From NCBI GenBank assembly GCA_018665815.1, contig JABJBP010000089.1, positions 1-64,000 on the forward strand: a stretch of DNA of 64,000 nucleotides, given 5' to 3'. The notes under the pieces were generated by a model. It was not told the DNA's origin. It saw only the letters and a program-made list of their open reading frames with translations, and ran no database searches. This DNA is from Rhodospirillaceae bacterium (GTDB lineage Bacteria > Pseudomonadota > Alphaproteobacteria > Rhodospirillales > Casp-alpha2). The position numbers and the translations under genes are program-made. Shown one piece after another: positions 1 through 64,000 of this stretch. Position 1 is the first letter of the stretch; each line of letters opens with the position of its first letter.

Positions 1-3
1 CTT

Positions 4-801
4 ATGCAAAATGACCCCTCATCAACCAACCTTGACCCCTATGGCCCGAAGGAGATCGCACGGCGCGTTGAAAACGTCGGCGTCGCCAAGGCTGAATTGG
101 CATTCCTGCCGACGATGATGCTGGCTATTTTAGCCGGCGCATTTATTGCTCTGGGCGCCGCCTTTTATACGTTGGTTATCACCAATTCGGGCCTCGGTTT
201 CGGGCCGGCGCGGCTGCTGGGCGGGATGGCCTTTTCGCTGGGCTTGATCTTGGTTGTTGTCGGTGGCGCCGAGCTGTTTACCGGCAACAACCTTATCGTC
301 ATGGCCTGGGCCGACGGCAAGGTCACGCACAGTGGCTTGCTGCGCAACTGGGGTATCGTTTATGTCGGGAATTTCATTGGTGCGATGGGCACTGCCGTGC
401 TGGTCAGCCTGTCGGGCATTCTCGGCCTGGGCGACGGTGGGGTCGCAATGACCGCTATCGGTATTGCCGAATCCAAATTGGCATTGCCGCCGTCCGAGGC
501 ATTCGTCCGAGGCATTCTTTGCAACGTTCTGGTCTGCCTGGCGGTTTGGTTGTGCTTCGCCGCGCGCACCGTGGTCGGCAAGGTCGTCGCCATTATTTTC
601 CCGGTCTCGGCGTTCGTGGCGCTCAGTTTCGAGCATTCCATCGCCAACATGTATTTGATCCCGATTGCCGCATTAGCAGGCGCCGACACGATCACGCTCA
701 TGGGATTTTTGACTAACTTGATTGCCGTGACGATCGGCAACATCATTGGTGGTAGCGCTTTGGTGGCGATGGTCTACTGGGTCATTTACCTGCGCAAATG
801 A
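4..801 (+). CDS. Formate/nitrite transporter family (FNT) channel protein
   Basis: Inner-membrane channel for small monovalent anions such as formate or nitrite (FocA/NirC family). The 265-residue protein has the usual six hydrophobic segments. It shows family signatures: LFTGNN at residues 91-96, FEHSIANMY at 209-217 with the conserved pore histidine (His211), and a GNIIGG motif near residue 247. The ATG lies 3 bases from the window edge, so an upstream start cannot be excluded, but the soluble N-terminus (about 35 residues before the first membrane span) is normal for the family. It converges on ispE with 9 bp between stop codons. The substrate cannot be decided from sequence, and no formate or nitrite enzyme is adjacent. 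Confidence 0.9.
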   Translation: MQNDPSSTNLDPYGPKEIARRVENVGVAKAELAFLPTMMLAILAGAFIALGAAFYTLVITNSGLGFGPARLLGGMAFSLGLILVVVGGAELFTGNNLIVMAWADGKVTHSGLLRNWGIVYVGNFIGAMGTAVLVSLSGILGLGDGGVAMTAIGIAESKLALPPSEAFVRGILCNVLVCLAVWLCFAARTVVGKVVAIIFPVSAFVALSFEHSIANMYLIPIAALAGADTITLMGFLTNLIAVTIGNIIGGSALVAMVYWVIYLRK

Positions 802-810
802 TCGGGCGGA

Positions 811-1701
811 TCACAGAAGCCGCGCCGCAGTTGCCCACCAGGCGGCGCGGGCAGCTTGGATCGCGTGGGTTGCGGCGTCGGCGGCCGCCATTGTTTCATA
901 CAATCCGAAACACGTGGCACCACTGCCAGACATGCGGGCCAGCAAGCATCCGTCGGTCGCCTCAATCACTGAAATGACTTCGCCAATCTCGGGCGCGACT
1001 TTCATGGCCGGCGCAAAAAGATCATTCCCGCGCCCACGCAGAACATCAGCCAGCACGGCGGCGTTGACCGGTTCATCTTCGAAGCGGGCGACGCTTGAAA
1101 AATCCCCAACACGAGCGCCAAAAACTTCCGGCGTCGATACCGCGACTCCCGGATTAACCAACACTAAAGCTGCGTCGGGTAGATCGGGCGCCGGTTCCAG
1201 TTGTTCGCCGATGCCGCCCATGAACGCCGGACGCCCGAACAGGCAGACCGGCACATCGGCGCCTAGATCGAGCGCCAATCCGGACAGGTCATGGGTTCCA
1301 GGATGCACGCCCCAGAGACGAACCAAAGCTTTGATGGTTGCTGCCGCGTCCGCCGATCCGCCGCCGATACCCGACGCCACAGGCAGGTTCTTGGTCAAGG
1401 TGATGGCAGCGCCGGCTTGCATGCCGGTACGTTCGGCCAGGGCTTCAGCCGCGCGAAGGACAAGATTGTCACCGCCGCCCGGCACGTCATCGGCGAAGGG
1501 ACCGTCAATTTGCAGGCTGATTTCAGCGGCGGGGTGAACGCTGACCACATCCCCGACGGCAGCAAACACCACCAGGCTATCGAGGTCATGATAGCCGGTG
1601 TCGCGCCGGCCGAGGACATGCAAATAGAAGTTCAGTTTGGCCGGCGCCGAAACAACTATGCTTTCGCCACTCTCACCACTGACACCGGAATTTGCGCTCA
1701 C
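811..1701 (-). CDS. ispE: 4-diphosphocytidyl-2-C-methyl-D-erythritol kinase
   Basis: Cytoplasmic GHMP-family kinase of the MEP isoprenoid pathway; it phosphorylates CDP-methylerythritol. Residues 17-25 carry the substrate-binding SAPAKLNFY segment, and the glycine-rich ATP loop PVASGIGGGSADAA is at 107-120. The length of 296 aa is normal. It is the last gene of a minus-strand run etfQO, TPR gene, ispE; the TPR gene stops 7 bp upstream of its start codon, which suggests cotranscription and perhaps translational coupling. The ispE/TPR pairing is common in Alphaproteobacteria. Confidence 0.95.
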   Translation of the reverse strand: MSANSGVSGESGESIVVSAPAKLNFYLHVLGRRDTGYHDLDSLVVFAAVGDVVSVHPAAEISLQIDGPFADDVPGGGDNLVLRAAEALAERTGMQAGAAITLTKNLPVASGIGGGSADAAATIKALVRLWGVHPGTHDLSGLALDLGADVPVCLFGRPAFMGGIGEQLEPAPDLPDAALVLVNPGVAVSTPEVFGARVGDFSSVARFEDEPVNAAVLADVLRGRGNDLFAPAMKVAPEIGEVISVIEATDGCLLARMSGSGATCFGLYETMAAADAATHAIQAARAAWWATAARLL

Positions 1702-1708
1702 GATTGGT

Positions 1709-3475
1709 TCAGGTCTTATCGGGGGCGGATGTCTCGCCGGCTTTTTCCGGCACGCCCACGGGTTTCGCCGGTGCCAGCCCGTCTTTCAATTTTTTTCGGA
1801 CCTCGGCGGCGACCTCGTCATTGGGTTTCAGCGACAACGACCGGGTCCATTGGAATTGCGCTTCCAGCTTTCGCCCGACCCGCCAATAAGCGTCACCCAG
1901 GTGATCGTTGATGACCGGGTCTTCAGGCCGGATCTGCACGGCGCGTTCAAGTTCAAGCACGGCCTTTTTGTACTTGCCGATGCGGTAATACACCCAGCCC
2001 AAGCTATCGATGATATAGCCGTCGTTGGGCCGGCGTTTGACGGCGGTGCGGATCATATCCTGGGCGCGTTCCAGATTAATGCCCCGGTCGACCCAAGAAT
2101 AGCCTAGATAATTGAGCACATAGGGCTGCTCGGGCTCAAATTCTAGAGCTTTAAGGAAATCCTTTTCGGCCTCTTCCCAGCGTTTCGCGCGTTCCAGCAC
2201 GATGCCGCGGGTATAAAGCATCCGCCAATGGCGTTTCTCAATGTTGCCGACCCGCTTGATGGCTTCCGTATAAGCATCGATGGCACCATCCCAACGCTCA
2301 TGGCGGCGCAACAGATCACCAAGGCTCACAACAGGCTGCGGATCAGTGGCGCGCTTTTTAGTCAGAGACCGCATCAAAGTAATTGCCGCATCCGTCTGCT
2401 TCAGCGCATTGAGATTCAGCGCCCGGCGCAGATCAGCGGAATTTCGAAACGCCGAACCTTCACCGATGGCCTTGTAGATAGCGTTGGCCCGCAGATACCG
2501 CTGATCATCTTCCAAAATATCGGCAACCATGATTTGGGCAATGGGGAATTTCGGCTTCAGCCAGAGCGCCAGACGCCCCAGAACCAACGCCGTTTCGCGG
2601 GCCCGCTGCTGGCGCAGGGAATTGGCGATGTTGAACAACGCCTCGGCGGCGCCGTCGCGCCCATCCCTGATGATTTTCGGCGGCTTGTTTTTTGCTGCCA
2701 GCCGCCTGAACGCGGCGTCAAGCAATGCGGTCCCCGGCGTGTCTTCAACGTAGCGCTGATAGAGCGCTTTCGCCTCGGTAGCCCGGCCATTTCGTTCATA
2801 GAGGCGCCCCAAATGCTGGACTAGCCGGAAACTGGGACCACGCTCACCCTTAGCAATATCCTGATACGCCGCCTCGGCGGCTTTCTCTCGCCCTGCAAAA
2901 TCCAAAATTAGGGCGTGATGCATGTCATAAAGACCCTGTGAGCCGGCATTTCCATCCAGCGGTTTCAAGGCTTTCAGCGCCGCGTCCGGTTTTTGCGCAC
3001 CGGCCAGGCTCCAAGCCTCCATCACTGGTCGGGTAAACCCATTGATCCCTTCCGCTGGCTGGCTTTTCAGCCGCTGTTGGAGAAGTTTATCATCGCCCTT
3101 TTTAATGGCTTCGACAGCCAAAGCCAGATTGGCAATGGGCGTCTTTGATTTCTTTTTCACCAACCGCTTGGCCAGGGGCAAGGCTTCGTTGATACGCCCT
3201 TCGATGGTCATCAAAACAAAGGTCCGGCGTAAAAGATCCGGCGCGTTCGGCACAGCGCCCAAGGCGGCGGAAAGATAGGTCACCGCGGCGTCAAGATCGC
3301 GTTCCGATTGAGCATGGCGTCCAGCAAGATAATTGCCGATGGGCGATGGCCCCGGCACGACGCGTTGCTCGGCGGCGTACGCAACGCCCGCGGGCGAAAC
3401 CGTATTGAAGGCCAGAACACCGGTCAAAGCTGCGGCTAACAGCCGGGCTGAAATATGAGAAATTAATCTATTCAT
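1709..3475 (-). CDS. Exported tetratricopeptide-repeat protein
   Basis: A 588-residue protein with an N-terminal signal peptide (positively charged start, hydrophobic stretch at about residues 10-33, AYAA-type cleavage site) and TPR repeats over most of its length. The clearest repeats are in the C-terminal third, for example the helices around DAYTEAIKRVG, DFLKALEFEPEQPYVLNYLG and LERAVQIRPEDPVINDHLGDAYW. No catalytic motif is visible, so it is probably a periplasmic or membrane-associated scaffold. It lies between etfQO and ispE on the same strand. Similar TPR genes are commonly found beside ispE in this class, but I cannot assign a specific role. The C-terminus is Lys/Pro-rich low complexity. 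Confidence 0.85.
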   Translation of the reverse strand: MNRLISHISARLLAAALTGVLAFNTVSPAGVAYAAEQRVVPGPSPIGNYLAGRHAQSERDLDAAVTYLSAALGAVPNAPDLLRRTFVLMTIEGRINEALPLAKRLVKKKSKTPIANLALAVEAIKKGDDKLLQQRLKSQPAEGINGFTRPVMEAWSLAGAQKPDAALKALKPLDGNAGSQGLYDMHHALILDFAGREKAAEAAYQDIAKGERGPSFRLVQHLGRLYERNGRATEAKALYQRYVEDTPGTALLDAAFRRLAAKNKPPKIIRDGRDGAAEALFNIANSLRQQRARETALVLGRLALWLKPKFPIAQIMVADILEDDQRYLRANAIYKAIGEGSAFRNSADLRRALNLNALKQTDAAITLMRSLTKKRATDPQPVVSLGDLLRRHERWDGAIDAYTEAIKRVGNIEKRHWRMLYTRGIVLERAKRWEEAEKDFLKALEFEPEQPYVLNYLGYSWVDRGINLERAQDMIRTAVKRRPNDGYIIDSLGWVYYRIGKYKKAVLELERAVQIRPEDPVINDHLGDAYWRVGRKLEAQFQWTRSLSLKPNDEVAAEVRKKLKDGLAPAKPVGVPEKAGETSAPDKT

Positions 3476-3536
3476 CGTGAGCGCCAGTCTAGCCGACAGA
3501 CGCCAGCGGTTCTAATGGTTCTTTTCGCACACTCGA

Positions 3537-5213
3537 TCACATATTCGGGTAGTTGGGACCGCCGCCACCCTCCGGCACGATCCAGTTGATATTCTGGGTC
3601 GGGTCCTTGATGTCGCAGGTTTTGCAATGCACGCAGTTCTGCGCATTGATCTGCAGGCGCTTGGCGCCGCTTGTTTCCTCATCATCGACGAACTCATAGA
3701 CGCCTGCTGGACAGAACCGATTTTCGGGCCCGTCATACATAGCCAAATTGGTCGCCACCGGCACATCATCATTCCTTAAGGTCAAATGAACCGGCTGATC
3801 TTCTTCGTGATTGGTCGCCGAGAACGAAACATTGGTCAGTTTGTCGAACGTAATCACACCATCGGGTTTCGGATAATTGATTTTTGGTGCCTTGTCGGCG
3901 GCCAGCATGCTTTTGTGATCTTCGTGATGGCCGAAGGTCCAGGGCACCAAAAAGCCAAGCCCCAAATTGTTCATCCACATATCAAACCCGGCATACATCG
4001 TGCCCAGCTTGATCCCGAACTTCGACAAGGCCGGGCGCGCGTTGCGGACTTTGTGCAGATCTTTATAGATCCACGAGTCTTTCCAGCCCGTCTCATATGC
4101 GAATAATTCTTCGGTGCCATCGGCGCCGTGCGATATCACGTCAAACGCCGCTTCTGCGGCCAACATGCCGGATTTCATCGCGTTGTGGCTGCCCTTGATG
4201 CGCGGCACGTTCAAAAATCCCGCCGAGCACCCAATCAAGGCGCCGCCCGGAAACGTCAGTTTCGGCACACTTTGCAGCCCGCCTTCGTTGATGGCGCGGG
4301 CACCATAAGCCACACGCCGGCCGGCCTCCAACATCGGTTTTACCGCCGGATGCGTCTTGAAACGCTGCATCTCTTCGTAAGGCGAGAGGTGCGGGTTGGC
4401 GTAATCCAACGCGACGACAAAGCCGATGGCGATCTGGTTGTTTTCTTGATGGTAAATGAATCCACCACCGACCGTGTCGGTGAGGGGCCATCCCTGAGTA
4501 TGGATGACCGTGCCGGGCTTGTGCTTGTCGGGCTCGATATCCCAAAGCTCCTTGATCCCAATGGCATAGGTTTGCGGCTCGGCCCCTTCGCGAAGATTGA
4601 ACGTTTCCATCAAGGACTTGGTCAGATGTCCCCGGCAGCCTTCGGCGAAGAATGTGTACTTGGCGTGTAGTTCCATGCCGGGCTCGAAATTCGGTCCCTG
4701 CTCGCCGTCCTTGGTACGACCCATGTCGCCGGTGGCAATCCCTTTGACCGCGCCGTTATCATGGAACAAGACCTCGGCGGCGGCGAACCCCGGATAAACC
4801 TCGACACCCATGGCCTCCGCCTGTTCGCCTAGCCAGCGCGTCAGGTTGCCAAGGCTCACCGTATAGCAGCCGTCATTGCTCATCAGTGGCGGCATCATGA
4901 AATGCGGCATTTCGGATTTGCCGGTTTCCGACAAGACCCAATGGCGGTTGTCGGTGACCGGCGTGTTGAGCGGCGCACCCTTTTTTTTCCAATCGGGGAA
5001 AAGCTCGTTGAGCGCGATTGGGTCAACGACGGCGCCAGACAATATATGCGCGCCGATCTCGGAGCCTTTTTCAACCACGCAAACCGTCAGTTCCTGGTCG
5101 CTACCTTGGGCCAGCTGCATTAATCGGATCGCTGCTGAGAGGCCTGCCGGCCCGCCACCGACGATGACCACGTCAAGCTCCATTGATTCGCGTTCGACCG
5201 TTTCTTCCGACAT
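3537..5213 (-). CDS. Electron transfer flavoprotein-ubiquinone oxidoreductase
   Basis: Membrane-associated FAD and [4Fe-4S] enzyme that passes electrons from electron-transfer flavoprotein to ubiquinone, serving acyl-CoA dehydrogenases. A Rossmann FAD motif ([14 protein letters not shown]) lies at about residues 15-28. The C-terminal Fe-S segment has one cysteine in the FCPAGVYEF motif and a [14 protein letters not shown] cluster motif, giving the four expected ligands. The length of 558 aa is typical. It would accept electrons from enzymes such as the methylsuccinyl-CoA dehydrogenase encoded at 19.5-21.2 kb. It is probably the promoter-proximal gene of the run with the TPR gene and ispE. Confidence 0.95.
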
Positions 5214-5364
5214 CCCTAATCCCTCTTCATGCCCGCGTCGAAAAATTGAACCGCCGGGTTATATCACAAGGCACCCGGACAATCAGGTGGAAATATTGAT
5301 GAATTTCGCCCTGCGGACCGCGCTTTCTGGATGCCTTGGACCGGGCCGCGTGATAGATTGCGCC

Positions 5365-6246
5365 ATGACTTCCACTGACCATGTCCGCGCCAACTTGGAA
5401 TGGCATTTGATGGCTGGCGTCGATGAAACGCTCAGCGACACGCCGCTTGATTGTTTTGCCGAAGCCGCAAACCCCACAGCGACGTTTCAGCCACCAATTG
5501 CGGCGGCAACACCATCGTCGTCCACCGTGTACATGGCCGACAGCCAGCGCCCGGCAGGCATTGCTGATGCCCCGCCATCACGCGCGCCCGCAGTCGTAGC
5601 ACCGCCGCCAAGCGCCGATGCCGCGGTTAAGACGGCGGCCCAATTGGCCGGCGGCGCCGACAGTGTCGAGGCCTTACGCGCCGCGCTTGAGAGTTTCGAT
5701 GGATGCGCGTTGATGAAAACCGCGACCAATCTGGTGTTCACCGATGGCAATCCAAAAGGCCGTGTGTTGCTCATCGGCGAAGCGCCGGGCGCCGAAGAGG
5801 ACCGTCAGGGCTTGCCTTTCGTCGGGCCGTCAGGGCGTATCCTGGATAAAATGTTGGCGTCCATCGGCCTTGAGCGCGGCGAGGTCGCTATATCCAACAC
5901 CGTCTTTTGGCGACCGCCAGGCAACCGCACACCAACGCCGGCGGAAGCCGCAAGCTGCCTGCCGTTCGTCGAGCGTTTGATTGAATTGGTTAACCCCGAT
6001 GTCATCGTGCCGCTAGGCGGACCGGCGGCGAAATCGTTGCTGGGGGAGACCCACGGGATCGGAAAACTGCGCGGCCGTTGGTTCGATTATTCAACAGCGA
6101 GACTATCGAAACCTATTGCCGCGACGCCGCTGTTTCACCCGGCCTATCTGCTGCGTACGCCGGCACAAAAACGCGCCGCGTGGCGTGACGTGCTGATGAT
6201 TAAGGGGAAACTGGCCGAAATGGATGCGGGCGGGAAAGCTGAATAA
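5365..6246 (+). CDS. Uracil-DNA glycosylase, family 4-like, lacking two Fe-S cysteines
   Basis: Base-excision repair glycosylase of the UDG superfamily (293 aa from ATG 5365). The core begins near residue 110 and contains the motif-1 segment GEAPGAEEDRQGLPFVG, the NRTPTPAEAA motif after WRPPG, and a late FHPAYLLR motif. Canonical family 4 enzymes bind a [4Fe-4S] cluster through four cysteines. Here only FDGC and EAASC match: the first Cys of the CxxC pair is Phe and the Cys before RPPGNR is Trp. This looks like the alphaproteobacterial subgroup without a complete cluster. The first 100 residues are Ala/Pro-rich and not conserved. A longer open frame exists upstream, but the ATG at 5365 clears the divergent etfQO gene. 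Confidence 0.85.
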   Translation: MTSTDHVRANLEWHLMAGVDETLSDTPLDCFAEAANPTATFQPPIAAATPSSSTVYMADSQRPAGIADAPPSRAPAVVAPPPSADAAVKTAAQLAGGADSVEALRAALESFDGCALMKTATNLVFTDGNPKGRVLLIGEAPGAEEDRQGLPFVGPSGRILDKMLASIGLERGEVAISNTVFWRPPGNRTPTPAEAASCLPFVERLIELVNPDVIVPLGGPAAKSLLGETHGIGKLRGRWFDYSTARLSKPIAATPLFHPAYLLRTPAQKRAAWRDVLMIKGKLAEMDAGGKAE

Positions 6247-6389
6247 TCGCCAGACCTTCAATATGTAGGGTTTTCTTCACTATTTTTCATAAATATAGTA
6301 TGTGAACCGGATGGCTCGGGCTTTTGTTGTCGATGCCATGGCCATCCACTATACATGCCGAAGCTTTTGAGGGATGCGCGGTTAAATCC

Positions 6390-8228
6390 ATGGGTTTTTA
6401 TCGGACTCACGTCATCGGGCGGATGATCGCCGCCGCGTTTATCGGGTTTTGCGTCATTGCAAGCCTTGGCGCCGCCAACGCCGGCGATACGCCCGACACC
6501 ACCGAAGCTGCAGCCACTTTGGCGCCGCGCTTAAATATTGCCACCGACACACCGGTTGTACTGTCCAGCGGCGATGTTGATCGCTACCGCGAGATTTTTG
6601 AAGTCCAAATTGATGGCAATTGGCGGCGTGCCAATGCGTTGATCAAACAATTAGATGACCCGCTGCTGCTCGGACACGTTCTGGCGCAACGCTATCTGCA
6701 TCCCAATAAATACCGGTCGCGCTATAAAGAATTGAAGGAATGGATGGGGCAGTACGCGGATCATCCCGATGCCCCGCGTCTGTATAAGTTGGCGTTACGT
6801 CGCAAGCCGAAAAACTGGCACCGCCCGGCGGCGCCGCAACGGATTAAAACACTCCCCACCGCGGGCGCCACGAAACGCGGTCAGAGAGTAACTTCGAAAC
6901 GCCTCAGCCGTTCCGATCGCTCCAAAGTCCGCAACTTCAAACGACATTTGCGCCGACTGTTACGCCGAGGCCACACCTTGGCCGCCAAAAAGATGCTGCA
7001 GTCGAAAGACGTCCAACGGCTATTCAGCGACGGCGAATATGACCAGGTCAGTGCCAAACTGGGTCAGGTTTATTTCAACGATGGCCGCGACAAGTTTGCC
7101 CTGACTTGGGCCGGATCGGCCGCCGAACGCTCGGGCCGCTTGGTCCCTGAAGGTCATTGGACCGCCGGTTTGGCCGCCTGGCGGTTAGGTGACAAGGAAC
7201 GCGCTGCGACCCATTTCGAAGAAGCGGCCCGTCATTCCGACAATTCCGACTGGTTCCATGCCGCCGCCGCGTTTTGGGCGGCGCGCGCGCATTTGGTGTC
7301 GCGCAACCCGGAAAAGGTCAATCCGTTGCTTGAAATGGCGGCGCAGCGGCCGAGGACATTTTACGGCCTATTGGCGCGGCGCATGCTGGGTGAGCCCATG
7401 CCGTTTCGCTGGACGCCGCCGCCCTTGGAAGGCGAGGTATTCGATACTTTGATGAACCGGCCGCGCGGCAAGCGGGCCATGGCTTTGCTGCAAATCGATC
7501 AATTGCAGCGCGCCGGGCGCGAGTTGCGCAACCTAACCCGCGGCGGCGATGGTATCTTGTCACGGGGCGTATTGGCGCTGGCCGCGCGCGCCAATATGGC
7601 TGAATTGGCGGTACGCCTGGACGCTCAGATGTGCCCTTCCGGCGGTGGCTTTGATGGTGCGGCTTACCCCATTCCCGCCTGGACACCGGCCAAGGGGTTC
7701 CGTGTCGACCGGGCGCTGATATATGCCTTGATCCGCCAGGAATCGCGCTTCAATCCCAAGGCTAAAAGTTGGGCCGGGGCGCGCGGCCTGATGCAATTGA
7801 TGCCCGGCACGGCCAAGTTCGTAGCGCGCTCCAACCGCATCCGCTATAGCTCTAGGCGCAAGCTCTATCAGCCGGAAATGAACCTGACCTTGGGCCAACG
7901 CTACATTGAGATGCTGTTGGGTGATGCTAAGATCAAAGGTGATCTGTTTTTGATGGCGGCTGCTTGGAACGGCGGGCCGGGCAATCTCAATAAATGGCGC
8001 CGGCGCACCGATGACTTAGGCGATCCGCTGTTTTTTATTGAAAGCCTGCCGTCACGTGAAACCCGGAATTTTATAGAACACGTTTTGTCCAATTTGTGGA
8101 TTTACCGGGACCGACTAGGCCAACCCGCGCCGAGCCTGGATGCAATCGCGGCAGGCGAATGGCCGCAATATTCAGCGCTTGGCCAAAACGCCGTGGAAGA
8201 GGTCGCAGACAGCAATGGGCAACGCTGA
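6390..8228 (+). CDS. Soluble lytic murein transglycosylase (SLT domain)
   Basis: Periplasmic peptidoglycan lyase that cleaves the MurNAc-GlcNAc bond to give 1,6-anhydro-MurNAc ends. From ATG 6390 the protein has a signal peptide (hydrophobic segment about residues 12-28, ending ANAG), a long helical superhelix region (about 40-430) like Slt70, and a C-terminal SLT domain. That domain has the catalytic glutamate in RQESRF (Glu451), GARGLMQLMPGTA, and AAWNGGPGN. Downstream, murein recycling could proceed through amgK-murU at 39.6-41.4 kb, which fits its product chemistry. The gene overlaps moaB by 14 bp. Confidence 0.92.
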   Translation: MGFYRTHVIGRMIAAAFIGFCVIASLGAANAGDTPDTTEAAATLAPRLNIATDTPVVLSSGDVDRYREIFEVQIDGNWRRANALIKQLDDPLLLGHVLAQRYLHPNKYRSRYKELKEWMGQYADHPDAPRLYKLALRRKPKNWHRPAAPQRIKTLPTAGATKRGQRVTSKRLSRSDRSKVRNFKRHLRRLLRRGHTLAAKKMLQSKDVQRLFSDGEYDQVSAKLGQVYFNDGRDKFALTWAGSAAERSGRLVPEGHWTAGLAAWRLGDKERAATHFEEAARHSDNSDWFHAAAAFWAARAHLVSRNPEKVNPLLEMAAQRPRTFYGLLARRMLGEPMPFRWTPPPLEGEVFDTLMNRPRGKRAMALLQIDQLQRAGRELRNLTRGGDGILSRGVLALAARANMAELAVRLDAQMCPSGGGFDGAAYPIPAWTPAKGFRVDRALIYALIRQESRFNPKAKSWAGARGLMQLMPGTAKFVARSNRIRYSSRRKLYQPEMNLTLGQRYIEMLLGDAKIKGDLFLMAAAWNGGPGNLNKWRRRTDDLGDPLFFIESLPSRETRNFIEHVLSNLWIYRDRLGQPAPSLDAIAAGEWPQYSALGQNAVEEVADSNGQR

Positions 8229-8748
8229 GGAAACCGCGTTTCTGCCGGTCAATATTGCCATCCTGACTGTCTCGGATACCCGCACCCTGGTTGACGACCG
8301 GTCCGGCGATACGCTGGTGGCACGCTTACAGGACGCCGGTCACGTCTTGGCCGACCGGTCCATTATTAAAGATGAGATTGCGTTGATCGCCGATCAGCTG
8401 AACGCCTGGATCGACAACGTCGATATTGACGCAGTGATTGCCACCGGTGGCACCGGATTGACCGGGCGTGACGTCACGCCGGAAGCTTTCGCCCAGGTTT
8501 GGGAAAAGGAAATTCCGGGCTTCGGTGAACTGTTTCGCTGGTTAAGTTATGAGAAAATCAAAACCTCCACCGTGCAGTCGCGGGCCTGCGCCGGCGTCGC
8601 TCGGGGGACCTATCTATTTTCCCTGCCGGGCTCACCGGGGGCGTGCAAGGATGGCTGGGACGGCATCTTGAAGGACCAGTTGGATATTCGCCACAAGCCG
8701 TGTAATTTTGTCGAATTGATGCCACGCCTGAACGAACACCGGACCTGA
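8215..8748 (+). CDS. moaB: MoaB/Mog-type molybdenum cofactor biosynthesis protein
   Basis: MoCF-domain protein of molybdopterin biosynthesis that binds or adenylylates molybdopterin. The 177-residue protein contains NIAILTVSDTR near residue 13, the ATGGTGLTGRDVTPEA motif (about 78-93) and a SLPGSPGACKDGWD motif near the C-terminus. The ATG at 8215 overlaps the end of the transglycosylase gene by 14 bp, and an upstream start would overlap more. Its location after a murein hydrolase suggests only shared transcription; no other Moco gene is nearby. Confidence 0.92.
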   Translation: MGNAEETAFLPVNIAILTVSDTRTLVDDRSGDTLVARLQDAGHVLADRSIIKDEIALIADQLNAWIDNVDIDAVIATGGTGLTGRDVTPEAFAQVWEKEIPGFGELFRWLSYEKIKTSTVQSRACAGVARGTYLFSLPGSPGACKDGWDGILKDQLDIRHKPCNFVELMPRLNEHRT

Positions 8749-8758
8749 ACCCGCCCCC

Positions 8759-9370
8759 ATGCCCCGTATTACATCCATTCTTTTCGACATGGACGGCGTG
8801 CTTTGCGACTACGATTTTGATGGCCGCCTAAAGGCCTTGGAAGCCGCCATCGGCATTCCCGCCGCTGAGATTGACGCGAAAATTTTCAAATCCGGTTTCG
8901 AGGATGCCGCTGACCTCGGCCAATACGGGGCGCCGGGCTACATGGAAGAAGTCGCCCGGCTTTTGGATGCCGACGTCGATGCCGGAACCTGGCTGGCGGC
9001 GCGCGCCGACGCGATGACACCAAATCTGGAGATGCTGGATTTGGCGCGGGACCTGAAGACCCGCACCGACATCGCAATGTTTTCCAATAACGGCTGGCAG
9101 CTTCGCGAGGCGCTCGGTGACATATTCCCGGAACTCACCGCCATCTTCGGCACGCATATTTACTTTTCCGCTGAGGTCGGCGCCGGCAAACAACACACGG
9201 AAACTTTTCATCCGTTTTTGACGCAGCTCGGCTGGAGCGTCGAGACGACATTGTTTGTCGATGACAATGAAGGCTACATCGCAGCCGCCCGCGCCGCCGG
9301 CGTGGAAAGCCATCTGTTCGAAGGCGCCGAAGGCTTTAAGACCGCGCTGGTCGCCCATTCATTGCTCTAA
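8759..9370 (+). CDS. HAD-superfamily hydrolase (subfamily IA)
   Basis: Probable small-molecule phosphatase of 203 residues. HAD motif I FDMDGVLCDYD is at residues 9-19 with the nucleophile Asp10 and acid/base Asp12. Motif II is FSNNGWQ near residue 108, and the motif IV acidic pair is in FVDDNEGYIAAARAAG near 167. A helical cap follows motif I. It starts 10 bp after moaB, so it is probably cotranscribed. It overlaps the end of the convergent LysR gene by 12 bp. The substrate is not predictable. Confidence 0.88.
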   Translation: MPRITSILFDMDGVLCDYDFDGRLKALEAAIGIPAAEIDAKIFKSGFEDAADLGQYGAPGYMEEVARLLDADVDAGTWLAARADAMTPNLEMLDLARDLKTRTDIAMFSNNGWQLREALGDIFPELTAIFGTHIYFSAEVGAGKQHTETFHPFLTQLGWSVETTLFVDDNEGYIAAARAAGVESHLFEGAEGFKTALVAHSLL

Positions 9371-10252
9371 GGCGCGGCCTTCCAACACATCCTTGTCGTC
9401 GCCGATCGACGTGGCCATAAAGTCCAGGAATGCGCGAATGCGTGCGGTGCGGCGGAGGTCGGCGTGGGTCAGCAACCAAAGTTCCGAACGGACATCATCG
9501 GGTAAGCCTGGGATCCGCTTGAGGCCCGCCTCCACGTCACCCAAAAAACACGGCAGCACCGCGAGGCCTAGACCGCCCACGGCTGCGCCGTGCAGGGCGA
9601 AAAGGTTGTTGGCGCGCAACACCACTTGGGCGTCACCGATTTCGGCACGCATCCATTTCGCCGCTTCCACGTGGATTAAACTGTCATCAAATCCCAACCA
9701 GACGTGACGGCCGAGGTCATCCACCGCACCATGCAGCGCCAGGTAATCCGGCGCTGCGTAGATGGAAAACGCGATATCGGCGATGCGCCGTCCGACGAGT
9801 TGTTCCGGCGGCGCCAAGGTCGGGCGAATGGCAACATCCGCCTGACGCTTGGATAAGTTCAAATATTGTGTGTACAGCACAACATCGATGCCGATGTCGG
9901 GATACGCCGCATGGAAGCGCGTGAAGTGCGGACCGAGATACCGATACGCCAGGGTATCGGTGGTGGTCACGGCGACGGTACCGCTGAGCTGCAAATCGCG
10001 GCCGGTGACGCGGCGATCCATGTCATCAACTTCCCTGCGCAACCGCTCGGCGCCGGCGTGCATTTCGTCACCCGCCGCCGTCAACACATAGCCATCGCGA
10101 TGGCGCTCAAACAAACGCACGCCGAGGGCGTCTTCTAGGGCATTAATGCGCCTAAAAACGATCGAGTGGTTGACGCCCAGTGCGCCCGCCGCGCCCGACA
10201 GGCTGCCGGCGTCAGCAACAGCCAGGAAAAGACGGAAATCATCCCAGTTCAT
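9359..10252 (-). CDS. LysR-family transcriptional regulator
   Basis: DNA-binding regulator of 297 aa with an N-terminal winged helix-turn-helix (residues about 1-60; GSLSGAAGALGVNHSIVFRRI is the recognition region) and a periplasmic-binding-protein-like effector domain from about residue 90. It is transcribed away from doxX and the hydroquinone-reductase gene, and the 122-bp space between them holds two inverted repeats. It is therefore a good candidate regulator of that pair. The effector is unknown. The C-terminus overlaps the convergent HAD gene by 12 bp. Confidence 0.92.
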   Translation of the reverse strand: MNWDDFRLFLAVADAGSLSGAAGALGVNHSIVFRRINALEDALGVRLFERHRDGYVLTAAGDEMHAGAERLRREVDDMDRRVTGRDLQLSGTVAVTTTDTLAYRYLGPHFTRFHAAYPDIGIDVVLYTQYLNLSKRQADVAIRPTLAPPEQLVGRRIADIAFSIYAAPDYLALHGAVDDLGRHVWLGFDDSLIHVEAAKWMRAEIGDAQVVLRANNLFALHGAAVGGLGLAVLPCFLGDVEAGLKRIPGLPDDVRSELWLLTHADLRRTARIRAFLDFMATSIGDDKDVLEGRALEQ

Positions 10253-10374
10253 GACTGGATTATATTTTGCATTTTTGCAAAGTTAAATGGCAAATATTGA
10301 TAATATTCATGCACAAACAAACAATCTAGGTTCTCGGTCAACACCTCTGCAACCCTTGAATAAGGATCGAACCC
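10253..10374. promoter_or_regulatory. LysR/doxX divergent promoter region with two inverted repeats
   Basis: Two palindromes sit in this AT-rich divergent spacer. At 10266-10281 the arms TTTGCA and TGCAAA flank TTTT. At 10293-10307 AATATT-GAT-AATATT is a perfect 15-bp repeat that also contains a T-N11-A LysR-type box. A purine-rich ribosome-binding site (AAGGA, about 10361-10365) precedes the doxX ATG. The inference is that one or both palindromes are the binding site of the divergently encoded LysR protein. Confidence 0.55.
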
Positions 10375-10824
10375 ATGACTGAAACCGATATCGAAACCAT
10401 CGACACCCGCACCGCGCCCTTCGGCGCGCTATTATTGCGAACCGCGTTGGGTGCCATGTACATCGCCCACGGACTGGTGCTGAAGGTGATGACTTTTACC
10501 CTGCCTGGTACGGCAAAATTTTTTGCCTCTCTGGGCTTCCCGGAATTCGTCGGCTACGCAATTCCGTTTATCGAAATCGCCGGCGGCATAGCGTTGATCG
10601 TCGGCCTGCAAGTGCGCGCCGTCAGCTTAGCGCTGTTGCCGATCTTGCTTGGCGCGATCTGGTTCCATGCTGGAAATGGTTGGGTATTTTCAGCTCAAGG
10701 CGGCGGGTGGGAATATCCGTTGTTCCTTGCCGTGATATCCATCGTGCAGGTTTTCATTGGCCGCGGTGCCTATGCACTGAGCGGCGATATGGCACTGCCT
10801 CTGCTGCCCGCGAGCGCTCGATGA
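10375..10824 (+). CDS. DoxX family membrane protein
   Basis: Small inner-membrane protein (149 aa) with four hydrophobic helices and the DoxX-family pattern LRTALGAMYIAHG near residue 23 and FIEIAGGIALIVGL near 64. DoxX-like proteins are often associated with redox or thiol metabolism, which fits the overlapping downstream gene for a glutathionyl-hydroquinone reductase. The stop overlaps the next start (ATGA at 10821-10824), so the two are translationally coupled. Divergent LysR gene upstream. Confidence 0.9.
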   Translation: MTETDIETIDTRTAPFGALLLRTALGAMYIAHGLVLKVMTFTLPGTAKFFASLGFPEFVGYAIPFIEIAGGIALIVGLQVRAVSLALLPILLGAIWFHAGNGWVFSAQGGGWEYPLFLAVISIVQVFIGRGAYALSGDMALPLLPASAR

Positions 10825-11777
10825 AGGGCCTGTTGAACGGCACCTGGCACGGGGATATGGGCGCTGACCCAGGTCTCCTGGCCGGGTTCCGGGCGGCGGA
10901 GAAGGACAATTTTCGCCACTGGATCACCACGGACGGCACCTCGGATTTCGCCGCTGAGCCGGGGCGCTATCATCTCTATGTGTCCCACGCCTGCCCCTGG
11001 GCGAACAGGGCCATCACCTACCGCAAGCTGAAAGGCCTGGAAGATGTGATTTCCATGTCGGTGGCGCATCCCGTTTGGGGCGGCCCGATGGGCTGGACGT
11101 TCGCGGACACGGAATTCTCGACCCGCGACCACGCCGGCAGCCGCGATTATTTGCATGAAATCTATCAAGCAGCGAAACCCAACTTCACTGGTAAAGTGAC
11201 CGTCCCCGTACTTTGGGACAAAAAATCCAAGGCCATCGTCAACAAGGAATCAGGCGATATCATCCGCATCCTGGACAGTGCATTTGATGCCTGGGGCGAC
11301 GCTTCGGCGCGGTTCTATCCCGACGATCTAGCTGCCGACATCGAAGCCATGAATGCCCGGATCCTGCCAAAGGTCTGCATGGGCGTCTACGAGTGCGGCT
11401 TCGCCGGCGAACAGGCCGCCTACGATGACGCAGTCGGCGAATTGTTCACCACATTGGATGAGTTGGATGCCCGGTTGTCGGCGCAGCCCTATTTACTGGG
11501 CGGACGGATCACCGAAAGCGATTGGCATCTGTTCATGACACTGGTGCGTTTTGATGCGGTCTATCACACACGGCTTAAATGCACGGTTCGCCGGCTCACG
11601 GATTACCCGAACCTCTCACGCTATACGCGGCGGTAGTTTGACCTGCCGGGTGTAGCGGACACCATCAAACTCGACCATGTCAAAATGCACTACTTTGATG
11701 ACCTGGGATCGGCAATCCGCGAATTATTCCTGCCGACCCGTCCCGCGATTTTCGACACGCCGCTTGAGGGAAATTGA
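10821..11777 (+). pseudogene. Glutathionyl-hydroquinone reductase interrupted by in-frame TAG
   Basis: Xi-class glutathione transferase (YqjG/ECM4 family) that reduces glutathionyl-hydroquinones. The start codon overlaps doxX. Residues 53-62 contain the CPWA active-site motif with Cys58, and the C-terminal helical domain follows with NARILPKVCMGVYECGFA. The frame meets TAG at 11634-11636 (codon 272). The same frame then continues FDLPGVADTIKLDHVKMHYF and on to a TGA at 11775-11777, which matches the normal family C-terminus. Aligned by eye with the family pattern, the stop replaces a Leu-like position (TTG to TAG would suffice). No frameshift is needed. Either a nonsense mutation removing the last 46 residues, a base error, or readthrough. 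Confidence 0.85.
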
Positions 11778-11820
11778 AACTGGCGCTTTGTTCCGTACCA
11801 TTGACACGCTACGATGAACC

Positions 11821-12147
11821 ATGATGCGATTTTGGTCTCTAACAATTGTGGCCGTTACGGCGCTGAGCATTGCCGGTTGCACGACCGGGCCCGAGAAATG
11901 GCAGAAGCCCGGCATGACGTCCGATCAATGGGCCGTTGATCACGCGTCGTGCCGTAGCCGGGCGCGCAAGCTTGCCGATGATGAGTATCAGAACTACTCA
12001 AGCCATATGGGCTCAGGCGGCGTTGATAATTCCGCCGGCTTTAGCGCCGCCATGCGCAATTATGACGCAAAACGCAATATGCAAGGCATTTATGATCGCT
12101 GCCTGCGGCGTAAAGGCTACAGCAAGCCGGCATTTGGGAAAGCATGA
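11821..12147 (+). CDS. Small hypothetical lipoprotein
   Basis: A 108-residue protein with a type II signal peptide: hydrophobic segment at residues 6-18 and lipobox LSIAGC with the lipidated Cys20. The mature part is hydrophilic, with Cys44 and Cys94 that could form a disulfide (HASCRSRARK and IYDRCLRRKGY). This pattern is typical of short alphaproteobacterial lipoproteins of unknown role. Two adjacent ATGs (11821 and 11824) are possible starts. It ends in a hairpin terminator shared with the convergent DUF1127 gene. Confidence 0.75.
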   Translation: MMRFWSLTIVAVTALSIAGCTTGPEKWQKPGMTSDQWAVDHASCRSRARKLADDEYQNYSSHMGSGGVDNSAGFSAAMRNYDAKRNMQGIYDRCLRRKGYSKPAFGKA

Positions 12148-12149
12148 AA

Positions 12150-12180
12150 AAAGCGGCGGCCCTATGGACCGCCGCAATTT
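12150..12180. terminator. Bidirectional rho-independent terminator
   Basis: A 23-bp hairpin (12153-12175, arms GCGGCGGCCC and GGACCGCCGC with one mismatched pair) is flanked by an A-run on the left and a T-run on the right. It can therefore end transcripts from both the lipoprotein gene and the convergent DUF1127 gene. Confidence 0.85.
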
Positions 12181-12212
12181 TTTCAGGAGAGTTCGTAAAG
12201 TTTTGAGATATC

Positions 12213-12608
12213 TTAAGCAGCGCGCCGCATAATCGCTTCGACCTGCGGGGGCTTTGACGGCACCAAGAAATCAAAAATATCGGCGCTTTCGACTGGCGCT
12301 TCGGCGATTGATGTTGGCGCAGAGGGGTCACGGCCCGCAACAACATCTTCAATATCGCCGCGCGTCAAGCCAACGTCTTCCAACATGCGCGCGTCCATAC
12401 CCATGAGGCGGCGGCGCAAATCTGATTTCGCTGTCATCGCCGCAAATACCTTGCCAAGAGCCTCAATGACCCGGCCAACGTGCTCGCCGAAGCCGACATG
12501 GTTCACCGGATAGGTATCGGCGACCTGTTGGCGCGTGAAAGGCACCGTCGGATAAGGGAACAGCGTGTAAAAATCGCGGTCTGTGAAACGGGTGTATGAC
12601 GTGCTCAT
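12213..12608 (-). CDS. DUF1127 domain protein
   Basis: A 131-residue protein whose C-terminal half carries the DUF1127 (YjiS-like) signature: LRRRLMGMDARMLEDVGL followed by TRGDIEDVV, about residues 64-90. Arg-rich DUF1127 proteins are common in Alphaproteobacteria and some affect RNA or phosphate/carbon metabolism, but the function here is unknown. Unusually there is about 60 residues before the domain and 40 after it, whereas many members are only 50-70 aa. An AAGGAT ribosome-binding site precedes the start. The 235 bp upstream, to the next gene at 12844, contain no other feature that I can name. Confidence 0.8.
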   Translation of the reverse strand: MSTSYTRFTDRDFYTLFPYPTVPFTRQQVADTYPVNHVGFGEHVGRVIEALGKVFAAMTAKSDLRRRLMGMDARMLEDVGLTRGDIEDVVAGRDPSAPTSIAEAPVESADIFDFLVPSKPPQVEAIMRRAA

Positions 12609-12843
12609 GGCTAAATCCTTGTTATTTTTGCGGTCACGCGAGGTCTCAAATTGAACTCCGTGGCCCGATGTGAATGTTTCTTCGTTCCTCGCCTATATAG
12701 GCCCATCGAGCGGAATTGAGGCGCGTTATTGTTACGTTGCAGCAATCGAAAAACCGCATGCCTCGGCTACCCGGTTGTCATCGTTGATCGCGATGCTTGT
12801 CAGTGGGCTTGTCAGTCCCCCGCCCCACTTCTAGCCTAGCGCC

Positions 12844-14868
12844 ATGAATACGCTTCCCGATCCAAATGACTTTCAGCGCCTGCTCGACGATGCCGGTTCT
12901 GATCTAGATGCCGCCGATGCCATGGAGATTATCCATGGCGTTGCCGCAGCGCCCATCGCCGGCGATGATCCCGAACGATGGCTCGGTTTGATTGCCGCCG
13001 CGCCGGGTGACGCATTGAAATCAAAACTGATGGATACCCTGGCCGAAACCCGCGCCGCCGGCGAAGCAGGCGAAAGCGGAGGTAGCGCCGCGGAGCGCCT
13101 TGACGCGCTGCGCAATGAGCTTAGAGCCCGCGAGGTCGATGGCTTCATCGTACCCAAAAGCGACGAGCACCAGGGCGAATACGTGGCCAATCGCGCCGAG
13201 CGGCTGGCATGGTTAACCGGGTTCACGGGTTCGGCCGGCTTGGCCGTCGTTCTGACGGAAAAGGCCGCGGTATTCGCCGACGGACGATATACACTGCAGG
13301 CCGAAGCCGAGGTTGACGGCAATCTTTATGAACGCCGCCACTTAACCGATCAGCCGGCGACGGAATGGATTACCGAAAATTTGGGCAAAGGCCAAAAACT
13401 AGCCTACGACCCCTGGCTCCTAACGCCCGGCCAGGTGACACGCTATGGCAATGCGTGCCGCGCCGCCGGCGCCGAGCTGACGGCCCTTGATGACAATCCC
13501 GTCGATACGGTTTGGACCGACCAACCGCCGCCGCCGATGGCGCCGATCACGGCACTGGCGGACGCTTTCGCCGGCGAAACCACTGCCGAGAAATGTGCGC
13601 GCATGGCCGATGAACTGACCCGCGCAGGCTCCGACGCGGTCGTCCTGACGGCACCCGATTCCATAGCCTGGCTATTGAATGTTCGCGGCGGCGACGTCCC
13701 CTTCACGCCTTTCGCTCTGTCCTTTGCGGTACTGCATGCCGACGCCACCGTCGATTGGTTTGTCGATGCGCGTAAATTTATGCCCGGTCTTGTCGATGGC
13801 TTGGGCAACAAAGTTCGGATCGCGGCGCCCGGTGAACTTGGCGCCGTCCTCGACAGTCTAGGGGCCAAAAATAAAACCGTTCGCGCCGACCCGGCCTCGG
13901 CTCCGGCCTGGATATCAAGCCGGCTCAGCGCCGCCGGCGCGAAGTTGGAGCGCGCCGCTGATCCCTGCCAACACGCAAAGGCCTGTAAAAATCCGGCCCA
14001 GGTCACCGGCATGCTCGACGCGCACGTGCGCGATGGTGCCGCCGTATGTCGATTTCTAAAATGGCTAGACGACAACGCCGAAAGCAGCGATATCACCGAG
14101 ATGACGGCCTGTGACGTGTTGGAAGGCTACCGGCGCGAAAACGATTATTTTCGGGGTCTCAGCTTTCCGACCATAGCGGGCTCGGGGCCGAACGGTGCCA
14201 TCGTGCACTACCGGGTCAGCGATGACACCAACCGCAAACTCGGCCAGGGCGAGCTTTTCTTAGTCGATTCGGGCGCTCAGTATATGGACGGCACCACGGA
14301 CATCACCCGCACCATCGCCATCGGCGCGCCTTCGCCTGACATGCGCAAACATTTCACCTTGGTGCTGAAAGGCCATATCGCCTTGGCCCGGGCGCGCTTC
14401 CCAGCCGACACATCGGGCAGCCAGCTCGATATACTGGCTCGTCACGCGCTCTGGGCCGAAGGCCTGGATTATGATCACGGCACCGGGCACGGTGTCGGCA
14501 GTTTCCTGAGCGTCCACGAAGGCCCGCACCGGATCACCAAGGCGCCGAACCGGGTCGGGCTGGAGCCCGGCATGGTGGTGTCCAACGAACCGGGATTTTA
14601 TAAAACCGGCGCCTACGGCATCCGCATCGAAAACCTTGTGGTGGTTACCGCCATTGAAAAACCCGATGGCGCCGAACGCGACATCTTTGGATTTGAGACC
14701 CTGACGCTGGCGCCTTTCGACCGATCCTTGATTGATCTGGGTTTGCTTGCAGAGCCGGAAATTCAATGGATCGACGCCTACCACGCGCGGGTTTTGAAAA
14801 CCATTGCGCCGTTTGTCGATGCAAACATTGCCGAGTGGTTGGGTCAGGCGACGGCGCCACTCAGCTAA
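12844..14868 (+). CDS. Xaa-Pro aminopeptidase (M24B) with N-terminal extension
   Basis: Cytoplasmic metallo-aminopeptidase that removes N-terminal residues before proline. Of 674 residues, the creatinase N-domain begins near residue 80 (RLDALRNELRAREVDGFIVP), a second N-like domain follows, and the pita-bread catalytic domain occupies the C-terminal part. Metal ligands are visible in FLVDSGAQYMDGTTDITRT (two Asp), GTGHGVGSFLSVHEGPHR (His) and SNEPGF with IRIENL (two Glu). The first 75 residues are an acidic helical extension absent from most relatives. It is transcribed from its own region, 235 bp from the divergent DUF1127 gene. Confidence 0.93.
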   Translation: MNTLPDPNDFQRLLDDAGSDLDAADAMEIIHGVAAAPIAGDDPERWLGLIAAAPGDALKSKLMDTLAETRAAGEAGESGGSAAERLDALRNELRAREVDGFIVPKSDEHQGEYVANRAERLAWLTGFTGSAGLAVVLTEKAAVFADGRYTLQAEAEVDGNLYERRHLTDQPATEWITENLGKGQKLAYDPWLLTPGQVTRYGNACRAAGAELTALDDNPVDTVWTDQPPPPMAPITALADAFAGETTAEKCARMADELTRAGSDAVVLTAPDSIAWLLNVRGGDVPFTPFALSFAVLHADATVDWFVDARKFMPGLVDGLGNKVRIAAPGELGAVLDSLGAKNKTVRADPASAPAWISSRLSAAGAKLERAADPCQHAKACKNPAQVTGMLDAHVRDGAAVCRFLKWLDDNAESSDITEMTACDVLEGYRRENDYFRGLSFPTIAGSGPNGAIVHYRVSDDTNRKLGQGELFLVDSGAQYMDGTTDITRTIAIGAPSPDMRKHFTLVLKGHIALARARFPADTSGSQLDILARHALWAEGLDYDHGTGHGVGSFLSVHEGPHRITKAPNRVGLEPGMVVSNEPGFYKTGAYGIRIENLVVVTAIEKPDGAERDIFGFETLTLAPFDRSLIDLGLLAEPEIQWIDAYHARVLKTIAPFVDANIAEWLGQATAPLS

Positions 14869-14880
14869 TCGCCCGCGCGA

Positions 14881-15447
14881 TCACTTTTCGGGGTCACTAT
14901 CTCGCGGCGCAATCTCATAGAGATACACCGGACTTTTATAGATATCTCGGGCGGCATGAGATTCCAACGGCCGCCAGCCCTCGATGGCGAAAGTGTTCGA
15001 TACAATCAAGGCGCCTGGGCGCAGTTGGCGTTCCAGTTGTGGGCGAAGTCGGGCAAGCACATCAGCCGACAAGTAGCACACGACAAGTGATGCACCCGAA
15101 AGATCGGCATTGAGGAAATCAGCCCGCCGCAATGTCAAATTGGCGGGGCGGTTGAGCGCGGTAAGGATCAGCGACACCAACCACGGCAAAGGCGAAAGTT
15201 CCATGCCGATGATCTGGCGGTCCGGATAACGCCGTGCCAAGGCCAAGGCCAATCCGCCCCAACCGGCGCCCAATTCATAAACTTCCGCCGCCTGATCGCC
15301 TGGCAATCGGGCCGGCAGCGTCGCCAAAATCGTGCGCCGGACGGCTCTTGAGGTCGGTGTCGGCGGGCTGCCGGTCATCAACGTCCAGGCAAAGACCGCA
15401 GCGATGGCGGCAAGTGCAAATATGAGCACCCAGGTTTCAATTGTCAT
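14881..15447 (-). CDS. Membrane-anchored SAM-dependent methyltransferase
   Basis: A 188-residue class I methyltransferase-like protein. One N-terminal transmembrane segment (about residues 5-24) is followed by the SAM-binding motif EVYELGAGWGGLALALA at about 55-71, an acidic residue after the second strand (IGMELS), and a motif like GASLVVCYL. The protein is short, lacking much C-terminal cap, so its substrate is unclear. It converges on the aminopeptidase gene with 12 bp between the stops. Confidence 0.75.
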   Translation of the reverse strand: MTIETWVLIFALAAIAAVFAWTLMTGSPPTPTSRAVRRTILATLPARLPGDQAAEVYELGAGWGGLALALARRYPDRQIIGMELSPLPWLVSLILTALNRPANLTLRRADFLNADLSGASLVVCYLSADVLARLRPQLERQLRPGALIVSNTFAIEGWRPLESHAARDIYKSPVYLYEIAPRDSDPEK

Positions 15448-15523
15448 TGTTGTCTGTCACCTGTTGTCAAAGAGGCGAATGTATATAAAATCCCTCTCGT
15501 AGCGACGTTGCAAGGGGTCGACG

Positions 15524-15958
15524 ATGGCGTTGTTTGGTAGAAAGAAGAAGCAGAAGAAACCCTTGGGTCCGCCACAGGATCCAAAATGGGTTCACGGGGA
15601 AGGGGGGCGTTTTCCGAAGTTCCTCGATCTTGACCCCGAGGCTGCTGGCCTCGAGGGCAAATCGGCTGTCTATGCAATCTGGCATACGGGCGTCCAACCC
15701 GGCTGGGTGTATATCGGACGCAGCACCAATCTGGCCTCTACATTCTTCGCGCTTGGCGAAGACGATGACGTCCTTCAATTCGAAGACCGGGGCAATATGT
15801 ATGTTTCGTGGTGTTATATCCGCGACGAATTTCAGGACGGTGCCGTCACTTATTTGACCCAGACGCTGAAACCGAAAATCGACAATTCAGAAGCCAAAAG
15901 CGAAGACCGCGTCGACATGATCGCCATTTACCCGCCGGGCATGGCGCCGAAGGAATAG
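15524..15958 (+). CDS. Small protein with GIY-YIG-like core
   Basis: A 144-residue protein with a very basic N-terminus (FGRKKKQKKP). Residues 47-75 read AVYAIWHTG then WVYIGRSTNLASTF, which resembles the paired strands of the GIY-YIG nuclease fold (xVY ... YIG with the following R/S and N). The later His and Glu expected of an active nuclease are not evident in canonical positions, so it may be a degenerate or divergent member. The assignment rests on this short pattern alone. It starts 76 bp from the divergent methyltransferase gene and ends 40 bp before the convergent ecm gene. Confidence 0.5.
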   Translation: MALFGRKKKQKKPLGPPQDPKWVHGEGGRFPKFLDLDPEAAGLEGKSAVYAIWHTGVQPGWVYIGRSTNLASTFFALGEDDDVLQFEDRGNMYVSWCYIRDEFQDGAVTYLTQTLKPKIDNSEAKSEDRVDMIAIYPPGMAPKE

Positions 15959-15998
15959 TGCGCCGCGCGGCCACGCGAGTTTCCAATTCTGACAAAAA

Positions 15999-18014
15999 TT
16001 ATTCCGCTGCTGCAGGCGTGGCAGCATCGATAATGCCGACGATGTCTTCCATGATCGCACTCAAATCGAAATCTTTCGGTGTGTAGACGGCGGCGACGCC
16101 CGCCTTGCGCAACGCATCTGCATCATCGGCGGGGATAATACCGCCGACGACGACGGGAATATCGCCAATGCCGGCTTCATTCATGCGGTCCATGATCTCG
16201 GTGATCAGCGGCAGATGAGACCCCGACAGAATGGAAAGCCCGACCACATGGACACTTTCTTGGAGCGCCGCGGCGACGATTTCCTCAGGCGTCAGCCGGA
16301 TGCCTTCATAGACCACCTCAATGCCGGAATCGCGGGCGCGTACTGCAATTTGCTCGGCGCCGTTGGAATGGCCGTCAAGGCCCGGCTTGCCAATCAGCAT
16401 TTTGATCCGCCGGCCGAGGCGCGCCGACGTCGCTTCGACAGCGCCACGAATGTCTGACCCTTTCGGCGCCGATGATGGCGCGCCGCCAACGCCCGTCGGT
16501 GCACGATATTCGCCGAACACAGAGCGCAACGCGCTGGCCCATTCGCCGGTGGTCACGCCCGCATGGGCGCAGGCGATGGAGGGTTCCATAATATTTGTAC
16601 CGTCCTCGGCGGCGGCACGCAGCGCCGCCAGGGCCTTTTCCACCGCACTCTGATCACGATTGTCACGCCAGGCGACAAGGTTTTCAATCTGCGCGGCTTC
16701 GGCTTTCGCATCAACACTCAGGAAAGCATCACCTGACGCCGCTAAGGGCGACGGCTCGCCTTCCTCAAATTTGTTGACGCCGACGACAATCTGTTCGCCG
16801 GTCTCGATGGCGGTCAGGCGCTTGGCATTGCTCTCGACCAGCCGCCGCTTCATGTAATCGACACCGGCGACGGCGCCGCCCACCTCGGCGATGGTATCAA
16901 GCTCGGCCCGCGCCTGGGCCTTCAATTCTTCGACCTTGGCAGCAATCTCCGGTGAGCCCTCGAAAATATCCCCATACTCCAGCAGGTCGGTTTCATGGGC
17001 GACAATTTGTTGCAACCTCAATGACCATTGCTGATCCCAGGGCCGAGGCAGGCCCAACGCTTCGTTCCAAGCCGGCAGTTGAACGGCGCGGGCCCGTGCA
17101 CCCTTTGACAAGGTGACGGCCAGCATTTCCAGCAAGATCCGGTAGACGTTGTTTTCCGGCTGCTGTTCGGTCAAGCCGAGCGAGTTGACCTGAACGCCAT
17201 ATCGGAAACGGCGGAATTTTTCATCCTCGACGCCGTAACGCTGACGCGTGATCTCATCCCAAAGTTCCGTGAAGGCGCGCATTTTGCACATTTCGGTGAC
17301 GAATCGGATGCCGGCGTTGACGAAAAAGCTGATGCGCCCGACAACGCGGGGAAAATCTTCATCGGGCACTTGGCCGGATTCTTTCACCCGATCGAGGATA
17401 GCCATGGCATTGGCCAACGCGAAAGACAGTTCCTGGACCGGCGTCGCGCCGGCTTCCTGCAAGTGATAGGGACAGACGTTGATCGGATTCCACTTCGGAA
17501 TTTCCGTATAGGTGTAGGAAATTACGTCGGCGGTCAGCCGCATGGAGGCATCGGGCGGGAAGATGTAGGTGCCGCGCGACAGATATTCTTTAATGATATC
17601 GTTTTGGATGGTGCCGGTCAGGCTGGCGCGCTCGGCACCTTGATTTTCCGCCGCCGCGATGTAGAGCGCCAGCAACCATGGCGCCGGGGCGTTAATGGTC
17701 ATCGAGGTGTTCATGTCGGCCAAGGGAATGCCGTCAAACAGCGTTTCCATATCGCCCAGATGCCCGATCGGCACGCCGACCTTGCCGACCTCGCCGTGCG
17801 CCAGGGGGTGATCAGCGTCATAGCCGGTTTGGGTCGGCAGATCAAAAGCGACGGAAAGCCCGGTTTGCCCGCGGGTCAGATTCTTGCGGTAAAGCGCGTT
17901 TGATTCGGCCGCCGACGAATGCCCGGAATAGGTGCGGATCAGCCAAGGCCGATCCTTAACTGGGCTTTTGGCCGGGTTTTCCGCCGTTTTTGCATCTGCG
18001 AAATTATCTTTCAT
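15999..18014 (-). CDS. ecm: Ethylmalonyl-CoA mutase
   Basis: Coenzyme B12-dependent mutase of the ethylmalonyl-CoA pathway that converts ethylmalonyl-CoA to methylsuccinyl-CoA (also called MeaA). The 671-residue protein has the mutase TIM barrel first (RTYSGHSSAAESN, FDLPTQTGYD) and a C-terminal B12-binding domain with the DxHxxG motif DGHSNG near residue 546 and the SILSGSH motif. A fused single chain of this length fits Ecm/MeaA better than the small subunits of methylmalonyl-CoA mutase. It is divergent from ccr-mcd, which encode the preceding and following steps, so the assignment is supported by context. Confidence 0.93.
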   Translation of the reverse strand: MKDNFADAKTAENPAKSPVKDRPWLIRTYSGHSSAAESNALYRKNLTRGQTGLSVAFDLPTQTGYDADHPLAHGEVGKVGVPIGHLGDMETLFDGIPLADMNTSMTINAPAPWLLALYIAAAENQGAERASLTGTIQNDIIKEYLSRGTYIFPPDASMRLTADVISYTYTEIPKWNPINVCPYHLQEAGATPVQELSFALANAMAILDRVKESGQVPDEDFPRVVGRISFFVNAGIRFVTEMCKMRAFTELWDEITRQRYGVEDEKFRRFRYGVQVNSLGLTEQQPENNVYRILLEMLAVTLSKGARARAVQLPAWNEALGLPRPWDQQWSLRLQQIVAHETDLLEYGDIFEGSPEIAAKVEELKAQARAELDTIAEVGGAVAGVDYMKRRLVESNAKRLTAIETGEQIVVGVNKFEEGEPSPLAASGDAFLSVDAKAEAAQIENLVAWRDNRDQSAVEKALAALRAAAEDGTNIMEPSIACAHAGVTTGEWASALRSVFGEYRAPTGVGGAPSSAPKGSDIRGAVEATSARLGRRIKMLIGKPGLDGHSNGAEQIAVRARDSGIEVVYEGIRLTPEEIVAAALQESVHVVGLSILSGSHLPLITEIMDRMNEAGIGDIPVVVGGIIPADDADALRKAGVAAVYTPKDFDLSAIMEDIVGIIDAATPAAAE

Positions 18015-18214
18015 GAATATTCGCCTTTTTACCGAACCGTATTTTTAAGTTATTGATATTAAATAATTCTATACGTAATTTAATTACGTTTTATTCTGAA
18101 CCTACGCAATTTAACAAATTGTGCATTGCGAAGAAAGCCCCAAACGTCTAAGAGGGAATATCTTTTTTGACAGGGCCGTCAAAATGCCCGTCCAAGACCA
18201 TCAAGGAGATGACC
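18015..18214. promoter_or_regulatory. Divergent ecm / ccr promoter region with palindromes
   Basis: This AT-rich spacer separates ecm from ccr-mcd. It contains a perfect 17-bp inverted repeat, ACGTAATT-T-AATTACGT, at 18073-18089, and a second one, CAATTT-AAC-AAATTG, at 18107-18121. An AAGGAG ribosome-binding site at 18203-18208 sets the ccr start at 18215. Regulators of ccr such as TetR-type CcrR are known in other Alphaproteobacteria; that either palindrome is such an operator is inference. Confidence 0.55.
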
Positions 18215-19522
18215 ATGAGCGAAGCTGCGCAAGTTGTCGACGGGGCCGATGATGCCGACGTCGTTGAGCTGTATCCCGGCCAAACGAAGAAAGACCTCTA
18301 CGAGCTGGGTGAAATTCCGCCGCTGGGTCATGTGCCGAAGCAGATGTACGCCTGGGCCATTCGCCGCGAGCGCCATGGTGACCCGGTCGATGCCATGCAG
18401 GTTGAGGTCGTCGACGTGCCGGAAATGGACAGCCACGACGTGCTGATCATGGTGATGGCGGCGGGCGTCAATTACAACGGCGTCTGGGCTGCGTTGGGCA
18501 CCCCGATCTCGCCGTTTGATTATCACAAAGCCGAATATCACATCGCCGGTTCCGACGCGTCGGGCATCGTCTGGGCGGTCGGCTCCAAGGTGAAACGCTT
18601 CAAAGTCGGCGACGAGGTTGTGGTGCATTGCAATCAGGACGACGGCGATGATGAGGAATGCAACGGCGGCGACCCGATGTTTTCCACGTCGCAGCGGATT
18701 TGGGGTTACGAGACTCCGGATGGATCCTTCGGCCAGTTTTGTCGCGTCCAGGACCGCCAGTGCATGCCCAGGCCGAAGCACCTGACGTGGGAAGAAAGTG
18801 CTTGTTACATCCTGACCATGGCGACCGCCTATCGGATGCTGTTCGGCCATCGCCCGCACATTCTGCGCCCCGGCCATAATGTGTTGATTTGGGGCGCCTC
18901 GGGCGGCCTGGGGTCCATGGCGGTGCAGCTTTGCGCCACCGCCGGCGCCAATGCTATCGGCGTGATCTCCGACGAAGACAAACGCGAATTCGTCATGGGG
19001 CTCGGCGCCAAGGCAGTGATCAATCGCAAGGACTTCAACTGTTGGGGCCAACTGCCGGAAGTCAACGGCGAGGGCTTCGGCGATTACATGAAAGAGACCC
19101 GCAAATTCGGCAAGGCCATTTGGGATATCACCGGCAAGGGCAACGACGTCGATTTCGTCTTTGAACACCCCGGCGAGGCGACCTTCCCGGTCAGCTGCAA
19201 CGTCGTCAAACGCGGCGGCATGGTGGTCTTCTGCGCCGGCACCACGGGCTACAACCTGACCATGGACGCGCGCTTCGTGTGGATGCGCCAAAAACGTATC
19301 CAAGGCAGCCACTTCGCCAATCTCAAACAAGCCGCCCAGGCCAACCAATTGGTCATCGAGCGCCGCATCGATCCATGCATGTCGGAAGTCTTCTCCTGGG
19401 ACGACATCCCGGCCGCGCACATGAAAATGCTGGCCAACCAGCACAAGCCGGGCAACATGGCCGTCATGGTTCAAGCTCTGAAACCTGGCCGCCGGACCAT
19501 CGAGGACTGCATCGAGGGCTAA
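18215..19522 (+). CDS. ccr: Crotonyl-CoA carboxylase/reductase
   Basis: Key enzyme of the ethylmalonyl-CoA pathway: NADPH-dependent reductive carboxylation of crotonyl-CoA to ethylmalonyl-CoA. It is a 435-residue MDR-fold protein with the start set by AAGGAG six bases upstream of ATG 18215. Visible features are ELYELGEIPPLGHVP-like N-terminal sequence, VNYNGVWAALGTP, the NADP-binding WGASGGLGSMA motif, and the C-terminal FEHPGEATFPVS and HFANLKQA segments typical of Ccr rather than of ordinary quinone reductases. It is followed 5 bp later by mcd, so the two are cotranscribed. Confidence 0.95.
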   Translation: MSEAAQVVDGADDADVVELYPGQTKKDLYELGEIPPLGHVPKQMYAWAIRRERHGDPVDAMQVEVVDVPEMDSHDVLIMVMAAGVNYNGVWAALGTPISPFDYHKAEYHIAGSDASGIVWAVGSKVKRFKVGDEVVVHCNQDDGDDEECNGGDPMFSTSQRIWGYETPDGSFGQFCRVQDRQCMPRPKHLTWEESACYILTMATAYRMLFGHRPHILRPGHNVLIWGASGGLGSMAVQLCATAGANAIGVISDEDKREFVMGLGAKAVINRKDFNCWGQLPEVNGEGFGDYMKETRKFGKAIWDITGKGNDVDFVFEHPGEATFPVSCNVVKRGGMVVFCAGTTGYNLTMDARFVWMRQKRIQGSHFANLKQAAQANQLVIERRIDPCMSEVFSWDDIPAAHMKMLANQHKPGNMAVMVQALKPGRRTIEDCIEG

Positions 19523-19527
19523 GAACC

Positions 19528-21207
19528 ATGGACGGCAATATGACCAGCAATGAAAACCCCGCCATCGACGGCTTGATGGACGCATGCGGCGAAGCGCTCG
19601 GCGCGGCCGAGGATGTCTTACTGGCGGCGCGTGGCGCCATTTCGGCGCGGGTCATGAAAGACGGCCGGCTTGATGCGGCCACAATGGACGCCGAGCAGTT
19701 CGCGGCGCATGGCTTTGCCTGGCTGACGACGTATGTTGAAGGCCTGCGCCAGATGCTCGATTGGGCGAAGCGGCTGGATGCGGACGGCAACCTGGGTGAG
19801 CTGGAACAGCTCATGGTTCAGGCGGCCTTTGGTGAGTACCTCAACCAAATCGCCGGCGGCATTGCGCTTTCCCAGGTCGAGGTTGTCCGGCCCGCTGATA
19901 TGGGTCTTACGGACAGCGATCTTAAGGCGCTGGGTGACGGCGCCGCGGCCCGGTTGCGGGCCGACGGCAACTCCGCCACTGTCCGCGCCCGCATCGCCGA
20001 ACTCATGGCCGACGGGCATTTCGGCAATTTGGGCCTGGGCGACGAAACCCTCGACATGATCCAAGACCAGTTCCGCCGCTTTGTCGACGAACAGGTCATG
20101 CCCTACGCCCACGATTGGCACCTGAAGGACGACTTCATCCCCATGGACGTGGTCGAACAAATGGCCGACTTGGGTGTCTTCGGCCTGACCGTACCGGAAC
20201 ACCGGGGCGGGCTGGGCCTTGGCAAAACCGCCATGTGCGTGGTCACCGAGGAACTGTCGCGCGGCTACATCGGCGTCGGCTCATTGGGGACGCGCTCCGA
20301 GATCGCCGCTGAGCTCATTCGCCTGGGCGGCACCGAGGAACAGAAACAAGAATACCTGCCGAAGATCGCGACTGGCGAGATCCTACCGACCGCCGTGTTT
20401 ACCGAACCCAACACAGGGTCGGATTTGGGCAGCCTGCGCACCCGCGCAGTCCTCGAAGACGGCGTCTACAAAATCAAAGGTAACAAGACCTGGATCACCC
20501 ACGCGGCCCGCACCGACATGATGACACTGTTAGTCCGTACCGATACAGACGAGCCGGGCTACAAAGGTCTGTCCATGTTCCTGGCGGAAAAACCGCGATC
20601 GGATGATCCGAAAAACCCCTTCCCCGCCGACGGCATGTCGGGCGGCGAGATCGAGGTTTTGGGTTACCGGGGCATGAAGGAATACGAAATCGGTTTTGAC
20701 GGTTTCGAAGTGCCGGAAGGTCAATTGCTGGGCGGCCAGGAAGGCCAGGGCTTCAAGCAACTGATGGCGACGTTCGAATCGGCGCGCATCCAGACCGCGG
20801 CCCGCGCCGTCGGTGTCGCGCAGAACGCCTTGGAACTCGGCATCAATTACGCCCAGGAACGCGTGCAATTCGGCAAGCCGATCTACAATTTCCCGCGCGT
20901 CGCCGGCAAGCTGGCATGGATGGCCGTGGAAACCATGATTGCGCGGCAACTCAGCTACTTCGCGGCGCGCGAGAAGGATTCTGATCGGCGCTGCGATATT
21001 GAGGCCGGCATGGCGAAATTGCTGGCCGCCCGTGTCGCCTGGGCCAACGCCGACAACGCCCTGCAAATCCATGGCGGCAACGGTTATGCGCTGGAGTATC
21101 CGATTTCCCGTGTGCTATGTGATGCGCGTATTTTGAATATCTTCGAGGGCGCGGCGGAAATTCAAGCCCACGTCATCGCCCGCGGCTTGCTTTCCGGCCG
21201 CAACTGA
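19528..21207 (+). CDS. mcd: (2S)-methylsuccinyl-CoA dehydrogenase
   Basis: FAD-dependent acyl-CoA dehydrogenase that oxidises methylsuccinyl-CoA to mesaconyl-CoA. At 559 aa (ATG 19528; an alternative ATG is 19540) it is longer than ordinary acyl-CoA dehydrogenases because of an N-terminal helical domain of about 150 residues, a hallmark of Mcd. The core shows FTEPNTGSDLGSLRTRA, the KTWITHAAR segment, and the C-terminal LQIHGGNGYALEYP and IFEGAAEIQ motifs. It lies 5 bp after ccr. Electrons would go to ETF and then to the ETF-ubiquinone oxidoreductase encoded at 3.5-5.2 kb. Confidence 0.93.
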   Translation: MDGNMTSNENPAIDGLMDACGEALGAAEDVLLAARGAISARVMKDGRLDAATMDAEQFAAHGFAWLTTYVEGLRQMLDWAKRLDADGNLGELEQLMVQAAFGEYLNQIAGGIALSQVEVVRPADMGLTDSDLKALGDGAAARLRADGNSATVRARIAELMADGHFGNLGLGDETLDMIQDQFRRFVDEQVMPYAHDWHLKDDFIPMDVVEQMADLGVFGLTVPEHRGGLGLGKTAMCVVTEELSRGYIGVGSLGTRSEIAAELIRLGGTEEQKQEYLPKIATGEILPTAVFTEPNTGSDLGSLRTRAVLEDGVYKIKGNKTWITHAARTDMMTLLVRTDTDEPGYKGLSMFLAEKPRSDDPKNPFPADGMSGGEIEVLGYRGMKEYEIGFDGFEVPEGQLLGGQEGQGFKQLMATFESARIQTAARAVGVAQNALELGINYAQERVQFGKPIYNFPRVAGKLAWMAVETMIARQLSYFAAREKDSDRRCDIEAGMAKLLAARVAWANADNALQIHGGNGYALEYPISRVLCDARILNIFEGAAEIQAHVIARGLLSGRN

Positions 21208-21231
21208 CAAAAGAACCAACGGACCTCACCC

Positions 21232-21711
21232 ATGACGACCATCCGCCCCGCCTGCGACGAAGACGCGCCCGACGTGATCCGTGTCATCGACACATGTTAC
21301 CGCGAATACGAAGGCTGCGTTCTGTTGGTCGATAAAGAAGAACCTGAATTAAAGGCACCGGCCAGCGCTTTCGCCGAACTGGGCGGCGCGTTTTGGGTGG
21401 CCGAAACTGATGACGGCATCGTCGCCACCTGCGCCGTCGCACCAGCCGATGCGCCGGGCTTCGCACGCATTCACAAGCTGTACGTCGCCAAAGACGCGCG
21501 CGGCCAAGGCCTCGGTGCAAAATTGTGCGCGCTGGCCGAAGAAACCGCCGAAGGGTTCGGCGCGGATAGGATGATGCTTTATACGGATACGCGGTTCACC
21601 GAGGCACATCGGCTTTATGAACGCCTGGGCTACCACCGCCTGCCCGGCGAACAGCACCGCGCCGACGCATCCCATAGTGTCGAATATTATTACGCGAAGA
21701 CGTTGAAATAG
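21232..21711 (+). CDS. GNAT-family N-acetyltransferase
   Basis: A 159-residue acetyltransferase with the GNAT core: KLYVAKDARGQGLGAKLCALAEE (the acetyl-CoA loop is R-G-Q-G-L-G) at about residues 83-105, and ARRLYERLGYH-like sequence (HRLYERLGYHRL) at about 125-136. The substrate is not predictable. It begins 24 bp after mcd and may ride on the same transcript. It ends in TAG at 21709-21711, showing that TAG is an ordinary stop in this genome. Confidence 0.88.
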   Translation: MTTIRPACDEDAPDVIRVIDTCYREYEGCVLLVDKEEPELKAPASAFAELGGAFWVAETDDGIVATCAVAPADAPGFARIHKLYVAKDARGQGLGAKLCALAEETAEGFGADRMMLYTDTRFTEAHRLYERLGYHRLPGEQHRADASHSVEYYYAKTLK

Positions 21712-21714
21712 CGC

Positions 21715-22476
21715 TCAGGTCTTGATCCGGTACCCGGTCTTCAGCATCCACGTCACGATGCCGATGCAAACCAGCAAGAACACACTGATCATCGCCAGGC
21801 TGGTGGCGACGCCGACGTCGGCGCTTTCATAAAAACTCCACCGGAAACCGCTGATCAAATAGAGCACCGGATTGAACAGGGTCACGTTCTGCCAAAATTC
21901 CGGCAGCATCTTGATGGAATAGAAACTGCCCCCCAGGAACGCCAAGGGCGTGATTACCAATAGCGGAATGATCTGCAGTTTCTCAAAATCATCCGCCCAG
22001 ATGCCGATGATGAAGCCGAACAGGCTGAACGATAGCGCCGTCAATATCAGAAAAACCAACATCCAAACAGGATGGGCGATTTGCAGCGGCACGAAAAAGC
22101 CCGCAGTGGCTAAGATAATAAACCCCAGCAACACGGATTTTGTCGTCGCCGCACCGACGTAGCCCAAGACGATCTCAAAATGCGAAATAGGCGCCGACAA
22201 AAGCTCATAGATGGAACCCGTGAACTGCGGGAAGAAAATGCCAAACGACGCGTTGGAAATACTTTGCGTGAGCAGCGTCAGCATAACTAGGCCCGGCACA
22301 ATAAACGCCCCGTAAGGCACGCCATCGATTTCCGTGATCCTAGACCCAATGGCTGATCCGAAAACAATGAAGTAAAGCGAGGTCGACAGCACCGGTGAGA
22401 CGATGCTTTGCATTAGCGTGCGCCGGGTGCGCGCCATCTCAAATCCGTAGATCGCTTTGACGCCGTGAATGTTCAT
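21715..22476 (-). CDS. ABC-2 type transporter permease
   Basis: A 253-residue inner-membrane protein with six hydrophobic segments and the ABC-2 pattern ([19 protein letters not shown]-like region near residue 47, ending in a C-terminal span). It overlaps the upstream ATPase gene by 4 bp, so the pair forms a two-gene exporter of the YadG/YadH or multidrug/polysaccharide export type. The substrate is unknown. The stop is 4 bp from the convergent GNAT gene. Confidence 0.88.
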
Positions 22477-23423
22477 GCAGACGCCCCCGTCGAATTATCT
22501 CGGGTTTCCCTGACCAGATTGACGAAAATATCCTCGAGGGAACTTTGCGTCGTATTGAGGTCACGGAACCGGATGCCAGCCTCGCTTAAGCTCGTCATCA
22601 ACGCTGTGATCCCAGTGCGCTCACCATGGATATCGTAAGTATAGATCAAGCGCGCCCCATCGGCCTCAAGTGTCAGATCAAATTCTCCAAGTGTCGCAGG
22701 AATGGCTTCAACAGATGTCTGCAATTCCAACACCAACTGCTTCTTGCCCATCTTCCGCATTAACTCAGACTTTTCCTCGACAACGATGATCTCACCGTTG
22801 TTGATGACCGCGACGCGGTCGGCAATTTCCTCAGCCTCTTCGATATAATGCGTGGTCAGGATGACTGTCACGCCCGTTTCCCTGAGCGTGTGCACGACCT
22901 GCCACATGTCCTTGCGCAATTCCACGTCGACGCCGGCGGTGGGCTCATCCAAGAATAAAATTCGGGGCTCATGGGCCAGCGCCTTGGCAATCAACACCCG
23001 GCGTTTCATGCCGCCCGAAAGCGTCATGATCTTGGAATCCTTCTTGTCCCAAAGTGACAAATCCCTGAGGACTTTTTCGACCTTCGCATCATCGCGCGGT
23101 TTGCCGAACAGGCCGCGGCTGAAACTCACCGTCGCCCAGACGGTCTCAAAGGCCTCGGTCGTCAGTTCCTGAGGCACCAAGCCAATCAAGGCGCGGGTTT
23201 GGCGGTATTCACGGATGATATCGAACCCTGCCACCGAGACCGCACCGCCGGTTGGATTGACCAACCCGCAAATGATCGAAATCAGTGTCGTCTTACCGGC
23301 ACCGTTGGGGCCCAGAAGCGCAATAATCTCACCATCGCGGACGTCCAGATTGACGCCTTTCAGGGCCTGGAACCCACCTTCATAGGTTTTCGATAGATCG
23401 GTGATGGAAATCAGGGTCGACAT
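22473..23423 (-). CDS. ABC transporter ATP-binding protein
   Basis: A 316-residue ATPase partner of the overlapping ABC-2 permease. Walker A is GPNGAGKTT (about residues 38-46), the Q-loop is VPQE, the signature LSGGMKRR is near 135, Walker B is [12 protein letters not shown] near 155, and the switch histidine is in [11 protein letters not shown]-terminal domain of about 90 residues after the switch region is typical of the drug or lipid exporters (YadG type). No substrate-binding protein is present, so it is an exporter. Confidence 0.93.
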
Positions 23424-23843
23424 AGTCGGGGTACACTATCCGGAGGCGTTTGGATTTCGGGCCGCGCAGGATTTGAGTGGTCGTGATCATATAGTCCGCT
23501 GTTCCCCGGTTGGAAAGGACGAGATCTATAAATCACCAACCAGGCCTGGCGGGATTCAGCTCCGTCGCAATGATCTGTGCCAGTAGGTCGATTTCGTCGC
23601 ACCGTCCGATTGCCTCAAAAACCTATACTGATCAACGGTTCCAGCCGTGAGAGCATGGATTTTCAGGCGCCACAAGATCAGGCGTCTACTCTTAAGGCAG
23701 GTTCTTTTCACGGCGGAGGATTCACCTCCCTGAGCTTAGTGCTGCAAATTTGACGATTTTTCTGACGGCACTGGCGGCACCCTCTATGTGTGGCTTCAAC
23801 GTACGTCGCCGCGAAGGGCGACATATTGAAAAGGAACCGTATC
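23424..23843. other. Intergenic region before the RTX gene
   Basis: This 420-bp stretch between the ABC ATPase start and the RTX start has no credible ORF, tRNA or terminator. It must hold the divergent promoters of both genes. The only structure noted is a short GGAGG-CCTCC hairpin at about 23716-23730. An AAGGAA ribosome-binding site at 23831-23836 favours the ATG at 23844 as the RTX start. Confidence 0.5.
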
Positions 23844-25193
23844 ATGCCTTCAGCCAACAGTTTTTTAGTCAGCGACGTTCCGTAGTCCGGCGCGGCCAAT
23901 GATGACCGCACCGTGCTGGATGATCTGACAGTCCTCCAGACGTCGGGGAACCAGGACATGAATGCCGTTGCGCAAACGACTGCGGACGAGGCCATGGCCT
24001 TTGGCGATGTTATTGATCCGAATCAGTTGGCCACGATCCATCAAGGTGGCGGCGGAAGGGTCGATCTTCCGGAGATTGATACGAGCAATACCATGGCCGA
24101 TGTCGGGCTCGCTACCGGAGCGTTCGCGCGGCGCGACACACGCGTCGAAGCCGTCGATGACACAGTCATTGAGGAAGCCACCCGCCAGCCTTTCAGCAAA
24201 CGAGTGGGCGACGAAAATATTGCTGGGGAACCCAATGTAACAACGGCAACGTCGCCTACCCGGACTATTGACGCAGACCTGGTGAGGGACAGATCGTCCG
24301 GCACGGCCCGCCGGGTAGAGGAAACGACGCGGGGCGCCGAGCGTGAGTTCGTCGACGAATTCACCGTTGATGCCCCCACCAATGAGGGGGTTCCCACAAC
24401 GGTGAAGGAGATCGAACCGGTAGTTGCGGCGGAAACTGCTGCAACGACGGAGATATACGAAGACGCGGTTATTTCGGGTGAACTCGCCAGCCAGGAAGAA
24501 AACCCGGCATTCATTGAGGCGGATGAAACCGAGTTCGAAAATGATGAAGATGTGACAGAGTCTGAAGAAACGGACGTGGCAGCAGACGAAGCTTCCGATG
24601 ACACCAATACCGAAGCCAATCCCGAACCCGGTGTTCGCTTGAACGGCAGCCGAGGTGACGATGTACTGAGCGGCGGCAATGGCAATGATCGCCTGAAAGG
24701 CCGTCGCGGCGACGATGAATTGAACGGCCACGGCGGCAATGACGTGCTCAAGGGTGGCCATGGCGACGATGCCGTGAACGGCGGAGATGGCAACGACCGG
24801 CTCAGTGGCGATGCCGGCAATGACGAAGACCAGTTGATCGGTGGACGCGGCGATGACAGACTGATCGGCGGTTGTGGTGATGACATCATGCATGGCGGTG
24901 CCGGCGACGATGTCATGCGCGGAGGCCGCGGCGGCGATATGTTCATTTTCGACGACGCTGATCTTGATGACAGCGCTTGGCATGATCGAATCGATGGCGG
25001 TCGCGGCGACGACACCCTCGATCTTTCCGGCGCCGGCGCGGGATGGAGCGTGCACCTAGACGACGGCAGCGTCATTGAACCGACGTCGCCGAGCGACGGC
25101 GGGCTTGAGGAACCGCATGGTTTCAGCGGTGTCGTCGAGTTCGACGGTGGCGGCCGAATTGAGTTCGACAACATCGAGACGCTTTCGTGGTAG
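23844..25193 (+). pseudogene. RTX calcium-binding protein with in-frame TAG at codon 14
   Basis: Secreted-type calcium-binding repeat protein. ATG 23844 follows a good AAGGAA site, but codon 14 is TAG (23883-23885). The same frame then stays open for about 435 codons to a TAG at 25191-25193; a GTG at 23913 could restart translation, without a clear ribosome-binding site. The N-terminal 260 residues are acidic low-complexity sequence with Thr/Val. From about residue 262 there are nine or ten GGxGxDxLx nonapeptide repeats of the hemolysin-type calcium-binding class, followed by a typical C-terminal tail with FSGVVEFDGGG and IETLSW. No type I secretion genes are adjacent. Nonsense mutation or a restart are the two simplest readings. 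Confidence 0.75.
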
Positions 25194-25281
25194 CCCGTTC
25201 GGACGCACGTCCGTGAAAACAATGTCGGCGTCATATTGAGTGAATCTGAGTCCCCTAATATAGTGACTGGGATTTCTCAGA

Positions 25282-25797
25282 TTGGAGCGTGGCCTGAAAC
25301 CGAACCCCTACACGCCGAATATTTCCGAGGACGTGCACGCCGCAAAGGGTACACGCACAAAGCCCTTGTTGGCCTATTGGGAAAAGCTGTGCGTTGATGG
25401 GCGCCTACCCTCTTGGGCTGAGTTCGATCAAATGGCACTGTTCCAGATCGCCGCCTACATGGCCGTGCTGGATGTCGAAGGTTCAGAGGCGGAGCCGCGC
25501 TTTCGGTGCCGATTTATCGGTACTTACCTAGTTCAATAACGAGAAGGAATGGAACATGCCGATCCCACGGGCAAGCGGCTCGAGGATATTTCCCGCGCTT
25601 ATGACTACAGGCCGATCATCGACACATATGAGCAATGCGTGGCACGAAAGGTGCCGTTTCTTATCTCCGGCGATTTCGCGACGTACCGCCAAGTCGGCTT
25701 TAGCGAGCGGATGATCGTGCCACTGTCCAATGATGGCACACGCGTGGATCATCTCGTGACCTGCCTCGACCGACTTCGAGAAGAAGATATTTGTTAG
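25282..25797 (+). pseudogene. PAS_5-like sensory protein broken by in-frame TAA
   Basis: The first part (TTG 25282 or a nearby start) reads LLAYWEKLCVDGRLPSWAEFD, then PRFRCRFIGTYLVQ, and stops at TAA 25537-25539. The same frame then continues DPTGKRLEDI, TYEQCVARKVPFLISGDF and ERMIVPLSNDG to TAG 25795-25797. The two parts together match the order of the PAS_5 family (W-x-x-L, P-x-R, F-R-F-G, G-K-L-x-D, P-L-S-x-D-G) found in many alphaproteobacterial sensors. The complete domain would be about 170 aa. No shift of frame is required, so this looks like a nonsense mutation. A restart ATG at 25549 has a purine-rich stretch (AGAAGGA) directly abutting it, too close to act as a good ribosome-binding site. 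Confidence 0.7.
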
Positions 25798-26001
25798 CCC
25801 TGATGGGTTGCAGTTCTTGATCAGCTGTTTCGGGTTTTAGTTTTTCAAAATAATCTCTGCATACCCCTTGCGGAAATTATTCCCAAACTTATATCATGAT
25901 TAGCGGTCCACATAGAACGGCGGATGCGCTCGCTATTTTATATTATGAATCAGAATGCATCGCGCGGTTCCGTCTCAAGCGGGATTGGGATGGTGCGGTT
26001 T

Positions 26002-26136
26002 GGCAATCCCACGTGGTTACATGGTAGCCACCTAGCTCAGGGATACACGATTGGCGTCTGCGCGCATGTCGGAAAGTTGATCGCAACGTCCCTCCAGGGG
26101 ATGCTTAGCGCATACGCCGCCATGTTAAATAGCGAC
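26002..26136. repeat. Repeat module 2, copy A
   Basis: Contains GGCAATCCCACGTGG at 26002-26016 and the segment TCCCTCCAGGGGATGC at 26089-26104 running into TACGCCGCCATGTTAAATAGC at 26112-26132. The same two blocks occur in copy B at 38761-38825 with high identity; in copy A they are separated by an extra 73 bp. The end can form a hairpin (CGCCAT-GTTAA-ATAGCG, one mismatch) that is equivalent, with one compensatory pair change, to the perfect hairpin in copy B. Confidence 0.75.
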
Positions 26137-26145
26137 GGTGACTTC

Positions 26146-26305
26146 GAATGATGACGAATGATGACATTCGGATGATAAATGCTGATTTGCGGTGAAATCA
26201 TGTACACATTTGTACACCACGCTAAATCTTTGATTCAAAACGCTTCCACTCAATTCCGGCCGTGGAAATGCGTACAAATGATGACTTTTGCAGACGAATG
26301 CTGAC
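26146..26305. repeat. Iteron-like repeat element (module 1), copy A
   Basis: Five copies of a motif of the form GACAAATGMTGAC or close variants start at 26146, 26156, 26174, 26273 and 26293. They lie on both sides of a TGTACACATTTGTACA palindrome at 26201-26216. The first two are 10 bp apart and the last two 20 bp. The internal GTACAAATG at 26272 is the reverse complement of CATTTGTAC in the palindrome. The arrangement and spacing match copy B over 148-149 bp. Confidence 0.8.
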
Positions 26306-26501
26306 GTTTTAAAAAATATCGAGGCCGGCGGCAAAGTCTCTTTCCGCCCCTGGGCGACTGTGCGACAACGCTTGCACTGGGGTTATACAGGGGAGCCGCC
26401 ATGACGTTGCCAAAAACCCGGCTTGAAATGGCCAGCGCTGACCCTACCTCGGCACCCAGGGGCAGCATTAGCTTAAATGCGATGAAATAGAGGCAACGGG
26501 T

Positions 26502-27134
26502 ATGACCAAACTTCGGGTTTGTTTTGTCGGTGATTCGATCACCAACGGCACCGGCGACACGGGATTCCTGGGCTGGCCCGGGAGATTGTGCGCGGCGGAG
26601 GTCGCGGCCGGCCACGATCTTACCGATTATAATCTCGGCATCCGGGGTGATACGTCGGCTGAAATCGGGCCGCGCTGGCGGACTGAATGCGAGGCTCGGC
26701 TGCCGGCATCACTGAATGGCGCCGTCGTCTTTAATTTCGGTCTGAATGATGCCACCGAACAAGACGGCGAAATCCGGGTTCCGATGGGGCAATCGATCAA
26801 GAATGTGCGGACTATGATCACGGATGCAAAGGCCCTCTACCCGACCATATGGGTCGGCCCGACGCCGGTCGATGAGACCCGCCAGCCGATGATCACCGAC
26901 ACCGGCGACAGCCGCGACAAGCGCAACCGGCGGACCGCCGATTACAACCTCGGCTTCAAGGCGCTGGCCTATGAACTGGAGATCCCCTATCTCGACATGA
27001 TGTCGAAGCTGATCAACGAGGCGGACTGGCCGGGCCTGCTGGCCGACGGCCTGCATCCAAACCCTGACGGCCACCAGAAGATGGCGGGACTGGTTGGTGC
27101 TTGGGACGGCTGGCGGAAGTTGCTCGACGGGTAA
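26502..27134 (+). CDS. SGNH/GDSL-family hydrolase
   Basis: Esterase or lipase-like protein of 210 residues. SGNH block I is FVGDSITNG (residues 8-16; nucleophile Ser12), block II is NLGIRGDTS, block III is FNFGLNDATE with the Asn, and block V is LADGLHPN with the Asp-His pair. No signal peptide is evident, so it is probably cytoplasmic. The start ATG follows an AGGCAACGGGT leader with a weak ribosome-binding site. It converges on the TlpA-like gene. Confidence 0.9.
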   Translation: MTKLRVCFVGDSITNGTGDTGFLGWPGRLCAAEVAAGHDLTDYNLGIRGDTSAEIGPRWRTECEARLPASLNGAVVFNFGLNDATEQDGEIRVPMGQSIKNVRTMITDAKALYPTIWVGPTPVDETRQPMITDTGDSRDKRNRRTADYNLGFKALAYELEIPYLDMMSKLINEADWPGLLADGLHPNPDGHQKMAGLVGAWDGWRKLLDG

Positions 27135-27166
27135 TTCGCGCCGCTACAAATTTATCGCCCGAGCGC

Positions 27167-27715
27167 CTATGACCCTGGATTCTCGCCCAGCAACTGGCGC
27201 AACAATTTTTCCGCCGGCTTAACTTCGAAGCCGCCGAAATTTTGGAACCGAACTTGGCCACGCTTGTCGATAAACGCCATCTCGGGCGTGCCGCGAGTCC
27301 CGTAGATACGCATCGTCTCGGGCAGGAAATTACCGGGTTTTTGCCGGTCAATGCCAACCAAATGATGGATATCTGTGCGTTTCAAGAATTTCCTGAGGCG
27401 CGTGTTGTTTTGATAATCATGGCCTTCGAAGACCGTGTGGATGCTGACAACTTCAAGCTTTCCATTGGCGATCTCATCGGCGAACACCTGCTCCCAATGT
27501 TTCAACAGCGGGATCGAAAATTGATTGCAGCCTGGGCACCAAAGTTGAAAAAAATCGATGATCACCACGCGGCCCTGGAAATCCTTCAACTTCGCCGGTG
27601 CGCCGTTGATCCAGTCGGAAACCTGCCATTCCGGTGCCTCACGGGGCACATTGGCCGCCATTGCATTGGCTGGCAAAAAGATCAGAAGTAAAAAAGCAGC
27701 AATAAGAGGTCGCAT
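27167..27715 (-). CDS. TlpA/ResA-like periplasmic thioredoxin-fold protein
   Basis: A 182-residue exported thiol-disulfide protein. From the ATG at 27715 there is a signal peptide (MRPLIAAFLLLIFLPANAMAA, cleavage near residue 21), then a thioredoxin fold with the active-site motif FFQLWCPGCNQF (CPGC). The later cis-proline loop is YGTRGTPEMAFIDKRG. It resembles TlpA/ResA proteins that reduce disulfides for cytochrome c or other periplasmic targets, but the CPGC dipeptide does not decide the role. An upstream start at 27772 is less likely because it would place the signal peptide internally. Confidence 0.85.
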   Translation of the reverse strand: MRPLIAAFLLLIFLPANAMAANVPREAPEWQVSDWINGAPAKLKDFQGRVVIIDFFQLWCPGCNQFSIPLLKHWEQVFADEIANGKLEVVSIHTVFEGHDYQNNTRLRKFLKRTDIHHLVGIDRQKPGNFLPETMRIYGTRGTPEMAFIDKRGQVRFQNFGGFEVKPAEKLLRQLLGENPGS

Positions 27716-27831
27716 GGGAATCTCCAAATACTGACGGCCCCACGATAGGGGAAGTTGGCGGCCAGCGCCCATTACAAGCGCGTGGGTATTTCAGTCTTTT
27801 CGCATAATTGTCCGGGCGCTATGGTGCCGGC

Positions 27832-28452
27832 ATGTCGATGGAAATTTATTTCGCCTATTGCTTGGCCACAGCGCTGTTGGTGTTGATGCCCGGCCCGATC
27901 GTCACGTTGATTGTCGCCAACACATTGACCCACGGAACGCGGACGGGCCTGGCCACGTCCATCGGTTCAACAACTGGCACCGGGGTTCTGTTGGCCGTCG
28001 GTGGTTTCGGCATGGTTTGGGTGCTGGCGTTTTTATCCGATTGGCTTATTTGGATCCGCTGGGCCGGCGCGGCTTCTTTGTTCTATTTGGGTGTCCGCCA
28101 ATGGCGCGCGCCGGTGCACGGCCTGGACGAAACCGATGCCGATCAAGGCCCGCCGAAGGTGGTTTTTTTGCATGGCTTCATTGTCGCCGTCACCAATCCA
28201 AAAACCATTTTATTCTACGCCGCGTTCTTCCCGCAATTCATTGATCCTGCGGGGTCAGTGGCCACCCAGCTGACGATCATGAGCTTCACCTTCTTGGTCA
28301 TCGCATTGATCTTGGACAGCGCCTACGCGCTTATGGCGGGGCGCCTCAGGCCGTGGTTGACGGGCACGCATCGTGGCCGTTTGCGTAACCGGATCACCGG
28401 CTCCTTGCTGATGGTGACTGGCGCCGGCCTCGCCCTGGTTCGAAAAAGTTAG
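27832..28452 (+). CDS. LysE/RhtB-family amino-acid exporter
   Basis: Inner-membrane exporter of 206 residues with five to six hydrophobic spans. The family signature is near the N-terminus (LLVLMPGPIVTLIVANTL with the PGP motif), and a GLATSIGSTTGTGV segment follows. ATG 27832 is chosen; a TTG frame start 24 bp upstream is unlikely. Its stop overlaps the stop of the convergent alpha/beta hydrolase gene by 3 bp. The substrate may be a basic or hydrophobic amino acid but cannot be assigned. Confidence 0.88.
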   Translation: MSMEIYFAYCLATALLVLMPGPIVTLIVANTLTHGTRTGLATSIGSTTGTGVLLAVGGFGMVWVLAFLSDWLIWIRWAGAASLFYLGVRQWRAPVHGLDETDADQGPPKVVFLHGFIVAVTNPKTILFYAAFFPQFIDPAGSVATQLTIMSFTFLVIALILDSAYALMAGRLRPWLTGTHRGRLRNRITGSLLMVTGAGLALVRKS

Positions 28453-29150
28453 GCGTCCGCAAGCCACTCGGTCATCAATTCCACAAGCCGCGCCGGTTGC
28501 TCCAGCGGGGTCATATGGCCGCAATCGGGCACAACGGCCAACGACGCACCGAAAATACCTTCAGCAAGTTCCTCGGCCTCAGTCATCGTCCGCAGCCGGT
28601 CTGCGTCGCCGGTAACGACAAGAGTAGGACATGTGATCTCGTTCAGCCGCGCCAACCCGTCTTCGCGGACTAACCCCATTTGGCGTAGGAAAACGTCCTT
28701 GCCGAGACCGCGCGCCATCGCCTGAATATGATCGAGAAGCGCTTGGTCATCGCCCCGGTCAGGATGTAGGGCTTGCTTGAGCGAAGCCGGCGCCATTCCG
28801 GTGAACGGCCTGGCCGATGCCAGTTCGATCATTCGGCGGTTTCGAATTAAGTCTTTATCCGAAGTCCTTCGCGCTGAGGTGTTCAACAACGCCAGATGGC
28901 TGACCCGATCAGGCGCGCGAAGCGCCACGTCGCGGGCGATATAGCCGCCCATGGAAAACCCAGCGATGGCGAACGTTTCCGGCGCTTGCGCAAGTACCCG
29001 ATCCGCCATTTCGCCAATCGTTGGGTCTCGGAACAAATCGCCAAAAGACACGTCAGCAACAGCGGATAAATCTTCGACGACAAAATCCCAAAGCCGGTGA
29101 TCGCACATCAATCCCGTCAAAAGCACCAAATTTGAACCGCGCGCACTCAC
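28449..29150 (-). CDS. Alpha/beta-fold hydrolase
   Basis: A hydrolase with GTG start at 29150 (GTGAGT), overlapping the LysR stop codon. The nucleophile elbow is AGFSMGGYIA, the acid is in VVTGDADRL, and the catalytic histidine is in PDCGHMTPLEQPARL, giving a complete Ser-Asp-His triad. The protein is 233 residues. A longer reading frame from 29258 is possible but would overlap the LysR gene by 112 bp. Its order after LysR on the same strand suggests translational coupling. The substrate is unknown. Confidence 0.85.
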   Translation of the reverse strand: MSARGSNLVLLTGLMCDHRLWDFVVEDLSAVADVSFGDLFRDPTIGEMADRVLAQAPETFAIAGFSMGGYIARDVALRAPDRVSHLALLNTSARRTSDKDLIRNRRMIELASARPFTGMAPASLKQALHPDRGDDQALLDHIQAMARGLGKDVFLRQMGLVREDGLARLNEITCPTLVVTGDADRLRTMTEAEELAEGIFGASLAVVPDCGHMTPLEQPARLVELMTEWLADA

Positions 29151-30091
29151 GACATGTCCACTTCGGCGTCCACTTGGGCGGCAACCTGCCCTATCACTTC
29201 GCGCAGCCAACGGTGCGCCGGGTTGGCGCGGTGGCGCTTGTGCCAATAAATGGACCAATGGAAATGCGCCGGCGCAAACGGCACATCGACAAAAGCCAGA
29301 TCATGGCTTTCCGTAAACCGCCGCGCATGACGTTCCGTCATCACCGCGACCAGATCCGTCGCTTGAATGATCGCCGGCACCGGAAGCCAGTGCGGGACGG
29401 TCAAACCAATCGCGCGCTCGGCATTCAAGGTTGCCAATTGGTTATCGACAAACCGGTCATCGAGCGGACTTTGCGCAACCCGGATATGTTTAAGTCCCAA
29501 AAAATCGGGCAACGACAGTTTCGCGTTAATCGCCGGATGGTCTTTGCGATACACACAAACCATCCGGCCTGGCATTAACTGGCCTTCGACAACGGCGGCC
29601 GGAATATCCAATTGCGTGCTCAGGGCAATGTCCAATTCGTCAGCAACAAGCGCGTCGACCGTCGCCGTTGGCGACAGATGCTGAACATGAAGCCTCATGC
29701 CCGGCGCCTCGCGCTCAATGCGGGCGGCCAACGCCGGCATCAATAACATCAACAACAGATCGGAAAGCCGCAGCCTGTAATCCCCCGTCGCCGTCAATGG
29801 GTCAAATTGAGTGCCGTCTTCAACCAAGCGCCCAACCTCGCGGAGGATCGGACCGATACGCTCGGCCAATTCAAGTGCGCGTGCCGTCGGCTCCATACCG
29901 GCGCCGGTGCGGATTAGAAGTTCATCGTCGAACAGGTATCGCAATCGCCCCAGCGCGCTGGACGCCGCTGGTTGACTGAGGCCGACCCGCTCTGCTGCCC
30001 GTGTCACATGGCGCTCGCGCATCAAGGCATCAAACACGACCAGCAAATTGAGATCGATATTGCGGAGATTCACGCTCTCAACCTTTTCCAT
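29147..30091 (-). CDS. LysR-family transcriptional regulator (NodD-like)
   Basis: A 314-residue regulator whose N-terminal HTH reads NLLVVFDALMRERHVTRAAE then VGLSQPAASSALGRLR, the pattern of NodD/LeuO-like LysR proteins. The effector domain follows from about residue 95. It overlaps the downstream hydrolase gene and follows the haloacid dehalogenase gene (47 bp) on the same strand, so HAD, lysR and hydrolase may form one transcript. The inducer is unknown. Confidence 0.92.
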   Translation of the reverse strand: MEKVESVNLRNIDLNLLVVFDALMRERHVTRAAERVGLSQPAASSALGRLRYLFDDELLIRTGAGMEPTARALELAERIGPILREVGRLVEDGTQFDPLTATGDYRLRLSDLLLMLLMPALAARIEREAPGMRLHVQHLSPTATVDALVADELDIALSTQLDIPAAVVEGQLMPGRMVCVYRKDHPAINAKLSLPDFLGLKHIRVAQSPLDDRFVDNQLATLNAERAIGLTVPHWLPVPAIIQATDLVAVMTERHARRFTESHDLAFVDVPFAPAHFHWSIYWHKRHRANPAHRWLREVIGQVAAQVDAEVDMS

Positions 30092-30138
30092 GCCGCACGC
30101 TCAATTGACGCCTTCACTTTATCAATCACTCCCTGTCA

Positions 30139-30846
30139 TCAGATCAGTGCGTCGGTGAGTTCCTGGAAATCGGCCACGATGATGTCCGGTTGCTGCGGTT
30201 CGTGGCCGAACGGCCGCTTCCGTCGATCAATGAACGCCGTGCGCATACCAAATGCCTTTGCACCGATACAATCAAAAGCATGGTTGGCGACAAACAGAAT
30301 GGATGTGCGTTCCTCGCCCAACAGTTCCTCTGCCTTGGCATAGGTTTTCCAATGGGGTTTGAAATACCCAGCCTCTTGAACAGATATTGTGGCGTCAAAC
30401 GGAAACCCAATATGTGGCTTCGCGGCTTCCAGCATATCGCGGTCGCCGTTTGACAGGATCGCAAGCTTGTAGCCGGCTTCCCGAAGCTGCCCGAGCGCAT
30501 CGACGACATCGGGAAAAGGTTTGAGTTTCTCAATCTCGCTGACTAGCCATTGAACGTCGTTTTGGGAATAACTGATACCAGAGCGGTCCATGACGTTTGA
30601 AACCGCGCGATGCCCAATCTGCCGATAGGGCGTGTGGCCACGGTCGCAAAGGGCGTCGATCATTGAATTTTCAAAATGCGTCCGACGCCACCATGTCACA
30701 AACCGGTGCGCTTCGCCGTCCCAGCCTTTATCTTTCAGAAAGGGCGCCACGGCATCCGTCAGCCCCGCTTGCATGTCCACAACCGTCCCGTATTGATCAA
30801 ATACCAACACATTGATATCGCGCTTGAGGATATCGTGAAGTTCCAT
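30139..30846 (-). CDS. Haloacid dehalogenase, type II
   Basis: A 235-residue HAD-superfamily enzyme of the L-2-haloacid dehalogenase class. From ATG 30846 (preceded by AAAGGAG) it shows motif I VFDQYGTVVD (nucleophile Asp), motif II SNGD, a Lys in YFKPHWKTY, and the late FVANHAFDCIGAKAFGMRTA segment typical of the family. The natural substrate may not be a haloacid. It is divergent from the cupin gene across 97 bp. Confidence 0.88.
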   Translation of the reverse strand: MELHDILKRDINVLVFDQYGTVVDMQAGLTDAVAPFLKDKGWDGEAHRFVTWWRRTHFENSMIDALCDRGHTPYRQIGHRAVSNVMDRSGISYSQNDVQWLVSEIEKLKPFPDVVDALGQLREAGYKLAILSNGDRDMLEAAKPHIGFPFDATISVQEAGYFKPHWKTYAKAEELLGEERTSILFVANHAFDCIGAKAFGMRTAFIDRRKRPFGHEPQQPDIIVADFQELTDALI

Positions 30847-30943
30847 GGTATTCTCCTTTTCGACAAACGTTCTTAACAGCGGCCGGCAGCTTGCAGCGCC
30901 GTGCATTATATTTGAAATGAATAAATAATATAGAATTATTGAT

Positions 30944-31231
30944 ATGACAAATATACAGGCGCGTCCGACTATTCAGCATGACAATGAACGCACCCGTGTC
31001 ACCTTGTGGGAATTCGCGCCCGGCGCGGCCACCGGCTGGCACCGTCATGAAATGGATTATGTCATCATCCCGTTGACCACCGGCAAGCTCACGCTTATCG
31101 AAGACGGTGGCGCCGAAAACACCGCCGAATTGACAGCCGGCGTCTCCTATTTTCGCGAAGTCGGCGTCGAGCACGACGTCATCAATGCCAACGATTTCGA
31201 CTTCGCCTTTTTGGAGGTCGAGTTCAAATAA
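30944..31231 (+). CDS. Small cupin-domain protein
   Basis: A 95-residue single-domain cupin. Motif 1 is PGAATGWHRHEMDYVIIPLTTG, with His and Glu-type ligand positions, and motif 2 is REVGVEHDVINAN, so a metal site is plausible. It starts about 97 bp from the divergent haloacid dehalogenase gene. Such small cupins can be dioxygenases or binding proteins; the sequence does not say which. Confidence 0.85.
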   Translation: MTNIQARPTIQHDNERTRVTLWEFAPGAATGWHRHEMDYVIIPLTTGKLTLIEDGGAENTAELTAGVSYFREVGVEHDVINANDFDFAFLEVEFK

Positions 31232-31337
31232 CCTTGTTCGACGCATGGGCCGTGTGACAGCCCTTGCCGTGTCCGTTCCAGTGGGTTACACCCGCGCCAC
31301 AGAATTCATAAAAATTCCCGCGTTTTAGGAGCAATAG

Positions 31338-32735
31338 ATGCCTTTTGATGATTGCCTTGTCGCAGACATGAGCCTGGCCGAATGGGGCCGCAAGGAAATG
31401 AATATCGCCGAGATCGAAATGCCAGGATTGATGGCAATTCGCGAAGAGCACGGTGCCGCCCAGCCGCTGAAGGGAGCGCGGATCGCTGGCTCCCTCCATA
31501 TGACTATCCAGACCGCTGTATTGATTGAGACATTGCAAGCCCTTGGCGCCGAAGTGCGCTGGGCGTCATGTAATATTTACTCAACCCAAGATCACGCCGC
31601 GGCAGCCATCGCAGCCACAAATACGCCTGTATTCGCGACAAAGGGCGAGACGCTCGAAGAATACTGGGACTATGCGCACCGCATTTTCGAGTGGGCGGAT
31701 GGCGGCACACCCAACATGATTTTAGATGACGGCGGCGACGCCACCTTGATGATCCACCTCGGCATCAAGGCGGAAAAAGATCTCTCGGTGCTCGGCAATC
31801 CGGGCAGCGAAGAAGAAGAAGTTCTGTTCGCGGCGATCAAGGCACGAGTTCAAGAACAGCCCGGCTGGTATTCGAAAATGGGTGCGGCCATCAAGGGCGT
31901 CACCGAAGAGACGACCACCGGCGTTCACCGCCTGCAGCACATGGCGGAAGAAGGCTCGCTCTTATTCCCCGCCATCAACGTCAACGATTCTGTCACTAAA
32001 TCGAAATTCGACAACAAATATGGTTGTCGCGAAAGTCTGGTCGATGCCATCCGTCGCGCCACCGATGTCATGATGGCCGGTAAAGTCGCCATGGTTGCCG
32101 GCTTCGGTGACGTCGGCAAAGGCTCCGCCGAAAGCCTTCGCAACGGCGGGTGCCGGGTTATGGTAAGCGAAGCCGACCCGATCTGCGCCTTGCAGGCCGC
32201 CATGGAAGGTTTCGAAGTGGTGACCATGGAAGATGCCGCGCCACAGGCCGACATTTTCGTTACCGCGACGGGCAACATCGACGTTATTACGGTCGACCAT
32301 ATGCGAGCCATGAAGGACCGTGCCATCGTCTGTAACATCGGCCATTTCGATTCCGAAATTCAAATCGCCGGCCTAAAAAACCTGAAATGGGACAATATTA
32401 AGCCGCAGGTTGACGAGATCGAATTCCCCGACGGCAAACGGATAATTGTTCTCGCCGAAGGGCGGCTGGTTAACCTCGGCTGTGCGACCGGCCACCCAAG
32501 CTTCGTCATGTCCGCGAGCTTCACCAATCAAGTGTTGGCGCAGATGGAAATTTGGGAAAATCCCGGCAAGTATGAAAATCAAGTCTACGTCCTGCCCAAA
32601 CATTTGGACGAGAAAGTTGCCGCACTGCATCTTGCGAAACTGGGTGTCAATCTGACGACATTGCGTGCCGACCAAGCCGAATACATCGGCGTCAGTGTAG
32701 ACGGACCTCACAAGCCAGAAGCATATCGCTATTGA
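31338..32735 (+). CDS. ahcY: S-adenosylhomocysteine hydrolase
   Basis: Cytoplasmic NAD-dependent enzyme of the methyl cycle that splits S-adenosylhomocysteine to adenosine and homocysteine. The 465-residue protein has the classic [17 protein letters not shown]-binding motif, [13 protein letters not shown] with the catalytic Lys/Asp region, and a C-terminal end KPEAYRY. An AGGAG ribosome-binding site precedes the ATG. A clear rho-independent terminator follows. No SAM- or SAH-riboswitch could be recognised in the 106 bp upstream. In Alphaproteobacteria ahcY commonly sits beside the divL-like kinase, as here. Confidence 0.96.
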
Positions 32736-32756
32736 TCTTGCCGTTTATTTATTGAA

Positions 32757-32786
32757 AAGGCGGCCGAAAGGCCGCCTTTTTTTATT
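32757..32786 (+). terminator. Rho-independent terminator of ahcY
   Basis: Perfect hairpin AAGGCGGCC-GAAA-GGCCGCCTT followed by a T-run (TTTTTATT) just 22 bp after the ahcY stop. It should separate ahcY from the downstream kinase gene. Confidence 0.93.
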
Positions 32787-32863
32787 GCGTCGTCGACATC
32801 CACATTCTCTGTCTCGTCGCTGTATCCCTTGCCGCCGGGGAGGGCCCGCGGGTACAGTCGGGC

Positions 32864-35530
32864 ATGTCGTCTGAAGAATTGAAAACCCGCATTAGCGATT
32901 TCTTCGCATCGATCGCAAAAGGGCCTCTCGGTGAGATGGACCCGTCGCTGGTCGCCGTTATTGCGGCGTGTGCCACAGCAATCATATTCTGCATTCTCTA
33001 TTTTTCTCAACGAGCCCGAATACAAAGATTGGAAGTTGACCGCGAGAGGCTCACGGCGGTGGCAACACGTGCCAAGGAAATCCTCGCCACGGCACCCGAC
33101 GGCTTGTTTTTGTGGGATCATATTCTGGGCGGAATTACATGTTCGCGGCGCTTGGCCGTACTGCTCAACCTCGAAGGCGGCACACATGCCCGATATGACG
33201 ACATACGAAGCCGCTTCGAAGGCGGCTCGTTACAAGCCCTCGAACGCAACGTATCCGCCCTACGAAGCAACGGGTCTCCTTTTGGCATTCTGCTGACGTC
33301 TGGCAAACGGACATTGGAAGCCGTTGGCGCGCGGGCCGAGACTGATGACGGCCAACCCGTCGCCGATATCGTCTGGATGCGCGACGTCAGTGAAATTTCC
33401 ACAGGCGACGGCGCTGATGCAACGGGACAAGCGCCGACGGCGCACCCGCCCGGCGCAAATGCTTCGGGACTTGATGACCGTCATTTGACGGCATTGCTGG
33501 ACGCCATGCCGATTCCGATCTGGTTGCGCGATTCAGGTTTGCGCATTGCTTTTGTAAACCATGCCGCGCAAGGAGTTGTCGATGAAGCGCCGGCAATGGC
33601 TGAAAAAGCGAGACAGCAAGGCCACGCATTTACAGAGCGCCGGTTGCTTGACGTGGACAATGCGGCCCGGCTCATGGACGTCACGGAGATTCCCTTGGGC
33701 GCCCAGGGCGGCGCCCCAGAAGAAAGTGCAAAAACCGGCGGCACGGTCGGCTTTGCCGTCGATCGAACCGAGCGCGAAGAAGCGGAAGGTGAATTGAAAC
33801 GCCAGACCCAGGCCCGTGACGCCGTTCTGGAAACGCTCAGCAACTCGATCGCCATTTTCACTGCCGACAAACGCTTGGATTTTTGCAACCCAGCTTTCGT
33901 CAAATTGTGGGACCTTGATGCCGGTTGGCTGCGTGACAAACCCGAATTTGGAGAAATTCTGGAAAAATTGCGCGAGCGTAGGCAATTGCCGGAGGTCGCC
34001 GATTTTAGAGCTTTCAAAGCGGAACGATTAGCGCAGTTCAACGCCGTAACAGTACCGGTGCAAGATCTCATGCATCTTCCCGATGGTCGCACGATCAAGC
34101 GAACCGTGGCACCGCACGCCGATGGTGGTTTGATCTTCGCTTATGATGACATGAGCCAGCAATTGGGCCTTGAGCGTTCGATGAAGGAACAGGGCGCCGT
34201 ACAGCGTGAAACGCTCGACAATCTACACGAAGGGGTGGCGGTTTATGGAAGCGATGGCCGTTTGACGCTGTTTAATCCCGTTTACGCGCGGTTATGGAAT
34301 CTCGACGATACATATCTTCAAACGGAACCGCATATTTCCGATGTTGTCGATCGGAGCCGCGCCCTGACGCCGCCGGCGCAAGATAACGATAGCTGGACTG
34401 ATGATGCCTGGCGCCAACACCGCGACCTTGTGGTCGCTCGGCTGTTGTCGCGTGCCCAAACCTCCGGCCAGATCAAACTGACCAACGGCACAGTTGTTGA
34501 TCAAGCTAATGTTCCACTGCCCGATGGCGCCGTGCTGTTATCGTATTTGGACGTTACCGACAGTGCGCGCGTTGAAGGAGCACTGCGCCAACAGGCAAAG
34601 GCCTTCCAAGAAGCGGACAAGATGAAAACCGAATTCATCGCCAATGTTTCTTATCAGGTTCGGACACCGCTCAACACGGTAATCGGGTTTGCAGACATGC
34701 TGTCACAAAACCTGTTCGGCGAGCTCAACCCACGCCAATCTGAGTACACCAATGGCATTCTCGCGACGTCGCGGACGGTGATGTCGATCCTCGGTGATAT
34801 TCTTGATCTGACATCGATAGAAACCGGAAGACTAAAACTTGAGAAAGACACATTCGATGTTCATGCATTCCTGGTGACCTGCCTGAACCTTATTCAAGAA
34901 CGTGCCAGGCACCGCAACTTAAAGGTTGAGTTCGATTGCCCCCCTGATATCGGTTGGATGATCGCCGACGAGAAACGCCTGAAACAGGTGATATTCAATT
35001 TGCTGAGCAACGCCATTACCTTCACCCCACCGCACGGCAGCCTCCGCCTCGAAGCCCGGCGCCAAGGAAGCGCCAGTGGCGGCGATATTGTCATTACAGT
35101 AGCTGATACCGGTGTCGGTATTCCCGCCGGCGAACGTGAGCGGGTCTTCCAACCGTTCAAACAAGGGGGCACCAAACCACCTGAGGCGACCGATGATGAT
35201 GCCGGCAACGGCCCAGGCCTTGGGTTGTCCATTGCGCGCAACTTTGTCGGCTTGCACGGCGGAACAATCGACATCAAATCCATGCCGGGCCGAGGCACGA
35301 CGGTGACCTGCCGCATCCCCGCCGGCAACGTCGGCGGTGCGCTCCGGGAAACTGACGGCCTACCGGAATTGAACATCGCCACCAGCCCGCAAGGCGCCCT
35401 GGATGACGTCCGGCGCTTGCTGGACGAGGGTGATGGCGGCGACGGCGGTAACGATCATGAAGACAGCACCCCCGATCTAAACGGCAATCCGGATGCGGGC
35501 TCGGAAGGCGGCACGCCGCCCCAGGATTAA
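32864..35530 (+). CDS. divL: DivL-like histidine kinase homologue with Tyr in place of the phosphoacceptor His
   Basis: Cell-cycle/polarity signalling protein of 888 residues. One transmembrane segment (about 29-47) is followed by several PAS-type domains (regions near 60-160, 200-300, 310-430 and 445-565), then a HisKA helix and HATPase_c domain. The H-box reads SYQVRTPL instead of SHELRTPL, so the phosphoacceptor is Tyr597. That substitution is the known hallmark of Caulobacter DivL. The ATPase motifs look intact: N box near 707-725, VADTGVGIP, and GLGLSIARN. An acidic, low-complexity tail follows (GDGGDGGNDHEDS). The position after ahcY and ahead of the tsaE-amgK-murU-addBA block is the usual one for this gene. 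It overlaps the convergent FNR gene by 4 bp. Confidence 0.85.
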   Translation: MSSEELKTRISDFFASIAKGPLGEMDPSLVAVIAACATAIIFCILYFSQRARIQRLEVDRERLTAVATRAKEILATAPDGLFLWDHILGGITCSRRLAVLLNLEGGTHARYDDIRSRFEGGSLQALERNVSALRSNGSPFGILLTSGKRTLEAVGARAETDDGQPVADIVWMRDVSEISTGDGADATGQAPTAHPPGANASGLDDRHLTALLDAMPIPIWLRDSGLRIAFVNHAAQGVVDEAPAMAEKARQQGHAFTERRLLDVDNAARLMDVTEIPLGAQGGAPEESAKTGGTVGFAVDRTEREEAEGELKRQTQARDAVLETLSNSIAIFTADKRLDFCNPAFVKLWDLDAGWLRDKPEFGEILEKLRERRQLPEVADFRAFKAERLAQFNAVTVPVQDLMHLPDGRTIKRTVAPHADGGLIFAYDDMSQQLGLERSMKEQGAVQRETLDNLHEGVAVYGSDGRLTLFNPVYARLWNLDDTYLQTEPHISDVVDRSRALTPPAQDNDSWTDDAWRQHRDLVVARLLSRAQTSGQIKLTNGTVVDQANVPLPDGAVLLSYLDVTDSARVEGALRQQAKAFQEADKMKTEFIANVSYQVRTPLNTVIGFADMLSQNLFGELNPRQSEYTNGILATSRTVMSILGDILDLTSIETGRLKLEKDTFDVHAFLVTCLNLIQERARHRNLKVEFDCPPDIGWMIADEKRLKQVIFNLLSNAITFTPPHGSLRLEARRQGSASGGDIVITVADTGVGIPAGERERVFQPFKQGGTKPPEATDDDAGNGPGLGLSIARNFVGLHGGTIDIKSMPGRGTTVTCRIPAGNVGGALRETDGLPELNIATSPQGALDDVRRLLDEGDGGDGGNDHEDSTPDLNGNPDAGSEGGTPPQD

Positions 35531-36597
35531 CCCGCGGGCAGCCCCTTGGTCGTTGAATATTCGAAATGCAGCGCCTTGTCCGGAAACACAATCCCATGGG
35601 CCGCGTGAGCGGCAAAGGCGGCTTCGGAAAAACCGGTTAGGATCAACTTCAATTTGTTGGGGTAATGGGCGATGTCGCCGATGGCGAACACGCCCGGATG
35701 ATTGGTCGCGGCCGTTGTTGGGTCGGTGAGGATGCGATTGCGCTCCAGGCCGAGCCCCCAATCGGCGATGGGACCAAGGGTCTGCGCCATGCCATAGAAG
35801 GGCAACAGCGCGTCGGCGGGAATAGTCCGCGGCTTTGCATCATGCATGACCGTGACAGCCCTGAGCGCCCCGCCGTCGCCGTCGACCCCCGTTAATTGCC
35901 CGGGCACGACAAGCTCAATAAGGCCGTCATCCGCCAAGGCGCGCATCCGCCCGACATTGCCAGGCGCCGCGCGAAACTTGTCGCGTCGATGCACGACGTA
36001 AACTTTCGCCCCCCTGTCGGTCAGCGCCAGCGCCCAATCGACGGCGCTGTCACCGCCCCCCGCGATCACCACGCGTTTCCCCCGGTAAGCGCCGGGGTCG
36101 CGGACCGCATAGTGCACGCCCTGGCCCTCCGGCTGGCCCTCGAAGGCGCCAATGCTGTCCAGCGGCGGGCGCTTCGGCTGAAACGCGCCGACCCCGGCGG
36201 CAATGATTACCACGCTTGCGCGGAGTTCCGTCTCCGCCGCCGTCCGCAGGGTCCAGGTCGGCGCGGCGCCCTCGCCGCCCTGTTCCAACGCCATGACCTG
36301 TTGGTCCAGATGAAGCACCGGCGCGAACGGCGCCGCCTGGGCGCTCAAGCGCTCGGTCAGTTCCTGGCCCGACGCCTCGGGCAGCCCCGGAATATCGTAG
36401 ATCGGTTTTTCCGGATACAACGCCGCACACTGCCCGCCGACATGGTCCAGCACATCAACGACATGACATGTCATCCCCAGCATGCCGCACTGAAACACTG
36501 CGAACAGCCCGACCGGCCCGGCGCCGACAATCACGACATCCGCCTCATGCGCCCCGCCGGCCGCCGCCGCCGTCAAATTGAAAGCCCCTTCATTCAT
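35527..36597 (-). CDS. Ferredoxin--NADP+ reductase, thioredoxin-reductase-like type
   Basis: FAD-dependent pyridine-nucleotide oxidoreductase of 356 residues. FAD motif VVIVGAGPVGLFAVFQ is at about 21-36, the NADPH motif VVIAGGGDSAVDWALAL near 175, and the C-terminal FAD motif FAIGDIAHYPNK near 310. The CxxC thiol pair of thioredoxin reductase is absent, and DVLDHVGGQCAALYPEKPIYDIPG is typical of YumC-type FNR. It is very GC-rich (42 of 60 bases in 36301-36360), unlike its low-GC neighbour. It converges on divL and lies in the segment that breaks the usual divL-tsaE neighbourhood. Confidence 0.88.
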   Translation of the reverse strand: MNEGAFNLTAAAAGGAHEADVVIVGAGPVGLFAVFQCGMLGMTCHVVDVLDHVGGQCAALYPEKPIYDIPGLPEASGQELTERLSAQAAPFAPVLHLDQQVMALEQGGEGAAPTWTLRTAAETELRASVVIIAAGVGAFQPKRPPLDSIGAFEGQPEGQGVHYAVRDPGAYRGKRVVIAGGGDSAVDWALALTDRGAKVYVVHRRDKFRAAPGNVGRMRALADDGLIELVVPGQLTGVDGDGGALRAVTVMHDAKPRTIPADALLPFYGMAQTLGPIADWGLGLERNRILTDPTTAATNHPGVFAIGDIAHYPNKLKLILTGFSEAAFAAHAAHGIVFPDKALHFEYSTTKGLPAG

Positions 36598-36774
36598 GGC
36601 GCCAAGATGGCGTTCTGCGCGGGCGCAGGCAAGCGGGAAAGGGTCGTGGCGGGGCGTTCGCGCGCGCTAGCCCCTGAGGTCCGCTAGGCCGCCCGGTGCA
36701 GACACGCGGAAAGGCCGGGGCAGTGGGCTGCTAATGACCCAAGACGGACATATCATATGCAGATTCCTGATATA

Positions 36775-38490
36775 TCATTTGATTGCCGCGCTGGACCGAG
36801 AAATGTAATTTCGATGCGTTGCACACGCTTCAGCATCAAGTCCTCGGCGTTTGGCTTCATCGACGAATTCTTTGGCTAGGACTCGGCGATCCCAAGTTGA
36901 ACTCTGCCAATACTCAGTACCCAAGCGGCATAAGACACCTTCGTCAACCTGTTGAAATAAAGTTGGATTGGATTCTTTATATCCAAATCTAAAAATTACC
37001 TTGTTCTTATTTCCGTCAACGCCCTCACCGGCTCCAGTTGTTGGAGTGAAACTGACGTACGATCCTGACGCGCGATTTCCATTGCCGCAGTCAACCATCC
37101 ATGAGCCAACCGGCAATTCACCGCCCCCCGAGTATTTCCCTCTCTCGTATTTCCACTCTCCTGGACATACCGTACCGGATGACATCTGCAGCAAAATGTC
37201 TCCAAATTTTCTATGAGCCTTTGTCGTCATTTTGCCAGCGACTTCTGCGCGAAATCCTCCCCAAGTCAGCCGTAGCTCAAGACTGCCTGGCTCGAAAATG
37301 GCATGGACTGGGTCCAATCCTTTCCCATACCGCTCGATGCCCCATGCTTCGGCGCGTCTTCTACCTTCAATAACGTCACCGGCCGGAAGCCGATTTACGA
37401 TTTTGAATAATGCCAATGAGTAAGTTGCGTTTCCTGGATCCTTCTGGCTTGCGAGGTAATACCATTTGTAGGCTTCGGCGAAATCTTGCTCAACGACATC
37501 TCCAAGCTCAAAAGCGGCACCAAGAGAAAACAAAGCTGTTGCCTCGCTCCGCGCGGCAGAGTGACGCAATTCTTTTAACGAATCTGAAAGTCCAATTTTG
37601 GCGGACCCGCCAAGACCATCCCAGGAAAATTTACCGGTGTTAATCCATTCATCGGCACGTCTATTTGCCGTCACGATCTGTTCGGAGGACATCTTATTCT
37701 CGATTTTTCTTCGTAGGCGCTCCACATCGCCCTTTGTCCCCTTTTTATGGTTGCCGAGCCGCAACCAATCGTCGCTCATTTGGCTTTGTGCAATACCCAA
37801 CCACATATGGGCGCGAACAAAATCCTTTTGCCTTGGCAGGAGGTAATACTGGGCCAATTTCACGGATGCCTCTGGAACGCCTTTATCTGCAGCTAGTTTA
37901 AATTTATCAAATGCGAGGCGGCGGTTTCTAGGAGTACCGTGGCCATTTTCATATAACCCGCCCAGTCGAAGATTAGCGTTACCAAATCCGATTTCAGCAG
38001 CACGAGAATACCATTTGAACGCTAATTTATAATTTCTTTCGACACCATGTCCGCCCTCGTACATCAGGCCTACCAAATACATTCCTTCGGTTTTTCCAAA
38101 GTCAGCAGCAGACTTAATCCATTTAAACGCCAACTTGTGATTCTGATTTACCCCTTCTCCTCTCAAATACAGCCCGCCTAACTTAATTTGCGCAGATGTA
38201 TCTCCCGCACGTGCAAGGTTCTGTAAGACCTTGATCGCGGTACTATCAATTTCCTCGGTGTCAGTTTTAGATCGTTCTACAAGTTCACCTGAAGGCGCGC
38301 AGGAGACAACAAGCAACGCCATTCCGAAGATGAAGAACGGATTTGCGAACCTGCGCTTAGGCGGCGGCGCATGCCGCCACGGTCGCAGAACAATGTCGAA
38401 GTATGGGCGCGTGGGAAATGATTGCAGCCGCCCTTTACGGGATGTTCGGCGCTTGCGTCGTGGCGCTAAGTCACGGCGGTCACTGGACAT
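36775..38490 (-). CDS. Sel1-repeat protein, probable lipoprotein, low GC
   Basis: A 571-residue protein. A hydrophobic segment FFIFGMALLVVSC contains a lipobox-like VVSC, so it may be a lipoprotein, although the annotated ATG places 60 basic residues before it; a shorter start is plausible. Residues about 90-200 hold Sel1-like repeats (LGGLYLRGEGVNQNHKLAFKW, then LYENGHGTPRNRRLAFDK). More repeat-like helices lie near 320-360. The C-terminal 150 residues form an unknown cysteine-containing domain (GTVCPGEWKYERG, WMVDCGNGNRASGSY). Base composition is low (27/60 in 37381-37440 and 21/60 in 37981-38040), unlike the neighbouring genes, which suggests horizontal acquisition. Confidence 0.75.
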   Translation of the reverse strand: MSSDRRDLAPRRKRRTSRKGRLQSFPTRPYFDIVLRPWRHAPPPKRRFANPFFIFGMALLVVSCAPSGELVERSKTDTEEIDSTAIKVLQNLARAGDTSAQIKLGGLYLRGEGVNQNHKLAFKWIKSAADFGKTEGMYLVGLMYEGGHGVERNYKLAFKWYSRAAEIGFGNANLRLGGLYENGHGTPRNRRLAFDKFKLAADKGVPEASVKLAQYYLLPRQKDFVRAHMWLGIAQSQMSDDWLRLGNHKKGTKGDVERLRRKIENKMSSEQIVTANRRADEWINTGKFSWDGLGGSAKIGLSDSLKELRHSAARSEATALFSLGAAFELGDVVEQDFAEAYKWYYLASQKDPGNATYSLALFKIVNRLPAGDVIEGRRRAEAWGIERYGKGLDPVHAIFEPGSLELRLTWGGFRAEVAGKMTTKAHRKFGDILLQMSSGTVCPGEWKYERGKYSGGGELPVGSWMVDCGNGNRASGSYVSFTPTTGAGEGVDGNKNKVIFRFGYKESNPTLFQQVDEGVLCRLGTEYWQSSTWDRRVLAKEFVDEAKRRGLDAEACATHRNYISRSSAAIK

Positions 38491-38535
38491 CCTTCGCGGT
38501 TAAATCGCCGTTTCCGCCCCGCCAGTCCCCATGTA

Positions 38536-38687
38536 GACAAATGATGACATTGGGATGACAAATACTGACTTTGCCAAAAACATGTACACATTTGTACACC
38601 GGTCTAACGCGTTGATATGCAACGATTTCGCCCAAGCGCATCGGTAAAAATGCGTACAAATGGTGACTTTTGCAGACATTTGCTGAC
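38536..38687. repeat. Iteron-like repeat element (module 1), copy B
   Basis: Four motifs of the GACAAATGMTGAC type start at 38536, 38557, 38655 and 38675. Pairs are 21 and 20 bp apart, about two helical turns. Between the pairs lies the palindrome TGTACACATTTGTACA (38583-38598), exactly as in copy A; the GTACAAATG at 38654 is an inverted match to its CATTTGTAC. The central 45 bp differ between copies while the flanks are nearly identical. Confidence 0.8.
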
Positions 38688-38760
38688 AAACCAAAATTCA
38701 AGGGTGGGGCGCACGCCACCCTGGTCGTTCGGCTGCTGCGGGGGGCGGGATGGCCGGCGA

Positions 38761-38840
38761 GGCAATCCCGCGTGGCGCTTCCCTCCGGGGGATGTTCCGG
38801 GCTTACGCCGCCACGTTAAGTGGCGATGTTCCAGGAACAT
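38761..38840. repeat. Repeat module 2, copy B
   Basis: GGCAATCCCGCGTGG (38761-38775) and TCCCTCCGGGGGATG (38780-38794) are followed by a perfect hairpin CGCCAC-GTTAA-GTGGCG (38809-38825), matching copy A at 26002-26136. A further 15-bp palindrome ATGTTCC-A-GGAACAT (38826-38840) is present only in this copy. It lies after module 1 here, but before it in copy A. Confidence 0.75.
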
Positions 38841-38998
38841 TGTTCCGTCATTTTTTTGTCAAAGGCCTGAAATTAAAACGTTTTCGACCCCGGTTTTTGA
38901 TGCGCCGCCGGGGAATAAAGGGCATCGGTAGCGGGCCGCCCTCCGGCCAGCCGGTCCCGATACAGTTGGGCGGGCCGGCGCTTTGTGGGCTCCGTTGA

Positions 38999-39050
38999 TG
39001 GTTTCCGTTTATTGTTTCCGTTTGTGGTTTCCCTTTGTGGTTTCCGTCTG
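38999..39050. repeat. Four tandem 13-bp repeats upstream of tsaE
   Basis: Four near-identical 13-mers of the form TGGTTTCCGTTTG start at 38999, 39012, 39025 and 39038. They end 27 bp before the tsaE start codon. The change in copy number, if any, would alter spacing of the tsaE promoter; this is inference. Confidence 0.85.
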
Positions 39051-39077
39051 GCGCCAGTTGTTCTAAACAAATCAGTC

Positions 39078-39575
39078 ATGATCGCGGACGAAGACAACAC
39101 GCTGGATGTCGATTTACCCGACGAGGCCGCCACCCAGGCCCTCGGGCGACGGCTCGCCGGGGCAGCCAATGGTGGCGACGTGTTCGCGCTTTCCGGCGAT
39201 CTCGGCACCGGCAAATCGGTCCTCGCCCGGGCCTTCATCCGGGCCTATTGCGCCACATTGGAAGACGTCCCGAGCCCGACTTTCACGCTTCTCGAGGTCT
39301 ACGAGGGCGGGGCGGCGCCGGTCCATCATTTCGATCTCTATCGGTTGAAGACGCCGGACGAGGTGATGGAACTGGGGATTGAGGACGCCTTCGCCGACGG
39401 TGTCTCATTAGTTGAATGGCCGGACCGGTTGGGCCCGTGGTTACCGGCCAACCGGTTGGACGTGCATCTCAGGCCGGGCGCCGGCACAGGCGCGCGCCGC
39501 GCACGGTTGACGGGGCACGGCTATTGGCAAGCGCGGCTGATTGACGGCATGGGCGAAGGCGCGATCCATGCCTAG
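39078..39575 (+). CDS. tsaE: tRNA threonylcarbamoyladenosine biosynthesis ATPase TsaE
   Basis: ATPase component of the TsaBDE complex that makes the t6A modification at tRNA position 37. The 165-residue protein from ATG 39078 has Walker A GDLGTGKSVLARAF, the PSPTFTLLEVYE segment and HHFDLYRL, all typical of TsaE. It is the first gene of the run amgK-murU-addB-addA and overlaps amgK by 8 bp. An in-frame upstream extension (from 38985) has no ribosome-binding site and runs into the tandem repeat. Confidence 0.93.
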   Translation: MIADEDNTLDVDLPDEAATQALGRRLAGAANGGDVFALSGDLGTGKSVLARAFIRAYCATLEDVPSPTFTLLEVYEGGAAPVHHFDLYRLKTPDEVMELGIEDAFADGVSLVEWPDRLGPWLPANRLDVHLRPGAGTGARRARLTGHGYWQARLIDGMGEGAIHA

Positions 39576-40617
39576 CCGAGACGCCGCCATCGTAGCGTTT
39601 CTCGCATCAAACGGCTGGGACAATGCAAGCCGAAGTACATTGGCGGATGATGCATCTTTCCGGCGCTATGAACGTATCAGCGATGGCGGGCGCACAGTCG
39701 TACTGATGGACGCCCCACCGCCGAAAGAGGATGTGCGCCCGTTTACGAAGATCGCCGGGCATTTGATTGAGCTCGGATTTTCAGCGCCTCGAATTCTGGC
39801 TGAGGACTCAGAAACTGGGCTGCTGCTGCTTGAAGATTTTGGCGACGATACATTTACCCGCGCCCTCGCAAGCGCGCCAGAAACCGAATGGGAAGCCCTC
39901 GAAGAAAGGCTATATGCCTCGGCGACCGATGTGCTGAGTGATCTACATAACCGGAGCGGCGAGGACGCCTTGCCGGTGAATCTTCCGCGCTACACGATGG
40001 ATCGATATTTGGATGAAGTGTTACTGCTGACGGATTGGTATCAACCTGCAATCACTGGCCAAGTTATATCCGCTGAAAACCGCGCCGCGTATACGACTGC
40101 GTGGCAAGGCGCTCTGAAACCCGTGCTCGCAACTGAGCCAACGCTGGTTCTCCGCGATTACCACGTCGATAATCTCGTCTGGTTACCATCCCGAGACGGC
40201 GTGCAACGTTGTGGATTGCTGGATTTTCAAGATGCGCTCGCAGGGCCTGCCGCGTATGACCTGATGTCACTTCTCGAGGATGCACGGCGCGATATTCGAC
40301 TGGCGCTCCGAGACAGAATGTGGCGCCGCTACATATCTGCCACGCCAAATTTGCGCGAACCCGGTCCCGCCCGTGATCAATTCGAAACGGTGTTTGCAAT
40401 TTTGGCCGCTCAGCGTCACGCCAAGGTTATCGGCATTTTCACCCGTCTTTGCGTTCGAGATGCAAAACCGGATTATTTGGTGCATATTCCACGGGTCTGG
40501 AAATTGCTCGAGGCTAATTTACGGCATCCGGCATTGGCGAGTGTCGCCGAATGGATGAACACGCATCTCCCTGCGGACCGCAGAGGAATACCAAATTCTG
40601 CCATGGCCGAAACATGA
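39568..40617 (+). CDS. amgK: N-acetylmuramate/N-acetylglucosamine kinase AmgK
   Basis: Sugar kinase of the peptidoglycan recycling route that bypasses MurA; it phosphorylates MurNAc (and GlcNAc) at C1. The 349-residue protein of the aminoglycoside-phosphotransferase fold shows RRYERI with ATP-binding Lys/Arg context, the catalytic loop LRDYHVDNL, and the metal-binding LLDFQDAL. ATG 39568 overlaps the tsaE stop; the TTG at 39541 would overlap further. Murein fragments would come from enzymes like the lytic transglycosylase at 6.4-8.2 kb. The next gene murU encodes the following step. Confidence 0.85.
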   Translation: MPSRDAAIVAFLASNGWDNASRSTLADDASFRRYERISDGGRTVVLMDAPPPKEDVRPFTKIAGHLIELGFSAPRILAEDSETGLLLLEDFGDDTFTRALASAPETEWEALEERLYASATDVLSDLHNRSGEDALPVNLPRYTMDRYLDEVLLLTDWYQPAITGQVISAENRAAYTTAWQGALKPVLATEPTLVLRDYHVDNLVWLPSRDGVQRCGLLDFQDALAGPAAYDLMSLLEDARRDIRLALRDRMWRRYISATPNLREPGPARDQFETVFAILAAQRHAKVIGIFTRLCVRDAKPDYLVHIPRVWKLLEANLRHPALASVAEWMNTHLPADRRGIPNSAMAET

Positions 40618-41363
40618 CCGAAATCTCCACCTCCTCCAGCCCTACTCGTGCGATGATACTTGCCGCCGGCAAAGGGCTTCGGATGCGCCCGATCACCGAC
40701 AAAACACCCAAGCCTTTGATCAAGTTGAACGGCAGACCACTCATTGAGCATGCCCTGGATCGGCTTGAAGTCGCCGGCATTTCCGACGTGGTCGTCAATA
40801 CTCACTACCTTGGTGATAAGATTGAACGTCACCTGAAGACCCGACTGACTCCACGTGTTGAGTTTTCCCCGGAAAACGAGCTTCTTGAAACTGGCGGCGG
40901 CGTCAAAAAAGCGCTGCCGCTTCTCGGGCAAGAGCCTTTTTTTGTCGTCAATGGCGATGCCTTCTGGCTCGATGGGCCGACCAATACATTGAGGCGTATG
41001 GTCACGGAATGGGATCCTTCCAGCATGGATGTGCTGTTGTTGCTCCATTCGACCGTCGTGGCTTACGGATACGATGGCCGAGGGGATTTTATTTGCGAAC
41101 CCGATGGAAAGCTCGCGCGGCGCCCGGAGGGAGAAGTTTCACCCTGGTTGTTTGCGGGTGTTCAAATCATCAATCCAGAAATTCTTGAGGACGCCCCCAC
41201 CGGCGCTTTCTCTTTGAATTGGGCATATGACCGGGCATTGGCTGCGGGCCGATTATATGGTGTCGTCCATGATGGCGAGTGGTTTCACATCGGCACGCCG
41301 GACGGTCTTTCTGTAGCAGAGGATTACCTTCAAGTTCGATTTCCTGAGACCAAGCACCGGTGA
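40614..41363 (+). CDS. murU: N-acetylmuramate alpha-1-phosphate uridylyltransferase MurU
   Basis: Nucleotidyltransferase that converts MurNAc-1-phosphate to UDP-MurNAc. The 249-residue protein begins with the NTP-transferase signature AMILAAGKGLRMRPIT and TPKPLIKLNG, has the metal Asp in FVVNGDAFWLD, and a WFHIGTPDG motif near the end. It overlaps amgK by 4 bp (ATGA), which supports the AmgK-MurU pair and makes a MurA-independent recycling pathway likely. Confidence 0.88.
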   Translation: MTEISTSSSPTRAMILAAGKGLRMRPITDKTPKPLIKLNGRPLIEHALDRLEVAGISDVVVNTHYLGDKIERHLKTRLTPRVEFSPENELLETGGGVKKALPLLGQEPFFVVNGDAFWLDGPTNTLRRMVTEWDPSSMDVLLLLHSTVVAYGYDGRGDFICEPDGKLARRPEGEVSPWLFAGVQIINPEILEDAPTGAFSLNWAYDRALAAGRLYGVVHDGEWFHIGTPDGLSVAEDYLQVRFPETKHR

Positions 41364-41393
41364 ATTTGTTGATGGAAATTCAATGAGTGTTTC

Positions 41394-44357
41394 GTGGTGA
41401 GCGAAGAAATTACCCCCCACGTCTATACCATTCCCGCGGGCTGGCCATTTGTTGACGCGTTGGCTACAGGTATCCAAGAACAATTCGGCGAAGCACCGGA
41501 TGCGCTGGCCCGAGTCACTGTTCTGCTGCCAACACGACGCGCATGTCGGTCACTCCGCGATGCATTTCTCAGAATTGGCGGTGGGCGGCCCACCTTGTTG
41601 CCGCGAATGCTGCCACTCGGCGATATGGATGAAGATGAACTGTTGATCAGTGCTTGGGAAGATCCAGGTATTGCCGGTGACGGCGGCTTGTCTCTCCCCC
41701 CGGCGATGCCCGGTTTGCGGCGTCAGTTGCTTCTCACGCGCCTTATTCTGGCTCGACCCGATAAGGATACGACACCGGATCAAGCGGTTCGCCTAGCGAA
41801 AGAACTGGGGCGGCTACTTGATCAGATTCATACAGAGCGGGTGGAACTGAGCGGGCTTGCCGATCTCGTGCCCGAAGAGTTCGCGGCCCATTGGCAAATC
41901 ACCTTGGATTTTTTGAAGGTCTTGACCGATGTGTGGCCGGAATTACTTGCTGCGGAAAATTGCCTGGATCCGGCAGATCGACGCAATCGCCTATTGGAAG
42001 CCCGGACCCAGTTGTGGCGCAATCAACCTCCATCAGACCCTGTCATCGCCGCAGGCTCAACGGGCTCAATCCCGGCGACAGCTGATCTTTTATCGACGAT
42101 AGCCTTGTTGCCGAACGGCTGTGTCGTCCTGCCTGGTCTCGACCGTGATGCATCTGATGGCGTTTGGGACAATCTATCCGAAGGCCACCCCCAATATGGC
42201 ATGGCTAGGCTGATCGAACATATGGGGCTGCAGCGCAGCCAGGTCTCCGATTGGCCGCTTTCCGATATTGATGCCACTCAGCCTGCACGTAGCTGCCTCA
42301 TCAACGCAGCTCTGGCGCCCGCCGCCGCAGAATTGCAGATCAACGGTTTATCTGAATCAGTGAAAGGTGCCTTGGACAGCGTGACCCGATTGGATTGCCC
42401 AGGGCCGCGTGAAGAGGCCTGCGCCATCGCATTAATGATGCGCCAAACATTAGAGGAGCCCGGCAAAACTGCAGCCCTGGTCACACCCGACCGCGGCCTC
42501 GCGCGCCGCGTCACTGCTGAACTGTCGCGGTGGCAGGTCTCTGTTGATGATTCCGCAGGACATCCCCTGGCTGATACACAGCCTGGGGCGTTTCTACGAC
42601 TAATCGCCGCAGTGGCGGTGGACGATTTGGCGCCCGTCTCCTTGTTGGCACTTTTAAAGCATCCCATGGCCGCCGCAGGATTATCCCCCGCAGTCCTGCG
42701 CAGGCAGGCCCGACAATTGGAGATGGCCGTGCTCCGCGGCCCACGGCCTGACGGCGGATTTGAAGGGCTTCGAGACGCCATTCCGGACAAACACCCTGAT
42801 TTGATCGAATTGGTGCAGCGGCTCGACATCCGAATGTCACCTTTGTTGAACGCCATGCGGTCGCCCGAACTGGCCTTAAACGATTTAGTGCATCATCACG
42901 TAAAAGCCGCGGAAGCAATGGCCGAAACAGACAATGTTTCAGGTGCCGAGCGTTTGTGGTCTGGAGAGGCCGGTGACGCCGCCGCCGGCTTTATATCTGA
43001 ACTCATCGAACACGGTACCACCGTTAGTCTGGCACCTGGTTATTATCCGGCATTCTTCGATGCCTTGGTCGCCGGCCGCGTCGTCCGCCCGCACTTTGGC
43101 GCCCACCCGCGCTTGTCGATCTGGGGCCCCCTGGAAGCTCGACTTCAACGTGCAGATACCTTGATCCTTGGCGGCCTCAACGAAGGCACTTGGCCATCTG
43201 AAGTCCAGGTCAGCCCGTGGATGAACAGATCGATGATGTCTCAGTTCGGACTGCCGCTTCCAGAACGCCGAATTGGATTATCTGCGCACGATTTTACTCA
43301 AGGTTTCGCCGCGCCCGAAGTGGTGCTGACGCGGGCAGAACGGGTGGAAGGTACACCGACAGTTCCTTGCCGCTGGACTCGCCGCTTCGACAATCTCTTA
43401 GAGCGTCTGGATAACAAAATCTCAATCAGCACTGGCGCACCTTGGTTGCAGTGGGTTGAATCGCTGGATGCGCCAATTGAGGAACGACGCTGCACACAAC
43501 CGAAACCAACCCCTCCGGTTGAATTTCGGCCACGTGAACTTTCAGTCACTCGGATCGAAACGTGGATACGGGACCCCTACGCTCTCTATGCGAACAAAGT
43601 GCTTGGGTTGCGGGCACTGGAAAAAATTGATGCCGCACCGGACGCCGCGGATCGCGGGACCATCGTTCACAAAGCTCTTGAAGAATTCGTGCGGCAATTT
43701 CCTGATGATCTTCCCGACAACGCCATGGCCCGGCTTCTTGAGATAGGCCAAGACATATTTCAAGACACGCTAGCCCGGCCCGGCGTCAGGGCTTTTTGGT
43801 GGCCAAGGTTCGAGCGTCTTGCCGAATGGTTTGTTGCCTGGGAGCGCGACCGCCGAAAGGCTGGATGGCAAACTGTACTGCTTGAGAAACGTGGTGAAAT
43901 CAGCCTCGACGGCCCATTTGGGCGGTTCAAATTGACCGCCAAACCCGACCGCATTGATTTTCGTGCCGACGTTGGATTGTCTATACTCGATTACAAAACA
44001 GGCACCACGCCAAGCGCGCCCATGGTTGCGTCGGGCCTGGCGCCACAGTTATCGCTTGAAGCCGCCATCGCCCGAGCGGGCGGCTTTCAGGGTTTGCCGT
44101 CCGCTGCAGTGGCTCAACTTCTATACGTTCGACTATCCGGCGGCCGTGAACCGGGTGAAGAAAAGCCGATGAAACTGGATGTCGATTCCGTCGTGGAGGA
44201 TGCCTACAAAGGCTTAGCCAACCTCATTGCCGTGTTCGACAACCCCAATACACCCTACTTGCCTCACCGGCGGCCCAAATTCCTGGATGACTATGGCGAC
44301 TATGGCCATTTGGCGCGGATTAAGGAATGGCGCCTCGCAGGAGGTGATCGATCATGA
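41394..44357 (+). CDS. addB: Double-strand break repair protein AddB
   Basis: Subunit of the AddAB helicase-nuclease that resects double-strand breaks for RecA loading. The 987-residue protein starts with GTG (41394, or 41397) and has an N-terminal inactivated helicase region (VLLPTRRACRSLRDAFL), then a C-terminal PD-(D/E)xK nuclease with KPDRIDFRADVGLSILDYKTG. The four cysteines that bind an Fe-S cluster in Bacillus AddB are not visible, as in other alphaproteobacterial AddB. It overlaps addA by 4 bp. Confidence 0.93.
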   Translation: MVSEEITPHVYTIPAGWPFVDALATGIQEQFGEAPDALARVTVLLPTRRACRSLRDAFLRIGGGRPTLLPRMLPLGDMDEDELLISAWEDPGIAGDGGLSLPPAMPGLRRQLLLTRLILARPDKDTTPDQAVRLAKELGRLLDQIHTERVELSGLADLVPEEFAAHWQITLDFLKVLTDVWPELLAAENCLDPADRRNRLLEARTQLWRNQPPSDPVIAAGSTGSIPATADLLSTIALLPNGCVVLPGLDRDASDGVWDNLSEGHPQYGMARLIEHMGLQRSQVSDWPLSDIDATQPARSCLINAALAPAAAELQINGLSESVKGALDSVTRLDCPGPREEACAIALMMRQTLEEPGKTAALVTPDRGLARRVTAELSRWQVSVDDSAGHPLADTQPGAFLRLIAAVAVDDLAPVSLLALLKHPMAAAGLSPAVLRRQARQLEMAVLRGPRPDGGFEGLRDAIPDKHPDLIELVQRLDIRMSPLLNAMRSPELALNDLVHHHVKAAEAMAETDNVSGAERLWSGEAGDAAAGFISELIEHGTTVSLAPGYYPAFFDALVAGRVVRPHFGAHPRLSIWGPLEARLQRADTLILGGLNEGTWPSEVQVSPWMNRSMMSQFGLPLPERRIGLSAHDFTQGFAAPEVVLTRAERVEGTPTVPCRWTRRFDNLLERLDNKISISTGAPWLQWVESLDAPIEERRCTQPKPTPPVEFRPRELSVTRIETWIRDPYALYANKVLGLRALEKIDAAPDAADRGTIVHKALEEFVRQFPDDLPDNAMARLLEIGQDIFQDTLARPGVRAFWWPRFERLAEWFVAWERDRRKAGWQTVLLEKRGEISLDGPFGRFKLTAKPDRIDFRADVGLSILDYKTGTTPSAPMVASGLAPQLSLEAAIARAGGFQGLPSAAVAQLLYVRLSGGREPGEEKPMKLDVDSVVEDAYKGLANLIAVFDNPNTPYLPHRRPKFLDDYGDYGHLARIKEWRLAGGDRS

Positions 44358-47300
44358 GCGCGCCCGCTGTTTTAGGCACCGCGAACCAAATCATTGCCGC
44401 CAACCCGAAACAATCCGTTTGGGTGTCGGCAAATGCCGGTACAGGGAAAACGCGCGTGCTGGTGGATCGAATTTCCCGACTGCTGCTTGCCGGGACCGCG
44501 CCCGGACGCATTCTCTGCCTCACCTTCACCAAGGCTGCCGCGGCGGAAATGGCGAACCGTTTGAGTGCACGTCTTAGTCGATGGTCAGCTATTGACCACC
44601 ACACTCTCGTTATAGATCTTCAAGGGCTTCTCAATCGCACGCCGAGCGATGTCGAGATGAGCCGCGCCCAAATGCTTTTCGCTGAAACCCTGGACGCGTC
44701 TGAAACTCTGAATGTCCGGACCGTTCATTCCTTCTGCGAGTCACTACTTGGCCGGTTCCCCTTGGAAGCCGGATTGGCGCCACAATTCACTGTCATCGAC
44801 GAACGCGCTGCACATGAGTGGCGAGAAAAGGCGCGCGACAGGGTCCTTGCACGGACATTCACCGCCCGCGGCTCCGAAACGGCCTCGGCTTTGCAACACC
44901 TCGCCGGACTAACTAACGAAGATCGATTTGCCCAGGTCATGCAGGCGCTGGATTCAAATCGTCATCAATTTCATACTTTGCTCAAACACCATGGCACAGT
45001 GTCGAATTTCATTACCTACCTGCATGAAGCTCTTGATCTCAACGACGGCGAAACACGACTTTCGGCCCTCACGAATGCGGCTTCGCAGCACCCAATCGAA
45101 CGGGCTGATCTTGAGCGATTGGCCGAAGCTTGGAGCCAAGGCGCGGCCTCTGATCAAGCCAAATCATCACGGTTAAGGGGGTGGCTCGCAAAAGATGCCC
45201 CGGCACGAACAGCGAGCTATATCGATGATTTTTCCGATCTATTCATGACGGCAAAATTAGAACCCCGAAGTGCCGGCCGTCTGGTGACAAAAGGTGCACA
45301 AGCCGCCGATGCGAACGCCCTTGAAATCGCGATGGCGCAACAAGAAAATATCGCCACAATCGTTGAACGGCTACGCGCCATTGATTTGGCAGAGGCTACC
45401 GCGGCACTAGTTCGCGTCGGTGCAGAATTGTTGGGTGATTACGCAAAAATTAAAGAGGCGCGAGGCCTTCTCGACTATGACGACCTGATCGAGCGAGCCC
45501 GTCTATTACTGGAAAGCGATAGTGGGGTCTCTTGGGTTCATTACAAACTTGACGGTGGCATTGACCATGTCCTCGTTGATGAGGCTCAAGATACCAGCCC
45601 TCAACAATGGGATATCATTAAGCGCCTGACCGTTGATTTCTTCGCGGGCTCGGGGCGCCACGGTGACATGGTGGCGAATTCCGACAAACCACGAACTGTA
45701 TTTGCCGTCGGCGACGAGAAACAATCGATCTTCAGTTTCCAAGGCGCCGATCCGGCCTCATTCGCAGAGACCGAGGTGTATTTTAGAGAGTCCGCAACGG
45801 CGGCGCATCAGGACTGGAGACCGGTGGAAATGGCCGAGTCATTCCGTTCCGTGCCGGTAGTCCTGCAACTCGTGGATAAGGTATTTGGAAACCTTGATGC
45901 TTCTGATGGATTAACTGCCACGGATCGGCCGGTCCGTCACATATCCGCACGCCAGGGGCAGGCGGGATTGGTCGAACTTTGGCCAACGATGAAACCAGAA
46001 GACGCGCCGGAAACGGGACCGTGGGATGCGCCCCTCGATCAATTGGCCCCAGGCAATCCGCAAGTCAGATTGGCAGAAAAGATCGCCGATACAATCAGCG
46101 ATTGGATTGTGAATGCTGAGGTTCTGGAATCAGCAAACCGCCCCATTCAACCTGGTGACGTAATGATCTTGCTACGTAAGCGCGGGACTTTTGCCGAAGA
46201 ATTGGTCCGTGCGCTTAAGGCAAGAAGTGTGCCCGTGGCCGGTCGTGATCGCATGATCCTGACCGACCACATGGCTGTCCAAGATCTGATCGCCCTCGGT
46301 CGCTTTGCGATATTGCCGGATGACGATTTAAATACCGCAACTGTTCTCAAAGGCCCCTTCCTTGAGTTCAATGAAGAACAGCTCTTCGATTTAGCCCAGG
46401 GCCGGGCCGGCACACTCTGGGCTGAACTTCGAAGTCGGCAAGACCAATCTGCAGCTTACGCCAATGCAAGCAATTTCCTTTCGGAAATACTTCGCCATGC
46501 TGACGCCCAGCCGCCTTTTGAGTTTTTCTCTCACCGACTGGGCAATGGCGGACGTGAGGCGTTGCAGGCTCACCTTGGTGCGGAAGCGACCGATCCCGTT
46601 GATGAATTTCTCAGTCTTACACTGGAATTTGAACGCCAACATCCACTTTCTCTGGAAGGGTTTTTGAACTGGATAGAGATAGGAGAGGTGGAGGTAAAAC
46701 GTGACCTCGAGCAAGGCGCTGATGAGGTTCGGGTGATGACGGTGCATGGTGCAAAAGGCCTGCAGGCGGAGATCGTCATACTTCCGGACACCTGTTCACT
46801 GCCTGGTGCTCAATCCGACTCGCGGGTGTATTGGTCAGATGATGATCTGGTCTTATGGCCGGCCTTTGCGGAAAACGAAGAGGCTCGATGCCGGGCCCTC
46901 AAGGAAGCACGGCGAACGGAGACGCTACAAGAGTATCGGCGGCTTCTCTATGTGGCGCTGACCCGGGCCAAAGATCGCCTTTATGTGGCTGGGTTTGAAG
47001 GCCAGAGGGCGATGCCGGATGATTGCTGGTATCGTTTGGTCGAAGACGCCATGCAGGAGATTGCCGAGCCTGTGGATACTGATGGCTCACCGGTCCTACG
47101 TGTCAGTGAGCCGCAGATCGAGCTACCTGATGCAGTTGGAATGGAGCTTGCCTTGGCTGGCGGCATGACAGCCATTCCAGAATGGGCGCATCAGGACGCA
47201 CCGGACGAGCCGACACCGACAAAACCGCTAGCGCCGTCGCGGCCCGATGATGAACCTCCCGTCGCCTCGCCACTCGACGAAGATGGTAATCGTTTCAAGC

Positions 47301-47791
47301 GTGGCCGGCTGATTCATGCATTGTTACAGACCCTTCCCGAAGTCTCGGAACATAACCGCGAAGCGGCGGCGGCGGCGTTCTTGGCGGAACCTTCGCATGA
47401 TCTGGCCCAGCGCGAACAGGTTGAAATCGCGCGGGAAGTCTTATCGATCATGGAAAGTGCCGCGATCGCGCCCATATTCGGCCCGGGAAGCCGCGCCGAA
47501 GTCCCCATCGCCGGGGATATCGGAACAAATGAACCTTGTGTCATTTCAGGGCAGGTGGATAGGCTTTTGGTCGAAGATGACAAAATTACCGTCATCGACT
47601 TCAAAACGAATCGGCCGCCGCCCGATGACGAAAAAAATGTCGCACCGGTCTATCTGCGCCAAATGGCCGCCTACCGCGCAGCGCTCAGACAAATTTATCC
47701 GAACCGCGAAATCGCAACGATCCTGCTATGGACAGACGGCCCCAGACTGATGCCGCTCAGCGACCAAGTTCTTGATCCCCACGCACCTTGA
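44354..47791 (+). CDS. addA: Double-strand break repair helicase AddA
   Basis: UvrD-type helicase and nuclease subunit of AddAB, 1145 residues. Walker A is SANAGTGKTRVLVDRI (about 24-39), motif II is HVLVDEAQDTSPQQW, and motif III-like AVGDEKQSIFSFQGADP follows. The C-terminal nuclease has CVISGQVDRLL and VIDFKTNRPPP with the catalytic Asp-Lys. It is coupled to addB by an ATGA overlap and is followed by trxA 66 bp later. Confidence 0.96.
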   Translation: MSAPAVLGTANQIIAANPKQSVWVSANAGTGKTRVLVDRISRLLLAGTAPGRILCLTFTKAAAAEMANRLSARLSRWSAIDHHTLVIDLQGLLNRTPSDVEMSRAQMLFAETLDASETLNVRTVHSFCESLLGRFPLEAGLAPQFTVIDERAAHEWREKARDRVLARTFTARGSETASALQHLAGLTNEDRFAQVMQALDSNRHQFHTLLKHHGTVSNFITYLHEALDLNDGETRLSALTNAASQHPIERADLERLAEAWSQGAASDQAKSSRLRGWLAKDAPARTASYIDDFSDLFMTAKLEPRSAGRLVTKGAQAADANALEIAMAQQENIATIVERLRAIDLAEATAALVRVGAELLGDYAKIKEARGLLDYDDLIERARLLLESDSGVSWVHYKLDGGIDHVLVDEAQDTSPQQWDIIKRLTVDFFAGSGRHGDMVANSDKPRTVFAVGDEKQSIFSFQGADPASFAETEVYFRESATAAHQDWRPVEMAESFRSVPVVLQLVDKVFGNLDASDGLTATDRPVRHISARQGQAGLVELWPTMKPEDAPETGPWDAPLDQLAPGNPQVRLAEKIADTISDWIVNAEVLESANRPIQPGDVMILLRKRGTFAEELVRALKARSVPVAGRDRMILTDHMAVQDLIALGRFAILPDDDLNTATVLKGPFLEFNEEQLFDLAQGRAGTLWAELRSRQDQSAAYANASNFLSEILRHADAQPPFEFFSHRLGNGGREALQAHLGAEATDPVDEFLSLTLEFERQHPLSLEGFLNWIEIGEVEVKRDLEQGADEVRVMTVHGAKGLQAEIVILPDTCSLPGAQSDSRVYWSDDDLVLWPAFAENEEARCRALKEARRTETLQEYRRLLYVALTRAKDRLYVAGFEGQRAMPDDCWYRLVEDAMQEIAEPVDTDGSPVLRVSEPQIELPDAVGMELALAGGMTAIPEWAHQDAPDEPTPTKPLAPSRPDDEPPVASPLDEDGNRFKRGRLIHALLQTLPEVSEHNREAAAAAFLAEPSHDLAQREQVEIAREVLSIMESAAIAPIFGPGSRAEVPIAGDIGTNEPCVISGQVDRLLVEDDKITVIDFKTNRPPPDDEKNVAPVYLRQMAAYRAALRQIYPNREIATILLWTDGPRLMPLSDQVLDPHAP

Positions 47792-47857
47792 CGCGCCATC
47801 GCCGCGTGCCTAGATTTCGGATCATACGGAACAACCCCCCGTGATAGGATTGATTTG

Positions 47858-48175
47858 ATGCCGAAACAGGTCACCGACGATTCCTTCGATAGCGATGTTC
47901 TCAATGCCGACGGCCCCGTGGTCGTCGATTTCTGGGCTGAATGGTGTGGCCCCTGCAAACAAATCGCACCGGCGCTCGAGGAATTGGACAACGAAATGGG
48001 TGACCAGATCACGGTCGCCAAAATCAACATTGACGATAACCCAATGACGCCGTCGAAGTATGGCGTCCGCGGTATCCCGACGCTGATCCTTTTCAAGGGC
48101 GGCGAGGTGGCCGCAACCAAGGTCGGCGCCATTCCGGCGAGCGCCTTGAAAAGCTGGGTGTCGGAAAACATTTAA
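47858..48175 (+). CDS. trxA: Thioredoxin 1
   Basis: Cytoplasmic thiol reductant of 105 residues with the active-site motif [13 protein letters not shown] and the cis-Pro loop [13 protein letters not shown]. The ATG at 47858 is chosen; a TTG one codon upstream is an artefact. Its position after addA is standard for Alphaproteobacteria. It converges on gloB, with stops 4 bp apart. Confidence 0.96.
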
Positions 48176-48179
48176 TCGC

Positions 48180-48971
48180 CTACCAGCTGTTACGCAATTC
48201 GCGTAATTTGACGAAGACCGTCTTCGGGTCGGGATTGTCTCCCACATCGGAAAACGCTTCTTGCAAGCGGCAGATGACGGTTGGGCTGTGGAGGCGGAAA
48301 AAGGTATTCACTTCCTTCTCCAATCCAATGGTCGTCACCAGGGCGGCATCGGGATCCTGCTTTTCCGCACTGCCCAGCAATGCCTTGGCTTTTTCGTTGT
48401 CGGGCTCGCGGTCCAAGGTGAACTGCAGGTTATTGGCGATATAGTCATGCCCGGGATAGATCATCGTCTCATCAGGCAATTTCGCCAATTGGCCGGCGAA
48501 GGTTTCATATAACTCGTTCGGATGGCCACCGTTGTGGCAATTCCCCGCCCCGGCGTTGAATAGTGTATCGCCGCAAAACAAGGCCGGCTGATCAGTCCGA
48601 GACAGCAGGCAAACATGGCTCATGGTATGGCCGGGCGTGTCCAAGCTTTCCAATTCAACGCTCTTGCCCACCTTGACCACATCACCGGCGCCCAATCCCA
48701 CATCCATGTTCGGAATGCGGCCCTTGGCATTGGCATGAGCCAAAATTTTGGCCCCTGTCGCGTCAACCATCGGGCCGTTCCCGCCGATGTGGTCGCCGTG
48801 TTCATGGGTGTTGAGGATTTGCGTGATCGTCCAACCCCGGGCCTTTGCGCCGGCCAGGCATTTTTCGTGATCCAGCGGGTCAACGGCCATCGCCTCACCG
48901 GTCTCCGCGCAGGCGATCAGGTAATTGAAGTTTCGGTAGGCATTGCCTGTCCAAATTTGCTCGACGATCAT
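48180..48971 (-). CDS. Metallo-beta-lactamase-fold hydrolase, glyoxalase II-like
   Basis: A 263-residue hydrolase with metal motifs NTHEHGDHIGGNG (THxHxDH), VCLLSRTDQPALFCGDTLF (Asp) and IYPGHDY (His). It is close to hydroxyacylglutathione hydrolase (GloB), which splits S-lactoylglutathione. The length and C-terminal region (FFRLHSPTVICRL) fit GloB-type proteins, but related persulfide dioxygenases and lactonases share the fold. It follows folC on the same strand with a 35-bp gap. Confidence 0.8.
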   Translation of the reverse strand: MIVEQIWTGNAYRNFNYLIACAETGEAMAVDPLDHEKCLAGAKARGWTITQILNTHEHGDHIGGNGPMVDATGAKILAHANAKGRIPNMDVGLGAGDVVKVGKSVELESLDTPGHTMSHVCLLSRTDQPALFCGDTLFNAGAGNCHNGGHPNELYETFAGQLAKLPDETMIYPGHDYIANNLQFTLDREPDNEKAKALLGSAEKQDPDAALVTTIGLEKEVNTFFRLHSPTVICRLQEAFSDVGDNPDPKTVFVKLRELRNSW

Positions 48972-49006
48972 GATGGTGTCTCCCTCAGCGCGTTGATCAT
49001 ATCACT

Positions 49007-50293
49007 CTAGCCATTGTCCGCCAGGACCGTGCCCGCAAGGTACAAAGACCCGCAAATCAGTACCCGAGCCGGCCCGCTCGCCGCCGACAGTATCGTCGCC
49101 AATGCCTGGGTAACGCTTTCGGCGGGCGTCGCCGCCATGCCCAATGACGTCGCCGTCGCCGCCAGTTCATCGGCGCCCAAACTGTTAACCTCATCGGGAA
49201 TGGCAACGGCCTGAAAACTCTCGGCGATGCCGGCAAGCGGCACCAGGAATTCCCGGCAATCTTTCGAGTTCATCATCCCGCCAATCAAATGCAGCGGCCG
49301 ATCCTGCCAGTGCGCATTCGCATGTTGCGCCAGTGCTAATCCGGCGGCGGGATTATGCCCGCCGTCCAACCAAAGTTCCCCGTTTTCCGGCATGCCTGAA
49401 ATCAACGGGCCGTCCTTGAGGCGCTGCAACCGGCCCGGCCATTCGGTATTCGTCAGGCCTTGGGCAACGGCGGGATCTGAAAGTTTCACGTCACGAAAAC
49501 GCTCAAGGGTCGCCAGCGCAATGCCGGCGTTGTCGACCTGATGCGCGCCGGCGAGATTGGGCAATGGCAAGTTGTGGCGGCCCATCGCACCTTCGAAGAT
49601 CATCTCGCCGGCCACTTGAGAGACCGACCAATCGTTACCTTGCGCGTACAGCGGGGCGCGCATTTCCTCGGCCCGAAACCGGATGGCGGTATCGGCGTCC
49701 GGCGCCTGGGCGGCCAAAATGCACGGCACGTCAGCTTTCAAGATGCCGGCTTTTTCCATGGCGATGGCAGATAACGTGCTGCCCAGGAATTGCTGATGAT
49801 CCATGGAGACAGGCGTAATCACCGTCAATCTGGGCCGCGCCACCACGTTGGTTGCATCGAGACGCCCGCCGAGCCCCGTCTCCATCAGCAACACATCGGC
49901 GGGTTGGCGCGCAAATGCCAGGAACGCGGCCGCCGTGGTGATCTCAAAAAAGGTGATCGGCTCACCGCCGTTCGCGGCTTCGCATTCTTCCAACTGAACC
50001 GCCAGGGCATCTTCCGGGATCAGCTTTCCGGCAACCCGGATGCGTTCATGAAACCGCACCAGATGGGGTGATGAATAGACATGGACCAATTTTCCCGCCG
50101 CCTCGAAGATCGCGCGGAGATATGCGATAACCGAGCCTTTGGCATTGGTGCCGGCGACATGGATGACCGGCGGCAGGTAGTTTTCGGGATGCTCGAGGTT
50201 TTTCAACAGCCGTTCAATGCGGCCCAGCGATAGATCAATGAGCTTCGGATGCAAGCCCATCAAACGATCGAGGATGGCGTCGCTTCGGCTCAA
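49007..50293 (-). CDS. folC: Folylpolyglutamate/dihydrofolate synthase
   Basis: Bifunctional ligase that adds dihydropteroate to glutamate and extends folate polyglutamates. The 428-residue protein has the P-loop [18 protein letters not shown] (residues about 44-61; the family usually has GTNGKGS), the ATP site [14 protein letters not shown], and [12 protein letters not shown]. Its start overlaps the accD stop by 4 bp. accD-folC adjacency after trpA is standard in this class. Confidence 0.95.
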
Positions 50294-51249
50294 GCGGCGG
50301 TTTCACCGGCGTCAGCGTCGGCGCTGTCAGCGGGCCCTTCAAGGGCGGCGGCGTCAACCACAGCCGGCAGGGAGGCGTCCTCATCATCAGTGCCCCCCTT
50401 ATTCATCAGCAGATCAATGACCCGGGCCAGAGTGTCGCGGAGTTCATGGCGGTGGCAGACCATATCGACCATACCGTGCTCATGCAGATATTCAGCACGT
50501 TGGAAGCCCTCCGGCAGAGTTTCGCGGATGGTTTGTTCGATCACCCGTTGGCCTGCGAATCCGATAATCGCTCCGGGCTCGGCGATGGCAATATCACCCA
50601 ACATGGCAAATGAGGCAGACACCCCGCCCGTCGTCGGATCGGTGAGTACGACGATGTAGGGCAGCCCCGCCTCGCGGACGTCGTCTACGGCAATGGTGGT
50701 GCGCGCCAGTTGCATCAACGAATGAATGCCTTCCTGCATGCGCGCGCCGCCCGATGACGAAAACACCACCAGCGGCGCACCCTTTTCAACCGCCAATTGG
50801 CCGGCTGCCAATAACCCTTCACCCACGGCAATCCCCATGGACCCGCCCATGAAGGCGAAATCCAAAACCGCGATCACTGCCGGGTTGCCGCCGAGCTGAC
50901 CATGCGCGACGGTCAGCGCATCGTCGGTGTCGTTCTTACTCCGGGCATCTTTGAGGCGGTCGGAATAGCGTTTGATGTCCTTGAATTTGAGTGGATCGGG
51001 CGGCGAGTCAGGTGGGTTGATCGTCGTATACGCACCGTCGTCAAAAATACTTTTCAAGCGCGCCACGGCACCAAGGCGCATATGATGACCACAATGCTGG
51101 CAAACGTGCTGGTTCTTTTCCAATTCGCGATGAAAGATCATCTGGCTGCAATCGCGACATTTATGCCAGAGATTGTCGGGTACATCCTTTTTCTGCCCAC
51201 CGACCAACTCACGCAGCTTCGGGCGAACGATGTTTTTCAACCAGTTCAT
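50290..51249 (-). CDS. accD: Acetyl-CoA carboxylase carboxyltransferase subunit beta
   Basis: Zinc-finger beta subunit of the carboxyltransferase that makes malonyl-CoA. The 319-residue protein has an N-terminal zinc finger ([10 protein letters not shown] then [10 protein letters not shown], a Cx2C...Cx2C pattern), and the acetyl-CoA pocket motif [11 protein letters not shown] with the QLARTT segment. The C-terminal 30 residues are an acidic Ala/Asp extension. It lies between trpA and folC. Confidence 0.95.
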
Positions 51250-51291
51250 TTATAAGTCCCTGTCCGCCCTACGGGCTGCCACGCCTCTTGG

Positions 51292-52152
51292 CTACGCATT
51301 GCGCACGCCCTCGGCCAACTCACTGACCCGGACCAAAACGCGTTCCGCTGTTTCCGGCGCCGCCTTCCCGTCCGCATCAAGATTGTCGGTGATCACCTTG
51401 ACCAACGCCGAGCCCACCACCGCGGCGTCGGCGACGCGCGCGATATTGGCCGCCTGTTCGGGTGTATTGATGCCGAAACCCACCGCGACCGGCAGACCGG
51501 AAGCCTTGCGGATGCGCTCGACATGCCCCGCGACCTCGCCGGCATCCGCCGACTTGGTGCCCGTGATGCCGGTGATGGAGACAAAATAAACAAACCCCGA
51601 TGCGTTCTCGACGACACGCGGCAAACGTTCATCATCGGTTGTCGGCGCGGTCAGGTAGATGAAGTTCAGACACGCGGCAACGGCCGGCAAGCAGAACTCG
51701 CCCTCTTCTTCCGGCGGCAGGTCAACGACGATAAACCCATCGACGCCGGCTTCCTTGGCGTCGACCAAAAACGCCTCGGTGCCGTAGATATAAATGGGAT
51801 TGTAATACCCCATCAGCACGATCGGCGTGTCGTCGTCTTTGACCCGGAAGGCGCGCACTGCATCCAGGGTTTTGGCCAGGGTCATGCCGGCCTTGATGGC
51901 GCGCAGTGAACTGGCCTGGATCGCCGGTCCATCGGCCATGGGATCGCTGAACGGGACGCCAATTTCAATCAGGTCCGCACCAGCCTCAGGAAGCCCGAGA
52001 AGAATGTCCAAGGCCGTGTCAGGATCGGGATCACCGGCGGTCAGGAACGTCACGAAGCCGCTGCGACCTTCTTCCTTCAGGGCCGCGAACCGCCGGGTAA
52101 TCCGGGTTTCGACCCGCGTTTTGCCCCCAGGACTCATTTTTCCGGTACTCAT
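51292..52152 (-). CDS. trpA: Tryptophan synthase alpha subunit
   Basis: Converts indole-3-glycerol phosphate to indole and glyceraldehyde 3-phosphate. The 286-residue TIM-barrel protein shows [17 protein letters not shown] with the catalytic Glu and Asp, and [13 protein letters not shown]. It overlaps trpB by 4 bp. trpA is followed by accD after 42 bp. Confidence 0.96.
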
Positions 52153-53375
52153 TCTTCGGTCACCCCAACGCCCAAGTGTTTGGCGACAGTAAAAATATCC
52201 TTATCACCGCGTCCGCACATGTTCATCACCATGACATGGTCTTTCGGCAGATCCGGCGCGATCTTCGCCACGTGCGCCAGGGCGTGGCTGGGCTCCAATG
52301 CCGGGATGATGCCTTCCATTCGGGTGCACAACTGGAAGGCCTCCAGCGCTTCGGCGTCGGTGACGGAAACGTATTCCACCCGACCGGTATCGCGAAGCCA
52401 GGAATGCTCGGGCCCGATACCCGGATAATCCAATCCCGCCGAGATCGAATGGCCATCCAAAATCTGGCCTTCTTCGGTTTGCAACAGATACGTCCGATTG
52501 CCGTGCAGCACGCCGGGCCTTCCACCAGTCAGCGACGCGCAATGGGCGTCCGTATCCAGCCCATGCCCACCGGCTTCGACGCCAATGATGCGCACGCTCT
52601 CATCATCCAAAAACGGGTGAAACAATCCCATGGCGTTCGATCCACCGCCAAGGCATGCGACGACGCTATCGGGCAACCGCCCCTCGCCCTCGTGTTCCGG
52701 CAATTGCTCACGAACCTCATTGCCGATGATGCATTGGAAATCTCTGACCATCGTCGGATAAGGATGCGGCCCGGCGACGGTGCCGATAATGTAAAACGTG
52801 TCTTCGACGTTCGACACCCAGTCGCGCAGCGCTTCGTTCATGGCGTCTTTCAAGGTGCCGGTCCCGGACGTCACCGGGCGCACTTCAGCGCCCAGCAGCT
52901 TCATCCGAAAGACGTTCGGCGCCTGGCGTTCAACGTCGGTGGCGCCCATGTAGACAATGCAGGGCAATCCGAACAATGCGCACACCGTTGCTGTCGCGAC
53001 ACCGTGTTGGCCGGCGCCGGTCTCGGCAATGATCCGGCCTTTGCCCATCCGCCGGGCCAATAGGATCTGCCCGATGGTGTTGTTAATTTTGTGGGCGCCG
53101 GTGTGGTTGAGCTCATCGCGCTTGAAATAGATTTTCGCGCCGCCCAGGTGCTCGGTCAGGCGCGAGGCGAAATACAGCGGGCTCGGCCGACCAACATAAT
53201 GCTTCATCTGATAATGAAACTCGGCCCAGAAATCGTCGTCGTCACGGGCTTCATTCCAGGCTTTTTCAACCGCCAGAATGAGCGGCATCAAGGTCTCGGC
53301 CACGTAGCGCCCGCCGTAGATGCCGAAATGTCCGTCTTCGTCGACGCCGCCCCGATAGGTGTTCGGTTTATTCAT
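52149..53375 (-). CDS. trpB: Tryptophan synthase beta subunit
   Basis: PLP-dependent enzyme that condenses indole with serine. The 408-residue protein carries [12 protein letters not shown] with the PLP lysine, [13 protein letters not shown] and the GAGQHG loop. It overlaps trpA by 4 bp. In many relatives trpF precedes trpB directly; here about 1.6 kb of unrelated sequence separates them (53376-54953), including a terminase-like pseudogene and a receiver-domain gene. Confidence 0.96.
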
Positions 53376-53575
53376 GTGTTTGGTCCATTCAAGAAACGGC
53401 TAATAAGCCGCCACGAGGCCCGAAATTGCAAGAATTTTTGGCCTTGTAGCACCCGAAACGCCGGCATCACGATGCCTGCTGAAGGATCGGGCGGCGGCAC
53501 TCATAATCGCGCGGATGTACTGAGAAGTACGCAAAGGTCCGCTTCGGTACGCATCGGTACGCAATTGCATTTCAC

Positions 53576-54086
53576 TCAACAGGCCGAAGCCGCAGACCCG
53601 GTGATTTTTCCGCCGCCCACCTTTGCGAAGAATTTTGCGATTTTGGGCGCGCCGGTACGCATCCCCCCATTGCCTAATCCAGCCGCCTCGCCACCCAGCG
53701 CCAAGCCCGGCAGCGCTAGGCCCGGCAGCGCCACGGCCTCAACTGTCCGCTCAACGCGCCGATTGGCCACCTGACGGGCGAATTTCGCCTGCAATTCGGC
53801 GGCACGCGCCGCCGCGTAAAATTGATGATCTTCGAGGGCACGCTGATAGACGATCTCCATCTTGCCCATCAATACTTCGTCGATGCGGCCATGATGCTCG
53901 GCAATCTCCGCCTGCACCTCGCGGATACGTTGGCGGATGGCGCCTACCCGCAACAACCGCCAACCCTGCTTTTTTCGCCGAACGGGCCGCATACCCGGCC
54001 TCGCTCGCCGCCGTCGCCGCTGCGCCGTATTGGACGAAAGCCCGGCAGAAGCGTTCTTGTCTGTGATTGAGAGGCATGGATTGCAT
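53576..54086 (-). pseudogene. Phage terminase small-subunit homologue with +1 frameshift
   Basis: Read from ATG 54086, the first 40 codons give LNHRQERFCRAFVQYGAAAT and ASEAGYAARSAKK, the usual start of terminase_2-type small subunits. The frame then shifts at a run of six A on the coding strand (53968-53978 region); skipping one base restores QGWRLLRVGAIRQRIREV and AELQAKF, the expected continuation, to a stop at 53576. So an intact version would be about 170 aa. The A-run makes a one-base insertion or a sequencing error the likeliest cause. No large terminase or other phage gene is visible nearby; similar solitary terminase small-subunit genes occur in alphaproteobacterial genomes. Confidence 0.65.
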
Positions 54087-54432
54087 ATCTCCGATTGATT
54101 AAAAATTATAGGAAAATTATACGTTTAATGGATATTTATCAATATTATACAAATTTTCGTGTTAATATACCTATAACCCCTTTGCCCTCATACTATCTTA
54201 ACCTAGCATGAAATCGATGCCGGAACATTAATGCAACATTCTATTAAGAGACTCTATTGCCTCATAACTCTATGATATTAAACATATTAATTTTTCATCG
54301 ACATCTCAGCATCCCGACCGACCGAATATCAACGTGCTTTGTTCGGTCGTTCCTTTGCACTTCGGTCCGCTAGTCTTTTGCCAGGACATGAGATCAACCG
54401 GCAGAAGCCGAACGTGTAGGAGACGAAACCCA
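54087..54432. other. AT-rich spacer upstream of the receiver-domain gene
   Basis: A 346-bp stretch with no gene. It is much more AT-rich than the surrounding DNA (15 G/C of 60 in 54121-54180). It must contain the promoter of the receiver gene and of the terminase remnant. A ribosome-binding site TAGGAG lies at 54417-54422. No att site, repeat or tRNA was recognised. Confidence 0.5.
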
Positions 54433-54957
54433 ATGAACAACGTAGACATCAGCCATCTATCCATTTTAATCGTCGACAAAAACCCGTTGCTGCGCACGGT
54501 TTTCCGTCAAGTGCTGCGCGAGTTGGGCGCGCGTACTGTTGAGGCCGTGAGCTCCGTCGAGGCCGGTTTTGACGCGGTACGCAACAGAAATCCGGACATC
54601 ATTCTTGCCGATTGGGGACCAGACTGTGACGGATTGGGGCTGCTGTGCAGGATCCGCATGGATCCACAGAGCCCCAATCCCTACGTGCCGGTGATCGTGT
54701 GCTCGGCCAACACCGAGGCTGAGGCCGTGCTGTCGGCCCGCGACATGGGCATGTCGGAATATCTGGCCAAGCCGGTCTCGGCGAAGTCGTTGTATCAGCG
54801 AATCGCCCGGGTGGTCATGGAACAGCGCTCGTTTGTCAAAACCGGTGAATTTTTCGGCCCCGACCGTCGGCGCCATGAAGATGAGGCCGACGAAAACAGC
54901 CGGCGCGAAACGGAAACCGCGCTGATCGCATCTGGGGCAGTGGCAGCGCCCGCTTAA
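54433..54957 (+). CDS. CheY-like response regulator
   Basis: Receiver-domain protein of 174 residues. The acid pocket is IVDKNP (Asp15; the usual second acid is replaced by Lys16), the phospho-acceptor is Asp60 in ILADWGPDC, a Ser in VIVCSANTE and Lys in LAKPVS complete the switch residues. A C-terminal tail after FFGPDRRR is a pattern I recognise from alphaproteobacterial single-domain regulators. It has no DNA-binding output domain. The gene is convergent with trpF; their stops overlap in a shared TTAA at 54954-54957. No partner kinase is adjacent. Confidence 0.85.
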   Translation: MNNVDISHLSILIVDKNPLLRTVFRQVLRELGARTVEAVSSVEAGFDAVRNRNPDIILADWGPDCDGLGLLCRIRMDPQSPNPYVPVIVCSANTEAEAVLSARDMGMSEYLAKPVSAKSLYQRIARVVMEQRSFVKTGEFFGPDRRRHEDEADENSRRETETALIASGAVAAPA

Positions 54958-55595
54958 GCGGCAGTTACAGCCTCGATAAAGGCACGAATTTCTTCAACGT
55001 TCTTGATGCCGGGCCCGTCCTCTACGCCGGATGACACATCGACCATGGGCGCACTGCTGACACGAATCGCTTCCGCGACGTTTTCAGGCGTCAAACCGCC
55101 TGCCAACACCCATGGCTTTTCCCAGGTTTCGCCGGCAATCAGGTTCCAGTCGAACGCCACGGCATTGCCGCCCGGCCGGGTCGCATCCTTCGGCGGCTTG
55201 GCGTCAAACATCAACACGTCAGCAACGGGGGCATAGGAATGCGCCCGGGCCACGTCGTCCAGGCTGGCGATCGAGATCACTTTCATTACCGGCAGCCCAA
55301 ACTTCGCCCGCACGTCGGCGACACGGGCCGGTGTCTCGGCACCGTGCAACTGCATCATATCGACACCGGCTCCGGCTGTGATCTCGCCCAGCAGGGCGTC
55401 ATCCGCATCGACGCTAAGCGCCACGCGCTTGATACCGTCAGGAACCGTCGCGGTCAGCGCCGCCGCCTCGGCGACCGTGATCGCCCGCGGCGATACGGGG
55501 AAAAACACGAAACCGACCATCGCCGCACCGGCGGCGACCGCTGCCTCAACGCTGTCCGGTGTACTCAGGCCGCAGATTTTAACTTTTGCTGTCAT
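54954..55595 (-). CDS. trpF: Phosphoribosylanthranilate isomerase
   Basis: Tryptophan biosynthesis isomerase of 213 residues. It begins VKICGLSTPDSVEAA with the catalytic Cys, followed by VGFVFFPVSPRAI, MQLHGAETP and SSGVEDGPGIKN with the phosphate-binding loop, all typical. It is separated from trpB by an accessory segment, although trpF-trpB adjacency is usual. A GST gene precedes it on the same strand. Confidence 0.96.
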   Translation of the reverse strand: MTAKVKICGLSTPDSVEAAVAAGAAMVGFVFFPVSPRAITVAEAAALTATVPDGIKRVALSVDADDALLGEITAGAGVDMMQLHGAETPARVADVRAKFGLPVMKVISIASLDDVARAHSYAPVADVLMFDAKPPKDATRPGGNAVAFDWNLIAGETWEKPWVLAGGLTPENVAEAIRVSSAPMVDVSSGVEDGPGIKNVEEIRAFIEAVTAA

Positions 55596-55647
55596 CGGTG
55601 TGTTTCAGTTGAGATAGAACTGCTTTTACGCACCGCCGAGATCAAAC

Positions 55648-56250
55648 TCACGCGGGCGGTACGGTCTCCATCATGGACGGGCGGGCCGAGAAAGCCGCAT
55701 ACCATGAAGCGGCGCTCGGATAGGCACCACGCCAGTCCTTGTCGGCATAGCGGAAATCCAGATACCCCAGGGCACAAGCCGCCGTGATGGTACCGATATC
55801 AACCCGCTCACCAAAAATCGATGCCTGGGAATCCAATTCCACAAGGGCGCCGTCGACTTTGCTCATCTGGGCGCGTTCCCAATCGCTCCAAAGAAATTCG
55901 GCGGGCCGAAGCGAGGTTTCATAGCGCGCCAGCAAGGCTGCATCCAAGAGCCCATCGCCAAGCGCCTGAAGGCCTAACGCCGTCCAGCGCGCATCGCCCG
56001 AGGCGGGGAATGCGCCACCGCCGATTGTCGCGTCCAAGTACTCGCAAACGACAGGGGAATCATAAAGGATCGAGCCGTCGTCGAGTTCCAGCGTCGGCAC
56101 TTTCTTGATCGGATTGGCGATGGCGGCAGCGGGATCTATTGGCGTCGTCGACAATTCGACGAACTCCAATTTATCCCAATAACCGCCTTCCAAAGCCTGG
56201 ACGCGAACCTTGCGAACATAAGGGGACGTCTTGCTGCCATAGAGTTTCAT
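55648..56250 (-). CDS. Glutathione S-transferase family protein
   Basis: A 200-residue GST. The N-terminal thioredoxin-like domain has KLYGSKTSPYVRKVRV with the likely catalytic Ser, the KKVPTLEL cis-Pro loop and ILYDSPVVCEYLD. The C-terminal helical domain follows. The substrate is unknown. It lies between pyrF and trpF on the same strand, an arrangement seen in other Alphaproteobacteria. Confidence 0.9.
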   Translation of the reverse strand: MKLYGSKTSPYVRKVRVQALEGGYWDKLEFVELSTTPIDPAAAIANPIKKVPTLELDDGSILYDSPVVCEYLDATIGGGAFPASGDARWTALGLQALGDGLLDAALLARYETSLRPAEFLWSDWERAQMSKVDGALVELDSQASIFGERVDIGTITAACALGYLDFRYADKDWRGAYPSAASWYAAFSARPSMMETVPPA

Positions 56251-56274
56251 CGATGTGCTCCTTGGGTTATTGGG

Positions 56275-56979
56275 TTACGCGTTGGCCAGCTCAGTGCCGA
56301 TCCGTGCCGCCGCTTCGGCTGGATCATCAGCGCCAGTAATCGGGCGGCCGATGACCAGATAGTCGGCGCCCATGCCGACGGCGGCGGCCGGCGTGACGAT
56401 GCGTTTTTGATCGTCGGCGGATGCCCAGGCGGGACGAATTCCAGGCACAACAAGCTTGAAATCGGCCCCGCAGACTTCGCGGATGGCCGTAATTTCCTTG
56501 GCCGAGCAGACGACGCCGTCCATGCCGCAACTTTGCGCCAGCTTGGCTAGGCGCAACACTTGATCTTGGGCCGATCCTTGAATGCCCATGCCGGCTAGGT
56601 CTTCATCGCCCAGCGACGTCAGTACCGTGACGCCGAGCAGGATGGGCCGATTTTCTCCAGCCTCAGCGACAGCCGCGACAGCCGCTTCCATCATCGCGCG
56701 GCCGCCCGAGGCATGAACATTGAGCATGAACGGGCCAACCTTCAGGGCCGAGCGGATGGCGCCGATGACCGTGTTGGGAATATCGTGGAACTTGAGGTCT
56801 AAAAACAACGGCTGATCGCCGGCCGCGACTTGGCGCACCCCTTGCGGACCGTTTGCCGTAAAAAACTCCTTGCCGAGCTTGATCCCGCCGACCTGGCCTT
56901 TCAAGGCGGTGGCCAGGGCCGAGGCATGATCGACGTCGGTGGTGTCCAGGGCAACCAAAATGCGCTGATGCGGTTCCAT
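56275..56979 (-). CDS. pyrF: Orotidine 5'-phosphate decarboxylase
   Basis: Pyrimidine biosynthesis enzyme that makes UMP. The 234-residue protein has the active-site motif LFLDLKFHDIPNTV (the DxKxxD tetrad), GGIKLGKEFF and a phosphate loop VIGRPITGADDPAEAA. It starts a minus-strand run pyrF, GST, trpF. The LapA-domain gene lies 149 bp upstream on the same strand. Confidence 0.96.
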   Translation of the reverse strand: MEPHQRILVALDTTDVDHASALATALKGQVGGIKLGKEFFTANGPQGVRQVAAGDQPLFLDLKFHDIPNTVIGAIRSALKVGPFMLNVHASGGRAMMEAAVAAVAEAGENRPILLGVTVLTSLGDEDLAGMGIQGSAQDQVLRLAKLAQSCGMDGVVCSAKEITAIREVCGADFKLVVPGIRPAWASADDQKRIVTPAAAVGMGADYLVIGRPITGADDPAEAAARIGTELANA

Positions 56980-57128
56980 AGGGCGAATTTATAAACGCAC
57001 GCCCACCGGGACGCCAGTGCGACGGCGGCAAAATCTACGAATGCGAGGAAAAACTGAATTTCTCGGGGATATTTTCAGCGCGCTAAGGCAGGAGGTGGTG
57101 GATCGGAGCAGAACGGGGCGGAGCGTCT

Positions 57129-57566
57129 TCAGGCGGCGTCGGCCGGCGGTAATGCCCGCTGCGCGGTTCCGCCCCCTTCAGACGTTACGGACGGCGCCGA
57201 CGTGGGTGGTGCGAATGGCGCGGACGTCGGCACGGACTGCGCGGCTCTCAAATCGGCCTTCAGGCGACCGATGCGATCTTTCAGTTGGCGAGCATCCGCC
57301 TCCGCGGCATTCGCCCGGTGTTTGGCATCACGACTGCGCCTGCGGCTGGCGCTGGCGGCAAGCCAGGCGGCAATGCCACCCCACACGACACCGACCGTCA
57401 ACAGCCCCAAGATAACCGCGAACAATCGAATTTCCGGCGCATAATCAAAGGGCCAGAAATCCAAGGTCACGGCGTGTCGGTTGACCACGGAAAACACCAC
57501 CATGGCCGCGCCCAAGGGAACAAGAACGAACCAGGATAGAATTTTTAGTAAAAGCGGTTTCTTCAA
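57129..57566 (-). CDS. LapA-domain (DUF1049) membrane protein
   Basis: A 145-residue protein with two transmembrane segments (about residues 8-27 and 46-68), the LapA domain in between with FSVVNRHAVTLDFWPFDYAPE, and a coiled-coil rich in Arg/Lys (about 75-115) ahead of an Ala/Pro-rich tail. LapA (YciS) works with LapB in controlling LpxC and lipopolysaccharide synthesis in E. coli; this role for the alphaproteobacterial protein is not established. It follows ihfB as in other genomes. Confidence 0.83.
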   Translation of the reverse strand: MKKPLLLKILSWFVLVPLGAAMVVFSVVNRHAVTLDFWPFDYAPEIRLFAVILGLLTVGVVWGGIAAWLAASASRRRSRDAKHRANAAEADARQLKDRIGRLKADLRAAQSVPTSAPFAPPTSAPSVTSEGGGTAQRALPPADAA

Positions 57567-57709
57567 GACTTATGTATTCCTTGAGAATCTTTGTATGGTT
57601 CTTCCGCCAAGCCACCGGACGAAAACCGAGGTGATGTTCAATCAGACGTCGTCGCGCCGAGTTCGGATAAATGACAAACAGCCAATTTCCAGCAGCCAAA
57701 TTCCGGCAG

Positions 57710-57994
57710 CTAACCGCCGGTGTTCAATTTCTCGCGCAACTGTTTACCGGTCTTAAAATACGGGATGTGTTTCTCGGAAACCTGTACCGCTTCGCCGGTT
57801 CTGGGATTCCGGCCAACGCGTGAGCCGCGCGACTTCACCGAAAATGCCCCAAAGCCCCTCAGCTCGACCCGGTCGCCGCGCGCCAGCGCTGCGGAAATCT
57901 CATCAAAAATGGTCGAGACGATACGTTCAATGTCGCGTTGATAGAGATGCGGATTGGCTGCCGCGAGGCGTGCAATAAGTTCTGATTTCGTCAT
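57710..57994 (-). CDS. ihfB: Integration host factor subunit beta
   Basis: Histone-like DNA-bending protein of 94 residues. The HU/IHF fold is clear: [42 protein letters not shown] with the Pro-containing arm tip and [15 protein letters not shown] at the end. The rpsA-sppA-ihfB-lapA order is conserved in Proteobacteria. The 94-bp gap to sppA contains a plus-strand T-run but no clear terminator. Confidence 0.95.
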
Positions 57995-58088
57995 GCCTTC
58001 GAACCCCCTGGGTCACCCGGCACCGCACTTTCGGTTTTTTTTATTCGCGCGGCGCTTATTGGGTAGGTTCTATCCCTGTTCGTTTGAT

Positions 58089-59000
58089 CTATCGTAACTC
58101 AGGGTGCCAAAGAGAGATCGCCCCGTCAAGTCTAAGTCTTTCAGAAAAAAGCGCTTTTCCGATCAATGATCCGAATACATCACGCCACGGCTGATCGTCA
58201 TGGCTGATCTTAACGTTCTCAATGGGCAGGTCTTTGGCGATTCCGTGTTTCTCAACAAGCCAAAGGCGTGCTTCGGGCTCGCCGCCAAGCCCGTCGATCA
58301 GGCCACCGTCCTTGGCCTGGCGTCCGGTGAATATCCGTCCGTCGGCGACGGCCAAGACGTCCTCGCGCGACATGCCGCGGCGCTCGGTGACCATATCGAC
58401 AAACATCGAAAACAGGTCTTTGATGACCAATGCCATGGCATCCCGCGCGGCCGGAGAGAACGGCTCGAATGGGTTGGGTTGGGCTTTCAAGGGGCCACTT
58501 TTTATCATTTCCGGTTTGATGCCCAATTTCTCAAGCAGGCCGGTCACATCGGCGGTCTGCATGATCACGCCGATGGAGCCGGTGACCGTGCCGCCGCTGG
58601 CAACGATATGATCGGCGGCGACGGCGGCCATATAGGCGGCCGATGTGGCAGTACCGCCCATCACCGCGACGACGGGTTTTTTGTCGGCCACGATGCGTAA
58701 CGTCTTATAGAGGCTTTCGCCGCCGATAAACGTGCCGCCGGGGCTATCGAGTTGGACAATCAGGGCGCGCACCTGATCATTATCGGCAAGCTCGCGAAGC
58801 GCCTGGTCGCGGAACGGATCACTAAGAATGATGCCACTAACGTCGAGGCGCGCCACGTGTTCGCCGAAGCCCGGTCCGCTGAACCGTCCGACAACTGCCA
58901 TGATGGCAACCAAGGCGGCTACGGTACCAAAAATTCGCCAGAAGTTGAGACGGCGTTTCAGACGCCGGCGATTAATGATGGCGGCAGGATCAAGGGGCAT
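58089..59000 (-). CDS. sppA: Signal peptide peptidase SppA (S49)
   Basis: Inner-membrane serine protease that degrades leftover signal peptides. The 303-residue short form starts at ATG 59000 (an upstream frame to 59060 is possible); it has one transmembrane segment at about residues 22-42, SPGGTFIGGESLYKTLR with the conserved Gly/Ser, and ATSAAYMAAVAAD with the catalytic Ser/Tyr region. The catalytic Lys lies later (KLGIKPEMIKSGPLK). Downstream of rpsA as usual. Confidence 0.88.
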   Translation of the reverse strand: MPLDPAAIINRRRLKRRLNFWRIFGTVAALVAIMAVVGRFSGPGFGEHVARLDVSGIILSDPFRDQALRELADNDQVRALIVQLDSPGGTFIGGESLYKTLRIVADKKPVVAVMGGTATSAAYMAAVAADHIVASGGTVTGSIGVIMQTADVTGLLEKLGIKPEMIKSGPLKAQPNPFEPFSPAARDAMALVIKDLFSMFVDMVTERRGMSREDVLAVADGRIFTGRQAKDGGLIDGLGGEPEARLWLVEKHGIAKDLPIENVKISHDDQPWRDVFGSLIGKALFSERLRLDGAISLWHPELR

Positions 59001-59146
59001 GACAGAAACGCGAAATTGGGCGGGAACACAAAAATGGCCGAGGCCGAGATGAACCGGCAATGGAGTTAGATTGATTTCGTGGCATTCGGCAGAGGAGGAC
59101 CCGGCGCGAACCGGTAGGATCGGTGTCGCGCCGGGTTAATTCCATC

Positions 59147-61207
59147 CTACTCGTCCTTAGCCTCTTCGCCGGCGTCAGCCGCATCGTCAGCGGCGTCATC
59201 CTTGGCTTTGGCTTTGGCCTCGGCCTTCGGCTTGGCTTTGGCCTTCGGTTTGGCCTTTTTCTCATCGGCGTCGTCAGCCTTCTTGGCGGTCTTCTTGACC
59301 GCAGCCTTTTTCGCCGGCTTCTTTTCTTCTTCCGCCGGTGCGTCGACTTCGGCTTCAGCAGCGGCCTCTTCAGCCGGCGCCTCCTCAGCGGCCTCGTCCG
59401 CAGCGTCATCTTTCTTGGCGGCCTTCTTCGCCGGCTTCTTCGCCGGCTTCTTTTCTTCCTCGGCCGGTGCCTCATCGCCAGCATCCGTAGCTTGCTGTTT
59501 TTCAGCAATGGCGGCACCCAGGATATCGCCCAGCGACGCGCCGGAATCGGTGGAACCGAATTCCTTCATCGCCTTCTTCTCTTCCTCGGCTTCGCGGGCC
59601 TTGATCGACAGCGTCAACCGGCGGCCGGATTTATCGACCTGAGTGACTTTCGCGTCGACCTTCTCACCGGCGGCAAACCGATCCGGGCGCTGCTCGGAAC
59701 GATCCCGGCTGAGCTCGGACTTGCGAATGAAACCAGGCACAGAATCGTTGACCCGGACCTCAATGCCGTTATCGACAATCGCCGAAATCGTGCACGTGAC
59801 CACGTCACCCTTCTTGACCTCGCTGATGGCACCGCCGACGGGGTCTTCGCTGAGCTGCTTGATACCAAGTGAAATGCGCTCTTTGTCGACATCAACATCG
59901 AGCACCTTGGCTTTCACCATGTCGCCCTTCGTATAGTCGGCCAGGGCTTCTTCGCCGGATTTCTCCCAACTGAGGTCGGAGAGATGGGCCATGCCATCGA
60001 TCTCACCGTCAAGACCGATGAACAAACCGAACTCGGTGATGTTCTTGATCTCACCTTCGACGATCGCGTCCACCGGGAAGGTGTCAACGAAGGCCGACCA
60101 GGGATTATCGAAGCATTGTTTGAGGCCCAAGGAAATCCGGCGCTTCTCCGGATCCGTATCGAGCACCATAACCTCGACTTCCTGGCTGGTGGAGACGATT
60201 TTGCCCGGATGAACGTTCTTTTTCGTCCAGCTCATTTCCGAGACGTGAACCAAGCCTTCGACGCCGGCTTCGAGTTCCACGAAAGCACCGTAATCGGTGA
60301 TATTGGTGACCCGGCCGGTGAACTTGGCACTCTGCGGATACTTCGCGGCCACGCCATCCCACGGATCAGCCTCAAGCTGCTTCATGCCCAGCGAAATACG
60401 CTGGGTTTCAGCATTGAAACGGATCACCTGGACTTTAATGGTCTCACCGATCTGCAGAACCTCGGAGGGATGATTAATCCGCTTCCAGGCAATATCGGTA
60501 ACGTGCAACAAGCCGTCGACACCGCCCAGATCAATAAATGCGCCGTAATCGGTGATGTTCTTGACAACGCCTTCCAGCACCTGGCCTTCGGACAGATTGG
60601 CCATCAGTTCGGAACGCGCTTCGGAGCGGGTTTCTTCCAACACCGCACGACGCGAGACAACGATGTTGTTGCGCTGCGCGTCCATCTTCAAAATCTGGAA
60701 CGGCTGCGGCGTACCCATCAAGGGCGTGATGTCGCGAACCGGGCGGATATCGACTTGGCTGCCCGGCAGGAATGCCACGGCGCCGGAAAGATCGACAATG
60801 AAGCCGCCTTTGACCCGGCCGAAGATAACACCATTGACGCGCTCGGTGGCCTTGAAGGACTTTTCCAGTTCCGACCAGGCTTCCTCGCGACGCGCTTTTT
60901 CACGGCTCAAGCGGATCATCCCGTCGCGGTCTTCATAACGCTCGACGAAAACATCGACCGTGTCACCGACAACGATCTCCGCGTCGCCTTCGGTGCCGAA
61001 TTCCTTCAGCGGCACGCGGCCTTCCGATTTGAGGCCGACGTCAATCAACGCAGCATCGTTATCGATGGCCAGCACCGTGCCCTTGACGACACGACCGTCA
61101 AAACGGTCGTCGCCTAATGATTCTTCCAGGAGCTCAGCGAAATTTTCTTTAACTTCGAAGGGGGCCTCTTCAGCACCCGAGGCGGTCGTCTGATCAGCAG
61201 GGGTCAT
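59147..61207 (-). CDS. rpsA: 30S ribosomal protein S1 with long low-complexity tail
   Basis: mRNA-binding ribosomal protein with six S1 domains (about residues 30-560), seen as repeated GxVxxITDYGAFVDL-type strands, e.g. NITDYGAFIDLGGVDGLLHV and VTNITDYGAFVELEAGVEGL. ATG 61207 follows AGGAT; the frame upstream has no ribosome-binding site. The total is 686 aa, longer than the usual 560-570 because residues 573-686 form an Ala/Lys/Glu/Asp-rich tail in which a block APAEEEKKPAKK occurs twice. The tail is probably disordered and might bind RNA or proteins. It lies downstream of cmk and upstream of sppA. Confidence 0.93.
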   Translation of the reverse strand: MTPADQTTASGAEEAPFEVKENFAELLEESLGDDRFDGRVVKGTVLAIDNDAALIDVGLKSEGRVPLKEFGTEGDAEIVVGDTVDVFVERYEDRDGMIRLSREKARREEAWSELEKSFKATERVNGVIFGRVKGGFIVDLSGAVAFLPGSQVDIRPVRDITPLMGTPQPFQILKMDAQRNNIVVSRRAVLEETRSEARSELMANLSEGQVLEGVVKNITDYGAFIDLGGVDGLLHVTDIAWKRINHPSEVLQIGETIKVQVIRFNAETQRISLGMKQLEADPWDGVAAKYPQSAKFTGRVTNITDYGAFVELEAGVEGLVHVSEMSWTKKNVHPGKIVSTSQEVEVMVLDTDPEKRRISLGLKQCFDNPWSAFVDTFPVDAIVEGEIKNITEFGLFIGLDGEIDGMAHLSDLSWEKSGEEALADYTKGDMVKAKVLDVDVDKERISLGIKQLSEDPVGGAISEVKKGDVVTCTISAIVDNGIEVRVNDSVPGFIRKSELSRDRSEQRPDRFAAGEKVDAKVTQVDKSGRRLTLSIKAREAEEEKKAMKEFGSTDSGASLGDILGAAIAEKQQATDAGDEAPAEEEKKPAKKPAKKAAKKDDAADEAAEEAPAEEAAAEAEVDAPAEEEKKPAKKAAVKKTAKKADDADEKKAKPKAKAKPKAEAKAKAKDDAADDAADAGEEAKDE

Positions 61208-61339
61208 AATCCTTGTATCCTTTTCATTTCTCCATGCCAGCCGGTTGAATCCGGCGGTCTTTGCAAAAAGCCAAATCCCCAAGCCCTCAAATCATTTGAG
61301 GCCCTGAGGCGTTCAAGTCTTGTGCGCCTTGTTTTGCGC

Positions 61340-61975
61340 TTATTCGTCCCGAGAGCCGATGATTTCCAGAGCGGTCGCGAGCACCTGGTCCGCATCAAGA
61401 TTGCTGGTATCCAGGGTGTGTGCGTCGGCGGCCGGCTCTAGCGGAGACACGGCCCGATCACTATCTCGGGCGTCGCGTTCCATCATGTCCTCCAGGACGC
61501 GCGCATATATAGCTTCGCCGACCCGGTCCTGCAACTCTTTAACACGCCGTTTCGCGCGAACCTCAACATCGGCGGAAATGAAGATTTTGACGTCCGCGTC
61601 GGGGCAGACAACCGTACCGATATCTCGGCCATCGAGGACGGCACCCTGAAAGCCGGCCGGCGGTGCCTGAGCGAAATCCCTTTGAAAGTCCAACAGCGCC
61701 GCGCGTACGCCCGGCACCGCCGAAACCTTCGACGCCGCCTGTGCGGTCTCATCGGTTCTGAGACCATCGCGCTCCAGGTCGGCCGGCACCAGCGCACGCG
61801 CCACCACCTCCGCCGCCACGGCATCATTGGCGTCAGCGCCGTCATCCAAAACCTTGCGGCCCACGGCGCGATAAATCAGGCCGGTATCCAGATAGGCCAA
61901 ATTGAAATGCTCGGCCAACCGCCTGGCCAAGGTTCCCTTGCCGGCCGCCGCCGGCCCGTCGATGGCAATAATCAT
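61340..61975 (-). CDS. cmk: Cytidylate kinase
   Basis: Phosphorylates CMP and dCMP. The 211-residue protein has the P-loop IAIDGPAAAGKGTLARRL (residues 3-20), the YLDTGLIYRA motif and DGRDIGTVVCPDAD. It lies between aroA (33 bp upstream) and rpsA; the order aroA-cmk-rpsA is conserved across Proteobacteria. Confidence 0.96.
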   Translation of the reverse strand: MIIAIDGPAAAGKGTLARRLAEHFNLAYLDTGLIYRAVGRKVLDDGADANDAVAAEVVARALVPADLERDGLRTDETAQAASKVSAVPGVRAALLDFQRDFAQAPPAGFQGAVLDGRDIGTVVCPDADVKIFISADVEVRAKRRVKELQDRVGEAIYARVLEDMMERDARDSDRAVSPLEPAADAHTLDTSNLDADQVLATALEIIGSRDE

Positions 61976-62007
61976 CCGGCGTCCCTCTTTTCTATTTCTC
62001 TCGATGT

Positions 62008-63339
62008 CTATGACGGCGCTTCGCTCATATTGGCGCCGAGGCCGTTCATCATGTCGGCAAATCCCGGAAAGCTGGTGGCAATGGTTTCCGCCTGGGCGAC
62101 ACGGACCGCGTCGCGGCTGGCCATGCCAAGCACCAGAAAGGCCATGGCGATCCGATGGTCAAGGTCGGAATCGATTTCCGCGCCGCCCGCCGGCGCCTTG
62201 CCGTCGCCGAAAATAGTCAACGTATCCTCGGTTTCTTCAAGTGCTACGCCGCAGGCGGACAGCCCCTGGGCCATGGCCGCCAGGCGATCGCTTTCCTTGA
62301 CCCGCAATTCACTGAGGCCGGTCATCCGGGTCGTGCCCTCGGCATGGGCCGCACAAACGGCGAGTACCGGAAATTCGTCAATCATCGACGGCACGCGCCC
62401 GGCCGGCACATCAACACCGCGGAGCTTAGCCGCTCGGACAACCACGTCGGCGACGGGCTCACCGTCTTCGTCACGACTGTTCTCTAGACGTAGGTCCCCG
62501 CCCATATCGCGAAGCGTATCCATAAGACCGGCGCGCAACGGGTTGGTGCCGACGCCTGTCAGTGTGACCGCTGAGCCCGGCACCAGAAGCGCCGCCACCA
62601 TGGGGAACGCGGCCGACGATATGTCCGCCGGCACGACGACATTGCGGCCTTCAAGTTCAGGCTCGCCGACAAGCGTCACCCGGCGCCGGCCATCCGGGTC
62701 ATCTTCGACGCGCACGTCGGCGCCAAAATGACGGAGAAGGCGTTCGGTGTGATCGCGGGTCGGCACGGGCTCAATGACCACGGTCTCGCCGGGCACAGAC
62801 AGGCCGGCCAAAAGTACCGCCGATTTTACCTGAGCCGAAGCCATCGGCATTTCATAGGCCGTCGGCAGCGGATCAACCGCGCCGGTCATGGTGATCGGTA
62901 GCCGTCCGCCCTCGGCCGAGACGAACGTCGCGCCGATATCGCGCAGGGGCTTCATGATCCGTTCCATGGGGCGCGACCGCAAGGACGCGTCGCCGGTCAG
63001 CGTCGCGGGAAATGCGTGCCCGGCCAGGACGCCCATCAACAAGCGAACCGCCGTACCGGAATTTCCCATGTCCAGAACATTGCCCGGTTCCGCCAGCCCG
63101 CCGACGCCGCAGCCAAAGACCTGCCAAGTGCCGTCTTCGCCGCGCGTAACCTGGGCGCCAAGGGCGCGCATCGCGGCGGCGGTCGCCAATACGTCATCGC
63201 CTTCCAAAAGGCCTGAGATATTGGTTTCACCAACCGCCAGGGCACCGAACATTAAGGCTCGGTGCGATACCGATTTGTCACCGGGAACGCGGACGGTGCC
63301 GCGCAAGGGATTCGCGCTTTCGGAAATTATCACGCTCAC
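62008..63339 (-). CDS. aroA: 5-enolpyruvylshikimate-3-phosphate synthase, class II
   Basis: Shikimate-pathway enzyme of 443 residues. It resembles the class II (CP4-type) enzymes: RVPGDKSVSHRALMFGALA, DDVLATAAAMRALGAQV, GNSGTAVRLLMGVLAGHAFPATL and DASLRSRPMERI. Class II enzymes are insensitive to glyphosate in other organisms; whether this one is cannot be told from these motifs alone. It is the first of aroA-cmk-rpsA; the 308-bp space on its 5' side holds the promoter. Confidence 0.95.
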   Translation of the reverse strand: MSVIISESANPLRGTVRVPGDKSVSHRALMFGALAVGETNISGLLEGDDVLATAAAMRALGAQVTRGEDGTWQVFGCGVGGLAEPGNVLDMGNSGTAVRLLMGVLAGHAFPATLTGDASLRSRPMERIMKPLRDIGATFVSAEGGRLPITMTGAVDPLPTAYEMPMASAQVKSAVLLAGLSVPGETVVIEPVPTRDHTERLLRHFGADVRVEDDPDGRRRVTLVGEPELEGRNVVVPADISSAAFPMVAALLVPGSAVTLTGVGTNPLRAGLMDTLRDMGGDLRLENSRDEDGEPVADVVVRAAKLRGVDVPAGRVPSMIDEFPVLAVCAAHAEGTTRMTGLSELRVKESDRLAAMAQGLSACGVALEETEDTLTIFGDGKAPAGGAEIDSDLDHRIAMAFLVLGMASRDAVRVAQAETIATSFPGFADMMNGLGANMSEAPS

Positions 63340-63647
63340 GAATGGCTATCCTATCAAAAGAGATTGAACATTGAGGCCAGCCTTTCAGCCGGCGCGCGCA
63401 CAGAAAAATTTCTGCTGTGTGGTTTTTGGTTTTGACAGAAGCGAAGGAAAATGGCAATTGGCAGCGCAAGAGCGGCGTAAGGTTTCATCCGCAATGATCA
63501 ATTTGATCGAAGATGGGGCCAGCATATGACCAGCATATGACCAGCATATGAAATGACGCCTGGGATTATCGACGCAGATATCGGTCCAAATTCGAATGTG
63601 TTCGGATTTGAAATGACCGATCTTCTGCCCAACCGGAGGAAAAAGGC
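63340..63647. other. Intergenic region between aroA and the TIGR02300 gene
   Basis: This 308-bp divergent spacer has no gene. It holds three tandem 11-bp repeats at 63519-63551 and a ribosome-binding site GGAGG at 63636-63640 for the next gene. No tRNA or riboswitch was recognised. Confidence 0.6.
63519..63551. repeat. Three tandem 11-bp repeats
   Basis: CCAGCATATGA is repeated exactly three times in tandem (63519, 63530 and 63541). It lies 97 bp upstream of the TIGR02300-family start codon. CATATG in each unit is palindromic. Confidence 0.95.
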
Positions 63648-64000
63648 GTGGCGAAACCAGAGTGGGGCACCAAGCGTACCTGCCAAAGCTGTGGCGCACT
63701 TTTTTACGACAAGACCAAAAACCCTGCGGCCTGCCCAAAGTGCGGGACCGAGGACAATCTGCAACCGCTGCTGAAACCGCGCCGTTCACCGCCGACCCCG
63801 AAACCCGCGCCCAAACCGGCGCCGGTGAAAAAGGTTGAGACGGAGGATGAGGATGAGGATGCGGATGACGACGATATCGAGGATCTCGAAGTCGATGACG
63901 ATGATGATGATTTGATCGTCGATGTATCTGATGACGATGACGACGACGACGATGATGATGTCGCTGTGGTCAAGGAACACATCGAGCCGGGTGAAAAAGA
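63648..64000 (+). CDS. TIGR02300-family zinc-ribbon protein, 3' truncated by the window
   Basis: GTG start at 63648 with GGAGG 7 bp upstream. The N-terminus (MAKPEWGTKRTCQSCGALF, then YDKTKNPAACPKCG) has two CxxC pairs of a zinc ribbon and the FYDxxKNP motif of the TIGR02300 family, conserved in Alphaproteobacteria. After a Pro-rich linker (residues about 46-62) comes an Asp/Glu-rich tail including runs of Asp, ending at the window edge. The family function is unknown to me. It diverges from aroA. Confidence 0.88.
   Translation, partial: MAKPEWGTKRTCQSCGALFYDKTKNPAACPKCGTEDNLQPLLKPRRSPPTPKPAPKPAPVKKVETEDEDEDADDDDIEDLEVDDDDDDLIVDVSDDDDDDDDDDVAVVKEHIEPGEK

Follow-up and report, generated by a model that had tools for sequence, protein, structure and literature searches.

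A solitary small-terminase-like gene and phased direct repeats in a Rhodospirillaceae genome: a candidate two-part chromosomal system

Small-terminase genes are also found outside phages: the SaPI/PICI elements carry a terS module, and in SaPIs the accessible text of the source places this terS in operon I under LexA control (PMC5052747). REPIN/RAYT systems are described as extragenic repeats scattered over a genome that also encodes their cognate gene (PMC3116915, accessible text), and phage P22 packaging can start at pseudo-pac sites, host sites similar to the phage pac site (PMC11226127, accessible text). DNA recognition by small terminases is itself described as poorly defined in the available part of a further source (PMC4737164).

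Here we analyze a stretch of 64,000 nucleotides from a Rhodospirillaceae bacterium (contig JABJBP010000089.1; hereafter the window) that contains a small-terminase-like (TerS-like) gene between trpF and trpB. As in SaPIs and PICIs, this terS lies outside a phage; unlike those systems, it was not seen within an island carrying integrase and replication genes, and solo sites related to it are scattered. The trpF–trpB stretch contains no integrase, and one is present among the families listed for 71 neighbours of TerS copies in relatives. SaPI/PICI elements have their own packaging site, and the repeat arrays described here are candidates for such a site. The combination of scattered extragenic repeats and a cognate gene within one genome, as known from REPIN/RAYT, is also found here; however, RAYT is a tyrosine (HUH) transposase and REPs are palindromic, whereas the protein here is Terminase_2-like and the repeats are direct with a 10- or 11-bp period. 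P22 pseudo-pac sites are host sequences that resemble a phage pac, whereas the arrays here accompany a host-borne TerS gene. We consider it likely, with a probability of roughly 0.6, that the window carries what is left of one copy of a chromosomal system with two parts, a solitary TerS-like gene and phased direct-repeat sites, the latter located 3′ of the gene and as solo sites. A literature search, with subscription papers and preprints mostly outside its coverage, returned no description of such a system.

The trpF–trpB junction and its TerS-like gene

The initial annotation took adjacency of trpF and trpB as the usual arrangement and saw about 1.6 kb between them here. The intervening stretch measures 1,578 bp, and comparison of the junction in relatives agrees with this view, the gap (estimated from alignment ends) being 58–234 bp at 23 of 29 loci. 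At the other six trpF loci, including those of the same-genus genomes G001–G003, trpB was not found in the available stretch; another long convergent frame, CoA-transferase-like by eye, lies beside trpF in these three genomes (L106–L108). In G004, also of the same genus, the gap is 116 bp and both ends of the spacer align with the trpF–trpB stretch of the window, so that the window has gained about 1.5 kb, roughly between 54997 and 53437. The contents of the stretch are likewise as first read, namely a Terminase_2-like gene split between two frames, a stretch rich in AT, and a gene for a receiver domain:

52149..53375, minus strand: trpB, flanking gene of the added stretch
about 53576..54086, minus strand: solitary TerS-like gene of the Terminase_2 type, whose halves lie in different frames and meet at a run of six A
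54090..54330, no strand: spacer rich in AT that separates the TerS-like gene from the divergently oriented receiver gene, without an exact LexA box
54433..54957, plus strand: receiver-domain gene (PF00072, E 6.8e-20), inside the added stretch
54954..55595, minus strand: trpF, flanking gene of the added stretch

The two frames of the TerS-like gene, covering residues 1–41 and residues 38 onward, overlap at the six-A run. Read through, the protein matches PF03592 (E 1.7e-12; 48.6 bits, cut-off 26.1) as well as PHROG 51; the first half alone reaches 26.0 bits against PF03592, and the second half alone matches no Pfam model. The frame break may be real or an assembly error. With its broken frame and without an exact LexA box, the window copy is decayed.

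In the spacer region, GC content drops to 36% (54125–54374). The receiver gene was considered as a partner of the TerS-like gene and rejected, as it is one of a set of paralogues, which has 15 matches here and is represented in 40 of 41 genomes, and nothing ties it to the system. Rfam yields no match in the window at the gathering threshold. An 11-bp tandem unit repeated three times at 63519–63551 is not of the TerS-array type.

A family of solitary TerS-like genes

This genome encodes two further TerS-like copies, one on contig C144 (L034, a 188-codon frame) and one on C117; the latter (L035) lies within a 526-codon open frame that, by eye, runs into a membrane-protein-like stretch. TerS-like matches (E ≤ 1e-3) were identified in 39 of 150 genomes including this one, many of the compared genomes being incomplete bins, with up to seven matches per genome. 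In a class-wide draw, 35 of 385 genomes match the TerS alignment at E ≤ 1e-6; the one-contig genome G493 has 13 matches and G243 has 9. The eight named records with TerS-like relatives are metagenome bins labelled Rhodospirillales, Rhodospirillaceae, Alphaproteobacteria, or Proteobacteria. PHROG 51 matches all 24 TerS relatives tested; among five intact relatives, none matches an NCBIfam or PADLOC model, including the PADLOC models of anti-phage defence.

As the initial annotation had proposed, we checked the homologue in relatives: it occurs there at many sites as an intact gene on its own, and this genome has one further such copy (L034). The neighbour set comprises 71 of 144 long frames (from L034–L073, with L061 and L064 left out), and these match mostly housekeeping Pfam families, judged from the best 25 of 49 families per search; apart from the integrase, the families listed include one resolvase, one cytosine methylase, and one transposase. 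No large terminase or other phage gene adjoins TerS in the window or among the families listed for the 71 neighbours. Several copies keep a common flanking gene across genomes of one genus. Most TerS pairs are under purifying selection: pN/pS is 0–0.20 among six G243 copies and 0–0.48 in eight further pairs, and dN/dS is 0.13–0.51 in 13 of 15 other pairs. In the two pairs with values near 1, one (L044/L058) has few changes and the other (L040/L054) is out of register by an indel.

Alphaproteobacterial LexA recognizes the motif GTTC-N7-GTTC (PMC3323433 and PMC8565304, accessible text). An exact copy of this motif or its complement lies within 330 bp upstream of 21 of 81 TerS copies, and a one-mismatch form upstream of 33 more, compared with a mean of 1.1 and a maximum of 5 exact boxes in 200 shuffled sets; the rest of the same loci (489 kb) has 0.0097 exact boxes per 340 bp. 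The regions scanned for L061 and L064 were oversized, and neither contains an exact box. Upstream regions of recA have an exact box at 4 of 14 loci. None of the three TerS copies of this genome has an exact box near the promoter; L034 has a degenerate one by eye. In a hand-picked set of 23 TerS leaders, 11 combine an exact box with a −35-like hexamer that starts 15–25 bases after the box start, and this hexamer contains TTGAC in eight. These boxes suggest that the TerS copies bearing them may be SOS induced. In six leaders (L043, L056, L065, L040, L068, and L054), an inverted repeat that extends from the −10 region to the start codon forms a hairpin over the start region (z −2.3 to −4.7), which is a possible second layer of control.

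The predicted structure of an intact relative (L037; mean pLDDT 81) consists of a helix-turn-helix (HTH), two long helices, and a low-confidence tail. SF6 small-terminase chains are its best Foldseek matches, none at E ≤ 0.001, and the sequence profile finds SF6 chains at 1.8e-10. The C-terminal tail varies among TerS copies, and as modelled the TerS-like protein keeps the HTH and helical core and has a tail that is neither conserved nor confidently folded. The family is thus similar to phage small terminases of the SF6/SPP1 type (PF03592, PHROG 51; PDB 4zc3, 2cmp, 3zqq) in sequence family, HTH, and helical core, and differs from them in the variable tail and in having no adjoining large terminase. 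It looks like a small terminase that left phages, with the DNA-binding part kept and the tail free to vary.

Phased repeats behind the gene and at solo sites

Downstream of TerS, we find direct repeats spaced at one turn of DNA: of 40 copies, 12 score at lag 10 and 14 at lag 11, whereas only one of 165 control windows is above threshold at each of these lags; the remaining lags from 6 to 15 score in 0–3 of 40 copies and 1–5 of 165 controls. In the class-wide set, lag 10 scores in 3 of 35 copies and lag 11 in 1 of 35. (Copies with less than 300 bases downstream, 1 of 41 and class-wide 5 of 40, are omitted from these counts.) The G243 copies and most G493 copies have no array. The TerS-associated sites comprise 4 to about 10 direct repeats with 10- or 11-bp spacing, and the units vary by copy, most having a G-three-bases-AC theme (e.g., TGCGTAC, TGTAGAC, GGACGAC, TGTCCAC). 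In the window, a weaker fifth unit continues the array to 53514:

53524..53563, minus strand: four head-to-tail 10-bp units shortly past the TerS stop, seen in the sequence, the lag-10 score, and a pattern match (53527–53563)
53508..53668, minus strand: 3′ site common to the solo elements L302 and L307 (TerS +418..+578; 70% and 75% identity), overlapping the 3′ coding end
26153..26305, plus strand: type A solo site, the cognate of L034, with no TerS gene within the 3.5 kb around it
38525..38690, plus strand: another type A solo site, likewise cognate to L034 and without a TerS gene within the 3.5 kb around it

Searches with the window protein found nothing among 50,697 phage records (E 0.01) and nothing among 72,556 plasmids (E 0.001), and IMG/VR scans with other TerS-like copies returned no relatives. 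A diverged TerS copy matches 87 phage records, with identity of about 40% or less in the best 20 of the 87. Six phage relatives, three of which have a large terminase annotated beside them, show no lag-10 or lag-11 score near threshold and no exact LexA box, both of which occur among the solitary TerS copies.

These observations bear on the two readings of the initial annotation, which saw no other phage genes beside the terminase fragment and took it either for what remains of a lost prophage or for a solitary gene that has another role. There is indeed no other phage gene in the trpF–trpB stretch; this genome has no match to a large terminase (phrog_2, PF03237, Terminase_6N) or an HK97 capsid, and the TerS-like gene as part of a prophage was rejected. 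A terS left behind by a lost phage, with the arrays as its old pac sites, would fit the phage-type family, the broken window copy, and the stops contained in some TerS matches of relatives, but is highly improbable given the mostly housekeeping neighbours, the purifying selection in most pairs, the LexA boxes, arrays, and solo sites, and the lack of relatives in the phage records and IMG/VR scans above. A remnant thus describes the window copy and not the family. For the family we favour a solitary gene with another role because intact solitary homologues exist, most pairs are under purifying selection, the flanks are mostly housekeeping genes, and the LexA boxes and phased arrays are lacking in the six phage relatives.

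To locate arrays elsewhere, a four-unit 10-bp pattern was searched in the 150 genomes with at most one mismatch. Matches occur in 27 genomes, and this genome has 21 at 19 places, 17 of which are away from TerS. The reversed pattern was not used as a control, as it finds the same arrays shifted by 5 on the other strand (7 matches here). An 11-bp GAC pattern gives 41–129 overlapping matches in six genomes of genus g14, where its reversed control gives 0–1. With one solo-site type as the BLAST query, this genome has 12 matches, two of which are the query and the end of the C144 TerS copy. None of the 42 array loci examined outside TerS copies has a TerS match in the available DNA, some of which is cut by contig ends.

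Five of these loci (L318, L321, L328, L329, L333) were dropped from the comparisons with TerS and LexA that follow. Alignments of the solos L302 and L307 cover the window TerS at +418 to +578, and those of L299 and L306 cover L034 from +419 to +601/+634; the common site therefore includes 3′ coding sequence. When solos are compared with TerS genes, 28 of the 32 that could be tested score best against the 3′ end of a copy from their own genome (28 of all 37 solos, of which five, four from G117 and one from G055, had no TerS of their own genome in the comparison). By genome, this holds for 15 of 17 solos here (one weak, L309), 10 of 11 in G033, 3 of 3 in G121, and 0 of 1 in G014. The type of site varies from genome to genome and, within a single genome, even from one TerS copy to another. 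In G033, 4 of 11 analyzed solos keep an exact LexA box upstream without TerS, as expected if a full element had lost its interior.

The window also has another dispersed repeat (GGCAATCCC..GCCGCCA.GTTAA..), at about 25985–26150 and 38720–38840; it precedes the solo array at one place, follows it at the other, and adjoins other solos of this genome.

Array families co-occur with TerS. Of the 22 genomes whose TerS is close (E ≤ 1e-18), 17 have them, versus 6 of 128 others (Fisher 2e-13, ignoring kinship), with author-set array-family thresholds and a line for "close" drawn after the list was known; five of the 22 have none. For all 39 TerS genomes, the counts are 17 of 39 versus 6 of 111 (Fisher 1.7e-7, again ignoring kinship), several of the genomes compared being incomplete. 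CGGATGRACA-type 10-bp arrays are present in G131 and G139, which have no TerS match, and possibly represent the same kind of repeat with another partner.

The copy numbers and the solos raise the possibility of a selfish repeat family similar to REP/RAYT, in which gene and site form one mobile unit, the solos are internal-deletion derivatives that spread within the genome, and the protein serves only this spread or the control of it, together with some further, putative nuclease. This would account for the several copies per genome, for L178 and L179, near-identical copies (97.8% over 1,012 bp) with unrelated flanks, for solo sites that match the local TerS, and for solos that keep a LexA box without TerS. 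However, the TerS protein has no catalytic domain, no terminal repeats or target duplications are seen by eye at the edges of the G243 copies, and the flanking gene common to several copies across one genus suggests long residence, so that we regard this explanation as tenable and clearly short of probable.

Another explanation is that TerS is an SOS-induced chromosome-binding protein that holds or marks the nucleoid from scattered arrays during DNA damage, comparable to Noc and SlmA, which act on the nucleoid at their sites. The LexA boxes, the scattered sites, and the purifying selection in most pairs would agree with such a function; nevertheless, it appears improbable because the distribution is patchy, with no TerS match and no 10-bp array match in the same-genus G001–G003, and because site types differ as described above.

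The proposed two-part system and its possible use

Under the two-part reading, DNA damage would inactivate LexA and free the TerS promoter, a step suggested by the boxes in relatives (the copies of this genome have no exact box). The TerS protein would then oligomerize as phage small terminases do, with its HTHs lined up on the phased repeats, and the bound arrays would mark host DNA. That TerS binds the arrays is suggested by their helical spacing, their position, and the within-genome matching of sites and genes.

Such marking may serve packaging of host DNA by a phage large terminase, a selfish repeat family, or a chromosome-binding function. We hold the first to be the likeliest use because of the small-terminase origin, and put it forward tentatively: the arrays may recruit to host DNA the large terminase of a phage that has been induced or is infecting the cell, and this would spread the element by transduction or waste phage packaging. 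This step is supported by the small-terminase origin and the SOS boxes, and it is weakened by the variable tail and by the lack of a known helper in this genome. Among 15 genomes, seven have a phrog_2 match. A resident gene transfer agent (GTA) or HK97-type helper was considered and rejected: the capsid is present in 11 of 150 genomes, four of which (G047, G054, G077, G145) have a TerS match, and there is no sign of an association. More generally, a host-carried, damage-inducible small terminase with scattered pac-like sites might steer any phage large terminase to host DNA under SOS, resulting in chromosome-wide transduction or in diversion of packaging, which we consider unlikely.

Lone terS genes, LexA boxes, and helix-phased dispersed repeats are joined here and not in the literature found. 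One class of intergenic repeats thereby gains a candidate binding protein, and further bacterial repeats that are dispersed and helix-phased may belong to this kind as well. Having a small-terminase family with presumed sites identifiable from genome sequence also bears on how small terminases recognize DNA. If the packaging reading is true, bacteria can direct phage packaging onto their own chromosome.
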